64,000 nucleotides of DNA from Prochlorococcus marinus str. AS9601 (GCF_000015645.1 NC_008816.1:1-64000); one strand, 5' to 3'. Shown: positions 1 to 64,000, counted from the first letter of the stretch. A program made the numbers and translations. Notes: a model not told the origin generated them from the sequence alone.

Positions 1-167
1 AATAGTTAAACTGTTTAAATAAAGAATTCCACAGTTTCCACAAGAACTACTACTACTAAACTTTTATTTATTTTTTTATTTATATTTTAGAAAAAGAGCA
101 AAAATAAATTTATTGAATTTAATTTACGATAAAAGTATATTGTATTTGTAAAAAGTTCCAAATTCTG
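1..167. promoter_or_regulatory. dnaN leader, possible origin-proximal region
   Basis: This is a non-coding AT-rich leader before dnaN. Two 9-mers stand directly in tandem: AATTCCACA at 25-33 and GTTTCCACA at 34-42. They differ from the cyanobacterial DnaA-box form TTTTCCACA at two and one positions. A T/A-rich stretch at 60-95 could serve as an unwinding element. Two weak boxes alone do not prove an origin, and a promoter for dnaN must also lie here. The window edge may cut the element. Confidence 0.4.
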
Positions 168-1325
168 ATGGAAATTATTTGTAATCAAAATGAATTAAAT
201 AATGCTATACAACTAGTAAGCAAGGCAGTTGCTTCAAGGCCAACGCATCCAATTCTTGCAAACATACTTTTAACAGCTGACGAAGGAACTAATAAAATTA
301 GTGTCACAGGATTTGACTTAAATTTAGGAATTCAAACTTCTTTTGATGGAACTGTCAAAAATAGTGGAGCTATCACTATACCCTCAAAACTTTTATCAGA
401 AATAGTAAACAAACTACCTAATGAAACTCCTGTTTCTCTAGAAGTAGACGAAAATTCAGATAATATTCTAATAAAAAGTGATAGAGGTTCTTTTAATCTA
501 AAAGGGATACCCTCTGATGAATATCCTAATTTGCCATTTGTTGAAAGCGGTACTTCTTTGAATATTGAGCCTAGTTCTTTTTTAAAGGCTTTAAAATCTA
601 CCATTTTTGCCAGTAGTAATGATGATTCAAAGCAACTACTCACAGGTGTCAATTTTACTTTCAAACCAAATTATTTAGAGTCTGCTTCTACAGATGGCCA
701 TAGATTGGCTGTTGCCTTAATTGGTAAGGAAGAACAAATTGAAAATAAAGAAAACTTATCTTCAAATGTTGATGATTTATCGGTAACTATCCCAACTAGA
801 TCATTAAGAGAAATTGAAAAACTAGTATCTTTGAGAAGCTCAGAAAATTCAATTAAGCTTTTCTATGACAAAGGTCAAGTAGTATTTATATCTTCTAATC
901 AAATAATTACTACGAGAACTTTAGAAGGTACTTATCCTAATTATTCACAATTAATTCCTGATTCTTTTTCTAAAATTATAAATTTTAATACAAAAAAATT
1001 AATTGATTCATTAGAAAGAATTGCTGTTTTGGCAGATCAGCAAAGTAGTGTTGTAAAGATTAAATTAGATGATACAGATTTAGCTTCAATCAGCGCAGAT
1101 GCTCAAGATATTGGAAATGCAAATGAATCAATACCTGTTTCTTATTCAGGAGAAAATTTTGATATTGCATTTAATGTAAGATATTTGTTAGAAGGTTTAA
1201 AAGTTATTGCCTCTGAAAATGTACTTTTAAAGTGTAATATTGCAACTACTCCAGCTGTTTTTGTACCAGAAGATAATCTCAATTCTTTTACGTATCTAGT
1301 TATGCCAGTGCAGGTTCGTTCTTAA
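168..1325 (+). CDS. dnaN: DNA polymerase III beta subunit (sliding clamp)
   Basis: This is the ring-shaped processivity clamp that tethers DNA polymerase III to DNA and recruits other replication and repair proteins. The 385 residues match the usual length of 365-390. The N-terminus (MEIICNQNELNNAIQLVSKA) and the C-terminal YLVMPV segment are typical of the family, which has three repeated clamp domains. It starts with ATG and is followed after one base by the PRC-barrel gene, so the two are probably co-transcribed. Being the first gene of the window fits the usual Prochlorococcus chromosome numbering. Confidence 0.97.
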   Translation: MEIICNQNELNNAIQLVSKAVASRPTHPILANILLTADEGTNKISVTGFDLNLGIQTSFDGTVKNSGAITIPSKLLSEIVNKLPNETPVSLEVDENSDNILIKSDRGSFNLKGIPSDEYPNLPFVESGTSLNIEPSSFLKALKSTIFASSNDDSKQLLTGVNFTFKPNYLESASTDGHRLAVALIGKEEQIENKENLSSNVDDLSVTIPTRSLREIEKLVSLRSSENSIKLFYDKGQVVFISSNQIITTRTLEGTYPNYSQLIPDSFSKIINFNTKKLIDSLERIAVLADQQSSVVKIKLDDTDLASISADAQDIGNANESIPVSYSGENFDIAFNVRYLLEGLKVIASENVLLKCNIATTPAVFVPEDNLNSFTYLVMPVQVRS

Positions 1326-1326
1326 C

Positions 1327-2034
1327 TTGAAATTACCTAAAGAAATTTTATTAAGTGAATTATTAAATTATATTGTTAAGGGCAATATGGTCCTTAATTA
1401 TGGAAATGGTGAAAATGTTTGGATGCATCCTCCAGTTCATCGAATTTTAGGATGGTACTCTCGTCCTTCAAATTTTGATTTAAAAAGAAATGTTTGGCGA
1501 TTAAATCAAATTACTCAAATAATAGATAATGAAATTTATGTCAAAGGTGATCCAGCTATTTCGGATTTAGCAACTTTAAATAGGTTCCCAACTTTAATAG
1601 AAGCTAATCTTATAAATATAAATGGATCAAAAATAGGAGTCATTGCAGATTTTCTATTTGAAATGAAAACGGGAAACATTAAGTATTACTTAGTTTCTAG
1701 ATCTAACCCTAAGATTCCAGGTTCTAGTAGATGGAAATTAACTATTGATAATATCAATGATCAACAACCGGGATTGGTATTTTGTAAAAGCAATTCGTTA
1801 GATGATTTATCTTTAATAAAATCAAGTATTAAAAATGAATTTATGCAAAAAGGGAAAAAAATTTTTGATAGATTTGATGATATGAAAAATATTGCTTCTA
1901 ATAGATTAGAGGAATGGCTTGAAGAAGATGAAGATATAAGCGAAAATTTAGATTTTAAACAAAAAAGTTTTTATAATAACGACAGAACCTCTAGAGAGTT
2001 TAGTGAAAAAAAAGAAGATGACCCTTGGATATAA
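1327..2034 (+). CDS. PRC-barrel domain protein
   Basis: This is a conserved cyanobacterial protein of 235 residues whose role is not established. A PRC-barrel-like beta segment lies at about residues 88-130 (LIEANLININGSKIG onward). The C-terminus is acidic and charged, ending in DDPWI. No signal peptide or membrane segment is visible, so it is likely cytosolic. The start is TTG one base after the dnaN stop. The first in-frame ATG is at 1387 and would remove 20 residues that look like conserved coding sequence. Its place between dnaN and purL suggests readthrough transcription. PRC barrels can bind RNA or proteins, but no partner can be named here. Confidence 0.8.
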   Translation: MKLPKEILLSELLNYIVKGNMVLNYGNGENVWMHPPVHRILGWYSRPSNFDLKRNVWRLNQITQIIDNEIYVKGDPAISDLATLNRFPTLIEANLININGSKIGVIADFLFEMKTGNIKYYLVSRSNPKIPGSSRWKLTIDNINDQQPGLVFCKSNSLDDLSLIKSSIKNEFMQKGKKIFDRFDDMKNIASNRLEEWLEEDEDISENLDFKQKSFYNNDRTSREFSEKKEDDPWI

Positions 2035-2037
2035 ATA

Positions 2038-4377
2038 ATGATAAATCATGAAAATAATGATCTATTTGATCTTAATGAAGCATTAAAAGTTGAAAATTTA
2101 ACACTTAATGATTACGAAGAAATTTGCAAAAGATTAAAGAGAAAACCTAATAGAACGGAATTAGGCATGTTTGGCGTTATGTGGTCTGAACATTGTTGTT
2201 ATAGAAATTCAAAACCTTTACTATCTAAGTTTCCTACTAAAGGTAAAAATGTTTTAGTTGGACCTGGAGAAAATGCTGGCGTTATTGATGTTGGAAATAA
2301 TCAAAAACTTGTTTTTAAAATAGAAAGTCATAATCATCCATCTGCTATTGAACCTTTTCAAGGCGCAGCAACAGGTGTAGGAGGAATTTTAAGAGATATA
2401 TTTACAATGGGTGCAAGGCCAATAGCAGTGTTGAATTCATTGAGATTTGGTAACCTTGATAAATCATCAAATGTTGATTTACTACGAGGAGTTGTATCGG
2501 GTATTGCACATTATGGAAATTGTGTAGGGGTGCCTACTGTTGGAGGTGAAATTGACTTCGATGATAGTTACTCTGGAAATCCTCTAGTGAATGTCATGGC
2601 TTTAGGACTTTTAGAGACCGAGGAAATCGTTTGTTCTGGAGCTAAAAATGTAGGATCACCAGTATTATATGTTGGTAATACAACTGGCAGAGACGGTGTT
2701 GGAGGTGCTAGTTTTGCTAGTTCAGAATTAACTACAACTTCATTGGATGATCGACCTGCAGTTCAGGTAGGTGATCCATTTATTGAGAAAAGTCTTATTG
2801 AAGCTTGTTTGGATGCTTTCAAGACAGGGGATGTAATTGCAGCTCAAGATATGGGTGCTGCAGGTTTAACATGCAGTAGCGCAGAAATGGCCGCAAATGG
2901 AAATTTAGGGATATCTATTGATTTAGATTTGGTCCCTTCTAGAGAAGATGATATGTCTTCATATCAATATTTATTATCTGAATCGCAAGAAAGAATGTTG
3001 TTTGTGGTTAAGGAAGAAAAAATTAGTGATCTTATTGAAAAATTTAATAAATGGGGATTATATGCCAGTGTTATTGGTGAAGTTATAGGAACTAATGAGG
3101 TAATTATTTCTCATAAAGGTAATATTGTGGCCCAAATACCTACTTCTGCCTTATCTGATGATACTCCTGTAAATTTTCACAATGTGATTAATAATCCACC
3201 CGACGATCTTTTAAATAAATGGGAATGGAAAGAAAATGATTTACCAGAAATTAACGAGCAAAAAATATTTTCATTGAAGGAAAATAAAAAATTTTCTTTT
3301 TCAGAAATCATTTTAAAGCTACTCTCTAATCCATCAATAGCTTCTAAAAGATGGATTTATAAACAATATGACTCTCAAGTACAAGCAAATACAGTATTTA
3401 CACCTGGAAAATCAGATGCAGCTGTAGTAAGACTAAGGGAACAAAATAAAAAAAGTAAAAATAAAGTATTTTCTGGTGTTGCTGCTTCAGTTGATTGTAA
3501 TAGTAGATGGGTTGCGCTTGATCCTTTTAGAGGATCTATCGCTGCTGTAGCAGAATCAGCTAGAAATGTTAGTTGTGTTGGTGCTGAACCAGTAGCAATT
3601 ACAAATAATTTAAATTTTTCTTCTCCTGAGAATGAAATAGGATATTGGCAACTCTCATCTTCATGTAATGGAATTGCTGAAGCCTGTAAAGCTTTAGAAA
3701 CTCCTGTTACAGGAGGTAATGTATCTTTATATAATGAATCAAAAAATAAAGATAATCTAATTACTCCTATTAATCCTACTCCTGTTATTGGAATGGTTGG
3801 AAAGATAGATAATGTCGAAAAAGCTATAAGTAGTGAATGGAAAAATATTGAAGATCAAATCTGGTTAATTGGTTCTTATAAATCAGATACGACAACTGCA
3901 GCTAGTTCTTATTTGGAATATTTTCATGGAGAAATTACAGGTCGGCCTCCAAAAATAGATTTGTCGGATGAAAAGTTTTGTCAGAGTTTTTTAAGAAATG
4001 CGATTTTAAACAGTCTTGTAGTTTCTTCTCACGATATAAGTGACGGAGGTTTAGCTATAGCTTTAGCAGAGTCTTGTATTTTGTCCGCAAGGGGTGCAAC
4101 TATAGAATTAGAGAAAGATTTAAATAGAGTTGATAATTTATTATTTGCCGAAGGGGGGTCAAGAATTATTTTTTCAATTAGTAAAATGAAACAAAATGAA
4201 TGGTTTAATTATTTAAAACAAAATCAAATAAATTTTCCATCAAGTGTTTATGTAAAAAAAATAGGATACGTATCTAGTGATACGCTGAAGATAAAAATCA
4301 ACGAAAAAAATATTTGCAATATTAGGGTTGAGGAATTAACCGAAAAATTTAATAATAGTATTTCAGATTACTTTTAA
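2038..4377 (+). CDS. purL: phosphoribosylformylglycinamidine synthase subunit II
   Basis: PurL catalyses the ATP-dependent conversion of FGAR to FGAM in de novo purine synthesis, working with separate PurS and PurQ subunits in small-PurL organisms. The 779 residues match the small, glutaminase-free PurL form. The [21 protein letters not shown] region near residue 100 is the hallmark ATP/substrate segment, and GGSRIIFSI lies near the C-terminus. Only three bases separate it from the PRC-barrel gene, and purF follows 47 bases after its stop, giving a purine gene pair. Confidence 0.97.
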
Positions 4378-4424
4378 ATATGAAAAATATTTCTCAACTA
4401 TTTATCATTTTAAAATATTAAGTT

Positions 4425-5885
4425 ATGTGCGGAATAGTTGGAATCGTTTCTTCGAATGATGTAAATCAACAAATTTACGATAGTCTTTTGCTTCTGCAGC
4501 ATAGAGGTCAAGACTCAACAGGGATAGCAACAATGGAAAATACTGTTTTCCATATACATAAGGTTAAAGGTCAGGTTAATACTGCTTATAGAACTAGAGA
4601 TATGAGGAATTTAATTGGCAAAATTGGATTGGGTCATGTTAGGTATGCAACTAAGGGATCAGCAGAAAGTGTAGAAGAAGCACAGCCTTTTTATGTTAAT
4701 GCTCCTTATGGAATTGTTTTGATACATAACGGAAATTTGACTAATACCAGAGATTTAGAAAAACAGTTATTTAATGTGGACAAGCGGCATACAAATTCTT
4801 CAAGTGATACTGAAATGTTGTTAAATGTATTTGCGACAGAATTACAAGAACAAATTCATAATCAAGAATTAGAACCTGATATTATTTTTAGTGCGGTCAA
4901 ATCTTTACATAAAAGAATTCAGGGATCATATGCTTCAATTGCATTAATTTCAGGACATGGTTTATTGGCATTTAGAGATCCTTTTGGGATAAGGCCTTTA
5001 GTCATAGGGAAAAGACTTTCCTTAACCACAAAAAAAGAAGAATGGATGGTTGCAAGCGAATCTTTAGTACTTGAGAATAATGATTATCAAGTAGTGAGAG
5101 ATGTAGATCCAGGAGAAGCTGTTTTTATAAATCTTGATGGGGAGTTTTTCTCTAAGCAATGTTCTGATAATCCCATGCTATTTCCCTGTGCTTTTGAATA
5201 TGTTTACTTAGCAAGGCCAGATTCAATTATGAATGGAATTTCCGTTTATAAAGCTCGTTTAAAGATGGGAGATTATTTAGCAGAAACAATAAAAGAAACA
5301 ATTAATTCTGGAGATATTGATGTAGTTATGCCTATTCCTGATTCTTCTCGACCTGCGGCAATGCAAGTTGCAAGACAGTTAGGGATAGAATATAGGGAAG
5401 GTTTTTTTAAAAATAGATATGTTGGCAGAACATTTATAATGCCTGGTCAGCAGAAACGTAAGAAATCTGTAAGGCAAAAATTAAATGCTATGAGTGCAGA
5501 GTTTAAAAATAAAAATGTATTAATTGTTGATGACTCGATAGTAAGAGGTACTACTTCAAAAGAAATTGTGCAGATGGCTAAAGATGCAGGAGCAAACAAA
5601 GTTTTTTTTACATCAGCAGCTCCTCCTGTTCGTTATCCTCACGTTTATGGAATTAATATGCCTAATAGAGATGAATTAATAGCACATAATAGGACAATAA
5701 GTGAAATCGCCGATAAACTTGAAATTGATAATCTTGTTTATCAAAGTGTTGAAAGTTTGCGTAAATCTATAATTAGTGATTCTCCTATTAAAGGTTTAGA
5801 GATGAGTTGTTTCACTGGTGATTATGTAACTGGAACAGTAAATCAAGAATACTTAAATTGGGTTGAAAATGAATATAAATCTTAG
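4425..5885 (+). CDS. purF: amidophosphoribosyltransferase
   Basis: PurF makes 5-phosphoribosylamine from PRPP and glutamine, the first committed step of purine synthesis. The catalytic Cys follows the initiator Met (MCGIVGI), so maturation must expose Cys2. The PRPP-binding motif [13 protein letters not shown] lies near residues 363-377. Compared from memory with the 4Fe-4S Bacillus-type enzyme, CAFEYVY keeps one ligand Cys. YPHVYGI and MSCFTGDY appear to have lost two others. The last four bases overlap the convergent gyrA-like gene. Confidence 0.96.
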
Positions 5886-8323
5886 TTGAGAAAGTTTTCA
5901 AGTCGGAAACAATTTTCAAGGTATTCATCATTATCTATTTTTAAAAAATCAATTAAAAAGTTTGATTTATTGGATTTGAAATTTATTTTATTTAAGTCTA
6001 ATCTTGCAGATTTATTTTTATTAGTTTCAATATCAAGGTAATGGTTGCTTGCCATTATTTTTAGGAAGTAATCGTTTTTAAGTTGGGTTTTTTCGTTCAA
6101 ATATCCCAAACTGTATTCATTTGAGCAGTAAATTTCATTACTATTTATGCAGAAGATTTTTCCTTGTTTAGAAATTAAAAAAATATTTTCTCCATCATGA
6201 AATGTACAACAGGAAACGATTTTTTCAGTTGGTAAAAGCTTTGCAATTATTAATCCTTTGGATTGTTTAGAAGTTGCCGTTAGAAATTTATTTGATAAAT
6301 TAAATTTAAAAATTCTTCCTATTGAGGTTAATATTATTAAATTTTTGCTTTCATTAGAAATAAAAGAATCAACTGTTTTTAAATTATTTTTTAATTTTGT
6401 AATAGTGAAAGATCTATTGCTTTTAATCATATCTTTATCAAATAAAACTTTTTTAAATCTTCCATCCGAATTTAATATGCATAAATAATTTCTAGTTTCT
6501 TTTTTAATTGAATGAAAATTTATTATTTCACTTGGATGAATATTTCCAAGAATTTTATTATCTAATTTATAGTCTTTATTAATACTTGATTCCCAATCAA
6601 TGTTAAATACTCTTCCCGTATTTGTGATTCCTATTAATTTTGTATTTTTTTCAATATTACATATAAATTTTTGAATATTTTTATTATCTATAATTTTATT
6701 TACACCCTCAAATGATTTCTTGTAATTACTTAAAATCATCCTTTTTAAATAAAGTCTATTGTCTATGTATAATTTTGTTTTTTTATTTATAAAGTCTTCT
6801 AATATCTGATTATTAAGAGTTTCTAATTCTTCATTTTGATTTAAATTTTTAATTATTTTTGTTTTACGTATAACATTATATTTTTTCTTTAATATTAATA
6901 ATTCTTCTATGAGTAATTTAAGTAATAATTCTCTTTCGTTCAATAATTTTTGAAAATAATTCTTTTTTTCTGCTAAATTTTTTATTTCATTATCAATTTG
7001 ATTTTTTTCTAGATTTGTTAATTTTTTTAGTGGCATATCTAAAACTGAATTTGCCTGTTTTTCACTTAAAAAAAATTTTTCTACTAATTTTGATCTAGCC
7101 TGCACAGAATTTTCTGATTCTTCAATAATTGCGATAACTTTTTTTATGTCTTTTGTAGCTTTAGATAAACCTTCTGATATTTCTAGTTTATCAAGGGTGT
7201 TTTTTAGAAAATAAAAAGTTCTTTTTCTAATTGTTTCTTCTCTAAATTCAAGAAAATAGTTAAGATATTTTTTAAGATTTAGTTGTACAGGCTTCCCTTT
7301 AATTAAAGCTAAGAATATTGCGCCAAAGTTTGTTTGTAGAGTTGTTTTTTTATATAAATTAGAAATAACAAGTTCAGAATTAGAATCTTTTTTTAGTTCT
7401 ATTACAATTCTCATTCCATCTCTGTCGCTTTCATCCCTAATATCAGAAATTCCAATAATTTTGCCTGCATTTACAAGTTCTGCGAGTTTTTCAATCCAAC
7501 CTGCTTTATTAATTTGGTAAGGAAGTTCCTTAATGATTATTGCATTCTTTTTATGTTTCCCTTTGCCCAAATTTACCTCTTCCGTATTTATAACCCCTCT
7601 TATCGTTATGGATCCTTTTCCAGTTTGATAAAGTTCTTCTATTGCACGACTATAAATTAATTCTCCTCCTGTAGGAAAATCAGGTCCTTTGATAATGTTA
7701 AAAAGTTTTTTATCACTAATATCTTTATTTTTAACTAAGGTAACTAAGCCATCAACAATTTCACCTAGGTTGTGAGGCGGAATATTTGTTGCCATGCCAA
7801 CAGCAATACCTGTTGAGCCGTTCAATAATAAAAATGGAAGTTGGGCTGGAAGAACATCTGGTTCTTTTTGAGAACCGTCAAAGTTATTTGAAAAGTTTAC
7901 TGTTTCTGATCCAATTTCTTCAAGAAATCCTTTATGAGCTATTGGAGCTAATCTGGTCTCAGTATATCTCATTGCTGCCGGCGGATCATTATCGATAGAT
8001 CCAAAATTTCCATGACCGTCAAGAGTAGGATACTTAGTTGAAAAATTTTGTACTAGTTTTACTAATGCATCATATACCGCTTGATCTCCGTGAGGATGGT
8101 ACTTTCCAAGTACATCTCCAACAACTCTTGCACACTTCCTAAATGGTTTATCAGGAGTTAAACCTAATTCGTACATTGCAAATATGATTCTTCTTTGTAC
8201 AGGTTTAAGACCGTCTCTTGCATCAGGCAAAGCACGTCCAACTATTACGCTCATTGCATACTCCAAATAAGAACGTTGCATTTCTTCTTGAAGTGATATG
8301 GAAGTGAAATTTTTCTTATCCAT
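5882..8323 (-). CDS. DNA gyrase / topoisomerase IV subunit A
   Basis: This is the DNA-breaking subunit of a type IIA topoisomerase. The catalytic tyrosine is Tyr120 in [10 protein letters not shown]. The N-terminal breakage-reunion domain is well conserved ([28 protein letters not shown]). The C-terminal third is Lys/Asn-rich and divergent. At about residues 683-688, where a GyrA box (Q-R/K-R-G-G-R/K-G) would be expected, only a degenerate KQSKG is seen. That favours a ParC-like activity or altered wrapping. Cyanobacteria usually carry two such A-type proteins, so gyrA versus parC cannot be settled here. It overlaps purF by 4 bases, tail to tail. Confidence 0.92.
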
Positions 8324-8399
8324 TAGAGCGCAAAATTTAAAATTATGAACTAACTAAATTAAGACTAATAGGTAAAACAATAATTACCAGTATTGAACA

Positions 8400-9263
8400 T
8401 TAAGATGATTGATTTATTTTGGATTTTGCCAGTATTACATCTTTTTTTAATTGTTCATTTTGTAAAAGAATTTCTGTGCTGGCTTGTAATTTTTCTCCCC
8501 ATAACTGTTCTTTTCTATAATCATAATTGACATATTTGGGATCTTTACTCAAAGCTTTTTTTGCTAGTTGAATTGCTAATTTATTATTGTGGATATTTAT
8601 ACATGATGCTAGGCCTAGTAATGGTTCAGCATTTTCCTCAATTGAGATTGCATTTTCAAAAAGTTTGATTGAGAGATTTATGTTGTTTCTCTCGAAATAA
8701 GCTAAACCTTGATTATTGATTGCTTGCCAGAAATCAGGTTTGATTTTTATAGATTTATCAAACAATTTGATAGCTTCCAAATAATTTTTTTCCATTAATA
8801 AAATATTTCCTAATTGAAAAATAGCTTTGTGATTATTAGGCTCAATCTTTATTCCTTTTTCTAAAGCACTCTTTGCTTTTGTTCGTTGTGAAATTTTTAG
8901 ATAAACATTACTTTTAGCAAAATATATTTCGCTTATACTTGAATTGATCTGTTCAGCTTTATTTAGAGAATTTAACGCGTTTTTGTATTTTTTGTTAGCT
9001 ATTTGTGCTTCAGCCAAAATCAACCATAGTTTTTCATCTTTTGAATTTATTTTTACTGCTAATTTGGCTAAGTTAAGGCTGTCTTCATATTGACCAAAAT
9101 ATAGTAGTTGATATGCATTTTTGCCAATATATAAACTTTGTTTTTGTAAATTTTTTATTGTTGGGAAATAATAATAGGGAATTATTGCTCGAACTATTTC
9201 TATTTGAAAAAAGTAAAAAGAGATCAAGAATATCCAGATTGTTTTTTTTAAAAACTTCTTCAT
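8400..9263 (-). CDS. TPR-repeat protein with N-terminal signal/anchor
   Basis: A tetratricopeptide-repeat protein of 287 residues. Residues 1-27 form a basic start and a hydrophobic stretch (MKKFLKKTIWIFLISFYFF), a signal peptide or membrane anchor. Several 34-residue TPR units follow from about residue 45 to 240, for example AIFQLGNILLMEKNYLEAI. It probably scaffolds a protein complex at or outside the inner membrane. The ATG overlaps the queG stop (ATGA type), so the two are translationally coupled. The partner is unknown. Confidence 0.85.
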   Translation of the reverse strand: MKKFLKKTIWIFLISFYFFQIEIVRAIIPYYYFPTIKNLQKQSLYIGKNAYQLLYFGQYEDSLNLAKLAVKINSKDEKLWLILAEAQIANKKYKNALNSLNKAEQINSSISEIYFAKSNVYLKISQRTKAKSALEKGIKIEPNNHKAIFQLGNILLMEKNYLEAIKLFDKSIKIKPDFWQAINNQGLAYFERNNINLSIKLFENAISIEENAEPLLGLASCINIHNNKLAIQLAKKALSKDPKYVNYDYRKEQLWGEKLQASTEILLQNEQLKKDVILAKSKINQSS

Positions 9264-10216
9264 TTTTTAATTTTCTTATTACTTATATTTGCTTGAATGT
9301 TTCTTCTCCACATCCATGGTTTAATTCTTTTTAAAGTAGTTCCTTTAAGATTTTCTTGCCACGTTTTATCCTCCCACTTGAGGGACTCACTAGTAAGATT
9401 TTTAATCCATTCTTTTGGCGTAGTTTCATGATTATTGTTGTGTGGCACTGATTTATTCCATGGACAAACATCTTGACAAATATCGCATCCTGCAACCCAT
9501 CCACCTAAATTTTTTTCTATTTTCTTTGGAATAGTTTTATCTCTGCTTTCTATTGTGTGATACGCAATGCAAAGATCTGATTGTATTACAAATGGTTCTA
9601 CGATTGCCTTTGTGGGACAATGTTCAATACAAATATCACATTTTCCACAAAGTGATTCATGAGGTTTATCTGGCATTAAATCTTTTGTTAGAATCATGAA
9701 CCCCAAAGTAAACCAAGAACCATTTTTTTTGCTTATTAGATTACTATTTTTACCTATCCAACCAATCCCTGCTTCCTCTGCCCATGCTTTTTCAAGAAGC
9801 GGAGAGGTATCAACACATATTTTCCATTTGCAATTAGGAATTTCTAGGTCGATCCATTTACCAATATTCTTTAATTTTTTGTGAATTACTTTATGATAAT
9901 CCTCACCTTGACTAAATTTAGCTACCTTAAGGAAATTATTGTTGCTGTTTTGTGAATTAATGTAAGTAAATCCAACGCTTAAAACACTTTTTGCATCTTT
10001 AAAAAGTGAGCCTATATTTTTTCTTTTTTCTGCTTCCATCCATTTCATTTCAGCATGATAGTTATTTGATAACCATCTTTCTAATGCATTGGTTCTTAAT
10101 TTTACGCGTGAACTTCCTGGTAATGAAGCTATTCCGGCAACTGAAAAACCTTCAAAAATAGCTCTTTCTTTTAATTTTTTACTTATTTCTTTTTTTTCTT
10201 GAATCGTATCAATCAT
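9260..10216 (-). CDS. queG: epoxyqueuosine reductase
   Basis: QueG reduces epoxyqueuosine to queuosine in the wobble position of tRNAs with GUN anticodons, using a cobalamin cofactor and two 4Fe-4S clusters. Two ferredoxin-like clusters are visible: CGKCDICIEHCP at about 190-201 and CDICQDVCPWN at about 243-253. GWIGKNSNLI is another family segment. At 318 residues it lacks the C-terminal HEAT-repeat extension of longer homologues, which is common in cyanobacteria. The B12 requirement fits the presence of cbiD in this window. It overlaps the downstream TPR gene by four bases. Confidence 0.94.
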   Translation of the reverse strand: MIDTIQEKKEISKKLKERAIFEGFSVAGIASLPGSSRVKLRTNALERWLSNNYHAEMKWMEAEKRKNIGSLFKDAKSVLSVGFTYINSQNSNNNFLKVAKFSQGEDYHKVIHKKLKNIGKWIDLEIPNCKWKICVDTSPLLEKAWAEEAGIGWIGKNSNLISKKNGSWFTLGFMILTKDLMPDKPHESLCGKCDICIEHCPTKAIVEPFVIQSDLCIAYHTIESRDKTIPKKIEKNLGGWVAGCDICQDVCPWNKSVPHNNNHETTPKEWIKNLTSESLKWEDKTWQENLKGTTLKRIKPWMWRRNIQANISNKKIKK

Positions 10217-10341
10217 TTCTTTTAAAAGTTCTTTTTGCAGAATAAACTTATAAATAAAATAGATATATTTAAGAAAAATATATCCTAACTTAGTAAAAAC
10301 AGTTAAATTATTAGTAAAGTTAATATAGTTAAAACGTTATT

Positions 10342-11076
10342 TTGGTTGAATCTAATCAAAATCAAGATTCTAATCTAGGATCTAGGCTTCAACAAGATCT
10401 CAAAAATGATCTTATTGCAGGGCTTTTAGTGGTAATACCCTTAGCAACAACAATCTGGCTTTCATCATTAGTTAGTAAATTTGTTTTAACCTTAGTTACT
10501 TCAGTCCCAAAGCAACTAAATCCATTTATTACGCTAAATCCCTTATTACAAGATTTAATTAATCTTACACTAGGGTTAACTGTTCCTCTATTAGCGATTT
10601 TGCTAATAGGTTTGATGGCGAGAAATTTTGTAGGGCGATGGCTATTAGAATTTGGAGAGGGCACTTTATCAAAAATTCCAGTAGCAGGAGCAGTTTATAA
10701 AACTCTTAAACAATTGCTGGAAACTTTCTTAAGTAATAAATCTAATAGATTTAGAAGAGTAGTTTTAGTTGAATATCCTCGTGAGGGACTTTATAGTGTA
10801 GGCTTTGTAACTGGAGATGTAGGACCTTCTCTACAGCCAGAATTGGAAGAAAAGTTACTTAGTGTTTTTATACCTACAGCACCAAACCCAACTACGGGAT
10901 GGTATACACTCGTCCCTGAATCTTCTGTTAAGGATTTGGATATTTCTGTTGAAGATGCTTTTAGAACAATAATTTCTGCGGGGATAGTAAATCCAGATGA
11001 GAAAAATAATACTACAAATCCAACATTTTCAAAATTGTTTTCTCAATTACGAGCTTCCACTAATACTTCTTCTTAA
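10342..11076 (+). CDS. DUF502 family membrane protein
   Basis: An integral membrane protein of 244 residues in the DUF502 family, widespread in cyanobacteria and plants (COV-like). Two hydrophobic segments are visible at about residues 23-50 and 70-96. A conserved soluble part follows (IPVAGAVYKTLKQLLETF, then VEYPREGLYSVGFVTG and IPTAPNPTTGW). It starts with TTG. The nusB coding region follows at once, so the two form a tight pair. The biochemical function is unknown. Confidence 0.88.
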   Translation: MVESNQNQDSNLGSRLQQDLKNDLIAGLLVVIPLATTIWLSSLVSKFVLTLVTSVPKQLNPFITLNPLLQDLINLTLGLTVPLLAILLIGLMARNFVGRWLLEFGEGTLSKIPVAGAVYKTLKQLLETFLSNKSNRFRRVVLVEYPREGLYSVGFVTGDVGPSLQPELEEKLLSVFIPTAPNPTTGWYTLVPESSVKDLDISVEDAFRTIISAGIVNPDEKNNTTNPTFSKLFSQLRASTNTSS

Positions 11077-11079
11077 TTG

Positions 11080-11706
11080 ATGCACAATAGATCCCTTTCT
11101 AGAGAATTGTCTTTAATTTCTCTTGGCCTGATAAAAGATAAAGGTGATTTTAAACTAAATAAATTTCAGATAGAAGAAATTATTGAATCCGCAATTGATT
11201 CACTGATAAACCATTGCAGAGAGGAGTTAGATAATTGCGAGTCAGAGTTGGAAAATGCCTCACAAAAAATATTAGATAGTGAATTGCAAGAAGGTGTTGA
11301 TTCTTCTTATTCAAATGTTAGAGATGAGTTAAAAAAATCTCTGACAAAAATTGAAAATGTAATGAATACACTTTCAGTAACTTTAGATTTTCCCAAATTA
11401 ATTATTTCTAGCGGTCAAATAGATATTAGAGAGGATGTGAATCAAAGGATTTGTAATATAATAAATAACCTTAAAAGTATTGATTCTGATATCGATCAAG
11501 TCATGGATGGTTGGAGATTAAAAAGATTACCACGAATTGATAGGGATATTTTGCGTTTAGCTTATGTTGACATCAATTTTTTGAATACTCCTGTCGCTGT
11601 TGCTTGTGATGAGGCTGTTAATTTAGCTAATAAATATAGTGATTTGAAAGGAAGAAAATTTATTAATGGCGTTTTAAGGAGATTACAAACAATTTCATTG
11701 TCATAA
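11080..11706 (+). CDS. nusB: transcription antitermination factor NusB
   Basis: NusB binds boxA RNA with NusE (ribosomal protein S10) during rRNA antitermination. The C-terminal half has the classic signature DGWRLKRLPRIDRDILRLAY and the NKYSDLKGRKFINGVL tail. The 208 residues are longer than E. coli NusB (139) because of an N-terminal and central helical insertion typical of cyanobacteria. An ATG at 11080 follows the upstream stop by three bases. A TTG at 11077 would add a single residue, so the ATG is preferred. Confidence 0.92.
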   Translation: MHNRSLSRELSLISLGLIKDKGDFKLNKFQIEEIIESAIDSLINHCREELDNCESELENASQKILDSELQEGVDSSYSNVRDELKKSLTKIENVMNTLSVTLDFPKLIISSGQIDIREDVNQRICNIINNLKSIDSDIDQVMDGWRLKRLPRIDRDILRLAYVDINFLNTPVAVACDEAVNLANKYSDLKGRKFINGVLRRLQTISLS

Positions 11707-11764
11707 TTATTTGATATAAATATATATATTGTTTAAAAATTTTAATTACGAATTATAGATAATA

Positions 11765-13054
11765 ATGACAAATACTAATCCTGATAATTCTCGAGAGTGG
11801 GCTGCTCAAGCTTATGCTCTTTTAAAAAAGAAACAGGAAGAGCAAAAGCAAGAATTACAGAAACAGGAAGAGCAAAAACAAGAATTACAGAAACAGGAAG
11901 AGCAAAAACAAGAATTACAGAAACAGGAAGAGCAAAAACAAGAATTACAGAAACAAGAAGAGCAAAAACAAGAATTGGTTGAAATTGTTAATAAAGAAAA
12001 TACTCTAGGACAGTCTAAAAATACTCCTGAAACTGAATTAGGAGAATTTGATGACAATTTTACTTGGTCTGCAATGGTATTAGCTGCTCAAGGAAAAAAA
12101 ATAAATCAAATATCGATTGATGAAATTGATTGGTTAACTAAATTACGGAGAGGATTAGAAGAAACCCGAAAAGGATTTGTCACTGAATTATTGGACAAAT
12201 TGGGAGACGATCCTCTTACTCCGGAATCTCTTGATGATTTAGAGACTTTATTAATAAGGGCTGATGTAGGGATTGATTCAACCGATAAAGTTATAAGTTC
12301 TCTCAGAACAAAATTAAACGAGGAAGTTGTGGGAGGAGAAGCAGGAATAAAATTCTTGAAGAAGGAATTAAAATTAATTATTGATAAACCAATAAAAAAT
12401 TCCGGTACTGATCTTCTAGTTCCCCAAAAGGGTAAGTTAAATGTTTGGTTATTAGTAGGTGTTAATGGTGTTGGCAAAACTACTACATTAGGAAAATTAG
12501 CATATTTGTCATCCAAAAGTAATTATAAAACTTTGATAGCTGCTGCTGATACTTTTAGAGCGGCTGCAGTTGAACAACTTAAAGTATGGGGAGATAGAAG
12601 TAATGTTGACGTTATATCTAATCAATCAAAAAATGCTGATCCAGCCGCTGTAGTTTTTGACGCAATTAATTCTGCAAAAAAAAGAAATGTTGATTTATTA
12701 CTTGTTGATACAGCGGGTAGATTGCAAACAAAAAATAATTTGATGGATGAATTAGCGAAAATAAAAAAAATTATTGATAAAAAGGTTCCAGATGCAATTG
12801 TTGAATCATTATTAGTATTAGATGCAAGTCAGGGTCAAAATGGCTTAAAGCAAGCAAAAAGTTTTGCTAAATCAGCAGATTTAAGTGGAGCAATTATTAC
12901 TAAATTAGATGGGACTTCTAGAGGAGGAGTATCTTTAGCTGTATCGGAAGAAGTAAATTTGCCTATAAGGTTTATTGGAGCTGGTGAAGGTATAAAAGAT
13001 TTGAGACCTTTTAATAGTTATGAATTTGTAGAGGCTATGCTCGCAGATAAATAA
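11765..13054 (+). CDS. ftsY: signal recognition particle receptor FtsY
   Basis: FtsY is the SRP receptor GTPase that docks ribosome-SRP complexes at the membrane for co-translational insertion. The NG domain begins near residue 100. G1 is GVNGVGKTTT at about 232-242. DTFRAAAVEQL, DTAGR and TKLDG follow. The variable acidic A domain at the N-terminus contains nearly five perfect copies of the decapeptide QKQEEQKQEL (residues about 22-71), encoded by a 30-bp minisatellite. The repeat should form a charged helix and could bind lipid or translocon. Confidence 0.96.
   Translation: MTNTNPDNSREWAAQAYALLKKKQEEQKQELQKQEEQKQELQKQEEQKQELQKQEEQKQELQKQEEQKQELVEIVNKENTLGQSKNTPETELGEFDDNFTWSAMVLAAQGKKINQISIDEIDWLTKLRRGLEETRKGFVTELLDKLGDDPLTPESLDDLETLLIRADVGIDSTDKVISSLRTKLNEEVVGGEAGIKFLKKELKLIIDKPIKNSGTDLLVPQKGKLNVWLLVGVNGVGKTTTLGKLAYLSSKSNYKTLIAAADTFRAAAVEQLKVWGDRSNVDVISNQSKNADPAAVVFDAINSAKKRNVDLLLVDTAGRLQTKNNLMDELAKIKKIIDKKVPDAIVESLLVLDASQGQNGLKQAKSFAKSADLSGAIITKLDGTSRGGVSLAVSEEVNLPIRFIGAGEGIKDLRPFNSYEFVEAMLADK
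11831..11977. repeat. 30-bp in-frame minisatellite inside ftsY
   Basis: Four nearly identical 30-bp units start at 11831, 11861, 11891 and 11921. A fifth, partial unit with one A/G change begins at 11951. Each unit begins AAACAGGAAGAGC and ends AGAATTACAG. The period is a multiple of three, so copy-number change by slippage keeps the reading frame and only changes the length of the QKQEEQKQEL helix in FtsY. Confidence 0.95.
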
Positions 13055-13121
13055 ATATTTAATTAATTTTTTTAAAAAATTAAAATTTAATGTTAAAACA
13101 TATTTATCTATTAGATTTGTT

Positions 13122-14465
13122 TTGACAAACTATCAAAAAGAAAAAATATTTTCGAACAAATTTATTAAAAATTTTTTAGAAAACGAATCTACAGAAATTT
13201 TAAAAAATAAATATAAATTTGCTGAAATTGCATCTTCACTAGCATATTATTTAAAATCGTTTTCCAACATAAATAAATTATTAGATTATATTTCTTTAAT
13301 TTTTAAACATATTTTTTCTGAGAATATAATTTTAATTATTCCTTTAAATTATGAGGGTGATATATGGAATGAAAATATAAAAATTTCTGTTAATGATAAA
13401 TATTTAACAATTCAAAAAGAAATCAATAAATTTTTGAATCAATTTCATTTTTCAAAAAATTTTAAAATAAAAGAAATTTTAACTTTTGAAAATGCTTTAA
13501 AAAATAATTTTAAAGAATATAAAATTGAAACAAAAAAAATAATATCTAGAGGTAAATGTAGAGGATTTATTTATATTTTTAGCAAAGATATTTATATACA
13601 GTCGATTACTGAAGATAGTAATTTTAATTTTATTGAAAATTGTCTAGCTGTTGGATTAGAAAATCACTATTTATTAAAAACAAAGAAAAAGCATGAAAAC
13701 GTAGATAGAGAAATCTCCACTGGTGCTGAAATTCAATCTCAATTACTTCCGGATTATTGCCCAATTATCCATGGTATAGATTTAGCAGCTCATTGTAGAC
13801 CAGCTCTTCAGCTCGGAGGGGATTACTATGATTTTATGTGCTTGAAGACGAATATCTCTGAAAAAAGAAAAGAAAAATCAAGATGGGCTTTTGTTATAGG
13901 TGATGTCATGGGTAAAGGGATTCCGGCTGGCCTTTTAATGACGATGTTGAGAGGAATGCTACGCGCTGAGGTTCTTACAGGTCTGCCTCCAGATAGAATT
14001 TTGCATGATTTGAATCAACTAGCAATAAATGATTTAGATCAATCACATAGATTTGTGACTTTATTTTACTCAGATTATGACCCTAGAACTAGAAAATTGA
14101 GATTCGCTAATGCAGCACATAATCCTCCTCTGCTTTGGAAAAGTTCAGATCAGAAAATTATTAAATTAGATGCAGAAGGATTTGTACTTGGACTACAAAA
14201 AGATGCAGAATACCAATGTGGTGAAATAAAGCTTAATCAAAATGATTTAGTTCTCTATTACACAGATGGAGTAATAGATACTTCTAATTCCTTAGGGCAA
14301 AGATTTGACGAGGAAAGGTTAATTAAAACGCTTACAAAATTTTGCAAGCAATCATATTCATCCCAAGAAATTTTAAATAAAATATTTAAAAAGTTAGATG
14401 ATTTTACTGGACAAAATAGACACTTGGAAGATGACGCCTCGATGGTTATTTTTCAATTGAAATAG
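13122..14465 (+). CDS. PP2C-type serine phosphatase (RsbU/SpoIIE family)
   Basis: A 447-residue regulator with a poorly conserved, Lys/Asn/Ile-rich N-terminal sensor region (about 1-185, possibly GAF-like) and a C-terminal SpoIIE/PP2C phosphatase domain (about 200-447). Phosphatase motifs seen are LGGDYYDFM, VIGDVMGKGIPAG, NAAHNPPLL, LVLYYTDGV and DDASMVIFQL, with the expected metal-binding aspartates. Such proteins dephosphorylate anti-sigma-factor antagonists in partner-switching pathways. No antagonist or anti-sigma gene is adjacent. The start is TTG. It is monocistronic or read with ftsY. Confidence 0.88.
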   Translation: MTNYQKEKIFSNKFIKNFLENESTEILKNKYKFAEIASSLAYYLKSFSNINKLLDYISLIFKHIFSENIILIIPLNYEGDIWNENIKISVNDKYLTIQKEINKFLNQFHFSKNFKIKEILTFENALKNNFKEYKIETKKIISRGKCRGFIYIFSKDIYIQSITEDSNFNFIENCLAVGLENHYLLKTKKKHENVDREISTGAEIQSQLLPDYCPIIHGIDLAAHCRPALQLGGDYYDFMCLKTNISEKRKEKSRWAFVIGDVMGKGIPAGLLMTMLRGMLRAEVLTGLPPDRILHDLNQLAINDLDQSHRFVTLFYSDYDPRTRKLRFANAAHNPPLLWKSSDQKIIKLDAEGFVLGLQKDAEYQCGEIKLNQNDLVLYYTDGVIDTSNSLGQRFDEERLIKTLTKFCKQSYSSQEILNKIFKKLDDFTGQNRHLEDDASMVIFQLK

Positions 14466-14526
14466 ATATTTTTGTCACACACATAAAAAAATGCTTTATT
14501 AGAGATACTTAAAGTTAATTATTGAT

Positions 14527-15906
14527 ATGGCAAAAGTTTGGAGTAAAAGGTTTGATAATGCACTTGACACTTTTATTGAAAAGTTTAATGCTTCAATATT
14601 TTTTGATAGAAAGCTTATTTTAGAAGATTTAGATTGTTCGATTGCTCATGCGAAAATGCTTGGCAAAACAGAAGTATTATCCTCGACTGAAGCTTTACAA
14701 ATTATAAATGGTTTAGAGTCAATAAAAGTTGACTATTTGGAAGGTAAATTTTCTCCTGGTCCACCTTCAGAAGATATTCACTATTGCATTGAAGAAAAGC
14801 TAATCAGTTTAATTGGTGAAACTGGAAAAAAATTACATACAGGTAGAAGTAGAAATGATCAAGTTGGCACAGATTTAAGATTGTGGCTAAGAAAAGAAAT
14901 TGACAATAATGAAATTCTAATAACCGATTTGCAAAAATCCTTCTTAAATCTCGCGAAATCCAATATTTACACCTTAATTCCTGGATATACTCATATGCAA
15001 AGAGCTCAACCATTATCTTTGGCTCATCATTTATTGGCTTATATAGAAATGCTCCAAAGAGACCGCGAAAGGTTTAAAGAAGTACGCTTAAGAGTAAATA
15101 CTTCGCCGTTAGGAGCTGCAGCATTAGCTGGAACAAAAATAAAAATAGATAGGCACTTTACAGCTGCAGAATTGGGTTTTGAAAAAATTTATAAAAATAG
15201 TATTGATGCAGTTAGTGACAGAGATTTTTGTATAGAGTTTGTTTCTGCATCTGCCTTGTTGATGTCGCATTTAAGTAAAATTTCAGAGGAAATAATTTTA
15301 TGGGTAACTGATGAATTTTCTTTTGCGAAATTAACAGATAAATGTGCAACGGGAAGTAGCTTAATGCCGCAGAAAAAAAATCCTGACGTTCCAGAATTGA
15401 TAAGAGGTAAGACAGGAAGAGTGTATGGACATCTCCAGGCATTGTTAACGATGGTCAAAGGAGTACCACTTTCATACAATAAGGATTTTCAGGAAGATAA
15501 AGAGCCAATATTTGATACTGCAGAAACAATATCGTCTTGTATTAAAGCAATGACTATTTTAATTAATCAGGGTATTGAATTTAATGTTAAAAATCTATCT
15601 GATTCTGTAGAAAACGACTTTTCTAATGCTACCGACTTGGCAGATTACTTAGTGGGTAAAGATGTCCCTTTTAGGACCGCCTATCAAGTTGTTGGTGAAA
15701 TAGTCAAATATTGCCTAGAGAGAAAAATATTATTTAAAAATCTCAAAATTAATGAATTTAAAAAATTTCATCCCAAATTTGATGAGGATGTTTTTCTGGA
15801 TCTTAAGCCTTTTAATGTCGTTAAATCAAGAAATAGCGAAGGAGGTACAGGTTTTGTTCAGGTAGAAAAAGAGGTTAATAATTGGCAAAAAAAATTGTTA
15901 CTTTGA
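14527..15906 (+). CDS. argH: argininosuccinate lyase
   Basis: ArgH cleaves argininosuccinate to arginine and fumarate, the last step of arginine synthesis. The fumarase/aspartase superfamily signature [12 protein letters not shown] lies at about residues 276-287. [18 protein letters not shown] and [17 protein letters not shown] are other family motifs. The 459 residues are the normal length. It starts with ATG, 61 bases after the phosphatase gene. argJ, another arginine gene, lies 39 kb away in the same window. Confidence 0.97.
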
Positions 15907-15933
15907 ATCTAAATTATTTTTCTACAACAAGGG

Positions 15934-15991
15934 TATACTTTGAAGTAGAATAGTAAAGCAACGATCTGGGACTACTTATTGTAGTTTTTTT
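15934..15991 (+). promoter_or_regulatory. rbp promoter with possible leader attenuator hairpin
   Basis: A good -10 hexamer, TATACT, lies at 15934-15939. About 30 bases downstream, ACTAC (15971-15975) and GTAGT (15981-15985) form a perfect 5-bp stem around TTATT and run into about seven T residues. This looks like a weak intrinsic terminator inside the leader of the RNA-binding protein gene. It could cause premature termination or release a short RNA of about 45 nt. Alternatively it ends argH transcription, though the -10 box in front of it argues for a leader element. Confidence 0.45.
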
Positions 15992-16021
15992 ATAAGGTAA
16001 TTTTTCTTTGTTGAGTTTAAA

Positions 16022-16633
16022 GTGAGTATTTTTGTTGGCAATTTGCCTTTCCGCGCAGAGCGCGAAGATGTTATACAATTATTTGCCCCTTTTGGTGAAG
16101 TTTTAAATTGTTCCCTTCCCTTAGAGAGAGATACTGGAAGGAAAAGAGGATTCGCATTTATTGAAATGGCAGATGAAGCGATTGAGTCAACAGCTATTGA
16201 TGGTTTGCAAGGCAGGGAACTTATGGGCAGACCATTAAGAATTAATAAAGCTGAGCCAAGAAGTTCTGGTGGATCTCGTAGAGGAGGAAGAGGCGGTGGT
16301 TATGGTGGAGGTAATAACAGCGGTGGCTATGGCGGTGGCTACGGTGGAGGTAATAACAGCGGTGGCTATGGCGGTGGTTATGGTGGAGGTAATAACAGCG
16401 GTGGCTATGGCGGTGGCTACGGTGGTGGCAATAACAGCGGTGGCTATGGCGGTGGCTACGGTGGAGGTAATAACGGATCTAATAGCTCTTACGTTAATAA
16501 ATCTTCTGGAGCAGAAGGCTGGGAAGACAGAAGTTATGGAAATTCTTCTGAAAACTCTGAATATGAAAATGGTAGGAGCAGGAGAAAGAGGGGAGTGTCC
16601 AACGAGAACAATGCTTCAAACGAGACAAATTAG
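16022..16633 (+). CDS. glycine-rich RRM RNA-binding protein
   Basis: A cyanobacterial Rbp-type protein of 203 residues. A single RNA recognition motif occupies residues 1-80, with RNP2 IFVGNL (3-8) and RNP1 KRGFAFIE (about 41-48). The remainder is a Gly/Tyr/Asn low-complexity tail with a 13-residue repeat (GGYGGGYGGGNNS), then a basic end rich in Arg and Ser. Such proteins act as RNA chaperones in cold adaptation and mRNA localisation. The start is GTG. The last four bases overlap the convergent dusA gene. Confidence 0.94.
   Translation: MSIFVGNLPFRAEREDVIQLFAPFGEVLNCSLPLERDTGRKRGFAFIEMADEAIESTAIDGLQGRELMGRPLRINKAEPRSSGGSRRGGRGGGYGGGNNSGGYGGGYGGGNNSGGYGGGYGGGNNSGGYGGGYGGGNNSGGYGGGYGGGNNGSNSSYVNKSSGAEGWEDRSYGNSSENSEYENGRSRRKRGVSNENNASNETN
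16300..16480. repeat. 39-bp repeat encoding Gly/Tyr/Asn tail
   Basis: Units containing GGTAATAACAGCGG recur every 39 bp, starting at 16310, 16349, 16388, 16427 and (variant) 16466. Third-position changes (GGA/GGT, TAC/TAT) show that the copies have begun to diverge. The stretch is GC-rich against an AT-rich background because it encodes glycine. The period is a multiple of three, so expansions stay in frame. Confidence 0.93.
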
Positions 16634-17634
16634 TAACCCATTTCTTTAAGCGCTGTTGTTAATTTAAATAGATATTCAATATTTAATTCTTTTTTTATTG
16701 ATTTATTTGAAATTTGGTTTCTCCAAATTTTAGCTTTTGGTATACCTTCAACTAAATTTATAAGATGTTTACAAATATCCCAAGATTTTCCTCCATTACT
16801 TAAATGTTTTTCTATGTATGGAATTAAGGAGAATATAATATTCGAAGCAGATTTGGGTTTTGTATTAATTCCATAAATCTTTTGATCAATTTCAGACCAT
16901 CTTAAGGGATGTTTATATATTGACCGTCCTATCATAACTCCATCAAAATCATTTAAGGCTTTTAATGATTCATCTATATTTGTTAAACCCCCATTGATTT
17001 CTATTAATAAGCTTGGATTTAAATTTTTCAATTTTTTTACTACATCATAATTTAGTGGAGGTATGGTCCTGTTTTGTTTTGGATTTAGACCTGTTAATAT
17101 GGCTTTTCTTGCATGAACGGTAAATCTGTCTGCACCAGCATTTGCAACAATTCTCACAAAATTATTCAATTTAACGAAACTATCATCATTGTCTACACCA
17201 ATTCTGTGTTTGATCGTAACCGGTAAATCGCAATTAAGTTTTAAGGATTCTATACATTTTGCTACTTTTTCAGGGTCTTTCATAAGTGAAGCGCCAAAAT
17301 TTCCAGAACAGACCCTTGGACTCGGACAACCAACATTAAAGTTTATTTCGTCATAACCCCAATCTTGCGCCATTCGAGCTGCCTCTTTAAGGATTTTAGG
17401 ATCGTCCCCACCAAACTGAATCGATATCGGATGTTCTTCACCATTAAAATCTAGAAAATTTTCTTTTTTATTCGTATGAACTAAACTTTGGGCCACAATC
17501 ATTTCTGTATACAACAGAGCTTCAGAACTTATTTTTCTCATTATCATTCTGAAATGTTTATCAGTACAGTCCATCATTGGAGCAATACTTAATTTATGAA
17601 TATTTTTTATAGAATTATGTTGAATGTAACTCAT
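16630..17634 (-). CDS. dusA: tRNA-dihydrouridine synthase A
   Basis: A flavin enzyme that reduces uridine to dihydrouridine in the D-loop of tRNAs. SIAPMMDCTDKHFR at the N-terminus and INFNVGCPSPRV with the catalytic Cys near residue 100 are DusA signatures; HARKA and NGG segments follow. The ATG at 17634 (MSYIQHN) is chosen. A TTG at 17664 would add ten residues and overlap the divergent msrB start. It overlaps the rbp tail by 4 bases. Confidence 0.93.
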   Translation of the reverse strand: MSYIQHNSIKNIHKLSIAPMMDCTDKHFRMIMRKISSEALLYTEMIVAQSLVHTNKKENFLDFNGEEHPISIQFGGDDPKILKEAARMAQDWGYDEINFNVGCPSPRVCSGNFGASLMKDPEKVAKCIESLKLNCDLPVTIKHRIGVDNDDSFVKLNNFVRIVANAGADRFTVHARKAILTGLNPKQNRTIPPLNYDVVKKLKNLNPSLLIEINGGLTNIDESLKALNDFDGVMIGRSIYKHPLRWSEIDQKIYGINTKPKSASNIIFSLIPYIEKHLSNGGKSWDICKHLINLVEGIPKAKIWRNQISNKSIKKELNIEYLFKLTTALKEMGY

Positions 17635-17655
17635 TATTTTTTTTGATTTAGATAT

Positions 17656-18150
17656 ATGAATCAATTTCTATCAAGAAGAATTTTTATTTTAATTCCTACT
17701 ATGTCAATCTTAAAGATATTCTTTAAACCTATGCAAGTGTTAGCATCTTCACTTGCTTCTAAAGAAGCGTGGAATTTCTCAAGAGATGAATGGAAATCTA
17801 GGCTTAGTCCAGAATCTTATTATATTTTAAGGGAAGAAGGGACTGAAAGAGCTTTCAGTAGCCAATTAAATAATGAGAAAAGAAAAGGCATTTTTCACTG
17901 TGCAGGTTGCGATTTGCCCCTTTTTTCTTCAGATAAAAAGTTCGATAGTGGTACAGGATGGCCAAGTTTTTGGGATTCAATTCAAGGATCAGTAGAAACT
18001 AAAGTTGATTTTAAGTTAATTGTTCCTAGAACCGAATATCATTGCGCTAGATGCGGAGGTCATCAAGGACATGTTTTCAATGACGGGCCACTTCCTACTG
18101 GCAAAAGATACTGTAATAATGGATTAGCATTAAGGTTTGTTCCTGACTAA
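17656..18150 (+). CDS. msrB: peptide methionine-(R)-S-oxide reductase, exported or anchored
   Basis: MsrB repairs oxidised methionine (R form). The zinc-binding CxxC pairs are FHCAGCD (near residue 82) and [12 protein letters not shown] (near residue 130). The catalytic Cys is in [11 protein letters not shown] (about 153). Residues 1-32 start with [17 protein letters not shown] and continue hydrophobic to VLASS. This resembles a twin-arginine-like signal or anchor, so the enzyme probably acts at the membrane or in the periplasm/lumen. It is divergent from dusA, with 21 bases between starts. Confidence 0.93.
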
Positions 18151-18157
18151 ATATTTG

Positions 18158-18171
18158 TGCGGCCTTCCGCA
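18158..18171 (+). terminator. hairpin after msrB
   Basis: TGCGG (18158-18162) and CCGCA (18167-18171) form a perfect GC-rich stem around CCTT, eight bases after the msrB stop. The following ACTTGTTTT has only a broken T tract. It is a plausible intrinsic terminator separating msrB from grpE, though it may be weak. Confidence 0.5.
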
Positions 18172-18224
18172 ACTTGTTTTGTGCATCACTTTGTTGGAGA
18201 ATAGTTTTATTAAATTTTAGAAAA

Positions 18225-18944
18225 ATGATTGAAAATCAATCAGACAATATTGATAATAAAGAAAATGATCTTTCTGATCAGGATAATGCTCTTGAAAATG
18301 TATCATCTGCGCAAGAATTAACTACTGAAAATAATGAATTATCTTCTCAAAAAACAGAAGAAATAAATACCGAAGAATTAAAAAATTCTATTTCTAATAA
18401 TGATGCAAGATTAGAGCAATTAGAAAAAGAGCATGAAACATTAAAAAATCAATATGTAAGGATTTCAGCAGATTTTGATAATTTTAGAAAAAGGCAGTCT
18501 AGAGATCAGGATGATTTAAAAATTCAACTTGTTTCAAAGACTTTAACTGCAATACTACCTATTGTTGATAACTTCGAGAGAGCAAGACAACAACTAAAAC
18601 CTGAAAGTGAAGAAGCTCAATCTCTTCATAGAAGTTATCAAGGATTATATAAACAATTGGTAGAAGTTTTGAAACAACAGGGAGTTTCCCCCATGAGAGT
18701 TGTTGGTCAGCAATTTGACCCAAGCTTGCATGAAGCTGTATTAAGAGAGCCTAGTGAAAAGTTTGAAGAAGATTTTATAATTGAAGAATTGCAGCGAGGA
18801 TATCATCTTGAAGGTAAGGTTTTGAGACATGCTTTGGTAAAAGTTTCTATGGGACCTGGAAAACAAAATTCACAAGAGGAAGTAGAAAAGGATAAAGTTG
18901 AAGGGGATATTGATTCAGAGGAAAATACTTCTGAAGATGTATAA
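18225..18944 (+). CDS. grpE: nucleotide exchange factor GrpE
   Basis: GrpE releases ADP from DnaK in the Hsp70 cycle. The first 75 residues are acidic and Asn/Glu-rich, followed by a long coiled coil ([20 protein letters not shown]). The C-terminal beta domain has the signature [15 protein letters not shown]. The ATG at 18225 is chosen; the frame is open to a TTG at 18174, but that N-terminus overlaps the hairpin region and does not look like GrpE. dnaJ follows after 29 bases. dnaK is not in this window. Confidence 0.95.
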
Positions 18945-18973
18945 ATTCCAAATTTTTACTTAAGCATTATCTA

Positions 18974-20098
18974 ATGGCTGATTTCTATCAAATACTTGGA
19001 GTTTCAAGAGATGCTGATGCAGATACCTTAAAAAAGGCTTATAGAAAATTAGCAAGACAATACCATCCTGATGTTAATAAAGAACCTGGTGCGGAAGATA
19101 AATTTAAAGAAATTGGTAAGGCTTACGAAGCATTAGCTGACCCTGAAACTAGAGCCAGGTATGACCAATTTGGAGAGGCTGGCCTTGGAGGCGCAGCTGG
19201 GATGCCTGATATGGGAGACATGGGTGGATTTGCTGATCTATTTGAAACTTTTTTTAATGGATTTGGGGGGCAAAATCCACAGGGTGGAAGAACACAAAGA
19301 AGAGGTCCTCAACAAGGAGATGATCTAAGGTATGACCTTAATGTTGAATTTAAAGATGCAATTTTTGGTCAACAAAGAGAAATTAAAATTCCTCATCTGG
19401 AAACATGTGAAGTCTGTAGGGGAACGGGTGCAAAACAAGGAACCGGACCCAAAACTTGCTCAACATGTGGTGGAAGTGGACAAGTTAGAAGAGCTACAAG
19501 AACACCTTTTGGTAATTTCACACAAGTAGCTGAATGTCCCTCATGTAATGGGGCTGGTCAGATAATTGCAGATCCATGTGTAAATTGCGGCGGTAATGGA
19601 GTGAAGCAAGTCAGAAAAAAATTAAGAATTAATATACCTGCAGGAGTTGATACCGGTACTAAATTAAGAGTTTCCGGTGAGGGAAATGTTGGTTTAAAAG
19701 GGGGCCCACCTGGAGATCTTTATGTCTTTATAAAGGTTAAGAATGATTCAAAACTTAAAAGAGATGGTGTAACTATTTACTCAGAAATAGCAGTGAGTTA
19801 TTTACAGGCTATCTTAGGCGACACGGTTAAAATTACTACGGTTGATGGAGAAGTTAATTTAAAAATTCCAAGTGGTACGCAGCCAAATACAACTCTTTCA
19901 CTTGAGAATAAAGGGGTACCTAGGCTTGGTAATCCAGTTGCGAGAGGAAACCATGAAGTCTTAGTAAAAGTAAAATTACCAACTCGTATAACAGATGGAG
20001 AACGAGAGCTTTTGGAGGGTTTAGCTTCTCAATATTCAGATAAAAATATTAATTCCACTAGTGGACTTTTTAGTAAATTATTTGGTAAAGATTCTTAA
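18974..20098 (+). CDS. dnaJ: chaperone DnaJ
   Basis: A type I Hsp40 co-chaperone that delivers clients to DnaK and stimulates its ATPase. The J domain has the HPD motif (RQYHPDVNK). A Gly/Phe-rich linker follows ([16 protein letters not shown]). Four zinc-binding repeats are [24 protein letters not shown] and CVNCGGNG, then the client-binding C-terminal domains. The 374 residues are the normal length. The stop overlaps the next start (TAATG), giving translational coupling with the TusA-like gene. Confidence 0.97.
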
Positions 20099-20328
20099 TG
20101 ACTTCCTTAAAGCATTTGGATCTTAAATCTGTCCCATGTCCTTTAAATGTTGTCAAAATCAAATTGGCTTTGGAGAAGTTATCCAAAAACGAACAACTTA
20201 TTGTTGAACTAGATAAAGGTGAACCTGAAGAAATGGTATTAAACAACTTAAAAGAGATTGGATGTTTGTTTAAACAAATCAAAGAAAATGAAAAATTTAT
20301 AAAAATAAAAATATTGAATGAAAACTAA
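20098..20328 (+). CDS. TusA/SirA-like sulfur carrier family protein
   Basis: A 76-residue protein matching the TusA/YedF fold: LDLKSVPCPLNVVKIKLAL at residues 7-25 aligns with the L-D-x-RG-x-x-CP-x-P motif of sulfur-relay proteins. The active-site Cys is present, but CPxP is CPLN here. Proteins of this family move persulfide sulfur or act as redox regulators; the target is unknown. It is coupled to dnaJ by a 1-base overlap and overlaps rsgA by 11 bases. Confidence 0.82.
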   Translation: MTSLKHLDLKSVPCPLNVVKIKLALEKLSKNEQLIVELDKGEPEEMVLNNLKEIGCLFKQIKENEKFIKIKILNEN

Positions 20329-21235
20329 CAGTAAATATTTAGGTTTAGTTACAAAAAAATTTAACGATTATTTTTTAGTTGATTTAAAAAATCAAGAAAA
20401 CTCTTTAAATAGCGAGAAATTTTTATGTAAGGTTAAGAAGTCCATAAATTTCAGGGATCAATTAATTTATGTTGGAGACGAAGTAGCGATTGAAAAAATT
20501 GATCTTAAAGGTAAACGCGCAGTAATAACAAGTCTAAAAAAAAGAAAAAATCTTTTAGTTAGACCCTCAGTTGCAAATATTTCTAACATATATGTTACTT
20601 TTTCTGTTGAAGAACCAGAGTTAAATTTATCTCAAGTCAATAGGTTTTTGATATCAGCAGAATCAATAGGAGTTGAAGTCTCATTAGTTTTGACAAAGTG
20701 TGATTTAATTTCTGATAAAAGAAGATCATATCTACTTGATAAATTTGAGAAATGGGGCTACCAAGTAATAACTTTAAATTTACAGAATTCTGATTGCTTT
20801 AAAAATTTATTAGCTGATTTAAAGCAAAAAGAATGTTCAATTTTTATGGGCCCATCAGGAGTTGGCAAAACTACTTTGCTTAATATGATTATTCCAGGTC
20901 TTGAAAATAGTACTGCACCAGTTTCCAATAAAATTAAAAGAGGAAAAAATACTACTCGCAATGTTGAGTTATTTTCTATATCGAATCAAAGTTATATTGT
21001 GGATACTCCTGGTTTTAATATGCAAACTCTAGAGATTGATATTAAGTTGTTACCAAATCTTTATTCAGAAATACATAAACAGATAGTTGAAGAAGGAATT
21101 AAGTGTAAATTTCGTAACTGCTTACATTTAAAAGATGAGGGATGTAATTTAAATAAATCCTTTGAAAGATATTCTTTTTATAAAGAAATGATTGAGTCTT
21201 CTAAGAATCACTATTATCAAAACCAGGAAGATTAA
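20318..21235 (+). CDS. rsgA: ribosome small subunit GTPase A
   Basis: RsgA is a circularly permuted GTPase that helps late 30S maturation. An OB-fold N-terminus is followed by G4 (LTKCDL, about 126-131), then G1 ([12 protein letters not shown], about 178-189) and G3 (DTPGF). This order is diagnostic of the permutation. The C-terminal zinc knuckle has [14 protein letters not shown]. The 305 residues are normal. The 3' end overlaps the convergent ebfC gene by 35 bases, which is long even for this compact genome. Confidence 0.95.
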
Positions 21236-21551
21236 GATTTAATCCACCAGTCAAATCATTCATCCTTTCTTTCATAGTTGTAGTTGATAATTCATGAGCT
21301 TTTTTGATAGCTTGTAGAATATTTTTCTCTATTTGTTCTTTATTTGAATTAAAGATATTTTCTTGTACTTCTACCTTTAGAGGAAGTTGGTTCCCACTTA
21401 TCCAAACTTTTATCATTTCATCATCACTTTTGCCTTCAATTTCCATATTTTCAAGTTCATCTTGTAATTTTTGAGCATCTTGCTGAATTTGTTTAGCTTT
21501 TTTAAAAGCTTCTGTAAGTTGTCCAAAGTTAGGAAGTCCAAAACCCGCCAT
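21201..21551 (-). CDS. YbaB/EbfC nucleoid-associated protein
   Basis: A small DNA-binding protein of 116 residues that forms dimers and coats the nucleoid. The [20 protein letters not shown] helix at residues 13-32 and the MNDLTGG segment are family hallmarks. It lies just upstream of murB, with 17 bases between the ebfC stop side and murB coding. Its 3' end is antisense to rsgA over 35 bases. Confidence 0.93.
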
Positions 21552-21568
21552 TTTGTTAAAACGTTTCT

Positions 21569-22462
21569 TTAGTAAGGATAGTCAAAACCAATCATTCTTA
21601 CTTCCGGTTGCAAATAAATCCCTTTGTTTTGTAGTACTTTTTGTTGAATTACTGTTATTAATTCATAAATATCTTTTGAACTTGCTGAAGAAGTGTTAAT
21701 TATAAAATTTGAATGCATTGTAGAAATTTCAGCACCGCCAATTTTAAATCCCTTTAAACCCATATCATCAATTAATTTTGCTGCATAATTATTCTCAGGA
21801 TTTTTAAAAACGCTACCAAAACTTGGTAGATGATATGGTTGTGTGTCTGTTTTTAATTTAAGATTATTTTTGGTTGTTTGAATTAATTGTTCTAGATTTC
21901 CATTAGGTTCAAAATGTAATCTTGCACTAATAATTGTTAAATCATTTCTTTGAAAAGAGCTAAATCTATATTCAAAATTGATATCTTTTTTTTCAATTTC
22001 AAGTATCTTATGAGTTTTATTATTTATAACTTTTACGGAAATAAGATTTTTTGCTAGCGATAAATTACCTGTGCCAGCATTCATATAAATTGCTCCTCCT
22101 AATGTTCCTGGAATTCCTACAGCCCATTCCCCTCCTTGTAATCCATTTTTAGCAAGAGAATTAGATAATGTTGGGAGCATTACACCTGCTTCCGCTTCAA
22201 CAATTCCTGAATATGGCTCTATTTTTAGTGATTTCAATTTTTTTGTACAAACAATTAAGCCTTTTATGAAAATATTATTTATTAAAAGATTTGAACCTGC
22301 GCCAATTATTTGACATCTTTGTTTGTTTAAATTAGCCCATTTTATTAGATATGAGAATTCTTCAATGCTTCTTGGCTCAGCAAAATATTCAGCTATTCCA
22401 CCCACTTTTATAGTTGTATAACTACTTAAATTACAGTTTTCAAAAAAATTTTTTTTATTCAT
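21569..22462 (-). CDS. murB: UDP-N-acetylenolpyruvoylglucosamine reductase
   Basis: MurB is an FAD enzyme that reduces UDP-GlcNAc-enolpyruvate to UDP-MurNAc in peptidoglycan precursor synthesis. The FAD-binding segment [12 protein letters not shown] lies near residue 57. [21 protein letters not shown] and [10 protein letters not shown] follow. The 297 residues fit the type II form. It is transcribed behind murC with 16 bases between them, a classic cell-wall pair. Confidence 0.96.
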
Positions 22463-22478
22463 AAATTAGTTATCTAAT

Positions 22479-23888
22479 TTAATTGTTTTTTTCATTTAAA
22501 ATTGACCAGAGAATATGACAATCACCGGCTCCCATATTCAAAATTAAATCCCCTTTTTGAGTTAATTCGTAAAAATTCTTTGTAACTTCATAATAATTAT
22601 TTATGTAACTAACATTTTCGTTTTTTTTATAAATCAAATCAGTGATCATTTTCGAAGTAATTTTTTCTTCGTTTCCTTCCCCTGCTCCATAAATACTGGT
22701 TACATAAATAACATCTGCCTTTGATAATTCTTCAGCGAATTCTTTAGTAAATTGCTTTACTCGAGAGTATCTATGAGGTTGAAATATAGCTATTAATCTT
22801 CTTTGTTGACATTCATTATTATGTTTTTGCTGAATCAATAATCTTCCTAATTTAATCGTCTCTTTTATTTCATTTGGGTGATGTGCATAATCATCATATA
22901 AACTTCTTTCATCTATTTGACCTCTGAATTCAAATCTTTTTTTTGGGAGTTTCAGATATTTTATATTTTTCTTAATTTCTATAAAATCTACTCCTATCAT
23001 TCTTGAAGCTGCTATTGCTGCGGTGATATTAGATAGATTGTGTAACCCTGGAATTGGAATTTTTAAACTACCAATAAGATTTCCATTTTCATAATATTTT
23101 CCAATTGTATATCTCGCATTAATTTCAGTCGGAATTATTGCATAAGTTACGTTTTTAGCTGTAGTGTTTGACCACTTAAAATTAGAATAAAAATTATTGC
23201 TTGAGGTTTCACAATCAAAATTAAGCAGTAATTTTTTCGAGTTTTTAGCGAAACTATTAAATGAACATATGACTTCACTTAAATTAGAAAAGTGATCGCA
23301 ATGATCAAAATCAATGTTATTGATTATTCCGATATCAGACTTATATTTGTTAATTGTTCCATCCGATTCATCAACTTCAGCTACTAAGTATTTTGTATTT
23401 TCTAAATGACAATTAGAGTTGTAAATAGGAATTATTCCTCCAGTTATTGAAGAAGAATTACGTGTACATAATTCAAGTATTGTAGATAGAAATGTACTGG
23501 TTGATGTTTTCCCGTGGCTGCCGGCTACCGCGAATGAAGTATAAGTACGCATTAGCATTGCAAGTATCTCTGAACGATGTTTTATTGATAAATTTTTTTC
23601 TCTGCAGTACGAAAATTCTTCATTTTCTGGTTTGATCGCAGAGCTTACAACAAAATTAATCAATTTGTTGGTAAATTTCGAAATCACAAATTCAATATTT
23701 TGGCGAACTTGAGAAGAAAAAATTTCTACACCTAATTTTTCCAATTTTTTAGTTTCATCATTTTTAACTAAATCAGATCCTGAAACTGAACAACCTTTTT
23801 TAAGTAAACCTATTGCTAATGCTGACATCCCAATACCTCCAATCCCAATAAAATGAAAATGACTTTTCAACAGTAATTTTTTATCCAA
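22479..23888 (-). CDS. murC: UDP-N-acetylmuramate--L-alanine ligase
   Basis: MurC adds L-alanine to UDP-MurNAc using ATP. The N-terminal Rossmann part has HFIGIGGIGMSALA. The Mur-ligase ATP motif is AVAGSHGKTSTSTF, near residue 119. VAEVDESDGT and DDYAHHPNEI are further family motifs. The 469 residues are normal. A 193-base gap separates its start from the divergent gap2 gene, enough for both promoters. Confidence 0.97.
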   Translation of the reverse strand: MDKKLLLKSHFHFIGIGGIGMSALAIGLLKKGCSVSGSDLVKNDETKKLEKLGVEIFSSQVRQNIEFVISKFTNKLINFVVSSAIKPENEEFSYCREKNLSIKHRSEILAMLMRTYTSFAVAGSHGKTSTSTFLSTILELCTRNSSSITGGIIPIYNSNCHLENTKYLVAEVDESDGTINKYKSDIGIINNIDFDHCDHFSNLSEVICSFNSFAKNSKKLLLNFDCETSSNNFYSNFKWSNTTAKNVTYAIIPTEINARYTIGKYYENGNLIGSLKIPIPGLHNLSNITAAIAASRMIGVDFIEIKKNIKYLKLPKKRFEFRGQIDERSLYDDYAHHPNEIKETIKLGRLLIQQKHNNECQQRRLIAIFQPHRYSRVKQFTKEFAEELSKADVIYVTSIYGAGEGNEEKITSKMITDLIYKKNENVSYINNYYEVTKNFYELTQKGDLILNMGAGDCHILWSILNEKNN

Positions 23889-24039
23889 TGTTTATCTTTT
23901 ACTTAAATCAAAATAACTTCTAGGTAAAATTTTGCTAATTTTTCTTAAAAAAAAATGTTTTTTTTTCTTGAATTAATACAAAACTAGACTGATTTGCTTA
24001 ATAAATTAAAAAAACCTTACGTTATTGCACAAAATTCAG

Positions 24040-24045
24040 TATGAT
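24040..24045 (+). promoter_or_regulatory. -10 box upstream of gap2
   Basis: TATGAT lies 37-42 bases before the gap2 ATG, a good match to the sigma70 -10 consensus. A -35 element at 17-bp spacing (TTACGT, 24017-24022) is weak, as is common in Prochlorococcus. A poly-A/poly-T inverted stretch at about 23945-23972 sits between murC and gap2. Confidence 0.4.
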
Positions 24046-24081
24046 CAGCAACTTAGGTTAATCATTTAGAAATTATTAGTT

Positions 24082-25104
24082 ATGACTTTGCGTGTTGCAA
24101 TTAACGGCTTTGGCAGAATTGGTCGAAACTTTATGCGTTGTTGGCTTAGTAGAGGGGCTTACACCAATATTGAGGTAGTTGGGATTAATGTTACCTCTGA
24201 TCCTAAGACTAATGCTCATTTATTGAAATATGACTCAGTCCTTGGTCAACTGGATGGTGTTGATATTCAATACACTGACGATACTTTTGTAATTAATAAC
24301 AAGACAATTAAATGTTTCTCTGATAGAAACCCTATGAACCTCCCTTGGAAAGAATGGGGTGTAGATTTGGTTATTGAATCTACTGGAGTATTTAATACAG
24401 ACGTAGGTGCAAGTAAGCACTTAGAGGTAGGAGCAAAAAAAGTAATCTTAACTGCTCCCGGTAAAGGCGATGGTGTTGGTACTTATGTAGTTGGAGTTAA
24501 TGCTGATACATATAAACATAAAGATTATGATATTTTGAGTAATGCTAGTTGTACAACGAACTGTTTAGCTCCAGTAGTTAAAGTTTTAGACCAAACTTTT
24601 GGGATTAATAAAGGTTTGATGACTACAATTCATAGTTATACAGGGGATCAAAGAATTTTAGATAATAGTCATAGAGATCTAAGAAGGGCTAGAGCCGCAG
24701 CTACAAACATTGTTCCTACTTCTACAGGAGCTGCAAAAGCAGTAGCTCTGGTATACCCAGAAATGAAAGGCAAATTAACAGGAATTGCAATGAGAGTTCC
24801 AACTCCTAATGTTTCAGCAGTAGATTTTGTTTTTGAATCTTCTAAATCTGTCACAGCTGAAGAAGTCAACACTGCTCTCAAGGAAGCATCTTTAGGCTCA
24901 ATGAAAGGAATTATTAAGTATGGAGATGAACCATTAGTTTCAAGCGATTATGCAGGTACCAATGAATCATCAATTGTAGATAGCGACCTCACTATGTGTA
25001 TCGGCGACAATCTTGTTAAGGTCCTTGCTTGGTATGACAACGAGTGGGGCTATAGTCAAAGGGTTGTTGATTTAGCAGAGATTGTTGCTAAAAATTGGGA
25101 ATAA
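24082..25104 (+). CDS. gap2: glyceraldehyde-3-phosphate dehydrogenase (Calvin-cycle type)
   Basis: In cyanobacteria Gap2 uses NADPH to reduce 1,3-bisphosphoglycerate in the Calvin cycle. The NAD(P) Rossmann fold begins with [13 protein letters not shown]. The active-site Cys is in SNASCTTNC near residue 155. [12 protein letters not shown] closes the catalytic domain. The 340 residues and photosynthetic context favour Gap2 over a glycolytic Gap1. Codon use looks more biased than neighbours, as expected for high expression. It abuts the thiL stop with no spacer. Confidence 0.96.
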
Positions 25105-26091
25105 TTAAAAGTGCTTGAAAGGTATATTTTTCAATAAATGATTTTTATTTTTATCTTTAAATTCTATTGATGGTTTACCATTAACGAAATAACCAATCTC
25201 GTAAATATTTTTATCGAGTTTGCATAAATTATTGGCCCATTTTTTGGGTAAAGAGAATACTAATTCGTAATCTTCACCTCCAAAAAAATAATATTCATCC
25301 CATTTATCTCCTTTTGGCCAATTCTTATCTTTGGGCATTTTTTCATAATTCATGATCGCTTTACAGTTGCTAGCTATTGCTAAATCTTGTATAGATTGAA
25401 AAAGACCGTCGCTACTATCAGTACACCCTATTCTTCTTATTTTTTTATTGGATCGAGTTTTAATGAGATTTGTGAGAAAAATTGGGTAAACTTTCGGGCG
25501 ACAAAAATGTTTAATTGACTTACTGATTAATCTTTCATTTAGAGAAAAATTATTATCGAAATTTATTTTATTTTGTATCATAAAGCCTAGCTTGCTAAGG
25601 CCATGCATTCCTGTCGTTAAGATAATATCTCCTGCTTTACATGCGTTTCTTCGTAATTCAAGTTCACCTTGAATCCCAAAGGCTGTAATTGAAATGATTT
25701 TTTCATTCCCTTTTGAACAATCTCCCCCTAGAATAAGCCCGCCATATTTTTTTAATGCTTTATTTATCCCTTTGTATAATTCTTCAATCCAAATCCACTC
25801 AGTTTTAGCAGGTAAAATTAGGCTTATTGTAATACCTATAGTTTTTTTGCTTCCACTTGATAATAAGTCAGAGATGTTGCTAACAACAGCTTTCCAACCA
25901 AGGTCTTGAGGACAAATAGAAATTGTATTAAAATGAACATTTTCTACCAAAGAATCAGTATTAACAAGTAAATTTTCATTTTTAGTTTTAATCAAAGCGC
26001 AATCATCTGAAACTTGATTTTTAGGCATAAATTTTCCTAGCCTATTAATTAATTCTTTTTCCCCAATATCTTCTAGTATTTCTTTATGCAT
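25105..26091 (-). CDS. thiL: thiamine-monophosphate kinase
   Basis: ThiL phosphorylates thiamine monophosphate to the active cofactor TPP. The N-terminal segments DDCALIKTK and VNTDSLVENVHF bind Mg-ATP. KKYGGLILGGDCSKG and GCTDSSDGLFQS carry the conserved Asp cluster of the PurM/ThiL fold. The 328 residues are normal. Its 5' end overlaps the upstream cyclophilin gene by 8 bases, and its 3' end directly meets gap2. Confidence 0.95.
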   Translation of the reverse strand: MHKEILEDIGEKELINRLGKFMPKNQVSDDCALIKTKNENLLVNTDSLVENVHFNTISICPQDLGWKAVVSNISDLLSSGSKKTIGITISLILPAKTEWIWIEELYKGINKALKKYGGLILGGDCSKGNEKIISITAFGIQGELELRRNACKAGDIILTTGMHGLSKLGFMIQNKINFDNNFSLNERLISKSIKHFCRPKVYPIFLTNLIKTRSNKKIRRIGCTDSSDGLFQSIQDLAIASNCKAIMNYEKMPKDKNWPKGDKWDEYYFFGGEDYELVFSLPKKWANNLCKLDKNIYEIGYFVNGKPSIEFKDKNKNHLLKNIPFKHF

Positions 26092-27175
26092 TTAATTTGA
26101 GGTTTTGAATCCCTTCTAAAACATCAATTGAAATTATTGTGTCATCTTTAGTCAGTTCTTCTAATACATCAAATCCATCTACAACGTAACCAAAAGCAGC
26201 ATTCCTTCCGTCGATTAAATTGCGACCTGCTGGATTTAATTCTGCTTCATATAAGAAAAAGAAAAATTGCGATGAGCCATCATCGACTGCGGTATTCGAA
26301 TGAGACCATCCTAGAGTTCCAAGTGTTGCAAAAGGTAATGTTGGCGTCTCTGTGTAAAGACCTAGATCTTCAAATGTTTGATTATAAAAAGTATTTTTTT
26401 CATTAGGAATTCTAATTTCGAGAGGAACGTGACGTTCCTCGTTTGTCTCAGGATCTACATATCCAATATCTTTACCAGTTGGATCACCTGTTTGCAGTAC
26501 AAAAAATTCTTCTGCTCTGTTAATAGGTAAATTTTTGTAGAAGTTTTTTGAAGATAAATCTACAAACGCGCCTGCTGTAAGAGGAGCGTTAAATCCATCC
26601 ACAATAGCCTGCATATCTCCTTTAGAAGTTTTTATATTTACTTTTGCTCTGCCAAGTAATCTTGGTAGGTTATCAAACTCTTCTGGAATTTCGTAAGGAA
26701 ATTCATTTGGTAGAAAATATTCTTCTAATCCGCCTATTTTATCTAAAGCCTCTCTTCTGGTGGTTACAAATGAGTATTTGTCCTTTGATTTAGACTGATC
26801 TAGAAGGTTATCAAAATTTTCTTTGAGCTCTAAAAATGTTTTTTCAGCAATTTTCTTTTTATCGGTTGGTAATTCTTGGATAATTCGATTTTGGTATTTT
26901 TTTAGTAAAGATTGACATTTTGTAACAGTTTTCGTAAGAGCTGGCCATCTTCCTCCTCTTACAAGATCACTAGTTTCTTCCAATTTGTGTTGAATTTCTT
27001 GTAACTCAACTTGCTTGATAGGGAGTGCATTTCTGAGGATTGCATTAGGGTCTTTCACTGCATTTCCAGTAGGTAAATCAGCTAGTACTTGAATCGGCTT
27101 AAAGAGAAAAATCTGAAAAATTGCGATTGATAGAATTAATAAAAGTTTGTTCTGATTTGATAAGAATTTTTGCAT
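26084..27175 (-). CDS. cyclophilin-type peptidyl-prolyl isomerase, TLP40-like
   Basis: A 363-residue exported protein. Residues 1-32 form a signal peptide (LLLILSIAIFQIFLFKP then VLA). A helical N-terminal domain covers about 45-150 and the cyclophilin domain about 185-355 (ETPTLPFATLGTLGWSHS, SQFFFFLYEA, NAAFGYVVDGFDVL). This architecture matches the thylakoid-lumen TLP40/CYP38 family, implicated in photosystem II assembly. The catalytic Arg context of canonical cyclophilins is not obvious, so it may act as a chaperone. It is divergent from efp, 43 bases apart. Confidence 0.9.
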   Translation of the reverse strand: MQKFLSNQNKLLLILSIAIFQIFLFKPIQVLADLPTGNAVKDPNAILRNALPIKQVELQEIQHKLEETSDLVRGGRWPALTKTVTKCQSLLKKYQNRIIQELPTDKKKIAEKTFLELKENFDNLLDQSKSKDKYSFVTTRREALDKIGGLEEYFLPNEFPYEIPEEFDNLPRLLGRAKVNIKTSKGDMQAIVDGFNAPLTAGAFVDLSSKNFYKNLPINRAEEFFVLQTGDPTGKDIGYVDPETNEERHVPLEIRIPNEKNTFYNQTFEDLGLYTETPTLPFATLGTLGWSHSNTAVDDGSSQFFFFLYEAELNPAGRNLIDGRNAAFGYVVDGFDVLEELTKDDTIISIDVLEGIQNLKLNA

Positions 27176-27218
27176 AGCACTCTTGCAGGTTTATGATCCA
27201 TGAGGATTTAATACAGGA

Positions 27219-27779
27219 ATGATTTCCAGTAACGATTTTCGCACAGGTACAACCATCGAATTGGATGGACAAGTTTGGCGTGTTGTAGAATTTCTACATG
27301 TCAAGCCTGGTAAGGGTTCTGCTTTCGTGCGAACAAAATTAAAATCAGTTCAAAGCGGCAACGTGGTTGAAAAAACTTTTCGAGCCGGAGAACAAGTACA
27401 GCAGGCTATCCTTGAGAAGTCTAACCTGCAACATACTTATGTGGAGTCTGGTGATTATGTTTTTATGGATATGACGAGTTTTGAAGAGACAAGTCTGACC
27501 TCTGAACAAATCGGTAAAGGTGCAAAGTATTTGAAAGAGGGAATGGAGGTTAATGTAATTTTTCATAATGGTAAAGTTTTAGAAGTAGAACTTCCAATAT
27601 CTATTACTTTGAAAGTTACAGAGACTGATCCTGGAGTTAAAGGCGATACTGCTAGTGGGGGCACAAAACCAGCTATTCTAGAGACAGGTGCTCAAGTTAT
27701 GGTTCCTTTATTTATTTCTGTGGGAGAAATGATTAGAGTTGATACTCGTAATGACAGTTACCTAGGACGTGAAAATTAA
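27219..27779 (+). CDS. efp: translation elongation factor P
   Basis: EF-P relieves ribosome stalling at polyproline stretches. The 186 residues form the tRNA-like three-domain beta protein. The tip loop [11 protein letters not shown] near residue 30-40 carries the lysine that is modified in some bacteria. The C-terminal signature [14 protein letters not shown] is present. Its stop overlaps accB (TAATG), so the two are coupled, an arrangement common in cyanobacteria. A TATGAT at 27192 could be its -10 box. Confidence 0.96.
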
Positions 27780-28285
27780 TGGCTATGAAATTAGATCATG
27801 AAGACTTAAATCGCTTAATAGAGAAAATCTCTGCAAGTGATATACAAGAGTTCTCGCTAGAGGGAGAAGATTTTAAACTCGAAATAAAAAGGAATCTATA
27901 TGATCAGAACCAAGTTTTAAATAATTTAGTTTCTAATACTTCATTTGATAAGCAAACAAATGCTAATCAAAAAACTATTAACGATAATATTCCAGCTGTT
28001 AATGAGCCTGAAGTACCTCTGGTAGCGCCCCCAGGAAGCTCTGACCTAACTGAAATCACATCTCCTATGGTTGGTACATTTTATAGGGCTGCAGCGCCTG
28101 GTGAGGAGCCATTCGTCGAAGTAGGAAATAATGTTAAGGTTGGCCAAACTATTTGTATTTTGGAAGCAATGAAGTTAATGAATGAAATTGAATCTGAATT
28201 TAATGCTGAAATTGTAGAGATTCTCGTTGAAAATGGGACGCCAGTTGAATTTGGTCAAGTTCTAATGCGTGTTAAGCAATCTTGA
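27779..28285 (+). CDS. accB: acetyl-CoA carboxylase biotin carboxyl carrier protein
   Basis: AccB carries biotin for acetyl-CoA carboxylase, the first step of fatty-acid synthesis. The C-terminal biotinyl domain has the ILEAMKLMNEIE motif with the acceptor lysine near residue 131. The linker is Pro/Ala-rich (PEVPLVAPPGSS). A second ATG two codons downstream (27785) is an equally possible start. The tail overlaps the convergent pdxA gene by 24 bases. Confidence 0.95.
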   Translation: MAMKLDHEDLNRLIEKISASDIQEFSLEGEDFKLEIKRNLYDQNQVLNNLVSNTSFDKQTNANQKTINDNIPAVNEPEVPLVAPPGSSDLTEITSPMVGTFYRAAAPGEEPFVEVGNNVKVGQTICILEAMKLMNEIESEFNAEIVEILVENGTPVEFGQVLMRVKQS

Positions 28286-29296
28286 ATTTTTAGTCATTTC
28301 TATTGCAGTCTTTATAGCCTCAATCATGCTTTGAGATTGAGCAATTCCTTTGCCAGCAATATCAAATCCCGTTCCATGATCTGGAGATGTTCTTATAAAG
28401 GGTAAACCGATTGTGGTATTGACTGAGTAATTAAAAGCTATGACTTTCATTGGTATTAAACCTTGATCATGATACATAGCAAGAATGCCATCATGCTTTT
28501 CAGCATTTTTGTCACTCCAGGCTTTTACGGAAGAATTCCAGCAACTATCTGGTGATAAAGGTCCTAATAATTTTATATCTCTATTCTTGTTACTCCAAGT
28601 AATTAATGCGTCATTAAGCCAATCTTTTTCTTCATGACCTAAAATGCCCTCTTCGCCGGCATGGGGGTTCAGCCCTGCTACTTTTAAAGTAGGTTTATCA
28701 ATAAAGGTATTACAAAAATCTTTGAAAAGGTCTAATTTAGAGTGTATTAATTCTGTAGTTAATATCTTTGGAACCTCACAAAGTGCTATGTGGGTTGTAG
28801 CTAGTAAAGTATTAAATCTCCAACCTGTAATTGGTGATTTTGCTGTGAATAACATTCCAACGTTTTTTACTCCACATGATTTTGCTAGTACTTCGGTTTG
28901 ACCAGAGAAGTAATGCCCTGCTAGAGACCATGATTTCTTGCAAATTGGCCCAGTTACTAGCGCTGAGTTGGGATATTGTTTTACAATTTCAATTGCTTTT
29001 TTTAAATATTGGAAACTTGAATCACCATAATTTGATTTAGGGTTATTATTTGATGGAGAAATCTCGAGATCTATTACCTTTAAATTTTTAGGATTTGCAA
29101 GGTTTTCTAATCCTAAGGATCTAAGATGTTCATATGTATTTTGTAAATTTTTTTTTGATCCAACTAACTTAAATTCAATATTTTCTGATATCTCATTAGA
29201 ACAAAGTGCTTTTAAGATTATTTCGGGTCCAATACCTGACTCATCTCCTACGCTTATTACTACCTTTAATGGTTTATTTGTATTTTGAAAATTCAT
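28262..29296 (-). CDS. pdxA: 4-hydroxythreonine-4-phosphate dehydrogenase
   Basis: PdxA oxidises 4-phosphohydroxy-L-threonine in the DXP-dependent pyridoxal phosphate pathway. The N-terminus GDESGIGPEIILKAL, the metal-binding His in LATTHIAL and GLNPHAGEEG, and the MYHDQGLIPMKV motif all fit. The 344 residues are normal. The epimerase gene lies 20 bases upstream on the same strand. Confidence 0.95.
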   Translation of the reverse strand: MNFQNTNKPLKVVISVGDESGIGPEIILKALCSNEISENIEFKLVGSKKNLQNTYEHLRSLGLENLANPKNLKVIDLEISPSNNNPKSNYGDSSFQYLKKAIEIVKQYPNSALVTGPICKKSWSLAGHYFSGQTEVLAKSCGVKNVGMLFTAKSPITGWRFNTLLATTHIALCEVPKILTTELIHSKLDLFKDFCNTFIDKPTLKVAGLNPHAGEEGILGHEEKDWLNDALITWSNKNRDIKLLGPLSPDSCWNSSVKAWSDKNAEKHDGILAMYHDQGLIPMKVIAFNYSVNTTIGLPFIRTSPDHGTGFDIAGKGIAQSQSMIEAIKTAIEMTKNSRLLNTH

Positions 29297-29316
29297 AAAA
29301 AGTTTTAAATATATTT

Positions 29317-30195
29317 TTATCTATTTAGGTAACAGTTTTTTAAGCCTATTTTATAGTTTTTATAAATTAGCTTATATCCAAGTGTTTCGCATAAAAGTTT
29401 ATTTGAAACTCTTCTATTTTCCATCCAAAAAGATTGAGCTATAGGTGATAATTCCTCTCTCGCATCCTCAAATAATATTGGCTTTGGCATTGTTAAACCA
29501 AGTAAATCGTAGCAATATTGAATAACCTCTAACTGAGAACAGGGTTCATCATCTGCAATATTAATAATTTGGTAAAACTTTAGGGAATTTTTGTTTTGTA
29601 ATAGATAGATAATTGCATTTACAATATCTGCAACATGAATTCTCGAAAATACCTGATTTTTTTTTGATATAACACGAATTTTTTTATTTTTTATTGCTTC
29701 AAAAGTGGATCTTCCAGGCCCATAAATACCAGGTAACCTAAAAATTTGTATAGGTAAACCAGATTCAATCCATTCTTTTTCACAATTTAACCTCTTATAA
29801 CTTCTTTTTTGAAAGGGGTTTGGTTTATGAATTTCAGAAACCCAATCACCGTTGGTGTTCCCGTAAACTCCTGTTGTAGATAAATAGCCAACCCATTCTA
29901 GCGACAAACTTTTTAGTTTATTTTTAAGAATTCTTAATACTGGATCCTTTCCATTTTTGTCGGGAGGAATGCAACTAAGAATATGGGTTACGCCATCAAA
30001 AATTTTTGCATCAGGAACCACACCGTTTTCACTGTTGAAAACAAAATTATTTGGATCCATGCCTCTAGATCTTGAGCTTGTTAAAACTGTGCAACCAAAT
30101 TTTTTAATAGTTTTTGCAAAATAACTACCGCTGAAACCACATCCAAAGACTAAAAATTTATTTTTATTTCCGATTAAACTTGCAGGTTTTTTCAT
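29317..30195 (-). CDS. NAD-dependent epimerase/dehydratase family protein
   Basis: An atypical short-chain dehydrogenase-like protein of 292 residues. The Rossmann glycine motif is LVFGCGFSGSYFAKT near residues 14-28. SRSRG and GYLSTTGVYGNTNGDW (with the catalytic Tyr) follow, then PGIYGPGRSTFEAI and RIHVADIVNAI. This resembles the YeeZ/nucleoside-diphosphate-sugar epimerase group. The substrate cannot be told from sequence. It is probably co-transcribed with pdxA. Confidence 0.87.
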   Translation of the reverse strand: MKKPASLIGNKNKFLVFGCGFSGSYFAKTIKKFGCTVLTSSRSRGMDPNNFVFNSENGVVPDAKIFDGVTHILSCIPPDKNGKDPVLRILKNKLKSLSLEWVGYLSTTGVYGNTNGDWVSEIHKPNPFQKRSYKRLNCEKEWIESGLPIQIFRLPGIYGPGRSTFEAIKNKKIRVISKKNQVFSRIHVADIVNAIIYLLQNKNSLKFYQIINIADDEPCSQLEVIQYCYDLLGLTMPKPILFEDAREELSPIAQSFWMENRRVSNKLLCETLGYKLIYKNYKIGLKNCYLNR

Positions 30196-30227
30196 GCTTC
30201 GTTAAAGTAGTACATATGTATTAATTA

Positions 30228-30458
30228 ATGATGAAGACAGCTCTTAAGCCCGATTTAAAATCAAAAACTTTCTTTGTTAGCAAAAGTTATCCCCGTCTTG
30301 TAGAGAAAGAAGTTAGTTTAGTTAATCTTAAATTCTATCAAAAATTATTTGTCTTTCTTCTTGCATTTTCGACAATTTTAATATTTCCAGAATCTCCAAA
30401 AGAATTGGAAAACATATGTGAGAGTTATAACTCTAGAAAAATATGTAATGTTTGGTAG
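30228..30458 (+). CDS. small membrane protein, unknown
   Basis: A 76-residue protein with one clear hydrophobic segment at about residues 44-62 (KLFVFLLAFSTILIF) and a short Cys-containing tail (ICESYNSRKICNVW). The two cysteines, at 66 and 73, could form a disulfide outside the membrane. I do not recognise a family. It abuts the convergent HNH gene without a spacer. The start could be the second ATG, one codon later. Confidence 0.65.
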   Translation: MMKTALKPDLKSKTFFVSKSYPRLVEKEVSLVNLKFYQKLFVFLLAFSTILIFPESPKELENICESYNSRKICNVW

Positions 30459-30860
30459 TCAAGCTGCTTTATATTCTGATTTATTTTTTTCGTAATTTTT
30501 ATTTTTTACTTTAAAATTAGGATTAGCCCATTGCAGTAATCTAATAGCTAATCTTAAATCTCCCTCTAACCAAGCTCTTATAGCCATTGCTCTTCGAGGA
30601 TCATAAAATTTTTGTCTTCTATACCAATACAAAGCATTTTCATCTGATTTATCCCCATTACAGGAAAGACATGCAGGGACACAGTTTTCAGTTGTACTTA
30701 AGCCTCCTTGGCATCGCGGTATTACATGGTCAATAGATTCAGATGGTTTTCCGCAATATATACAACTTTTTCCTGTAAACCTATGGATAGATTTTCGCCA
30801 TTGTCTAAATCTGAACTTAGGACATAAATCCTCTAAAAACACCGCATCGTTGATATGCAT
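30459..30860 (-). CDS. HNH endonuclease
   Basis: A 133-residue protein with a compact HNH domain: CIYCGKPSESIDHVIPRCQGG supplies the first zinc-binding CxxC and the catalytic DH. NCVPACLSCNGDKSD supplies the Asn and second CxxC. The C-terminus is basic (NKNYEKNKSEYKAA). Such free-standing HNH proteins are conserved in cyanobacteria and their cellular DNA target is unknown. No intron, intein or phage context is seen, so a homing role is unlikely. Confidence 0.88.
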   Translation of the reverse strand: MHINDAVFLEDLCPKFRFRQWRKSIHRFTGKSCIYCGKPSESIDHVIPRCQGGLSTTENCVPACLSCNGDKSDENALYWYRRQKFYDPRRAMAIRAWLEGDLRLAIRLLQWANPNFKVKNKNYEKNKSEYKAA

Positions 30861-31021
30861 TCAGAATATTTAGTTAAGTAAATAATGGCTTGAATATATT
30901 AAAAGTCAATAATTACTCACCTTTTTTAGTCTAAATTTGCAAGTAAAAATATGTTTTAGTGTGTTTAGATACAAAATAGTATTTATTAAATAAAAAAATT
31001 ATTATTTTTCTAAAAACTTGA

Positions 31022-31486
31022 TTAATAACTATATCTATCAAGTGTTTCATCAGTAAATTCATCAGAAATTGCTTTATTAGTTTCTTCTAATTCTTTTTCT
31101 AATTTTATTCTTTTGTTTTCTATATCTCGTGCTTCTTTTTCTTTTCTTTTTTCTTCTTTTTCTAAATCTCGTATTAGTTTTCTATTTGGATGAAGATTAT
31201 CTAAATATTCAACACAATAACTAAATTTTTCTCTTTCTCTTATAACTGTTTCAGTAATTTGTGCTGCTGCATTTTTAGGTGAAACTTTGAATAATCCTCC
31301 CTTTTGTTTTTTTATATATGTATAAGCTGCGTCCCAACTACTTTCATGGTCATTTCCGCCATCTCGCATAGTACAAAAAATTTCTGCCCCAAATGAACTT
31401 GCATTTACTTTTGCATTAATAATGATTAGAGGAGTGAAAACTCCGAACGATATTAATATTAATTTTTTATTCTTTAAGCTTTGCAT
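31022..31486 (-). CDS. exported coiled-coil protein, unknown
   Basis: A 154-residue protein with a signal peptide (residues 1-29, KLILISFGVFTPLII, cleavage near NAKVNASS). A central region has two Cys (FCTMRDGG and SYCVEYL). The C-terminal part is highly charged Lys/Glu/Arg-rich helix (about 105-145), likely a coiled coil. The globular part with W-x-x-AYTYIK may be a domain shared with other picocyanobacterial secreted proteins. Function is unknown. It is flanked by non-coding gaps of 161 and 56 bases. Confidence 0.72.
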   Translation of the reverse strand: MQSLKNKKLILISFGVFTPLIIINAKVNASSFGAEIFCTMRDGGNDHESSWDAAYTYIKKQKGGLFKVSPKNAAAQITETVIREREKFSYCVEYLDNLHPNRKLIRDLEKEEKRKEKEARDIENKRIKLEKELEETNKAISDEFTDETLDRYSY

Positions 31487-31542
31487 TAGCCATTTATCTT
31501 CTATTTAAAAATATCTTTTATTATGAATATGTCTATAGAAAT

Positions 31543-32055
31543 TTAAGATTTAATTACTCCAAATATATTCAAGCATTTCACAACTAAAGGAAGAATTAGA
31601 AGCACAGTAATTAATCTAACTGCATGTAGTGTAGCTACTGCAGCTCCTACCCCATACTCTGACCCTACAAGGCTCATACCGCTAATACCCCCTGGCGCCG
31701 CACCAAGAATTGTTGTTATCACATCGATATTAAGTAATCTGCTTGTCCATAATCCAATTGCTAATCCTGTAATAACTAAAGTAAAAGTTATTAATATAGC
31801 AGGCCTCCATAAGGTTTGAAGATCCATTAATGAGTCTTTGGTTAATGATGTACCAATAACTGTTCCAATGCCGATTTCTAAAATTGTTCTTGTGCCTATT
31901 GGCCACTCTGCAATATCGACTTTGCCACTAATGCTAAGTATGCTTGCGCCTATTAAGGCACCTGCAAGAGGAGCTGCAGGGATGCCTGTTTTTAGAGCTA
32001 AAGCCCCAAAAATTCCGCCAGCAAGAAGGTAATATATGAGATTTACGTTTGACAT
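31543..32055 (-). CDS. AbrB-type membrane protein (single domain)
   Basis: A strongly hydrophobic 170-residue protein with about five membrane segments. TTILGAAPGGISGMSLVGSE and the preceding helices match the duplicated membrane domain of the AbrB/'ammonia monooxygenase-like' family. Family members elsewhere often carry two such units in about 350 residues, so this is one half. Two halves might dimerise or a partner may lie elsewhere. The substrate is unknown. The name should not be confused with AbrB transcription factors. Confidence 0.8.
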   Translation of the reverse strand: MSNVNLIYYLLAGGIFGALALKTGIPAAPLAGALIGASILSISGKVDIAEWPIGTRTILEIGIGTVIGTSLTKDSLMDLQTLWRPAILITFTLVITGLAIGLWTSRLLNIDVITTILGAAPGGISGMSLVGSEYGVGAAVATLHAVRLITVLLILPLVVKCLNIFGVIKS

Positions 32056-32188
32056 AAGTTTTAGTGATGTTTGGACATAATATTAGAAAAAAATTTATTT
32101 GCTTAAGTTTATAGTCAAATAATATTTTTGATTTCCTCTCGTAATGTCCCCTTTTGTTGTCATAATGATATTTAAAGCATGAATTTTT

Positions 32189-32386
32189 ATGTCTTCACAA
32201 ATTTCATATAAAGATAATAAAAACCGCATAAAGAAAAAATTATCTTTTATTGAGGGTGGCCACCAACTCGAAAAATTAGAGTTTGCTCTTGCAATCGCAC
32301 AAACCAACGGTGATGAAAAAAAATCAATTGTTCTTAGAAAAAAGATTGTTGAATTAGGCGGAAATATTGAAGAGCCAGGAACTTAA
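32189..32386 (+). CDS. small conserved hypothetical protein
   Basis: A 65-residue charged protein, probably two helices: LEKLEFALAIAQTNGDEKK and SIVLRKKIVELGGN, ending EEPGT. The composition and the good amphipathic pattern support real coding. The antisense frame across 32095-32307 does not look like protein. It is convergent with the aminotransferase gene, one base apart. I do not recognise a function. Confidence 0.7.
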   Translation: MSSQISYKDNKNRIKKKLSFIEGGHQLEKLEFALAIAQTNGDEKKSIVLRKKIVELGGNIEEPGT

Positions 32387-32387
32387 C

Positions 32388-33551
32388 TTAATTCTCTGCT
32401 AGATATCTTGAAGCAACTTTTAATGCTTCACCAGCTTGTTTGGCTGTAATTTTACCGAGGTTGAGAAGTGTATTACTTATAGCAGAAACCACCGTAATAA
32501 TATCTCTATCATTAACATAACCTAAGTGCCCGACTCTAAATATTTTTCCTTTCATATGATCTTGACCACCAGCAAGTAAAATATCAAAATTATTTTTTAT
32601 AGTTTTCCTAAATTCTTCAGCATCTATTCCTTCAGTTTTTACCGCAGTAATTGATGGGCTCAAGTATTTTTCATCAGCAAATAATTTAAGATCTAAAGCC
32701 TTTACAGCATTGCTCATTGCTAATTTATGTTTATTGTGTCTGAAGAAAATGTTATCTAAGCCTTCTTCTTTCATCATTTTTAAAGATTCATCTAAAGCAA
32801 AAACCAAATTAACTGCTGGAGTATATGGGTTACTGTTACTTAAAAGACTTTTTTTGTATGATTTTAAATTTAAATAAAATTTTGGTAGATTAGATTTTTC
32901 TGCAGCTTCCCATGCTTTTTGGCTCATTGCTATAAAACTAAGCCCTGGAGGTATCATATAACCTTTTTGTGATCCTGAAGCAACGATATCTAATTCCCAT
33001 TCATCTACTGGAACATTGCAAGCTCCAAGACTTGTAACGCAATCAACAATTGATAAAGCTGTATTGTGTTTGCGAATATATGAACTTATGGTTTTTAAGT
33101 CATTAATTACACCTGTTGAGGTTTCAGAATGAGTCAAAATAACAGCTTTAATTTCTTTTTGTGTATCTTCTTCTAATACCTTTTTGAATTTTTCTGGATC
33201 AAGTGGAGTACCCCATTCTGAATCAATTTTTATTACTTCTAGACCAAATTCTTTAGCAACTTTTACCCATCTTTCTCCAAATTTTCCATTGTCTCCACAA
33301 ATTACTTTATCTCCTCTACTTAAGGTATTTATTATTCCGGCCTCCATTGCGGCAGTCCCACTTCCAGTAATTGTTAGAACATCATTTTGAGTTTGATGAA
33401 GCCATTGTAAATTTTTAGTAGTACTCTCTACGAGATCTTGGAATTCTTTGCTGCGATGGCCTATTGGATGTTTACTTAATGCTTGTAATACTTTTTCTGG
33501 AACTGGTGTGGGTCCAGGAATCATCAATGATAATTTTTGTTGTATGGCCAC
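32388..33551 (-). CDS. serine/alanine--glyoxylate aminotransferase family protein
   Basis: A PLP-dependent class V aminotransferase of 387 residues. MIPGPTPVPEKVLQAL, the GSGTAAMEAGI phosphate-binding segment, VDCVTSLGA, and the PLP lysine in VASGSQKGYM are typical. In a phototroph its likely job is to transaminate glyoxylate from photorespiration to glycine, using serine or alanine. Which donor is used cannot be told from sequence. It has its own promoter region towards cbiD (60-base divergent gap). Confidence 0.92.
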   Translation of the reverse strand: MAIQQKLSLMIPGPTPVPEKVLQALSKHPIGHRSKEFQDLVESTTKNLQWLHQTQNDVLTITGSGTAAMEAGIINTLSRGDKVICGDNGKFGERWVKVAKEFGLEVIKIDSEWGTPLDPEKFKKVLEEDTQKEIKAVILTHSETSTGVINDLKTISSYIRKHNTALSIVDCVTSLGACNVPVDEWELDIVASGSQKGYMIPPGLSFIAMSQKAWEAAEKSNLPKFYLNLKSYKKSLLSNSNPYTPAVNLVFALDESLKMMKEEGLDNIFFRHNKHKLAMSNAVKALDLKLFADEKYLSPSITAVKTEGIDAEEFRKTIKNNFDILLAGGQDHMKGKIFRVGHLGYVNDRDIITVVSAISNTLLNLGKITAKQAGEALKVASRYLAEN

Positions 33552-33611
33552 TTTTTGATAAATAGGTCATTCTTAGATTAGTTCTCATTATATATTTTTC
33601 AATTACTTGAT

Positions 33612-34724
33612 TTGAAAAAAGGATTTTCTTTACCTTTGTGGGTTGCTGGAGCTGCTAGGTCAGCATTAAAAAAACTAGTAGGGTTACCATTTGAGAATTA
33701 TGAACTAATAAAAATTCCAAATGAAAATAAAGAAATAAAAATCGAAATTCATTCTGTTGGTTTACTTAAAGATGATTCACAAGTATTAGGAATTACCTTT
33801 GCAAAGTCAGGCTTAGATCTTGACATTACGCAAAACTTAGAAATATGGACAATAGTCTCTTTAGAAAAAATTTCTTTCGATAATCCTGTTCAAACAATTC
33901 CAATAAATATTATTGCAGGATCTGGTGTAGGTATAAAAGAAGATACATCAGAGATATGTATTTCTAATTTTGCCAAAGAAGTTTTATATGTAAATTTATT
34001 AGATATCCTTCCTGAAGGCTTTAATTTGAAATTAGAAATTATTTTCCCAAAGGGTGCATTTTTAGCTGAAAGAACGAGTAATAAGTCATTTGGTATTGTT
34101 GATGGATTATCTATTATTGGTACTTCTGCTGAGACTTATTCGAGTGCTTCACCTGATCAATTAGAAGAGGCTAAAACTAATCTAGTAAAGTTAATACAAA
34201 ATGATTTTAGAGGAGAAGTTGTTTTTGTTATTGGTGAAAATGGGTTAAATTTAGCTAAAACTTATAATATTAATTTGCCAATTATCAAAATTGGAAATTG
34301 GATAGGACCATTATTAGTTTATGCTGCAATAAAAAAAGTTAAAACTGTAATTCTTTTTGGTTATCACGGAAAATTAATTAAGTTAGCAGGTGGTATTTTT
34401 CATACACATAATCATTTAGCTGATGCAAGAATTGAGATTCTTGTTTATTTAGCTGTTCAAGAGAAAGTACCACCTGGAATAATAGTTGAATTATCTCAAT
34501 TAAATAATCTTGAGGATGCATTACTACTTCTTGAGAGATTTAATCAATCTTTAACTGATAAATTATTCAAGAGTTTATCAAATACTATTGAAAAGCGTTC
34601 TTTTACTTATGTAAATAGGTATGTAAAAACTGAAATGGAAATTGCCTCAATCATTTTTGATAGAAAAAGGAAAATAAGGTGGGCTGGAATTAACGGTAAT
34701 AAGTATATTTCTTATTTTCAATGA
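33612..34724 (+). CDS. cbiD: cobalt-precorrin-5B (C1)-methyltransferase
   Basis: CbiD methylates C-1 in the anaerobic branch of corrin-ring synthesis. LPLWVAGAARSALKKLV at the N-terminus, VIGENGLNLAK and IGNWIGPLLVYA are family segments. The 370 residues are normal. It starts with TTG. Its presence shows a de novo cobamide pathway, consistent with the B12-dependent QueG encoded at 9260-10216. guaA follows after 53 bases on the same strand. Confidence 0.93.
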   Translation: MKKGFSLPLWVAGAARSALKKLVGLPFENYELIKIPNENKEIKIEIHSVGLLKDDSQVLGITFAKSGLDLDITQNLEIWTIVSLEKISFDNPVQTIPINIIAGSGVGIKEDTSEICISNFAKEVLYVNLLDILPEGFNLKLEIIFPKGAFLAERTSNKSFGIVDGLSIIGTSAETYSSASPDQLEEAKTNLVKLIQNDFRGEVVFVIGENGLNLAKTYNINLPIIKIGNWIGPLLVYAAIKKVKTVILFGYHGKLIKLAGGIFHTHNHLADARIEILVYLAVQEKVPPGIIVELSQLNNLEDALLLLERFNQSLTDKLFKSLSNTIEKRSFTYVNRYVKTEMEIASIIFDRKRKIRWAGINGNKYISYFQ

Positions 34725-34777
34725 GATTAACTTTGATTCATTATGCTTTTGTAAATAAATTGAGCTAACTTTTATAC

Positions 34778-36364
34778 ATGAGTCAAACATCTTTAAAAAA
34801 AGAACGAGATCCTTCAATATTAATTTTAGATTTTGGATCTCAATATTCTGAATTGATTGCAAGAAGAATTAGAGAAACTAATGTTTTCTCTCTTGTAGTG
34901 AGTAATTTTATTTCAATTGAGGATATTAATAGAATTAATCCTAAAGGGATCATATTGAGTGGAGGCCCAAATTCTGTATATGAACAAAATGCTCCCAGAT
35001 GTGATGAAAAAATTTTTAATTTAGGAATTCCTATTCTTGGCATATGCTATGGAATGCAATTAATGGTCAAGGAACTTGGAGGAACTGTTATTTCAGCAAC
35101 CAAAAAAGCTGAATATGGTAGAGCACCACTAAATATAGATCAAGAATCTGACCTTCTTTTTGATGTAGAAGATAAATCTATAATGTGGATGAGTCATGGC
35201 GATTCAATTAATTGTTTGCCTGATGGATTTAATAAGATTGCTCATACCGAGAACACACTCCATGCAGCAATTTCAAATGATGTAAAGAAATTATTTGGCG
35301 TACAATTTCATCCTGAAGTTGTTCATTCAGAATTTGGAATGAGGGTAATTAAAAATTTTGTTTATAAAATTTCTTGTTGTACGGCTGATTGGACAACCGA
35401 AACATATATAGAAGAAACTATTCCAAGAATAAGAGAGCAAGTTGGCAACAAAAAAGTATTGCTTGCTTTATCAGGGGGAGTTGATTCCTCAACTCTTGCC
35501 TTTCTTCTTAATAAAGCAATTGGAAATCAGCTTACTTGCATGTTTATAGATCAAGGTTTCATGAGAAAAGGTGAACCAGAATTTTTAATGAATTTTTTTG
35601 ATAAGAAATTTCACATTAAAGTTGAATACATTAATGCAAGAGAAAGGTTTATTGCCAAATTAAAAGGAATTACTGATCCAGAACAAAAAAGAAAAATTAT
35701 TGGTGAAGAATTTATTAGAGTATTTGAAGAGGAAAGTAATAGATTGGGACCTTTTCAGTATTTAGCTCAAGGTACTCTATATCCTGATGTTATTGAAAGT
35801 GCTGGTACTAATATTGATCCTAAGACAGGTGAGAGGATAGCTGTAAAAATAAAGAGTCATCATAATGTAGGTGGATTGCCAAAAGATTTACAATTTAAAT
35901 TAGTTGAGCCATTAAGAAAACTTTTTAAGGATGAAGTTCGAAAAGTCGGCGCTGCTTTAGGTTTGCCAGATGAAATTATAAAAAGGCATCCATTCCCAGG
36001 ACCTGGATTAGCTATAAGAATTTTGGGAGAGGTGAATAATGAAAAACTTGATTGTTTAAGAGATGCAGACTGGATAGTAAGAGACGAAATTAAAAAAGCA
36101 GGTCTTTACAACGATATTTGGCAAGCTTTTGCAGTATTGTTACCTGTAAAAACTGTAGGAGTTATGGGTGATAAAAGGACTTATTCATGGCCAATAGTTT
36201 TACGTTGTGTATCAAGTGAAGATGGCATGACAGCTGATTGGTCAAAAATTCCTTTTCAGATTTTGGAGAGGATTGCTAATAGAATAGTAAATGAAGTAAT
36301 TTCAGTTAATAGAGTTGTTTATGATATTACAAGCAAACCTCCTGGAACTATTGAGTGGGAATAA
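34778..36364 (+). CDS. guaA: GMP synthase (glutamine-hydrolysing)
   Basis: GuaA converts XMP to GMP. The class I amidotransferase domain (1-205) has the nucleophile in GICYGMQLM and the His/Glu pair in [10 protein letters not shown]. The ATP pyrophosphatase domain has the P-loop [11 protein letters not shown] at about residue 230. The C-terminal dimerisation domain ends in [10 protein letters not shown]. The 528 residues are normal. Confidence 0.97.
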
Positions 36365-36370
36365 GTTATA

Positions 36371-36490
36371 GGGTCAGATTGTAGTGATATCCCTATTTTT
36401 GCGGTTTGTCACGTATGATATGGTAACGGAATTACTGAGATTCCAGCCCTTCGTTGTCGTGGATTTGTCACTAACCTAATTGACCGTCTC
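36371..36490 (+). ncRNA. candidate structured RNA downstream of guaA (6S-like?)
   Basis: The 219-base gap after guaA holds a segment of more balanced composition than its AT-rich surroundings. Its ends pair over a long distance: GGTCAGATT (36372-36380) with AATTGACC (36478-36485), and inside that GTAGTGA (36381-36387) with TCACTAAC (36468-36475). Inside there is a hairpin GGAAT / ATTCC around TACTGAG (36428-36444). A closing stem, a large bubble and an inner hairpin recall 6S RNA, but the span of about 115 nt is shorter than usual. It could be another Yfr-type RNA. No ORF explains it. Confidence 0.5.
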
Positions 36491-36583
36491 TTAAGATAAA
36501 TAGTATAAAGTCTGTTTTCTCTACAGTTGTTATATTAATTAAAAGTTAATTGTGAAAAAAACTAACTTATTTTTGTGGAGGAT

Positions 36584-38173
36584 TTATAAAACCAAATTTC
36601 GATATCTTTCAGTTTGACTAAGTATTTCTATAGATGGTTGCAGCATATCTTTGTAATTCTTCCATCCACCAATTGATTTAACATTAATTGGGGAACGAAC
36701 TTCAACACTACTTGCTGTCAAGACTGAGCGTCTATTTAAATGAGGCGATAGATATGAATCTTCCCATTGCCAATCTAACCATGAGATTAAAGATTTAATT
36801 TCCTTATTAGGATTCGAAACTAATGAATCATAATTTAAGTCATATATTTTTGATCGAAATCTATTCTTATAATTACTCATTATTTGTTCCTGATCTAAAT
36901 AAATTTTTGTGCAATCTCTTAAGGAAGAACAAAATTCATAATGTTTGGTAAAATTTGCCCGATAAATTGAAAGAATATTATCTAATGGATTTCTAAAGCA
37001 GTGAATGATTTTCGCATTCTTTATTTCTCTTGATATGATTCCTGCATATTGATAGTTGTATAACCATTTGTTAGTGGTGATATAAAAATTTTCAGTATAT
37101 TTGCTAATTTTGTCCCAATAAATATCAGTAAGATTAAATTTTTGATCGATGTTTTTTTGTTGAAGGAATGATTCTTCTAGTATATTAATTTCGCCTAAAT
37201 CAAAAACTTCGCTATTCATACTAAGGATTGATTCAACTAATGTAGAACCACTTCTTGGCATTCCTACAATAAAAATACTTTGCGGATATTGTTTGATTTT
37301 TTTCTGATTAATGCTTTTTTTATCTGTTTCAATAAGTAATGATTTAGATTTATTGATTATGTAATCAGAGTGAGACTTTTTTATATCAAGTTTAAATTCA
37401 TTTGCCAATTTAAGGTATCTAGAACTTTCTTGGTATTTTTTTTCATTATGAAGAATATTTGCTCTCGCAAAGTAAATGTTAACTTGATCTTTTTTGCTTT
37501 TGTTATCTAAAAATTTTTCCGAAAAAAGTGTTTCTTGCCATTTTTTATTTTTATTGGAGTATTTAAGAGTTGATATATTAAAATACGCAAACGCTAAATT
37601 AGGATTAAGTTCTATTGCTTTGAGAATCGATAATTCTGCTTCCTTTAATTTTCCTAGATCTCTTAATATGAGACCCAGATTCGCGTAAGCATCTGCTAAT
37701 TTAGGGTCTAGTTCTATTGCTTTACGAGTAAATAATTCTGCTTCCTTTAATTTTCCAGATTCTATTAATATCCCTCCCAGATTCATATTTGCGTTAACGA
37801 TATTAGGATTCAGTTCTAGTGCTTTGCGAGTAGACAATTCTGCTTCCTTTAATTTTCCTAACTCTTTTAATATCCCTCCCAGATTAGAGTGAGCGATAGC
37901 GTAGTTAGGATTAAGTTCTATTGCTTTACGAGTAAATAATTCTGCTTCCTTTAATTTTCCTAGTCCTATTAAAAGCAAACCAAAATTAGAAAATACCCTT
38001 TTGTCTTCGAATCCTTTATTTATAAAAGATTTATAATATTTTGTTGCTTCTGAAATATTTCCTTCCATATGACACTTAAAAGCATTTTGAATTATTTGCT
38101 CTTTAAAGTAATTGTTTTTTAGATTTTTTTTTATTTTCTTTTGAGATTTTTTGTCATCTCCAAAACCTGCCAT
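36584..38173 (-). CDS. TPR-sulfotransferase fusion protein
   Basis: A 529-residue protein with 34-residue TPR units at about 25-225. Four units share the near-identical core LGKLKEAELFTRKAIELNPN. A C-terminal sulfotransferase domain follows. The PAPS 5'-phosphosulfate loop is VGMPRSGSTLVESI near residue 303, and the 3'-phosphate site is CFRNPLDNILSIYRANF near 392. This architecture is like bacterial tyrosylprotein-sulfotransferase-like enzymes. It may sulfate a surface glycan or protein; the acceptor is unknown. It stands alone between two non-coding gaps, suggesting an accessory gene. The DNA of the TPR units is repetitive (102-bp period). Confidence 0.88.
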   Translation of the reverse strand: MAGFGDDKKSQKKIKKNLKNNYFKEQIIQNAFKCHMEGNISEATKYYKSFINKGFEDKRVFSNFGLLLIGLGKLKEAELFTRKAIELNPNYAIAHSNLGGILKELGKLKEAELSTRKALELNPNIVNANMNLGGILIESGKLKEAELFTRKAIELDPKLADAYANLGLILRDLGKLKEAELSILKAIELNPNLAFAYFNISTLKYSNKNKKWQETLFSEKFLDNKSKKDQVNIYFARANILHNEKKYQESSRYLKLANEFKLDIKKSHSDYIINKSKSLLIETDKKSINQKKIKQYPQSIFIVGMPRSGSTLVESILSMNSEVFDLGEINILEESFLQQKNIDQKFNLTDIYWDKISKYTENFYITTNKWLYNYQYAGIISREIKNAKIIHCFRNPLDNILSIYRANFTKHYEFCSSLRDCTKIYLDQEQIMSNYKNRFRSKIYDLNYDSLVSNPNKEIKSLISWLDWQWEDSYLSPHLNRRSVLTASSVEVRSPINVKSIGGWKNYKDMLQPSIEILSQTERYRNLVL

Positions 38174-38482
38174 AAGAGTTTAAAAATTATAAATGTTTTT
38201 GTTAGTTTAAAATATATTCATTAAGTATATTGCTTGTTATTACTTGGTAAGTCTTTACAATTAATTCATATAAATACAACGCAAAGTATAAAGAATGGAA
38301 CTAATTGGTTTATCGCGGGTTTGTTTCGTGAATTTTAATTTAAAAGAAGTCAATGATAACAATGACTTTGAAACATCAAAATTGGGTAGAACCTTTGAGT
38401 AGGAGTAAGTGAATAATTTTTCTAAAAAATTTAAGACCTTTATTTTATTGAAGAGATATTTTCAATTGGGATATTAATCGTA
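38174..38482. other. 309-base region without a convincing gene
   Basis: This AT-rich gap separates the divergent TPR-sulfotransferase and Cas4-like genes, so it must hold both promoters. A 35-codon frame (38295-38402, ATG to TAG) and a shorter ATG frame overlapping it are present but have no coding character I can defend. No clear terminator, repeat or RNA fold was seen. Confidence 0.6.
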
Positions 38483-39196
38483 ATGAGCGAGATGATTAAA
38501 TTAAGTCGATCTACTGTTGAGAAATATCTTAGTTGTCCAAGATGTTGTGTGCTTGACAAAAAATATCAAATAAAGCCACCATCATTACCATTTACTTTAA
38601 ATATAGCTGTTGATAGTTTATGCAAAAATGAATTTGATTACTACAGAAAAATTCAGGAGCCGCATCCTTTATTGATTGAACATGGTATTGATGCTGTTCC
38701 TTTTAATCACAAAGACTTAGAACGTTGGAGAAGTAATTTTAAAGGGATAAGATATAAGTCAATTGAACATAATTATGATTTTGGTGGAGCTGTGGATGAT
38801 ATTTGGCAGAAAAAAAATGGTGATCTTATTATCGTTGATGTAAAAGCAACATCTAGAAATAATTTTGATTGGACTGAGACTTTTCATAAATACGAATATG
38901 CAAAAGCTTATAAGAGACAATTAGAGATGTATCAGTGGTTATTTAAAAAAAATGGTTTTCAAGTGGCTAAAGAAGCCTATCTTTTATATTTCAATGGAAA
39001 GAAAAATGAAAATTTATTTAATAACCAATTAAATTTTGAAGTACATCTAATTAAATTAGATTGTTCTACTTCATGGGTAGAAAATAAAATAATTGATACG
39101 GTCAATTTATTACGTTCGGATAATTTCCCGAAACCTTCTTTAACTTGCGAATACTGTAATTATTTAAAGAAGCGTTGGCAGTTATCCGTAACTTAA
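38483..39196 (+). CDS. RecB/Cas4-like PD-(D/E)XK nuclease family protein
   Basis: A 237-residue protein with a PD-(D/E)XK core: Asp105 in GGAVDDIW, then IVDVKATS with Asp119 and Lys121, and the RecB-type QLEMYQW (Q146...Y150). Cysteines at 18, 21 and 22 (SCPRCC) and at 222 and 225 (TCEYCNY) sit at the two ends, as in Cas4/AddB-type iron-sulfur nucleases. An Fe-S cluster is therefore plausible. No cas genes or CRISPR repeats are nearby, so a repair or end-processing role is more likely than adaptation. An alternative start is Met4. Confidence 0.8.
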   Translation: MSEMIKLSRSTVEKYLSCPRCCVLDKKYQIKPPSLPFTLNIAVDSLCKNEFDYYRKIQEPHPLLIEHGIDAVPFNHKDLERWRSNFKGIRYKSIEHNYDFGGAVDDIWQKKNGDLIIVDVKATSRNNFDWTETFHKYEYAKAYKRQLEMYQWLFKKNGFQVAKEAYLLYFNGKKNENLFNNQLNFEVHLIKLDCSTSWVENKIIDTVNLLRSDNFPKPSLTCEYCNYLKKRWQLSVT

Positions 39197-39276
39197 TATT
39201 CATAGGATAATTTTTCATATTTCTGGAAAAATAGCGAATAAAAGATAATCTTTAATTAGATTATTAATTTATACTT

Positions 39277-39876
39277 TTGAAAAATTCTGAAAGAAAAATA
39301 ACTAATCATCTTCAACAAGATATAGTCAAAGTATCTGGTAAAACAATTTTTATTAATCCTTTTTTATATTGGCGCAGATTTGACGAAAACACTAATAGAT
39401 GGCTAAGAGAACCTGGTCAAATGTCAGAGGATCAAATTTCACCAAATAGAAACCGTTTTTATCCAGAAATAGAGTGGGCTGATTTAAGTCATGAGCAAAA
39501 GCTAATAAAAGATGCAACTGTTGAGATGTTTTTAAAAACTCTTGAATTGATAAGTACATTTCATCCTTATCTTAGTTCTGGACAATTATTAGAAGTGGAA
39601 AGAAAAATGGCGATTATAAAAAAGATTCCTTTCGAAAAGTGGGTAACAAAATCTTTCGCCAAAAAAGCGAGATTGTTAGAAAAAGAAAAAAGACAATTTA
39701 AAAGAGAGAGATTTTTTAGTAGCTGGAGGGAATGGTTTAGTCTTGACAATACTCAACAAGCGATTTTTCCGTTAATCGTCACGATATTTATTTCTTCATT
39801 TATTGGATGGTCTTTAGGGATATCAAAAAGTAGTTGTAATCCTTATTTTGAACAAAATATAGATCAATTAAATTAA
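39277..39876 (+). CDS. conserved hypothetical protein with C-terminal membrane segment
   Basis: A 199-residue protein that I do not recognise beyond being picocyanobacterial in style. The N-terminal half is soluble (FINPFLYWRRFDENTNRWLRE). A basic helix lies at about 125-155 (KKARLLEKEKRQFKRER). One hydrophobic helix at about 172-190 (IFPLIVTIFISSFIGWSLGI) would anchor it to a membrane. It starts with TTG, 80 bases after the nuclease gene. Confidence 0.75.
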   Translation: MKNSERKITNHLQQDIVKVSGKTIFINPFLYWRRFDENTNRWLREPGQMSEDQISPNRNRFYPEIEWADLSHEQKLIKDATVEMFLKTLELISTFHPYLSSGQLLEVERKMAIIKKIPFEKWVTKSFAKKARLLEKEKRQFKRERFFSSWREWFSLDNTQQAIFPLIVTIFISSFIGWSLGISKSSCNPYFEQNIDQLN

Positions 39877-39986
39877 TTTGTTTTCGATATTTTTTTAGTT
39901 TCTAAGTTAATAATATTTTGAAAAAATAAATTTCTTATTTAAAATTATATTAACTTACATAACTGTTTAAAAAAAATATAAGTTTT

Positions 39987-40130
39987 ATGAGTAACAATTC
40001 GACTTCAAATAATATTGAAAATGATGACTTTCATCTGAACAAAGAAGAAGGTGATTATAAAGATTTAATCAATAGACTTAAAGAGATAAAATTAACCATT
40101 TCTTTAATAGAAAAAACAATATTTAAATAA
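39987..40130 (+). CDS. 47-residue small ORF
   Basis: An ATG-to-TAA frame encoding 47 residues: a polar Ser/Asn start (MSNNSTSNNIENDD) and an amphipathic C-terminal helix (YKDLINRLKEIKLTISLIEK). It lies eleven bases before the pbp2 start on the same strand, consistent with an operon. The charged helix pattern suggests real coding, but it is short and not confirmed by homology here. Confidence 0.5.
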   Translation: MSNNSTSNNIENDDFHLNKEEGDYKDLINRLKEIKLTISLIEKTIFK

Positions 40131-40141
40131 ATTTTATATTT

Positions 40142-41932
40142 TTGATAAAAACAAGTTCAAATAAAAAACTTATTTCTTTAAAAAGACAACCTTTAGTCTT
40201 ACTTATTTTTTCTTCTATTTCGTTTTTATTGATTCTATTTAGATTAATTTTTTTACAACTTTTAAATTATGAATCTTTTAAGAAGATGTCAGATGATAAT
40301 AGGATCAGACTTATTGCTTCACAGCCAATACGTGGAAGAATACTAGATAAGAATGGTTATGTTTTAGCAGATAGTAGAGTTAAATATTCTTTAATAATAA
40401 AGCCTCAATCTGTTAATAAAAGCAATTGGGAAAACCATAAATTAAGTATTTCTAACTTGTTAGATATTGACAGTAATGTAATTCAAGAAAAATATTCTGA
40501 TGGTCTAAAAAATCAAAAACTCTCAGTAACTATTCTTGATGATTTAAATGTAAAACAATTAATAAAATTCAAGGAAAATGAAGGTAATTTAAATAGTTTT
40601 GAAATAGCAACCAAATTAATTAGAAATTACCCTTATAAGTCCCTTGCTGCCCATGTAATTGGATATACTCAGCCAATTACTGAATCAGAATATAAATTAT
40701 TATCTAAAAAGGGTTATAAATTAAACGACTTAATAGGAAGAACAGGAATTGAATATGTTTACGAAGACTTTATAAGAGGTGAATGGGGTGGCGAAATGGT
40801 TGAAGTAAATTCATTAGGAAAATTTAAAAGATCGTTGGGTATAAAATCTTCAATAAAAGGTAATGATGTTGAATTGACAATCGATATAAATTTGCAATTA
40901 GTTGCTGAGGAAGTTCTTAAAGATAAAAAAGCAGGAGCGATAATAGTAATGGATCCCAGAGATGGTTCAATAAGGGCGATGGCAAGTAAGCCTACCTTTG
41001 ATTTGAATTTTTTTTCAAAGGACTTTAAGCCTGAAAAAGAATACAATAAGATATTTAATTCTCCAGAAAAACCTCTTTTTAATAGAGCATTAAATGCTTA
41101 TGATCCAGGAAGTGTATGGAAAATTGTAACTGCTTTAGCGGGCTTAGAAAGTGGTAAATTTCCTAGAAATACCATGTTAGATACGAAACCATGTATAACT
41201 TATGGAAGCCAATGTTTTAGAGAGCACAATGATTTAGGTTTTGGCGTGATAGGTTATGAAGATGCTTTAAGAGTTTCGAGTAATACATTTTTTTATCAAG
41301 TCGGATATGGAGTAGGAGTTGATGAAATTCATAAGGTCTCCCGAAAACTTGGCTTTAATTCTTTATCCGGAATTGAAATTTCTGAACAAGAAAATATAGG
41401 ATTAGTAGCTAGTAGTGAATGGGCAAAAAAAGGTAGAGGATGGAGCGAACCTGGAAGAACTCCATGGATTCCAGAAGATATTGCGAGTATGTCTATTGGA
41501 CAATTTGTCGTTCAAGTAACTCCGATGCAAATAGCTAGAGCATATGCTGCAATCGCAAATGGAGGTTATCTAGTTACTCCACATTTGACTAAAAAAGATG
41601 TAGAAAGTCGTTTTGATAAAAAACGTATTCTAATTGACGTTGATCCACAAAATATTCAATTGATAAAAAGTGGTCTCAGGAAAGTAGTAGAGTCTGGTAC
41701 AGGGGTATCAATTAATTATGGAGTTTCAAATTTACCTCCGGTGTCAGGTAAAACAGGAACTGCTGAAGATGGTGAAGGTGGCTTAGATCATGCTTGGTTC
41801 GTTTGCTTTGCTCCTTCAGAAAAGAGTGAGTTGCTTGTAGTTGCCTTTGCACAAAATACTCCTGGTGGAGGCTCGGTGCATGCGCTTCCAATGGCTAAAC
41901 AAATATTAAAAGTTTGGAATGAAAAAAAATGA
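40142..41932 (+). CDS. mrdA: penicillin-binding protein 2 (class B transpeptidase)
   Basis: A class B PBP of 596 residues that crosslinks peptidoglycan, probably in wall elongation. One N-terminal membrane helix lies at about 18-40. The active-site serine is in GSVWK (about 326-330), SSN follows in RVSSNTFF, and the KTG box is SGKTGTAE. HVIGYTQPITESEYKLL and RTGIEYVYEDFIRGEWG in the pedestal domain resemble MrdA/PBP2 more than FtsI, so mrdA is preferred but not certain. It starts with TTG. Confidence 0.88.
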   Translation: MIKTSSNKKLISLKRQPLVLLIFSSISFLLILFRLIFLQLLNYESFKKMSDDNRIRLIASQPIRGRILDKNGYVLADSRVKYSLIIKPQSVNKSNWENHKLSISNLLDIDSNVIQEKYSDGLKNQKLSVTILDDLNVKQLIKFKENEGNLNSFEIATKLIRNYPYKSLAAHVIGYTQPITESEYKLLSKKGYKLNDLIGRTGIEYVYEDFIRGEWGGEMVEVNSLGKFKRSLGIKSSIKGNDVELTIDINLQLVAEEVLKDKKAGAIIVMDPRDGSIRAMASKPTFDLNFFSKDFKPEKEYNKIFNSPEKPLFNRALNAYDPGSVWKIVTALAGLESGKFPRNTMLDTKPCITYGSQCFREHNDLGFGVIGYEDALRVSSNTFFYQVGYGVGVDEIHKVSRKLGFNSLSGIEISEQENIGLVASSEWAKKGRGWSEPGRTPWIPEDIASMSIGQFVVQVTPMQIARAYAAIANGGYLVTPHLTKKDVESRFDKKRILIDVDPQNIQLIKSGLRKVVESGTGVSINYGVSNLPPVSGKTGTAEDGEGGLDHAWFVCFAPSEKSELLVVAFAQNTPGGGSVHALPMAKQILKVWNEKK

Positions 41933-41954
41933 TAAGAATTTTTTGTTTAAAAGT

Positions 41955-42479
41955 TTATGTTTTTAATTTTTTCATTTGTAAAAGTCTTTGAATAATATCT
42001 TCAATAGTTTTTGTATCTATAGGTTTACTATATGAGGACAAAAGCTGCCTCCCTAATACTTGACTCCCTAAATGCACTAATTGAATGCGTAATGAGGTCA
42101 GCAGTTCTAACCCTATGCCACCAGAAAATGTGGCAATTGCAATCGGTTGACCATTAAATAAATTCCTAAAGTCATCTCCTGAAATAGAAAGCCATGCTAT
42201 AAAGTTGGAGAGAATAGGAGGTATAGATCCATTATATTCAGGCGCACAAATCACCCATCTTTCAATCTTGAAAAGCCTTTTTTTTAAATCTTTTATTTCA
42301 TGCGGAATATTTTCTTTGCTGTGAATTCTTGGATTAAATAATGGAATATCAAGAGTGGTAAGATCTAAAATTTCAGAACTTATTTTAAGTTCATTACTTT
42401 TTTCAAGAAATTTTTCAGAAAGTTCTAGATTTTTACCACAACTAGCTGTAATGATTATTAGATCTTTTGTTTCAGTCAT
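41955..42479 (-). CDS. NAD(P)H-dependent FMN reductase-like flavoprotein
   Basis: A 174-residue flavodoxin-fold protein. CAPEYNGSIPPILSNFIAWLS (about 78-98) is the signature of the NADPH-dependent FMN reductase family, and IATFSGGIG follows. It reduces free or bound flavin with NAD(P)H. It lies 17 bases downstream of flv1 and flv3 on the same strand, so it may supply electrons to or act alongside the flavodiiron pair, but this is inference from position. Confidence 0.88.
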   Translation of the reverse strand: MTETKDLIIITASCGKNLELSEKFLEKSNELKISSEILDLTTLDIPLFNPRIHSKENIPHEIKDLKKRLFKIERWVICAPEYNGSIPPILSNFIAWLSISGDDFRNLFNGQPIAIATFSGGIGLELLTSLRIQLVHLGSQVLGRQLLSSYSKPIDTKTIEDIIQRLLQMKKLKT

Positions 42480-42496
42480 AAATTAGATAAATAAAT

Positions 42497-44299
42497 TTAA
42501 TAGTTAGCGCCGGTTTTGCGATGATGAACTGCCGCTAAACTATCGGATTTTAGTATATTACCGTGTAGTACTTCGGCGTAAATTACCCAATGATCTCCAC
42601 ATTCCATTCTTTCTTTTACAGAAGCATCTAACCATGCGAGCGATTCAGGAATGATTATCTGTTCGTTAGGAGTTAATTCAATTTTTATTCCTTCAAATCT
42701 ATCTTCTCCAGGTGCAAAGGGCTTTGTGAATCTTTTTAAAGGTTCTTTATAATCTTTTTCACTAAGAATATTTAATGCGAATGAATCTCCTATTTGCAAA
42801 AGAGACTCAACCGATCTATCTTTTGCTACTGCAATACTTAACCCGGGCGGTGAAAAACTTGCTTGACTAACCCAAGATGCAAGCATAGCCCCTTTAATAT
42901 TATTCTCATCTTTGCCTTTAGAGGCTGTCAAGACACAGAGTGACCCAATTACTCTTCCAAGAGCTTGTAGCTTTGGATCTGTTTTGCTTGTAATCATTCC
43001 AGTATCTGATTTTCTAGGTTTTATCTTTGCTTTTTTTATGATTTTTCTTCCAAAGTGAGTTCCTATTTCTTCTAACTCTTTAATCTTTGGTTTATTTGGA
43101 CTGAACTTAATCCTTACAGGGTCAAAACCAAACTTAAAACCTCCGTCTTTTAATTTTGTTTCAAGTAAATCTATAGCTTCGCCGCTCCAGCCAAAACTGC
43201 CAAAAATTCCCACTGGCTTATCTCTATTCCCCTCTGCTAATAATGTTCCTAGTGCACTAACTATTGGAGTTGGGGCGTGACCACCCAATGTGGGTGATCC
43301 TATTAAATATCCATCAGCATTTTGGATAGATTTTACGAGTACATCATTAGGTGTGAATTCACAATTAATACTTTCAACTTCTACAGAGGTTCGATTTATC
43401 CCTTTAGCTAATGCATCACCTATTGAGGCTGTATTTCCATATGCACTTGCATATATCAGAGCGATCTTAGGATTATTTGTTAAGAGATTCTCTCCCCATC
43501 TAATGTAGTCATTTAAAAAGCTTTTTAAGCTATATTCGATTGCTGGACCATGTAATGGTGCAATAGTTTTAATCTCATATTCTGAAATTTTTTCAGTTAT
43601 TGATACTACTTGATTAGACATTGGTGCCATTAAGCAATCATAAAAATGTTTCCTATCAATTTCTGTACTAATTCGATTTGTTTCAGACCAATATTTAGAT
43701 GCAATGTGTGCAGAGAAAATTTTTTCACTAAGAAGTATCTCTTGGTTACGTTCATAAATTATCAAGCCACCAGGCCAGCGAGCTGTTGGAATAGGAATTA
43801 ACTCTAGTGAAACTTTATCTAATTCTAAATTAAGTTCTTTTTTGATTATGTTTATTTCAGGTAATTGAATTTCAATAAAGTTCTCTAAGTTAGGATTTCT
43901 TTGATTCCAAAGTTCGCTTATAAGTTTATAACCTGGATTAGAGCAAGTAATAGTTGTGTTTTGAAATTGGGTACTTATATTTTTTATAGTTTCAATAATT
44001 TGGGGATTAATATGACCAGAAATGAAGTTGATATTGTCTAATTTAAATTGATCACAAAACCTAGAAATTACTTTATTAAATAAATTTAAATATTGTTTTT
44101 CAGGTGGATGAATAATAAAAAGTTCCGCATTACTTCTAATGAAAAAAGTATTAAAAGAGGTTCCTTTTTCAAGATTAAATTCAAGTTCAAATCTTTCTTT
44201 TTTTTTGTCTAAGAATCTTACACAAGAGAAATTGTCAGTAATTTCAAATTCTGATAAGTTTTGATTTTCTGCAAGTAAGCCTATACTAATATCTGACAT
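42497..44299 (-). CDS. flv1: flavodiiron protein Flv1
   Basis: A class C flavodiiron protein of 600 residues: lactamase-like domain (about 30-265), flavodoxin-like domain (about 275-420, IALIYASAYGNTASIGDAL) and flavin reductase domain (about 440-600). It reduces O2 to water with electrons from photosystem I as a heterodimer with Flv3. The diiron ligand motif HxExDH is replaced by GHINPQ, and AVGHGP-type ligands are altered (APLHGPA). This degenerate metal site is a known feature of Flv1. Confidence 0.9.
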   Translation of the reverse strand: MSDISIGLLAENQNLSEFEITDNFSCVRFLDKKKERFELEFNLEKGTSFNTFFIRSNAELFIIHPPEKQYLNLFNKVISRFCDQFKLDNINFISGHINPQIIETIKNISTQFQNTTITCSNPGYKLISELWNQRNPNLENFIEIQLPEINIIKKELNLELDKVSLELIPIPTARWPGGLIIYERNQEILLSEKIFSAHIASKYWSETNRISTEIDRKHFYDCLMAPMSNQVVSITEKISEYEIKTIAPLHGPAIEYSLKSFLNDYIRWGENLLTNNPKIALIYASAYGNTASIGDALAKGINRTSVEVESINCEFTPNDVLVKSIQNADGYLIGSPTLGGHAPTPIVSALGTLLAEGNRDKPVGIFGSFGWSGEAIDLLETKLKDGGFKFGFDPVRIKFSPNKPKIKELEEIGTHFGRKIIKKAKIKPRKSDTGMITSKTDPKLQALGRVIGSLCVLTASKGKDENNIKGAMLASWVSQASFSPPGLSIAVAKDRSVESLLQIGDSFALNILSEKDYKEPLKRFTKPFAPGEDRFEGIKIELTPNEQIIIPESLAWLDASVKERMECGDHWVIYAEVLHGNILKSDSLAAVHHRKTGANY

Positions 44300-44315
44300 T
44301 TAAAAGACTTATTTT

Positions 44316-46091
44316 CTAATAGTGATTAGCAACTTTTCTGTGATGAACTGCTGTCTTGCATGATAAGTCAGAAACATTACCATTTTCAACAATTCCGTAA
44401 ATTATCCAATGGTCTGGAGTCTCTAGCCTGGAACTAACTTTACAATCTAAAAAGGCGAGTGAATCTGAAAGAACTGGTCCTCCTTCAGCGATGTTGCTAA
44501 TTACATCTACATCTGCGAATCTATCAGCTCCAGGGGCAAATCTTTTTAAAAAATGTCTGAACATTTTTTGATAGTTATCTTCCCTTAAAATATTCACAAC
44601 AAAACCTTTCCCAACCTGCATATATGATTCAATAGCTCTATCTTTTGCTACTGCAACTGTAATACCTGGTGGAGAAAAGCTTGCTTGACTAACCCAACTT
44701 GCGACCATTGCACTTTGTCTGAATGTAGAACCTTCGCCTTGGCTCGCTGTAACTACATATAATCCTCCACTTAATCTCCCTAATGCTTTATCTAAATTTG
44801 AATCAAGGCTCTTCATAGAGGCAATATTCTTCTTTTTATTGATCAATTGACCCAAGTCAGTTCCAGCTTCTTCGAATTGTTGATAAACAATGGGATCTGG
44901 GATATTTTTAACTCTTAATGGAGAGAAAGCTTCTTTTTGACCAAGTTCTCTTAATTTATTTGCTAAGGAATCTATTGGTTCATCATTTCCACCAAATGCA
45001 TCATAAACTGCAGTAAATTGTTTTGGTTTTAGTGCTGCAAATAAAGTACCGAGAGATTCTTTTAATTCATTATCTGAGTCTACTGGCCATGTGGGAATGA
45101 CTACTGCTTTTGATTCGGAAATTAAACTTGTTAATTCTTGCGGGTCAGAAGATCTTAAATCAATTAATTGAACCTGTGCATCTGCTTTGCTTATTCCATG
45201 AGATATTGCTTGACTGAGTCGATCACAATAACCATAGTCGCTTATGTAGCAGACTGACACAAAATCATTACCTTTGCTTTTATTACTACTCCATTCTAGA
45301 TATTTTCCTTTCCAAAAATTGACCTGATTATGGAGCAAAGGCCCATGACCAACGGCTATTGTTTTTACTTTAGGTAGCTTATCTATTCTTTTAATTGCCT
45401 GCATAACGCTTCTAGCGTTTGGACCCATAAGGCAATCGTAATAAAAACGGAAATCATCGTATATTTCTTTTTGATCAGTGTCAAAAAATTCGTCAGAACA
45501 ATAATGGAGACCAAATGCATCGCATGTATAGAGAACATTTGTGCTGTGATCATATGAAAATATGGTATCTGGCCAATGTAAATTTGGTGCACTTATAAAT
45601 TCAATATTATGTTGTAAACCACTATTAGGATTAGTTCCGAGATTTAAAAACTCTCCACTCTTGACCTCTAGACGTTTAAAGGGAATATGTATTTGGTCTT
45701 CAATAAATTTAAGTGCTAATTTTGATCCAACTACTGTGATATTTTGATTTAATTCTAAAAGATTACCTATTAAACCAGAATGATCAGGTTCTGTATGGCT
45801 AGTAATTAAATAATCAACTTCTTGCGGATTTACCTTTTTCAGTAATTCTTCAAACCATAATTCTTCGAACTTTGCGTGACTAGTATCAATAATTGCTAAT
45901 TTCTCGCCTTTAATAATAAAACTATTGTAAGTAGTTCCATTTCTTAAACCAAATTCAATATCAAATCTACTACGATCCCAATCCAAAGATCTTATGGCAC
46001 AAGAATCATCAGCAAAATTTTGAGATTGAACCGTCAACTTGCTATTATTTGGTGCCAATTTAGAATTACTTGTCTGGGCAGAGGCTATCAT
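44316..46091 (-). CDS. flv3: flavodiiron protein Flv3
   Basis: The partner of Flv1, with the same three domains in 591 residues. The canonical diiron ligands are present: HTEPDH near residue 97, the Asp in YTCDAFG and the His in AVGHGPL. This identifies it as the Flv3 type. The C-terminal flavin reductase domain aligns closely with that of flv1 (WVSQASFSPPG in both), showing an old duplication. The flv3-flv1-FMN reductase genes look like one operon with 16-17 base gaps. Confidence 0.92.
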   Translation of the reverse strand: MIASAQTSNSKLAPNNSKLTVQSQNFADDSCAIRSLDWDRSRFDIEFGLRNGTTYNSFIIKGEKLAIIDTSHAKFEELWFEELLKKVNPQEVDYLITSHTEPDHSGLIGNLLELNQNITVVGSKLALKFIEDQIHIPFKRLEVKSGEFLNLGTNPNSGLQHNIEFISAPNLHWPDTIFSYDHSTNVLYTCDAFGLHYCSDEFFDTDQKEIYDDFRFYYDCLMGPNARSVMQAIKRIDKLPKVKTIAVGHGPLLHNQVNFWKGKYLEWSSNKSKGNDFVSVCYISDYGYCDRLSQAISHGISKADAQVQLIDLRSSDPQELTSLISESKAVVIPTWPVDSDNELKESLGTLFAALKPKQFTAVYDAFGGNDEPIDSLANKLRELGQKEAFSPLRVKNIPDPIVYQQFEEAGTDLGQLINKKKNIASMKSLDSNLDKALGRLSGGLYVVTASQGEGSTFRQSAMVASWVSQASFSPPGITVAVAKDRAIESYMQVGKGFVVNILREDNYQKMFRHFLKRFAPGADRFADVDVISNIAEGGPVLSDSLAFLDCKVSSRLETPDHWIIYGIVENGNVSDLSCKTAVHHRKVANHY

Positions 46092-46210
46092 AGGATAATT
46101 AGCTTTATAAATTAACTTTAGTTATATAGAATATAAATTCGCGTGATTATTTTTGCGAAATAACCGAAATTACGCTTTTCTTTAATTTTTAATCTTCTTA
46201 TTCTGGATAA

Positions 46211-48871
46211 ATGACATCTCAACTAATTAAAAAAATAGTTACTGGAGATGAGATAAGAAATGCTTTTTTAAAATTTTACAGTGAAAAATTACATAAAATC
46301 ATTCCAAGTGCATCATTGATTCCAGATGACCCTACGGTCATGCTAACAATTGCTGGAATGCTACCTTTTAAACCAGTGTTTTTAGGTTTAAAAGAAAGAC
46401 CATCAAAAAGGGCTACATCTAGCCAAAAGTGCATCAGAACAAACGATATAGAAAACGTTGGAGTTACCGCTAGACACCATACTTTTTTTGAAATGCTTGG
46501 TAATTTTTCCTTTGGAGATTATTTTAAACGAGAGGCTATTCAATGGGCTTGGGAATTAGTTACTAATATTTATCAACTTTCTGTTGAAAATATAATCGTG
46601 AGTGTTTTTCACGAAGACGAAGAGTCTGCAAAAATTTGGAGTGATGAAATTGGTATTCATCCAGATAGGATAGTGAAACTAGGTGAGGAAGATAATTTTT
46701 GGTCATCTGGCAAAACAGGTCCATGTGGACCTTGTTCAGAACTTTATTATGATTTTCATCCTGAAAAGGGTCTGCAGAATATTGATTTAGAAGATGGAGA
46801 TCGTTTTATTGAATTTTATAATCTTGTTTTTATGCAATATAATCGTGATCCTAATGGAAAATTGACAGATTTAAAATTTAAAAATATTGATACAGGAATG
46901 GGTCTTGAAAGGATGGCTCAAATACTACAAAAAAAGCAAAATAATTATGAGACAGATTTGATTTTTCCTATTATTCAAAAAATTTGTGAGATTGCAAATA
47001 TTGATTATTTTTCTTCAGATGATAAAAATAAAATTTCTTTAAAAATCATTGGTGATCATACAAGAGCTGTTATTCATTTAATTTCTGATGGAGTATCAGC
47101 AAGCAATCTCGGTAGGGGATATATATTAAGAAGGCTTATTAGAAGAATGGTCAGACATGGCAGATTATTAGGTATAACAAATGAATTTTTACCTCATATT
47201 GCTAGTGTCGGAATTAACTTAATGCAAAATAATTATCCTGATTTAAAAAATAATAATGATTTAATTTTGAATGAGATAAAAATTGAAGAAATAAGATTTA
47301 GGGAAACTCTTGAAAGAGGAGAGAAATTGCTAGATGAGTTAATTTCTTCAGGGCAGAAATTAATTTCTGGTTTTAAAGCTTTTGAACTTTATGATACTTA
47401 TGGATTTCCTCTTGAACTTACTGTAGAAATTGCTGAAGAACATAGTATCAGTGTAGATGTAAAGGGTTTTGAAGAAGAAATGAATGTACAAAAAGAGAGA
47501 GCTAAAGCTGCTTCAAGTAATATTGATTTGACATTAGAGGGATCATTAGAGCGAGAAATAGATGTTTTTAACAAAACTGTTTTTAATGGTTATAAGTCAC
47601 TCCTTTCGGAAGCTGAAATAAAGGGTATATTCTTGGATTCAACATTAGTTAAGGAAGCAAGTGAAGGTCAGAAAGTTTTAATTGTTCTTGATCAGACAAC
47701 TTTTTATGGAGAATCTGGCGGGCAAGTTGGTGATATTGGAACGATATTTTCAAACGATGTTGAGGTCTTAGTTGATAATGTCATGCGAAAGAAAAATGTT
47801 TTTTTACATTATGGAACGATCAAAAAAGGAAAATTAACTATTGGACAAAAAGTTAAGACTAATGTTAGCTCCTCTAATAGAGCTAAGGCTGCTGCAAATC
47901 ATACAGCTACTCATTTATTACAATCTGCACTTAAATCAGTTATTAATGAAAGTGTTGGACAAAAAGGTTCATTAGTAGCCTTTAATAAATTACGATTTGA
48001 TTTTAATTCTTCTAATCCTATTTCTAAAGATCAAATTTCTAAGATTGAGACTTTAGTTAACTCTTGGATTATGGAAAATCATTCTCTAGAAATAAAAAAT
48101 ATGTCTAAGAGTGAGGCTCTTGAAAAGGGTGCAGTCGCCATGTTTGGAGAAAAATATGATGATGAAGTTCGCGTTGTTAATGTACCAGGAGTTTCAATGG
48201 AACTTTGTGGTGGCACACATGTTAAAACTACATCCGAATTAGGTTCTTTCAAAATAATTAGTGAGGAAGGCATCTCAGCTGGAGTCAGAAGAATCGAAGC
48301 ATTATCAGGCCAATCAGCATTAGACTATTTCAGCGATAGAAATGCATTAGTAAACCAACTAAGTGATTTGTTAAAAGCAAATCCTAATCAACTTTTTGAA
48401 AGGGTTAATAATTTGCAAGCAGAGCTTATTAATAAGAATAAAGAGATACAAAAAATGAAAGATGAAATTGCATATTTTAAATACTCTTCTATAAAATCAT
48501 CCGCAGAAATAGTAAATTCTTTTTCAATTTTAGTAAATCAGATTGATGGCTTAGATGGGAATTCTTTGCAATCTGCAGCACTTAATTTAACTTCTCATTT
48601 GGGAAATAAAGCAATAGTGATTCTTGGGGGAATACCAAATCCAGAAAATAGAAAGTTGTTATTTGTAGTTTCTTTAGGTGATGATGCAGTAAAAATAGGA
48701 TTGCATGCAGGTAAATTAATTAATGAGATTGCAAGAATTTGTTCGGGAGGTGGAGGAGGAAAGCCTAACTTTGCTCAAGCAGGTGCTAAAGATATTGATA
48801 AGTTAAGTGATGCTTTAGATTATGCTAAAAATTATTTGCAAAAAACATTAGCTAGTCATTCTGATAAATAA
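46211..48871 (+). CDS. alaS: alanyl-tRNA synthetase
   Basis: AlaS charges tRNA-Ala with alanine and edits mischarged serine and glycine. Class II motifs appear in [18 protein letters not shown] (near residue 96) and the GMGLERM segment. The editing-domain zinc site is [12 protein letters not shown] and CGGTHVKT. The glycine-rich tail [15 protein letters not shown] is typical. The 886 residues are normal. It overlaps the convergent speA gene by 16 bases. Confidence 0.97.
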
Positions 48872-50802
48872 CTACTTTTTCTGAGACTAATTTCGATTTG
48901 ATCCATTAATTTCCTTGCTTCTTCAATAGTTAATTTTTTTTGATCAATTGCTGATTCAGTATTAATTCTTATAGATTCAACCAAAGAAGCTGAACTGTAA
49001 TCTAATAATTGTAAAATTTCAGATTTACTGTCCTCTTTAATAATATTTCTGACCTTATATGAATTATCTTGATTTATGTCTATATGAACAACGTTGGTAC
49101 TGCCAAATAAATTGTGCAAGTTTCCTAATGCTTCTTGATAGGCTCCAGTCATAAAAATTCCAATTAGGTAATCTTTATCTTCTTCTGGCTTATGCAAATT
49201 TAGTAGTGATTTAATTTTTCCATTATCAATAAAATTATTTAGTTTCCCATCTGAATCACAAGTTAAATCTGCAAAGTTGCCTTTGCAGAACGGCTCCTCT
49301 AAGTGCCTATGTATTGGTACTATTGGAAAAATCTGATTTATTGCCCAGCTATCAGGAATAGATTTAAATATAGATAAATTTGCATAATAAGTTGATGCAA
49401 GAGTTTCTGTAATTTCAGATAAATCAGGGTGATTGATTTCATCATTATTCAGGTTATTAGAAATTTCTTTTGCGCAAGCCCAAGTAAGTTCTTCGGCATA
49501 AGCTCTTTCTGCCAAACTTAAAAATCCTAATCTAAAAGCGACTAAGCAATCTTCTTTAAACTTTTTTGCATCATTCCATAGTTCAATTATTTGAGATAAA
49601 TTTATTTTTTTATTTTTAAGTTTTTTTAATTCATAGAAAGTATCAAGTAAATTTGAAATTATTAATTGTTGATTTTTTTTATCAAAAATTTGTAGTTTGG
49701 AACTGACATGACTTGTTCCTAAGACATTAAAAATTAAAACTGAACAATGACTAATTATTGCTCTTCCACTTTCTGAGATTATGGTTGGATGCTTGATATT
49801 ATTTAATTCACATGAATCCTTAATAGTTGCAATTACATCGTTAGCATAATTTTGGAGAGAATAATTAGTAGAAGTGTTGGAGGAGGTTTTAGTTCCATCA
49901 AAATCTATTCCTAATCCACCCCCAACGTCGATATATTGCATTGGAGCGCCTAGTTTGCATAGTTCAACATATATTTGACTCGCTTCTTGTAATGCGTCTT
50001 TGATCACAGCAATATCACTTATTTGACTGCCTATATGAAAATGGAGCAATTTCATTTCGTTGATAAGATTTGCTTCTTTTAGTTCTTTTATTGTCAACAT
50101 AATTTCTGGGATTGATAATCCAAATTTGGAATTATCTCCAATAGATTTACCCCACCTACCACTACTTTTACTTGATAACTTTGCTCTAATTCCTATCAAT
50201 GGAGTCGCTTTAAGTTCTTGAACTGCTTGAATAATTCTTTTTACCTCATCTCGTTGTTCAATAACTATTATTGGATTTTTGCCGAGTTTTCTGGCCAAAG
50301 TAGCAATTTCAATATATTTTTTATCTTTATATCCGTTGCATATTAGTAATGAATTTTGGTTTTCAAGAAGTGCAAGGCCAATTAATAGTTCTGATTTACT
50401 TCCTACTTCTAAACCAAAATTCCATTGGCTACCAAACTCTATTATCTTTTCTAGGACATTTTTCTGTTGATTACATTTGACAGGAAAAACGCCTTGATAA
50501 ATGTTCTTATATTTATAGGTTTTTATTGCTTTTAAAAAAGAGTCATGTAATGCATTTATTCGATCTTTCAAGATATCATTAAATCTTATGATTAATGGAG
50601 GATTTATTTCTCTACTCTTAAGTTCTTTGACAAGCTTAAAAAGATCAATCTTATTTTCAGATTTTATATCTTTAGTTACTGATATATTTCCTTTGGAATT
50701 TATAGAAAAATATTTATCTCCCCATTTGTCTATATTATAAGACGAAATACTATCTTCAATAGTCCAAATATTCTTGAATTTTTTCGGCTCAAAATTGGTC
50801 AA
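48856..50802 (-). CDS. speA: biosynthetic arginine decarboxylase
   Basis: SpeA decarboxylates arginine to agmatine, the entry to putrescine and spermidine. It is a fold III PLP enzyme of 648 residues. [14 protein letters not shown] carries the PLP lysine near residue 105, and [12 protein letters not shown] and [14 protein letters not shown] bind PLP and substrate. The C-terminal half has the helical-bundle insertion of the family. It is divergent from ndk with a 122-base gap. Confidence 0.96.
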
Positions 50803-50924
50803 TTTATGTCTTAGTGATTAATAAATGTTTTTGAAAATAACTTAAAACAATATCTTTTATTTTAATGATTACTTGCCAAGTTACCACCCAAAAGTTGAAT
50901 ATACATAGAGTGATTATTAACTAA

Positions 50925-51383
50925 ATGACCAAAGAGAGAACCTTTATTGCAATTAAACCAGATGGAGTTCAAAGAGGATATGTTTCTGAGATTCTTGGCA
51001 GATTTGAAAAAAAAGGATTTAAATTGGTTGGATTAAAGCAATTAATTCCTTCAAAAGAACTTGCTCAAAATCATTATGGAGTACATAGAGAAAGACCCTT
51101 TTTTGGTGATTTAGTAGACTTTATTTCAAGTGGTCCTGTTGTAGCAATGGTGTGGGAAGGCGAAGGAGTTATTTTGAGTGCTAGAAAACTAATAGGTGCA
51201 ACAAAACCTCTGGAAGCAGAGCCTGGAACAATTAGAGGTGATTTAGCTATTGATATTGGGAGGAATATTATTCATGGTTCTGATGGAGAAGATACAGCAA
51301 AATTTGAAATTAATCTATGGTTTAACGAAGAGGAATTATGTGAGTGGGAAACTTCTGATTCGAAATGGCGATCTGAAAATTAA
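50925..51383 (+). CDS. ndk: nucleoside diphosphate kinase
   Basis: Ndk moves the gamma-phosphate between nucleoside triphosphates through a phospho-histidine. The 152-residue sequence starts [15 protein letters not shown], and the active-site His is in NIIHGSDG near residue 118. It is a single gene with its own upstream promoter region, ending three bases before the convergent oxidase. Confidence 0.97.
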
Positions 51384-51386
51384 AAT

Positions 51387-52496
51387 TTAAATCGCAAATC
51401 TATCTAAACTAAATTTTTCTAAAAAGCTTTTCTCTATTTCTTTGAGATTTTTATTTTGAACTATTTTCAAAAGAAGATCACTTGTTATTGCAGAAAATAA
51501 AACTCCATTTCTGTAATGTCCTGTAGCTATATAAAGATTTTCAATTTTTGATTTTCCAATTATTGGTTTTAGATCTGGTGTGCAAGGTCTAAAGCCCCAC
51601 CAATGTTCCATTTGTGGCCAATTAATAGCTTCTGGCAATAAAGAGCGAATGCCTTCTTGCAGTTGTTTTATTCCATTAGGAGTATTACCTTGATTAAATT
51701 TTGAATCTTTTTCAACTGTCGCTCCAACTATAATAAGTCCATCATCACGGGGTACTAGATAAGTTTTTGGACCAAAAATAACCCTTTTTAAAAAATTTGT
51801 TGGACCTTGTATTGATAGCATTTGTCCCTTTACAGGAAAGACTGGAATTTTTTTAAAAATTTTTTTACTCCACGCACCGCTGCATATAATTGCTTTTTCG
51901 CAGTTAATTTTTTTTATTTCCCCAGTGGCACATAAAACTGTTGCACCTGTAATTTTGTTTTTTTCGAATGTTAAATCCTCTACTTCTGATCCTTCTTGAA
52001 ATTCGACTCCATTCAAGGAGCATGCTCTCTCAAGAGCACGCATCAGTTTTCTTCGGTTATCTATTTGACCATCTTGTTCAAAAAGTAAACCATGTTTCCA
52101 AATAGAATTCATTCCATTGATTTCTGTTTGAAGATCTTTGTGATTTAAATATTTTCCATATTCATAAGTGGGAAACGCTTCAAGATCTTCTTTGTTTTTA
52201 AAAGGAACTACAATGCCACATTTTTTTAAACCGCATTTAATATTACTATCTTGTTCAATACTTTGTATCCACTTTGGAATTAGATTTTGACTTTCTTGGC
52301 CAAATTTTAGTAATTCATCTTCGAGCCCTTCAGCATGAGTAGCTAACATTCCTGCAGCAACAAATCCAGCTGATTCATTTCTGTTTTTGCTTAAAACTAA
52401 AACTTTGAAGCTATTTCTTGAAAATTCATAAGCAATAGATAAACCTAAAAGTCCACCTCCAATGATTAATATTGAATTTTTGGTTTCTTGTGCCAT
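51387..52496 (-). CDS. thiO: FAD-dependent glycine oxidase-like protein (ThiO family)
   Basis: A DAO-family flavoenzyme of 369 residues. The FAD dinucleotide fold is IIGGGLLGLSIAYEF at about 10-24. FVAAGMLATHAEG, HWWGFRPCTPD and ATGHYRNGVLFSA are ThiO/DadA-like motifs. In organisms with this gene it makes dehydroglycine for the thiazole of thiamine, which would fit thiL at 25105, but D-amino-acid oxidation is possible too. It is divergent from gatB. Confidence 0.85.
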   Translation of the reverse strand: MAQETKNSILIIGGGLLGLSIAYEFSRNSFKVLVLSKNRNESAGFVAAGMLATHAEGLEDELLKFGQESQNLIPKWIQSIEQDSNIKCGLKKCGIVVPFKNKEDLEAFPTYEYGKYLNHKDLQTEINGMNSIWKHGLLFEQDGQIDNRRKLMRALERACSLNGVEFQEGSEVEDLTFEKNKITGATVLCATGEIKKINCEKAIICSGAWSKKIFKKIPVFPVKGQMLSIQGPTNFLKRVIFGPKTYLVPRDDGLIIVGATVEKDSKFNQGNTPNGIKQLQEGIRSLLPEAINWPQMEHWWGFRPCTPDLKPIIGKSKIENLYIATGHYRNGVLFSAITSDLLLKIVQNKNLKEIEKSFLEKFSLDRFAI

Positions 52497-52575
52497 TTAA
52501 AAATTAATATTTTTATTTGTGTTTTGGTCCTCTTTTCCTTTATATCCAATAATATTAATAAAGAGACTTTTAATA

Positions 52576-54048
52576 ATGAACAATTTGGAATCTTGGGAAG
52601 CTGTGATTGGTTTGGAAACTCATGTACAGCTTAATACGAAAAGTAAAATATTCACATCTGCGTCAACAGCTTTTGGTGATGCACCTAATACCCATATAGA
52701 TCCTGTAGTTTGTGGTTTACCAGGAACTCTTCCAGTTCTGAATGAGACTGTTCTTGAGTATGCTGTAAAAACTTCGTTAGCATTAAATTTAAACGTTGCA
52801 GAACATTGTAAATTTGATAGAAAACAATATTTTTATCCTGATCTTCCTAAAAATTATCAAATTTCACAATTTGATGAGCCACTAGCTGAAAATGGTTGGT
52901 TAGAGGTTGAAATAATTGAAAAGGACAAAGAACCTTATATAAAAAAAATTGGTATAGAAAGGCTACATATGGAAGAAGACGCCGGAAAACTAGTCCATTC
53001 AGGAAGTGATAGATTAGCTGGCTCTAAGTATTCTTTAGTTGATTACAATCGTGCCGGAATAGCATTGTGTGAGATTGTAAGTAAACCAGATATTAGATCA
53101 GGTAAAGAGGCATCTGAATACGCTTCAGAGATTAGAAGAACAGTTAGATATCTAGGGGTATCAGACGGAAATATGCAAGAGGGTTCATTACGCTGCGATG
53201 TCAATATTTCAGTAAGAAAAGGACCTAATGCTCCTTTTGGTACCAAAGTGGAAATAAAAAATATGAATTCATTTTCTGCAATTCAAAAGGCTTGTGATTA
53301 TGAAATAGCAAGACAAATAGAAGTTTATGAAAATGGAGGAAAAATTTTCCAAGAAACAAGGTTATGGGATGAAGCTAAGCAATTAACGAAAAGTATGAGA
53401 TTAAAAGAAGGTAGTAGTGACTATAGATATTTTCCTGATCCTGACTTAGGTCCAATTGAAATAACAAAAGCCCAACAAGAAATATGGTTTAAAGAACTAC
53501 CAGAATTACCTTCAAAGAAAAGATATAAATACGTAAGTCAATTTGGGTTGTCTGCATATGATGCAAGGGTAATTTCTGATGAAATAAGCATGGCAAACTT
53601 TTTTGAAGAAACAGTAGCAAATGGTGCTGAGGCTAAACTAGCTTCAAATTGGGTAACAAGTGACATTGTGGGCTATTTAAAATCAAACAAACTAAGTTTT
53701 AGTGAATTAAAGCTTAGTCCTGAAAATCTTGCTGAAATGATTAACATGATTTCAAAAAATATAATTAGTGGAAAAATTGCAAAAGAAATTTTACCTGAAC
53801 TTATTCAAAAAAATATTTCCCCGAAAAAATTAGTTGAAGAAAAAGGGTTGGCAATGATATCTGATTCTTCAAGTATTTCACCAATAATTGATGAACTTAT
53901 AAATGAACATCCAAATGAAGTCCAAGCATTTAAAAATGGCAAAACTAAGTTACTTGGTTTTTTTGTTGGTCAACTTATGAAAAGAACAAAAGGTAAAGCT
54001 GACCCTAAACTTGCAAATAAACTTCTTATGGAAAAATTAAATAGCTAA
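52576..54048 (+). CDS. gatB: aspartyl/glutamyl-tRNA amidotransferase subunit B
   Basis: GatB is the kinase/tRNA-binding subunit of GatCAB, which converts Glu-tRNA(Gln) to Gln-tRNA(Gln). WEAVIGLETHVQLNTKSK at the start, the DYNRAGIALCEIVSKPD segment and the YatY-like C-terminal helical domain fit. The ATG at 52576 (MNNLESWE) is chosen; the frame continues upstream to 52519, but those 19 residues are hydrophobic and unlike GatB. The resulting 490 residues are normal. Confidence 0.96.
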   Translation: MNNLESWEAVIGLETHVQLNTKSKIFTSASTAFGDAPNTHIDPVVCGLPGTLPVLNETVLEYAVKTSLALNLNVAEHCKFDRKQYFYPDLPKNYQISQFDEPLAENGWLEVEIIEKDKEPYIKKIGIERLHMEEDAGKLVHSGSDRLAGSKYSLVDYNRAGIALCEIVSKPDIRSGKEASEYASEIRRTVRYLGVSDGNMQEGSLRCDVNISVRKGPNAPFGTKVEIKNMNSFSAIQKACDYEIARQIEVYENGGKIFQETRLWDEAKQLTKSMRLKEGSSDYRYFPDPDLGPIEITKAQQEIWFKELPELPSKKRYKYVSQFGLSAYDARVISDEISMANFFEETVANGAEAKLASNWVTSDIVGYLKSNKLSFSELKLSPENLAEMINMISKNIISGKIAKEILPELIQKNISPKKLVEEKGLAMISDSSSISPIIDELINEHPNEVQAFKNGKTKLLGFFVGQLMKRTKGKADPKLANKLLMEKLNS

Positions 54049-54051
54049 AGC

Positions 54052-54669
54052 TTAAAGAAGCTCATTTATCGTATTGATCCATTTATTTTGATCATCCGAA
54101 TTCTCTAAAATAATATCTGAGAATTTTCTTTTTTCTTCAAAACTTAATTGAAAATTTATCAATTCATATGCTTCTTTTTCGCTAATTTTATCTCTTGTGA
54201 TAAGTCTGTTTTTTTGTATTTCTTTAGGACATTTAACTAACCATATTTCAGTGCAAATATCTTCAAATTTTGCTTCAAACAATAATGGAATAACCAATAC
54301 TATAGTTTGATTATTTCTGTATTGACTGCATTCTTCTATCATTCTTTCTTTAATTAAAGGGTGAAGTAGTTTTTCAATCCATTCCTTGCTTTCTGAATGT
54401 TTAAAAATAATGTTCCTTAAAAGTTTTCTGTTTATTTCCCTTTCTGAATTGCTTTTATTATCAATAATTTTATTTCCAAAATAATCTAAAATTTTTTTAT
54501 ATCCATATGTGTTTGGTTTGATTAATTCTCTTGAAAAATGATCTGCATCTAATATTGGTATGTTTTTATGTTTTCTTATGTAATTAGTTATGGTTGTTTT
54601 CCCACTTGCAATACCTCCTGTTAAACCAATCCTTCTTTGGTTGTTTTTTAATTTTTGAAGAATATCCAT
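54052..54669 (-). CDS. coaE: dephospho-CoA kinase
   Basis: CoaE phosphorylates dephospho-CoA, the last step of coenzyme A synthesis. The P-loop is GLTGGIASGKTTI at residues 15-27. LDADHFSRELI and VLVIPLLFEAKFE follow. The 205 residues are normal. It is convergent with gatB, 3 bases apart, and divergent from argJ. Confidence 0.95.
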   Translation of the reverse strand: MDILQKLKNNQRRIGLTGGIASGKTTITNYIRKHKNIPILDADHFSRELIKPNTYGYKKILDYFGNKIIDNKSNSEREINRKLLRNIIFKHSESKEWIEKLLHPLIKERMIEECSQYRNNQTIVLVIPLLFEAKFEDICTEIWLVKCPKEIQKNRLITRDKISEKEAYELINFQLSFEEKRKFSDIILENSDDQNKWINTINELL

Positions 54670-54745
54670 ATAATTAATAATAATCTAATTACTTAGTTTC
54701 TTTAGTTTTAAAGAGTAGTTATTATGAATTAAAATACCAAAAAGT

Positions 54746-55984
54746 TTGAGCCAGTTAGATTCCAATTGGTCGTTTGTTGATGACAGAAAGGTAACACCTA
54801 AGGGGTTTCTTTTTGCTGGGGTATCTGCTGGTTTAAAAGCTTCTAATAAAAAAGATTTAGCACTAATAGTCGCTCCAGAAGGAAGTATTTTTAGTGGGAT
54901 GTTTACCCAATCAATTGTTCGAGCTTCTTGTGTGGATATTTGTGAGGAAAGGATTAAAACAACTTCAGGTTTTGTAAGAGCAATATTAATTAATTCTGGT
55001 CAAGCAAATGCATGTACAGGAAATCTTGGCATTCAACATTTTCAAATTGCAACAGGAAAGGTTGCGGAACTTTTAGGAATAAAAGAAGAAGAAGTTTTAA
55101 TGTGCTCAACTGGTGTAATTGGTGTTCCAATAAAAATAAATGATTTAGTAAAAAATTTACCGAATTTAGTTAGTGAATTAAAGGGTAATAATTTTGCAAA
55201 TGCAGCAGAAGCAATTTTAACTACGGATTTGACTTTAAAAAAAGTGTCAATAGAGACGATTATTCAAGGTAGAAAAATAAAAATAGCAGGATTTGCAAAA
55301 GGTTCAGGAATGATTTACCCCAACATGGCTACAATGCTTGCTTTTCTAACCTGTGATGCGGGTATTCAAAAAGAAGAATGGGACAAAATGATTGCTATTG
55401 CGGTTCAAAAATCTTTTAATGCAATATCAGTTGATGGAGAGACAAGCACAAATGATTCTTTTGTTGGAATAAATGCAGGAGAGAAAATTGAAAAAAGGTT
55501 TTTTCCAATTATCCAACAAGGGATTGATATTGTATGTCAGAACTTGGCAAAAAATATTGCAAGGGATGGAGAGGGAGCAAATTGTTTATTAGAAGTTTTG
55601 GTTCAAGGAGCAAAAAATACAGATGATGCAATTATGCTCGCGAAATCTATTTGTAATTCTGCCTTGGTAAAAACTGCGATACATGGTTGTGATCCAAATT
55701 GGGGACGAATTATTTCTGCTGCAGGTAATTCTGGAGTTAAATTTAATTTTAATGACGTTGACTTGTATATAGGAAACGCCCACATTTTGGAAAAAGGCAA
55801 GTTAAATAAATATGATCCACAAAAAGTTACAGACTATATTAAGTCCAGAATGAAAGGTAGATATTTGGTAGATGATATTGTAAAAATTATGATTAATATA
55901 AATTCTGGCGAATCGAAAGGCACAGCTTGGGGGTGCGATCTTTCTAAAAAATATGTTGAAATAAATAGCGAATACACTACCTAA
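54746..55984 (+). CDS. argJ: glutamate N-acetyltransferase / amino-acid acetyltransferase
   Basis: ArgJ recycles the acetyl group from N-acetylornithine to glutamate in cyclic arginine synthesis. The autocleavage site with the nucleophilic Thr is in YPNMATMLAFLTCDAG near residue 195. NSGQANACTG and AIHGCDPNWGRI are family motifs. The start is TTG, giving 412 residues. It is the last recognisable core gene before the accessory block. Confidence 0.96.
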   Translation: MSQLDSNWSFVDDRKVTPKGFLFAGVSAGLKASNKKDLALIVAPEGSIFSGMFTQSIVRASCVDICEERIKTTSGFVRAILINSGQANACTGNLGIQHFQIATGKVAELLGIKEEEVLMCSTGVIGVPIKINDLVKNLPNLVSELKGNNFANAAEAILTTDLTLKKVSIETIIQGRKIKIAGFAKGSGMIYPNMATMLAFLTCDAGIQKEEWDKMIAIAVQKSFNAISVDGETSTNDSFVGINAGEKIEKRFFPIIQQGIDIVCQNLAKNIARDGEGANCLLEVLVQGAKNTDDAIMLAKSICNSALVKTAIHGCDPNWGRIISAAGNSGVKFNFNDVDLYIGNAHILEKGKLNKYDPQKVTDYIKSRMKGRYLVDDIVKIMININSGESKGTAWGCDLSKKYVEINSEYTT

Positions 55985-56030
55985 CCCCAAACTACTGTTA
56001 TAGCAATAGATTACAAGGAACGCAAAACTC

Positions 56031-56052
56031 ATATAACACCAATATAACACTA
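56031..56052. repeat. tandem ATATAACAC motif at left edge of accessory block
   Basis: ATATAACACCA and ATATAACACTA stand in tandem 46 bases after the argJ stop. Similar TATAACACTA motifs recur at 63521-63530 and 63583-63592, on the other side of the accessory block. The match is only about ten bases, so it could be chance in AT-rich DNA, but the pairing at both edges is noted. Confidence 0.4.
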
Positions 56053-56080
56053 CATTTAAACATGAAAATCGAAATCTCTA

Positions 56081-59000
56081 TCAAAGATTTTTTTTATTGC
56101 TAGTAACCCAAATAAACCCGATATCATTTAACTCCTGTATCCTTTCTGAAGGAAGATCATTTTTCCTTTGCCTTATTTTTGACACCCACTGTCCAAGAAT
56201 AGGTTCTTTTCGTGGCACTTTTGTATGACCATGTTTTTCTTTAAATTTTTTAAGAAGAGTTATTTTTTCGTTCCATTCATAAGACAAGATATCCCAAATA
56301 AATCCGATATCATCTAACTCCTGTATCTTTTCTAAAGGAAGACTATTTCTCTTTTGCCTTATATTTGACACCCACGGTCCAAGAATAGATTCTTTTGATG
56401 GTACTTTCGTATGCCCATGCTTTTCTTTGAATTCCTTTAGAAGAATAATATTTTTTTTCCATGAATCGGCATGATGATTATCCCAACTAAACCCGATATC
56501 ATTTAACTCCTGTATCTTTTCTTGTGATAACTTATGTTTTCTTGTTCTCATTCTATTTGCCCAAGTCCCAAGAATTGGTTCTTTTTGTGGAACTTTTGTA
56601 TGCCCATGCTTTTCTTTGAATTCCTTTAGAAGAATAATATTTTTTTTCCATGAATCGGCATGATGATTATCCCAACTAAACCCGATATCATTTAATTCCT
56701 GTATCTTTTCATGCGATAGTTTATGTTTTCTTGTTCTTATACTATTTGTCCAAGTCCCAAGAATTGGTTCTTTTTGTGGAACTTTTGTATGACCATGTTT
56801 TTCTTTAAATTTTTTAAGAAGAGTTATTTTTTCGTTCCATTCATAAGACAAGATATCCCAAATAAACCCGATATCATTTAATTCCTGTATCATTTCTGGA
56901 GAAAGATCAATTTTTTTTGATCTCAAACGTGCAACCCATTCTCCAATAACAGGTTCTTTATGTCGCACTTTTGTATGTCCATGCTTTTCTTTGAACTCCT
57001 TTAGAAGAATAATATTTTTTTTCCATGAATCGGCATGATGATTATCCCAACTAAAACCGATATCATCTAACTCCTGTATCTTTTCTGAAGGAAGACTATT
57101 TCTCTTTTGCCTTATATTTTGCACCCACTGTCCAAGAATAGGTTCTTTTCGTGGCACTTTTGTATGTCCATGCTTTTCTTTGAACTCCTTATGAAGAATG
57201 ATATTTTGGTTCCATTCATAAGATGGGACATCCCAAATAAACCCAAAATTATCTAACTCCTGTATCTTTTCTAAAGGAAGACTATTTTTCTTTTGCCTTA
57301 TATTTGACACCCACTGTCCAAGAATAGGTTCTTTTTGCGGAACTTTTGTATGCCCGTGTCTTTCTTTGAATTGCTTTAAAAGACTAATTCTTTCTTTCCA
57401 TTCATGAGATGCAATATCCCAAATAAACCCAATATCATTTAACTCCTGTATCTTTTCTGAAGAAAAATTATTTTTATTGCTTCTAAGATTCGTTACCCAC
57501 AGTCCAAGAATAGGTTCTTTTTGTGGAACTTTTGTATGACCATGTTTTTCTTTAAATTTTTTAAGAAGAGTTATTTTTTCGTTCCATTCATAAGACAAGA
57601 TATCCCAAATAAACCCGATATCATCTAACTCCTGTATCCTTTCTGAAGGAAGATCATTTTTCCTTTGCCGCATATCAATAATCCACCTACCTATTATTGG
57701 GGTTTGAACGGGAACTTTTGTATGACCATGTTTTTCTTTAAATTTTTTAAGAAGAGTTATTTTTTCGTTCCATTCATAAGACAAGATATCCCAAATAAAT
57801 CCGATATCATCTAACTCCTGTATCCTTTCTGAAGGAAGATCATTTTTCCTTCTTCTGAGAGTAGATACCCACAGTCCAAAAATGGGTTCTTTTTGAGGAA
57901 CTTTTGTATGACCATGTTTTTCTTTAAATTTTTTAAGAAGAGTTATTTTTTCGTTCCATTCATAAGACAAGATATCCCAAATAAACCCCATATCATTTAG
58001 TTTTTTTATCTTTTCTTGTGATAACTTATGTTTTCTTGTTCTCATTCTATTTACCCAAGTCCCAAGAATTGGTTCTTTTGATGGTACTTTCGTATGCCCA
58101 TGCTTTTCTTTGAAATCTAATAATTTTCCATAATTTTCCATCCAATCTTCAGAAGTATTTCTGACTAATAAGGTTTGGATCGAATTTACGAATTCAGGTT
58201 TAATTCTTGCTGGAAAATCTAATTTAATTTTTCCTAATCCTTCTCTTTCTTCTGCTTTGAATTTTCTTTTACCTAAATTGACTCTTAATTGATCGATGTA
58301 TTCCATTAATGTGTCATCTTGTGATTTAAGTGCAAGGATTACTTGCCAAACGCTTTTAAATCTACTTTTTAGAATTTCATCCTCTGTATTAAAACTATTT
58401 CCTATAAAGACAGGAATGAGAATTGTCCCGCTTGATTTATCATCACTTTTTCGTATTGCTCTTCCAACTGCTTGGATAATATCAATTTGACTATATCTAG
58501 GATCAATAAATCCAACTCCATCTAAAGTGGGAACATCAACTCCTTCTGATAGACATTTTGCATTTGTGAGTATTCTTATTTCTCCTTTATCAAGATTTTT
58601 TAGTTTCTCAATTTTGTCATTACGTTCTTTTGTTTTCATAGCACCAGAAACATAATCTGATTGGATTACCCCTGCTGGAAGATCTTTTTTCGGTATAAGT
58701 TGAATAATTTTTTCAAGATCTTGAGCAAATCTTTCTGATGACTCAACTCTGCTATGAAAAGTGATAACTCGTTTTAATCCGAAATCTTTAATTGCTTTTG
58801 TTAAAGCAATTTTTGAAGCCAATGTTTCCGCATCCAATAAATCTTCTCCATCAGTTGAAACAAAATCTCTGTTAATAATTTTTTCTTTAATCATCTCGTT
58901 ATCAACTCCAATAACTACAACTTGATAGTCAGATAAAATCTCTTTTTTTATTGCTTCTGAGAATTTAAGTTGATAGAGAATTTCCCCAAAGATATTAGTA

Positions 59001-60106
59001 TCGTCCATAGATGCAATTTCAATATCATTTATATTTGCTTTTGATTTGATTTGATTTGATAGGACTCTTGGAGTTGCCGTTAAGAATAATCTTTTGTCAC
59101 CTCTAATTCTTACTTCATCAAGAACACATCCATAGGCATCAGATACTATTCCTGTGCAACGGTGTGCTTCATCCGCAAAAATTAGATCAAATTTATGTGC
59201 TTTTTCGTCTAAATGGACCTTTTCAATCAAGTGAGATGACTGGTATGTCGAAAAAATAACTTTAGATCCTCTTTCTTTTAGAAAATTATTTATTTCCTTA
59301 ATTTCACTAGTAACTGGAACTCCTATTTCGGATGTATTTGTTATCCATTCATCATTTGTTTTATTCTTTTTTGCTACAGATTTATCGGAACATACACAGA
59401 TCCATTTGAATGGTTCCGATGCATTAGCATTCCATTCTTTTAGTGTCTGTGATAAGAGACTTAATGATGGTAGTAAAACAAGAACGTTTTTCGCTTTTAA
59501 TGCTTCTTTAATCCATAAACTAGTAAGCGTTTTACCTGTCCCACATGCCATTAAAACTTGCCCACGATTTGCAGTCTTGAGTCCTTGAATGACTGCATTT
59601 ATTGCTTTTTTTTGATGTTTTCTAGGGTCTTTTATTTTTTTTCTCTTTCCGTTTGATAAGTCTTTTATATGATTAGGAAAGATGATTTGTGAATTGCGAA
59701 AATCATTAAGCAAATATCTTATGACTTTATGTCTGTGAAGTAACCGATCAGCATTATTTCCAATGCGATCAGTGCTTGCTACTAATAAGCGACCTTGAAA
59801 TCTGGAATCAGAAGACTCTGAGATAAAACTATCCATATCTTCTTTCTTGATACTTGATTCAGGTGCAAAGCATTTTGCCTGAACTGCCCAAGTTTTATTT
59901 TGGAAGTCTTCAAAAACTAAATCTATTCCACAATCTGGACCCCATTCACTCCTTTTAGGATGCTCATCCCATAACCAAATATTTTTTACCTGTGATTCCC
60001 AAACTGGATCATTTTTAAGGAACCACTTTATAAATTTTTCAAACTGCTTACCTCTGATTCTTGGATCAGAATCTAATGATGAATAAAACTCATCAAAGGT
60101 TGCCAT
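56081..60106 (-). CDS. Mrr-like nuclease - SF2 helicase - 11x HA-repeat protein
   Basis: A 1341-residue protein. Residues 15-130 hold an Mrr-like PD-(D/E)XK fold with Asp62 (GIDLVFED) and Gln76/Lys78 (WAVQAKCF). Residues 160-600 are an SF2 helicase: Walker A ACGTGKT (187-193), ADEAH (311-315), TATPR (343-347) and QAVGRAIRKS (545-554). From about 655 to the end, 11 helicase-associated (HA) repeats of 62-63 residues follow. Each has KHGHTKVP, G-x-W, an R-x-x-K basic patch and GF-I/S-W. HA domains are predicted three-helix nucleic-acid binders. This layout lacks the methyltransferase of type ISP restriction enzymes. It is joined to the upstream TPR gene with no spacer. A defence or targeting role is inferred, not shown. 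Confidence 0.92.
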   Translation of the reverse strand: MATFDEFYSSLDSDPRIRGKQFEKFIKWFLKNDPVWESQVKNIWLWDEHPKRSEWGPDCGIDLVFEDFQNKTWAVQAKCFAPESSIKKEDMDSFISESSDSRFQGRLLVASTDRIGNNADRLLHRHKVIRYLLNDFRNSQIIFPNHIKDLSNGKRKKIKDPRKHQKKAINAVIQGLKTANRGQVLMACGTGKTLTSLWIKEALKAKNVLVLLPSLSLLSQTLKEWNANASEPFKWICVCSDKSVAKKNKTNDEWITNTSEIGVPVTSEIKEINNFLKERGSKVIFSTYQSSHLIEKVHLDEKAHKFDLIFADEAHRCTGIVSDAYGCVLDEVRIRGDKRLFLTATPRVLSNQIKSKANINDIEIASMDDTNIFGEILYQLKFSEAIKKEILSDYQVVVIGVDNEMIKEKIINRDFVSTDGEDLLDAETLASKIALTKAIKDFGLKRVITFHSRVESSERFAQDLEKIIQLIPKKDLPAGVIQSDYVSGAMKTKERNDKIEKLKNLDKGEIRILTNAKCLSEGVDVPTLDGVGFIDPRYSQIDIIQAVGRAIRKSDDKSSGTILIPVFIGNSFNTEDEILKSRFKSVWQVILALKSQDDTLMEYIDQLRVNLGKRKFKAEEREGLGKIKLDFPARIKPEFVNSIQTLLVRNTSEDWMENYGKLLDFKEKHGHTKVPSKEPILGTWVNRMRTRKHKLSQEKIKKLNDMGFIWDILSYEWNEKITLLKKFKEKHGHTKVPQKEPIFGLWVSTLRRRKNDLPSERIQELDDIGFIWDILSYEWNEKITLLKKFKEKHGHTKVPVQTPIIGRWIIDMRQRKNDLPSERIQELDDIGFIWDILSYEWNEKITLLKKFKEKHGHTKVPQKEPILGLWVTNLRSNKNNFSSEKIQELNDIGFIWDIASHEWKERISLLKQFKERHGHTKVPQKEPILGQWVSNIRQKKNSLPLEKIQELDNFGFIWDVPSYEWNQNIILHKEFKEKHGHTKVPRKEPILGQWVQNIRQKRNSLPSEKIQELDDIGFSWDNHHADSWKKNIILLKEFKEKHGHTKVRHKEPVIGEWVARLRSKKIDLSPEMIQELNDIGFIWDILSYEWNEKITLLKKFKEKHGHTKVPQKEPILGTWTNSIRTRKHKLSHEKIQELNDIGFSWDNHHADSWKKNIILLKEFKEKHGHTKVPQKEPILGTWANRMRTRKHKLSQEKIQELNDIGFSWDNHHADSWKKNIILLKEFKEKHGHTKVPSKESILGPWVSNIRQKRNSLPLEKIQELDDIGFIWDILSYEWNEKITLLKKFKEKHGHTKVPRKEPILGQWVSKIRQRKNDLPSERIQELNDIGFIWVTSNKKNL
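56090..58125. repeat. tandem array of eleven 186/189-bp HA repeats
   Basis: The conserved HGHTKV codons recur from 58102 down to 56233 with a period of 186 or 189 bases. Stretches of 70-80 bp are identical between several units (the NEKITLLKKFKEKHGHTKV part and the DILSYEW linker). The segment coding G-x-W-x-x-x-x-R-x-x-K differs from unit to unit. Two linker types occur, giving the unit lengths 62 and 63 residues. This is in-frame coding DNA, not a CRISPR array. Confidence 0.93.
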
Positions 60107-60859
60107 TTAAAGGGTTCTAAGGAAACAGTATGGGTCTGTAATGACCTTATAGAAGAGTTTATATTTTTTTGGTGCTACATATCCATTACTTTTTGCTAAT
60201 TGATAATCTTCACAAGCGCCTCGCCTATCGCCTGCAAGATTTCTTTCTCTTGCTCTTTTCATAATTAGATTATTTTTAGTCTTTAGTTCAAATCTTGCAA
60301 AATTGCTTGGTAAACAATTCTCTGCAAAAACATTTTTTGCTCTTTTATTTCTATTTCCCTTCTCAATTCCTTTTCCCCAGTCATCACATGCGCCTTTAGC
60401 ATCCCCAATAAGTTCTTTAAGTATTCCTCTATTGAAGTATGAATGTTGAAGTTCTATTTCTTTGGAAATTGCTTTTGAATAATCTTTAATAGCACTTATA
60501 TTTCTTTTTAAATTTGCATTCGCTCTTGCGCGATTATATAAAGCAGGTCCATTAGTAGGATCTATTGCTAGTAGTTGATTTAGATCTTCTACAGCACCTT
60601 GATAATCCTTTAATTCACTCTTTGAATATGCTCTACTAAATAATGCATAAGTATTCTTTGAATTGAATTTTAATGACTCTGTATAATCTTCTATCGCACT
60701 TTTATGATCATCATAGAAGTATCGTTTCTTGTCGCCTTCTGCGCTAAGTTCTATTGATTTATTAGTATCAGGAATAATACTTTTTGCTTTCGATTTATCG
60801 CTAAATATCGTTGGTGTTGTTGCAAAGAAAATAGAAACTATTAAAGGGTAAATTTTCAT
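60107..60859 (-). CDS. secreted TPR protein, copy 1
   Basis: A 250-residue protein with a signal peptide (MKIYPLIVSIFFATTPTIFS, cleavage about 20-26). Three to four TPR units occur at about 45-160 (SAIEDYTESLKFNSKNTYAL, GAVEDLNQLLAIDPTNG). Two Cys-containing capping motifs follow: GDAKGACDDWGKGIEKG and GDRRGACEDYQLAKSNG. It is paralogous to the gene at 61428-61985. Its TAA is followed at once by the ATG of the nuclease-helicase, so the two are likely one transcript. A periplasmic product ahead of a cytosolic enzyme is odd. Confidence 0.8.
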   Translation of the reverse strand: MKIYPLIVSIFFATTPTIFSDKSKAKSIIPDTNKSIELSAEGDKKRYFYDDHKSAIEDYTESLKFNSKNTYALFSRAYSKSELKDYQGAVEDLNQLLAIDPTNGPALYNRARANANLKRNISAIKDYSKAISKEIELQHSYFNRGILKELIGDAKGACDDWGKGIEKGNRNKRAKNVFAENCLPSNFARFELKTKNNLIMKRARERNLAGDRRGACEDYQLAKSNGYVAPKKYKLFYKVITDPYCFLRTL

Positions 60860-60950
60860 ACTTCAAATAATATAAAGATCTTGTTTATTTAATTTAGAGC
60901 AGATGCAGAATAATGCTATGTGGCTTATCTCTTATTAATTAAAACTAAAA
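60860..60950. promoter_or_regulatory. divergent promoter region, copy 1
   Basis: This 91-bp segment lies between the start of the TPR gene (minus) and the start of the NW-IPPV gene (plus). By eye it differs at only three positions from 61986-62076. The central part GAGCAGATGCAGAATAATGC is identical. Such conservation in non-coding DNA suggests recent duplication or gene conversion, or a shared operator. No specific factor site can be named. Confidence 0.7.
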
Positions 60951-61403
60951 ATGTTGGTTATCAATTCAAATAGACAAGAATTCGAGAATTGGATGAATAA
61001 TGCAGCAATAAAAGAACCCGAAAAAACAAATTTCCATAACTGGATATACAATAGTCCACTTGATATTTACATTCCAAAAATACCTCCAGTAGGATGCACT
61101 ATATCAGCAGGTTGGTGCCAGGGTGATTACAACGGATATGTATTTGATATAACGGTATCTATCGATCATTTTGATTGGATGAGTTATATCAACAAAGAGT
61201 ACAAATATATTTCTATCGATTCAGAGGTAATCAAATACTTAAATTGGATTGGAGATATTCCAACTATTCGTTTTTATATAGATCAGCGAACTGGATATTT
61301 TGATAAAAAAGCACATAAAAAAATAAGTGTTTATTTAATCAAAGAGGATGAAAAATTTTATGAGATTGAGGCAGAAAAGAAATTTAATTTGAAAGTAAGT
61401 TAA
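60951..61403 (+). CDS. NW-IPPV family protein, paralogue 1
   Basis: A 150-residue protein of a family I do not recognise. The N-terminus has FENWMNNAAIKEPEKTNF and SPLDIYIPKIPPV, then a beta-rich region (GYVFDITVSIDHFDWMSYI), a second NW motif (YLNWIGDIPTIRFYIDQRTG) and a basic tail. No signal peptide or membrane segment is present. The first 48 residues are nearly identical to the gene at 62077, with later parts diverged. It is convergent with TPR copy 2 (24-base gap). Confidence 0.75.
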   Translation: MLVINSNRQEFENWMNNAAIKEPEKTNFHNWIYNSPLDIYIPKIPPVGCTISAGWCQGDYNGYVFDITVSIDHFDWMSYINKEYKYISIDSEVIKYLNWIGDIPTIRFYIDQRTGYFDKKAHKKISVYLIKEDEKFYEIEAEKKFNLKVS

Positions 61404-61427
61404 ATATTTTTTTACAGTCTTATTGGT

Positions 61428-61985
61428 TCAAACAGATTTGCAATGATTTTCAAAAGCGGAAGATGCTTTTTCATTGCCCAATGCGCCACTTTTTTGCCAG
61501 TCTGAGCATGCTCCTTCTTTATCTTGCATAATCTCTTTTAGAAATCCCCTATTTCCATATGAATCTTTAAGCATAAGATCATATGCTATTAATTTTGAAT
61601 AATCATCCATCGCCTCTGGATAATTTTCTAATTTAATATTGACCCATGCTCGAAGTGCTACTGCAGCATTATATTCTGAATCGATTTTCAATATAGTATT
61701 TAAATCTTTTAGTGCACTTTTATAGTCTTTTAATTCTTTTTTTGAATACGCTCTTAAAAGTAATGCAAATTTGTTTTTTGGATTAGTTTTTAATGCTTCT
61801 GAGAATTTTTTACTTGCATGAATATAATTTTTTTCCTTCAAGATCTCATAACCATTATTTGTTATTTTTTCAGATGAAGTTATATTTTTGACCTTATTAA
61901 AGTGTTTATGCGCTTCTGCATTTGGAGTGAACATTAAAGATGGTATTGCTAATAAACTTGCAATTATGAAATGGTAAATTTTCAT
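61428..61985 (-). CDS. secreted TPR protein, copy 2
   Basis: A 185-residue paralogue of the TPR gene at 60107-60859. The signal peptide MKIYHFIIASLLAIPSLMF ends in a good AxA site (NAEA-H). TPR units follow at about 40-145 (ASKKFSEALKTNPKNKFAL, SALKDLNTILKIDSEYN). The Cys-containing cap is DKEGACSDWQKSGALGNEKA, and it ends with a second Cys (ENHCKSV). It lacks the extra C-terminal part of copy 1 and is not followed by a helicase gene. It is divergently paired with the gene at 62077. Confidence 0.78.
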   Translation of the reverse strand: MKIYHFIIASLLAIPSLMFTPNAEAHKHFNKVKNITSSEKITNNGYEILKEKNYIHASKKFSEALKTNPKNKFALLLRAYSKKELKDYKSALKDLNTILKIDSEYNAAVALRAWVNIKLENYPEAMDDYSKLIAYDLMLKDSYGNRGFLKEIMQDKEGACSDWQKSGALGNEKASSAFENHCKSV

Positions 61986-62076
61986 ACTTCAAAAAATATA
62001 AAGATCTTGTTTATTTAATTTAGAGCAGATGCAGAATAATGCTATGTGGCTTATTTCTTATTAATTAAAATTAAAA
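61986..62076. promoter_or_regulatory. divergent promoter region, copy 2
   Basis: The second copy of the 91-bp divergent intergenic segment described at 60860-60950, three differences by eye. It has the same length and the same relation to a TPR gene and an NW-IPPV gene, so the whole module was duplicated with its control region. Confidence 0.7.
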
Positions 62077-62577
62077 ATGCTGGTTATAAATGAGCAGAGA
62101 CAAGCATTCGAGAATTGGATGAATAATGCTGCAATAAAAGAACCTGAAAAAACAAATTTCCAAAAATGGATATACGATAGTCCACTTGATATTTACATTC
62201 CAAAAATCCCTCCAGTTGAATGTTCGATAGGATCACATAAACGCGGATTTGTATTTGATATCTTGGTCTACATAAATGGGATTGATTGGTTGAATTACAT
62301 TAATGTAAGTTATATTTCTGTTGATTCTGAGGTAAATTACTTTCTCAATTGGATTGAAAAAGTTCCTTCTAGTCGTTTTTCAATAGATGAGAGAGAAGAA
62401 TATTTTTGGGACTGTTCTCCTAAAGATGATTATCAACGATACGTAAATACTTTTAGAGCACTTAAAAAAGTAAGTGTTGTTGTAGTTGAAGAATATTGGA
62501 AAACTAAAGAATTAATTGAAGAATATTGGAAATCAAAAGTATTAGAAAAAAAACTTACTAACAATCTTCATCAATAA
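62077..62577 (+). CDS. NW-IPPV family protein, paralogue 2
   Basis: A 166-residue paralogue of the gene at 60951. FENWMNNAAIKEPEKTNF and SPLDIYIPKIPPV are retained, followed by GFVFDILVYINGIDWLNYI and FLNWIEKVPSSRFSIDERE. The C-terminus is unique, with a doubled motif (VVEEYWKTKELIEEYWKSKVLEKK) that looks like a short duplicated helix. Its stop overlaps the next start (TAATG), so it is translationally coupled to paralogue 3. Confidence 0.75.
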   Translation: MLVINEQRQAFENWMNNAAIKEPEKTNFQKWIYDSPLDIYIPKIPPVECSIGSHKRGFVFDILVYINGIDWLNYINVSYISVDSEVNYFLNWIEKVPSSRFSIDEREEYFWDCSPKDDYQRYVNTFRALKKVSVVVVEEYWKTKELIEEYWKSKVLEKKLTNNLHQ

Positions 62578-63074
62578 TGCTATATAAACATCATTTAAAA
62601 GAATTTGATTCTTGGTTGGAAAATAGTTTGATGAATGATTCAGATAAAATTGCTTTTGACCAATGGATAAAAAACAGTCCAAATCCTATCTATTTGCCAG
62701 AGATACCACCTGTAAATGGTTCTTTCCGCGATCCAAATGGATATTTATGGTGTGCTTATTTAATTAAAATTAGAGTTCAAATAGATAATGATGCATGGGA
62801 AAAAAATTTAAATAAAAAATTTTCAAGTATTCAAAATAAAGAAATTATTGACTTCCATAATTGGTTTTTAAATTGTCCATTAAGGTCTTGTGGTATTGAC
62901 GAGAGAAAAACTGGATATTCTTATCCTCGTTATGATTTTAAAAAGCGCCGTTGGGTTGGGAGAAGACAGTCTTTGCTTTACTTAACGGTAAGTACAATAA
63001 AAACTAATTCTATTTACTTCGAGAACCTTAGAGATCAATCAGTTGATCAAAGATACAAGGAGTATTCATATTAA
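62577..63074 (+). CDS. NW-IPPV family protein, paralogue 3
   Basis: A 165-residue, more distant paralogue. FDSWLENSLMNDSDKIAFDQW and NSPNPIYLPEIPPV align with the N-termini of paralogues 1 and 2, and FHNWFLNCPLRSCGIDERKTG with the second NW block. The tail is basic (KKRRWVGRRQS). Three paralogues in a row suggest a locally expanding family. No function is known to me. Confidence 0.73.
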   Translation: MLYKHHLKEFDSWLENSLMNDSDKIAFDQWIKNSPNPIYLPEIPPVNGSFRDPNGYLWCAYLIKIRVQIDNDAWEKNLNKKFSSIQNKEIIDFHNWFLNCPLRSCGIDERKTGYSYPRYDFKKRRWVGRRQSLLYLTVSTIKTNSIYFENLRDQSVDQRYKEYSY

Positions 63075-63076
63075 AA

Positions 63077-63229
63077 ATGAAAAAATATTTGATATCAGGT
63101 TTAGTCGATTCATACAGGATAAAAATAAATTTATTTGCTATTTCGCCAAATAGTGCGATCAGCGTCTTTAAGCAAAAATATCCAAACGCAGAGGATATTT
63201 ATGTCATTCAAGATTTATTTAAGAAATGA
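63077..63229 (+). CDS. 50-residue small ORF coupled to the next gene
   Basis: An ATG frame two bases after the previous stop. It codes 50 residues: a strand-like start (MKKYLISGLVDSYRIKINLF) and AISPNSAISVFKQKYPNAED, ending DLFKK. The TGA overlaps the ATG of the next gene (ATGA), an overlap typical of true coupled genes. Its composition looks like a small alpha/beta domain. Too short for recognition. Confidence 0.6.
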   Translation: MKKYLISGLVDSYRIKINLFAISPNSAISVFKQKYPNAEDIYVIQDLFKK

Positions 63230-63459
63230 AAGTACCTGATAAAGAATTTTTTGAAAAAAATAAAGTCCACCTTGAAATGTTGACTATTAAGGGTGAATGG
63301 AAAAGATTAGATACTTTTTATGATTATTCGACAGCAATCAGTCATGGAGTAAATAAATATTTTGCAACACATACTGCCCACAGATTAGTTAACAAAGAAG
63401 GAAAGATTCTTGAATTATTTGATTCAACATTATTAGAAGATGTTGATAACAAAGAATAA
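63226..63459 (+). CDS. 77-residue hypothetical protein
   Basis: A charged 77-residue protein (MKVPDKEFFEKNKVHLEML, GEWKRLDTFYDYSTAISHG, acidic tail LLEDVDNKE). It has no signal or membrane segment and no family I recognise. It is the last gene of the plus-strand string starting at 62077, coupled to the 50-residue ORF by a 4-base overlap. Confidence 0.62.
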   Translation: MKVPDKEFFEKNKVHLEMLTIKGEWKRLDTFYDYSTAISHGVNKYFATHTAHRLVNKEGKILELFDSTLLEDVDNKE

Positions 63460-63741
63460 TTAATTAAATAAAGATAACTGACCCTAAGTAATATTTAATT
63501 TCATGTTGTTGTAGCACCTTTATAACACTAGTTCAGTGATACCAATTGGTTTGACCCTGTGAAAAAAGGTTTGTAACACCTATATAACACTAATTTTGGA
63601 AGTAAGAACCCAGTGATACCAATGGATTTGGGGTTATATATGTATCAATAGCGAGTATACTACTTAGTTGAGATCCATTGCAGGGCAAGCGATCTCAGCG
63701 TTTCTAAAAATTCATAAACCGGTAATAAACCAGTAAATTAA
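63460..63741. other. non-coding region with short imperfect repeats
   Basis: No ORF is supported in these 282 bases. GTARCACCTWTATAACACTA occurs at 63511-63530 and 63573-63592. CAGTGATACCAAT plus a GGTTTG or GGATTTG ending occurs at 63534-63553 and 63611-63630. Together they form two imperfect direct copies about 62 and 77 bases apart. A promoter-like TATACT and a hairpin follow at 63656-63699. Confidence 0.75.
63656..63699 (+). promoter_or_regulatory. TATACT box followed by a strong hairpin, possible small RNA
   Basis: TATACT at 63656-63661 is a good -10 hexamer. About seven bases on, GTTGAGATC (63667-63675) pairs with GATCTCAGC (63691-63699), with a G-T wobble. Inside, TTGC (63778 analogue: 63678-63681) pairs with GCAA (63685-63688) around AGG. 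A transcript from this box would start at the hairpin. No T-run follows in either direction, so a plain terminator is less likely. No -35 box is clear. Confidence 0.4.
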
Positions 63742-64000
63742 TTATTTGAGTTTATAAACTGCTAAATCTTTTGATTTAAGATCTCCAAGTGCGACTTTTT
63801 CTAATCTTTCTAGCCTTGCTAAGAGTTGTTTATTTTTTTCTTCTAGAGTTTTGATTTTTGTTTCGAAATTCTCTTTTTCATTCATACTAATTTGAATAGG
63901 TTTTGTGGCCTTACCTAATTTCCAAACAAATCCTGCTCTAGCGGAAAAAGTATCTTCAAAATCACCGGCATAATCTTGACCTGGCATTGTCATTGACGCC
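63742..64000 (-). CDS. C-terminal fragment of a probable surface protein
   Basis: The frame stays open through the end of the window (codons before the internal Met read Ala-Ser), so only the C-terminal 86 or so residues are seen. FSARAGFVWKLGKATK looks like the last strand of an outer-membrane barrel or YadA-like anchor. It is followed by a coiled coil (NFETKIKTLEEKNKQLLARL) and a Lys-rich end. This is consistent with a large outer-membrane or surface protein, but the fold is inferred from a short piece. 39 bases upstream of the stop side lies the hairpin region. Confidence 0.55.
   Translation of the reverse strand, partial: ASMTMPGQDYAGDFEDTFSARAGFVWKLGKATKPIQISMNEKENFETKIKTLEEKNKQLLARLERLEKVALGDLKSKDLAVYKLK

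What the first reader, a model, noticed from the sequence alone, without database searches (positions are those of the whole stretch)
56081..60106. Nuclease-helicase with an 11-unit HA-repeat array in place of a methyltransferase
Seen: an Mrr-like PD-(D/E)XK core (Asp62, Gln76, Lys78), a full set of SF2 helicase motifs, and eleven HA repeats filling half of the 1341 residues. Known: COG4889-type/type ISP restriction enzymes combine an Mrr-like nuclease and a helicase with a methyltransferase and target-recognition domain. HA domains are predicted nucleic-acid binders. Inference: the array may act as a modular target-recognition or processive DNA-binding arm of a single-protein defence or DNA-processing system that needs no methylation. 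No methylase gene lies nearby.
Basis: partly seen in the sequence, partly recalled or inferred. Interest (0 to 1): 0.82.

Follow-up and report, generated by a model that had tools for sequence, protein, structure and literature searches.

The report
Methylase-free DNA cutter with variable repeat array
This ocean cyanobacterium gene encodes a likely DNA-cutting motor protein built like a known class of virus-fighting enzyme, but where that class carries a self-protecting methylase it carries eleven near-identical repeats whose few variable residues change almost completely between close relatives, as expected if they choose the target.

Summary
The gene (minus strand, 56081-60106, 1341 aa) encodes an intact Mrr-type nuclease (D62, Q76, K78), an SF2 motor and exactly eleven HA repeats. 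Its first 610 residues are homologous to the type ISP enzyme LlaBIII (E 2e-84; predicted fold agrees). The type ISP coupler, methyltransferase and target-recognition domains are absent. It is a Prochlorococcus accessory gene (15 of 266 genomes, several insertion sites). The same Mrr-SF2-HA layout occurs in several other phyla, so it is not unique. The strongest new evidence is evolutionary. Four or five positions per repeat vary, mostly on one face of the middle helix, with pN/pS about 0.8-1.9 there against 0.3-0.6 elsewhere. The same positions vary in other phyla. Proteins with 93-96% identical nuclease-motor halves share none of these residue combinations. Best reading: a methylase-free, type ISP-like DNA nuclease whose HA array is a fast-evolving target-recognition module. 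DNA binding, cleavage, defence and self-avoidance are inferred, not shown. Defence-gene context is clear at one locus and weak overall.

The parts
56081..60106 (-). Mrr nuclease - SF2 helicase - 11 x HA protein, 1341 aa
59684..60016 (-). Mrr-type PD-(D/E)XK nuclease core (residues 31-141; D62, Q76, K78)
   Evidence: Mrr_cat_2 9e-28; residues conserved; aligned to LlaBIII
58271..59641 (-). SF2 translocase/helicase (residues 156-612; Walker A K192, DEAH 312-315, motif VI QAVGRAIRK 545-553)
56084..58153 (-). Eleven HA repeats (residues 652-1341), 186-189 bp units; variable positions 12, 19, 22, 23, 26 of each unit
60107..60859 (-). TPR protein, 250 aa; its stop codon directly abuts the start codon of the nuclease gene (TAAATG), so the two are probably co-transcribed. 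Not an obligate partner
55985..64000 (.). Left part of an insertion between argJ and a ParA-like gene; most relatives examined have about 170-320 bp there. The right end lies beyond the window, at genome position 65494

Best explanation
A single-chain, ATP-dependent DNA nuclease derived from the same Mrr-SF2 unit as type ISP restriction enzymes, in which the methylase and target-recognition half is replaced by an array of HA repeats. Proposed working: the positively charged array binds duplex DNA, each three-helix repeat reading part of the target with residues of its middle helix; binding loads and activates the SF2 motor, which translocates along DNA; the Mrr domain then cuts, probably when two motors meet, as in type ISP. 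With no methylase, self is most simply spared because a long target read by many repeats is absent from the 1.67-Mb genome; a target that is a foreign DNA modification or structure would also work. Fast turnover of the variable residues and of repeat number changes the target. Shown: domains, intact catalytic residues, homology to LlaBIII, absence of a methylase, concentration of variability, decoupled evolution of the two halves, accessory distribution. Inferred: DNA binding, base reading, cleavage, defence role, self-avoidance.
For: LlaBIII match over 12-610 at 2e-84; AlphaFold model of 1-912 (pLDDT 86, pTM 0.72) has LlaBIII as best PDB match. Catalytic and motor residues conserved. No methylase motif in 57 of 57 HA proteins, present in 72 of 74 HA-free Mrr proteins of at least 1100 aa. 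Tree: type ISP forms its own clade, Mrr-HA proteins lie apart. Variable positions 19, 22, 23, 26 are spaced i, i+3, i+4, i+7 and fall in the middle helix; the same positions top the ranking in non-Prochlorococcus proteins (top-6 overlap 5, p 2e-5, Spearman 0.84). pN/pS at those positions in eight other arrays 0.83-1.85, background 0.39-0.60; window 1.59 against 0.31. Chassis 93-96% identical with no shared variable-residue combination; same in betaproteobacterial relatives at 80-90% chassis identity. Array net charge +33. Patchy presence at several sites; one copy starts 2 bp after an Mza defence operon.
Against: No direct evidence that HA arrays bind DNA: the array model has no confident PDB match beyond the single HA domain 2KTA, and its overall shape is uncertain (pTM 0.40). 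The 147 neighbour proteins of 18 relatives have few defence matches, and the commonest recognised families are housekeeping ones. Nuclease-free relatives are common on plasmids and in viral contigs, and some vary as fast. pN/pS near 1-2 with many changes per site is also compatible with relaxed constraint on exposed residues. Short arrays (4-5 repeats) would need about 2-3 bp read per repeat for the target to be absent from a genome this size.
Confidence: 0.55

Rival explanations
1. The array senses a phage protein or other non-DNA ligand, and binding switches on a less specific Mrr-SF2 nuclease (sensor-effector defence, like immune receptors with variable repeat faces).
For: Diversified residues on one face of a helical repeat array also fit protein recognition; chassis and array evolve independently; no need to spare self DNA by methylation.
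Against: The array sits where type ISP enzymes hold their DNA-recognition half, and its net charge is +33 while the nuclease domain is 0. HA domains are annotated as helicase-associated.
Confidence: 0.17
2. A type IV-like enzyme: the array recognises modified or structurally unusual DNA (hypermodified bases, ends, forks), so no methylase is needed, as in SauUSI.
For: Single chain with SF2 motor and nuclease and no methylase; SauUSI is among the PDB matches.
Against: Rapid change of four or five residues in each of 4-11 repeats is more than one modified base would require. SauUSI has a different nuclease (own knowledge) and matches only the motor, weakly, by sequence.
Confidence: 0.13
3. A DNA-processing helicase of mobile elements or repair, not defence; the array is a general DNA-holding arm and its variable residues are merely unconstrained.
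For: Nuclease-free SF2-HA relatives on plasmids and in 26 viral contigs; few defence neighbours; variability could be drift.
Against: Mrr domain in 23 of 34 cellular HA loci and none of 26 viral ones, with conserved catalytic residues. Interleaved scaffold residues (W20, R25) are near invariant while the variable face differs in up to about 90% of comparisons, at the same positions across phyla. Accessory, not core.
Confidence: 0.15

Closest known systems
Type ISP restriction-modification enzymes (LlaBIII, PDB 4xqk; LlaGI, PDB 5ffj)
   Same: Single chain beginning with Mrr-type nuclease and SF2 motor; homologous over residues 12-610
   Different: No coupler, methyltransferase or ISP recognition domain; HA array instead
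SauUSI-type methylase-free ATP-dependent endonucleases (PDB 7clg)
   Same: Nuclease plus SF2 motor in one chain, no methylase
   Different: Only a short stretch of the motor matches by sequence (483-570); no HA array described (own knowledge)
SF2-HA proteins annotated 'DEAD/DEAH box helicase' or 'helicase associated domain protein' (Streptomyces, Rhodococcus, P. aeruginosa plasmids)
   Same: SF2 motor followed by HA repeats
   Different: Many lack the Mrr nuclease; the Rhodococcus qingshengii protein WP_064689746.1 has it, with 8 HA repeats
TALE and similar repeat arrays (recalled, comparison by analogy)
   Same: Near-identical repeats with a few variable residues per repeat
   Different: No detected homology (no TAL family among the Pfam matches); repeats of about 62 aa, three helices; no base code known

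Membership tests
Type ISP restriction-modification enzyme | N-terminal Mrr-type nuclease with D...QxK | tested here: met
Type ISP restriction-modification enzyme | SF2 helicase-like ATPase homologous to LlaBIII/LlaGI | tested here: met
Type ISP restriction-modification enzyme | Coupler domain (PF22240) | tested here: not met
   absent; present in the type ISP protein of the same genus, L053
Type ISP restriction-modification enzyme | N6-adenine methyltransferase with NPPY/F motif | tested here: not met
   (0 of 57 HA proteins); none of three N6 methylase families in the genome
Type ISP restriction-modification enzyme | Type_ISP_C target-recognition domain (PF18135) | tested here: not met
Type ISP restriction-modification enzyme | ATP-driven translocation and cleavage on convergence of two enzymes | not testable with these tools
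   needs biochemistry
HA (PF03457) repeat proteins | HA domains over Pfam's cut-off | tested here: met
   11 of 11 units over the cut-off; single-domain fold matches 2KTA
Type IV (modification-dependent) restriction | No methylase; cuts only modified DNA | not testable with these tools
   absence of methylase in the protein met; substrate unknown
Modular repeat-code DNA-binding protein (TALE-like) | Conserved scaffold with a few diversified residues per repeat | tested here: met
Modular repeat-code DNA-binding protein (TALE-like) | One repeat reads a defined number of bases | not testable with these tools
   no DNA complex or binding data

The most novel reading that the evidence does not exclude
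HA arrays are a modular sequence-reading code: each repeat reads a few base pairs through four or five variable residues, giving a long, rare target that replaces methylation as the means of sparing self, and new specificities arise by repeat turnover. At least one unrelated array (the ~70-residue 'WP' repeats of Planctomycetota) has taken the same place on the same nuclease-motor unit.
Probability: 0.3. Interest if true: 0.92.

Novelty: new variant of a known kind. Interest (0 to 1): 0.7.

Why it matters
If right, this is a widespread single-protein restriction enzyme that needs no methylase and changes target by reshuffling repeats, and it would make the function of HA repeats, unknown so far as I could find in the held library, directly testable. 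A readable code in these repeats would be a new way for proteins to recognise DNA sequence. Even without a code, it adds a methylase-free branch to the type ISP family and offers a system for studying how a nuclease spares its own genome.

Tried and rejected
Unique to this genome: rejected, same layout in other phyla. Obligate partner in the TPR gene: rejected; it abuts the nuclease gene (0-10 bp) at all five argJ-site copies, but 12 of 17 genomes with it lack the nuclease gene and copies at other sites lack it. Broad defence-island signal: weak, only single matches among 147 neighbour proteins. Known global fold for the array: none with confidence. Homology between HA and the WP repeats: none detected by profile comparison. 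Promoter and terminator scans gave fewer matches than shuffled sequence and were not used. Literature: no held paper contains both the phrase 'helicase associated domain' and Prochlorococcus; one broader search gave mostly influenza HA papers. The first run of the relatives' comparison used the wrong tryptophan for the Mrr-HA set and was redone.

Full report
Observation. The gene lies on the minus strand, 56081-60106, and encodes 1341 residues. Pfam finds an Mrr nuclease domain at 31-141, an SF2 motor at 160-553 and eleven HA repeats; a genome-wide HA search finds the same eleven units and no others.

What the first half is. Residues 12-610 align with the type ISP enzyme LlaBIII at 2e-84, and PADLOC's best model is a combined restriction-methylase whose first 656 of 1646 positions match residues 7-613. 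An AlphaFold model of residues 1-912 (pLDDT 86, pTM 0.72) has LlaBIII as its best PDB match. Full type ISP proteins also occur in the same genus: L053 carries the coupler, methylase and ISP recognition domains, none of which is found in the window protein. Among fetched relatives, 0 of 57 proteins with two or more HA repeats have the methylase motif, while 72 of 74 Mrr proteins of at least 1100 aa without HA do. In a tree of the motor domain the type ISP proteins form one clade and the Mrr-HA proteins lie outside it (quick method, some long branches). The genome has no match to three N6-methylase families and one unlinked C5 methylase.

Distribution. In 266 genomes of the genus (Prochlorococcus, by the titles of near-identical records), 15 including the window's own carry a clear orthologue, with 4 to 11 repeats. 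They sit at several sites. At the window's site, argJ is normally followed after about 170-320 bp by a ParA-like gene in the genomes examined without an insertion; in the window about 9.5 kb lies between them. A TPR gene abuts the nuclease gene at all five argJ-site copies but is not an obligate partner. In L048 the gene starts 2 bp after an Mza defence operon; near L042 and L045 are a type IIG-like gene and a C5 methylase. Outside the genus, Mrr-SF2-HA proteins with 2-12 repeats occur in Pseudomonadota, Desulfobacterota, Actinomycetota, Chlamydiota and Bacteroidota. Among 147 neighbours of 18 relatives, defence matches were few. HA repeats on SF2 motors without the nuclease are frequent on plasmids and in viral contigs: 23 of 34 cellular HA loci have Mrr and none of 26 viral ones do, though a divergent Mrr domain could be missed and the loci were picked by similarity to this protein.

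The array. Each repeat is about 62 residues and predicted as three helices. Within the window's eleven repeats most positions are fixed in protein although their codons vary, while positions 12, 19, 22, 23 and 26 carry many different residues. Positions 19, 22, 23 and 26 are spaced as one face of a helix and fall in the middle helix (for repeat 2: residues 745, 748, 749, 752 in helix 744-752). Choosing these positions from the window alone, pN/pS in eight other Prochlorococcus arrays is 0.83-1.85 there and 0.39-0.60 elsewhere; in the window it is 1.59 against 0.31. In HA arrays from other phyla the same positions are among the most variable (rank correlation 0.84 over 48 positions). Scaffold positions are more alike within most proteins than between proteins, while variable positions are, in most proteins, nearly as different within as between.

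Decoupling of the two halves. The window and L039 share 96% of the first 610 residues but have 11 and 6 repeats and none of the five-residue combinations in common; L042 and L046 (93%) and L040 and L041 (85%) show the same. Betaproteobacterial relatives with 80-90% chassis identity repeat the pattern even in the register most favourable to similarity, whereas two mycobacterial proteins at 98% keep the same array. Some nuclease-free HA arrays also differ at the variable positions (for example L163 and L165), so the pattern belongs to HA arrays in general and not to the nuclease fusion alone. Four relatives (L156, L157, L159, L209) carry no HA; the three whose C-terminal half was read (L156, L157, L209) have a different array of about 70-residue repeats on the same nuclease-motor unit, without detectable homology to HA and not recognised by Pfam in the two scanned.

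Interpretation. The position of the array, its charge (+33), and its rapid change at a few positions are best explained if it selects the target. DNA is the likeliest target because the homologous enzymes read DNA with the part that the array replaces (PMC7049714). With about 3.3 million positions on both strands, a target of 11 or more specified bases would usually be absent from the host genome; eleven repeats could supply that at one base each, but four-repeat arrays would need nearly three bases each. This is arithmetic, not evidence. Ratios of pN to pS at heavily changed sites are rough, and relaxed constraint cannot be excluded. The array model has no confident match in the PDB except to the single HA domain 2KTA, and its overall shape is uncertain (pTM 0.40).

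Verdict. Observation confirmed; interpretation partly supported. The protein fails three defining features of type ISP enzymes and should not be filed as one, but it probably works in a related way. It is a new variant of a known kind. The decoupled, concentrated variability of the HA array is the part most worth testing.

Noticed in passing
window 55985-64000 and L290: The argJ - ParA junction is a variable insertion site in this genus: short in many genomes, elsewhere filled with different TPR, surface-protein-like or other genes.
   Followed up: partly
L156, L157, L159, L209: Same Mrr-SF2 unit without HA; L156, L157 and L209 carry an array of ~70-aa repeats (LSxxQILAWADxHxxxTGxWP...) not recognised by Pfam in the two proteins scanned, also variable after an ETW motif.
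   Followed up: partly
L048 1716-9056: MzaBCDE-like defence operon directly upstream of a Mrr-SF2-HA gene in Prochlorococcus.
   Followed up: yes
L055, L056, L047 3092-5440: Prochlorococcus Mrr-SF2 proteins of about 780-800 aa with a short C-terminal region and no methylase or HA; in L047 one lies divergently about 140 bp from a Mrr-SF2-HA gene.
   Followed up: partly
L127 8001-10976: Rhodococcus Mrr-HA protein whose QxK catalytic motif reads ITAT: a probable natural nuclease-dead form.
   Followed up: no
L043 9598-12225: Array interrupted by in-frame stops, with a further HA unit downstream: a decaying copy.
   Followed up: no
L289 5752-11553: The genome's only C5 cytosine methylase match (698 aa) is in an apparent operon with a DUF6339 protein and two unknown proteins: possible separate defence system.
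   Followed up: partly
L089 2893-10314: Mrr-SF2 protein next to an RNase H-like/AAA_12 helicase-nuclease and a relative of the window's TPR gene.
   Followed up: no
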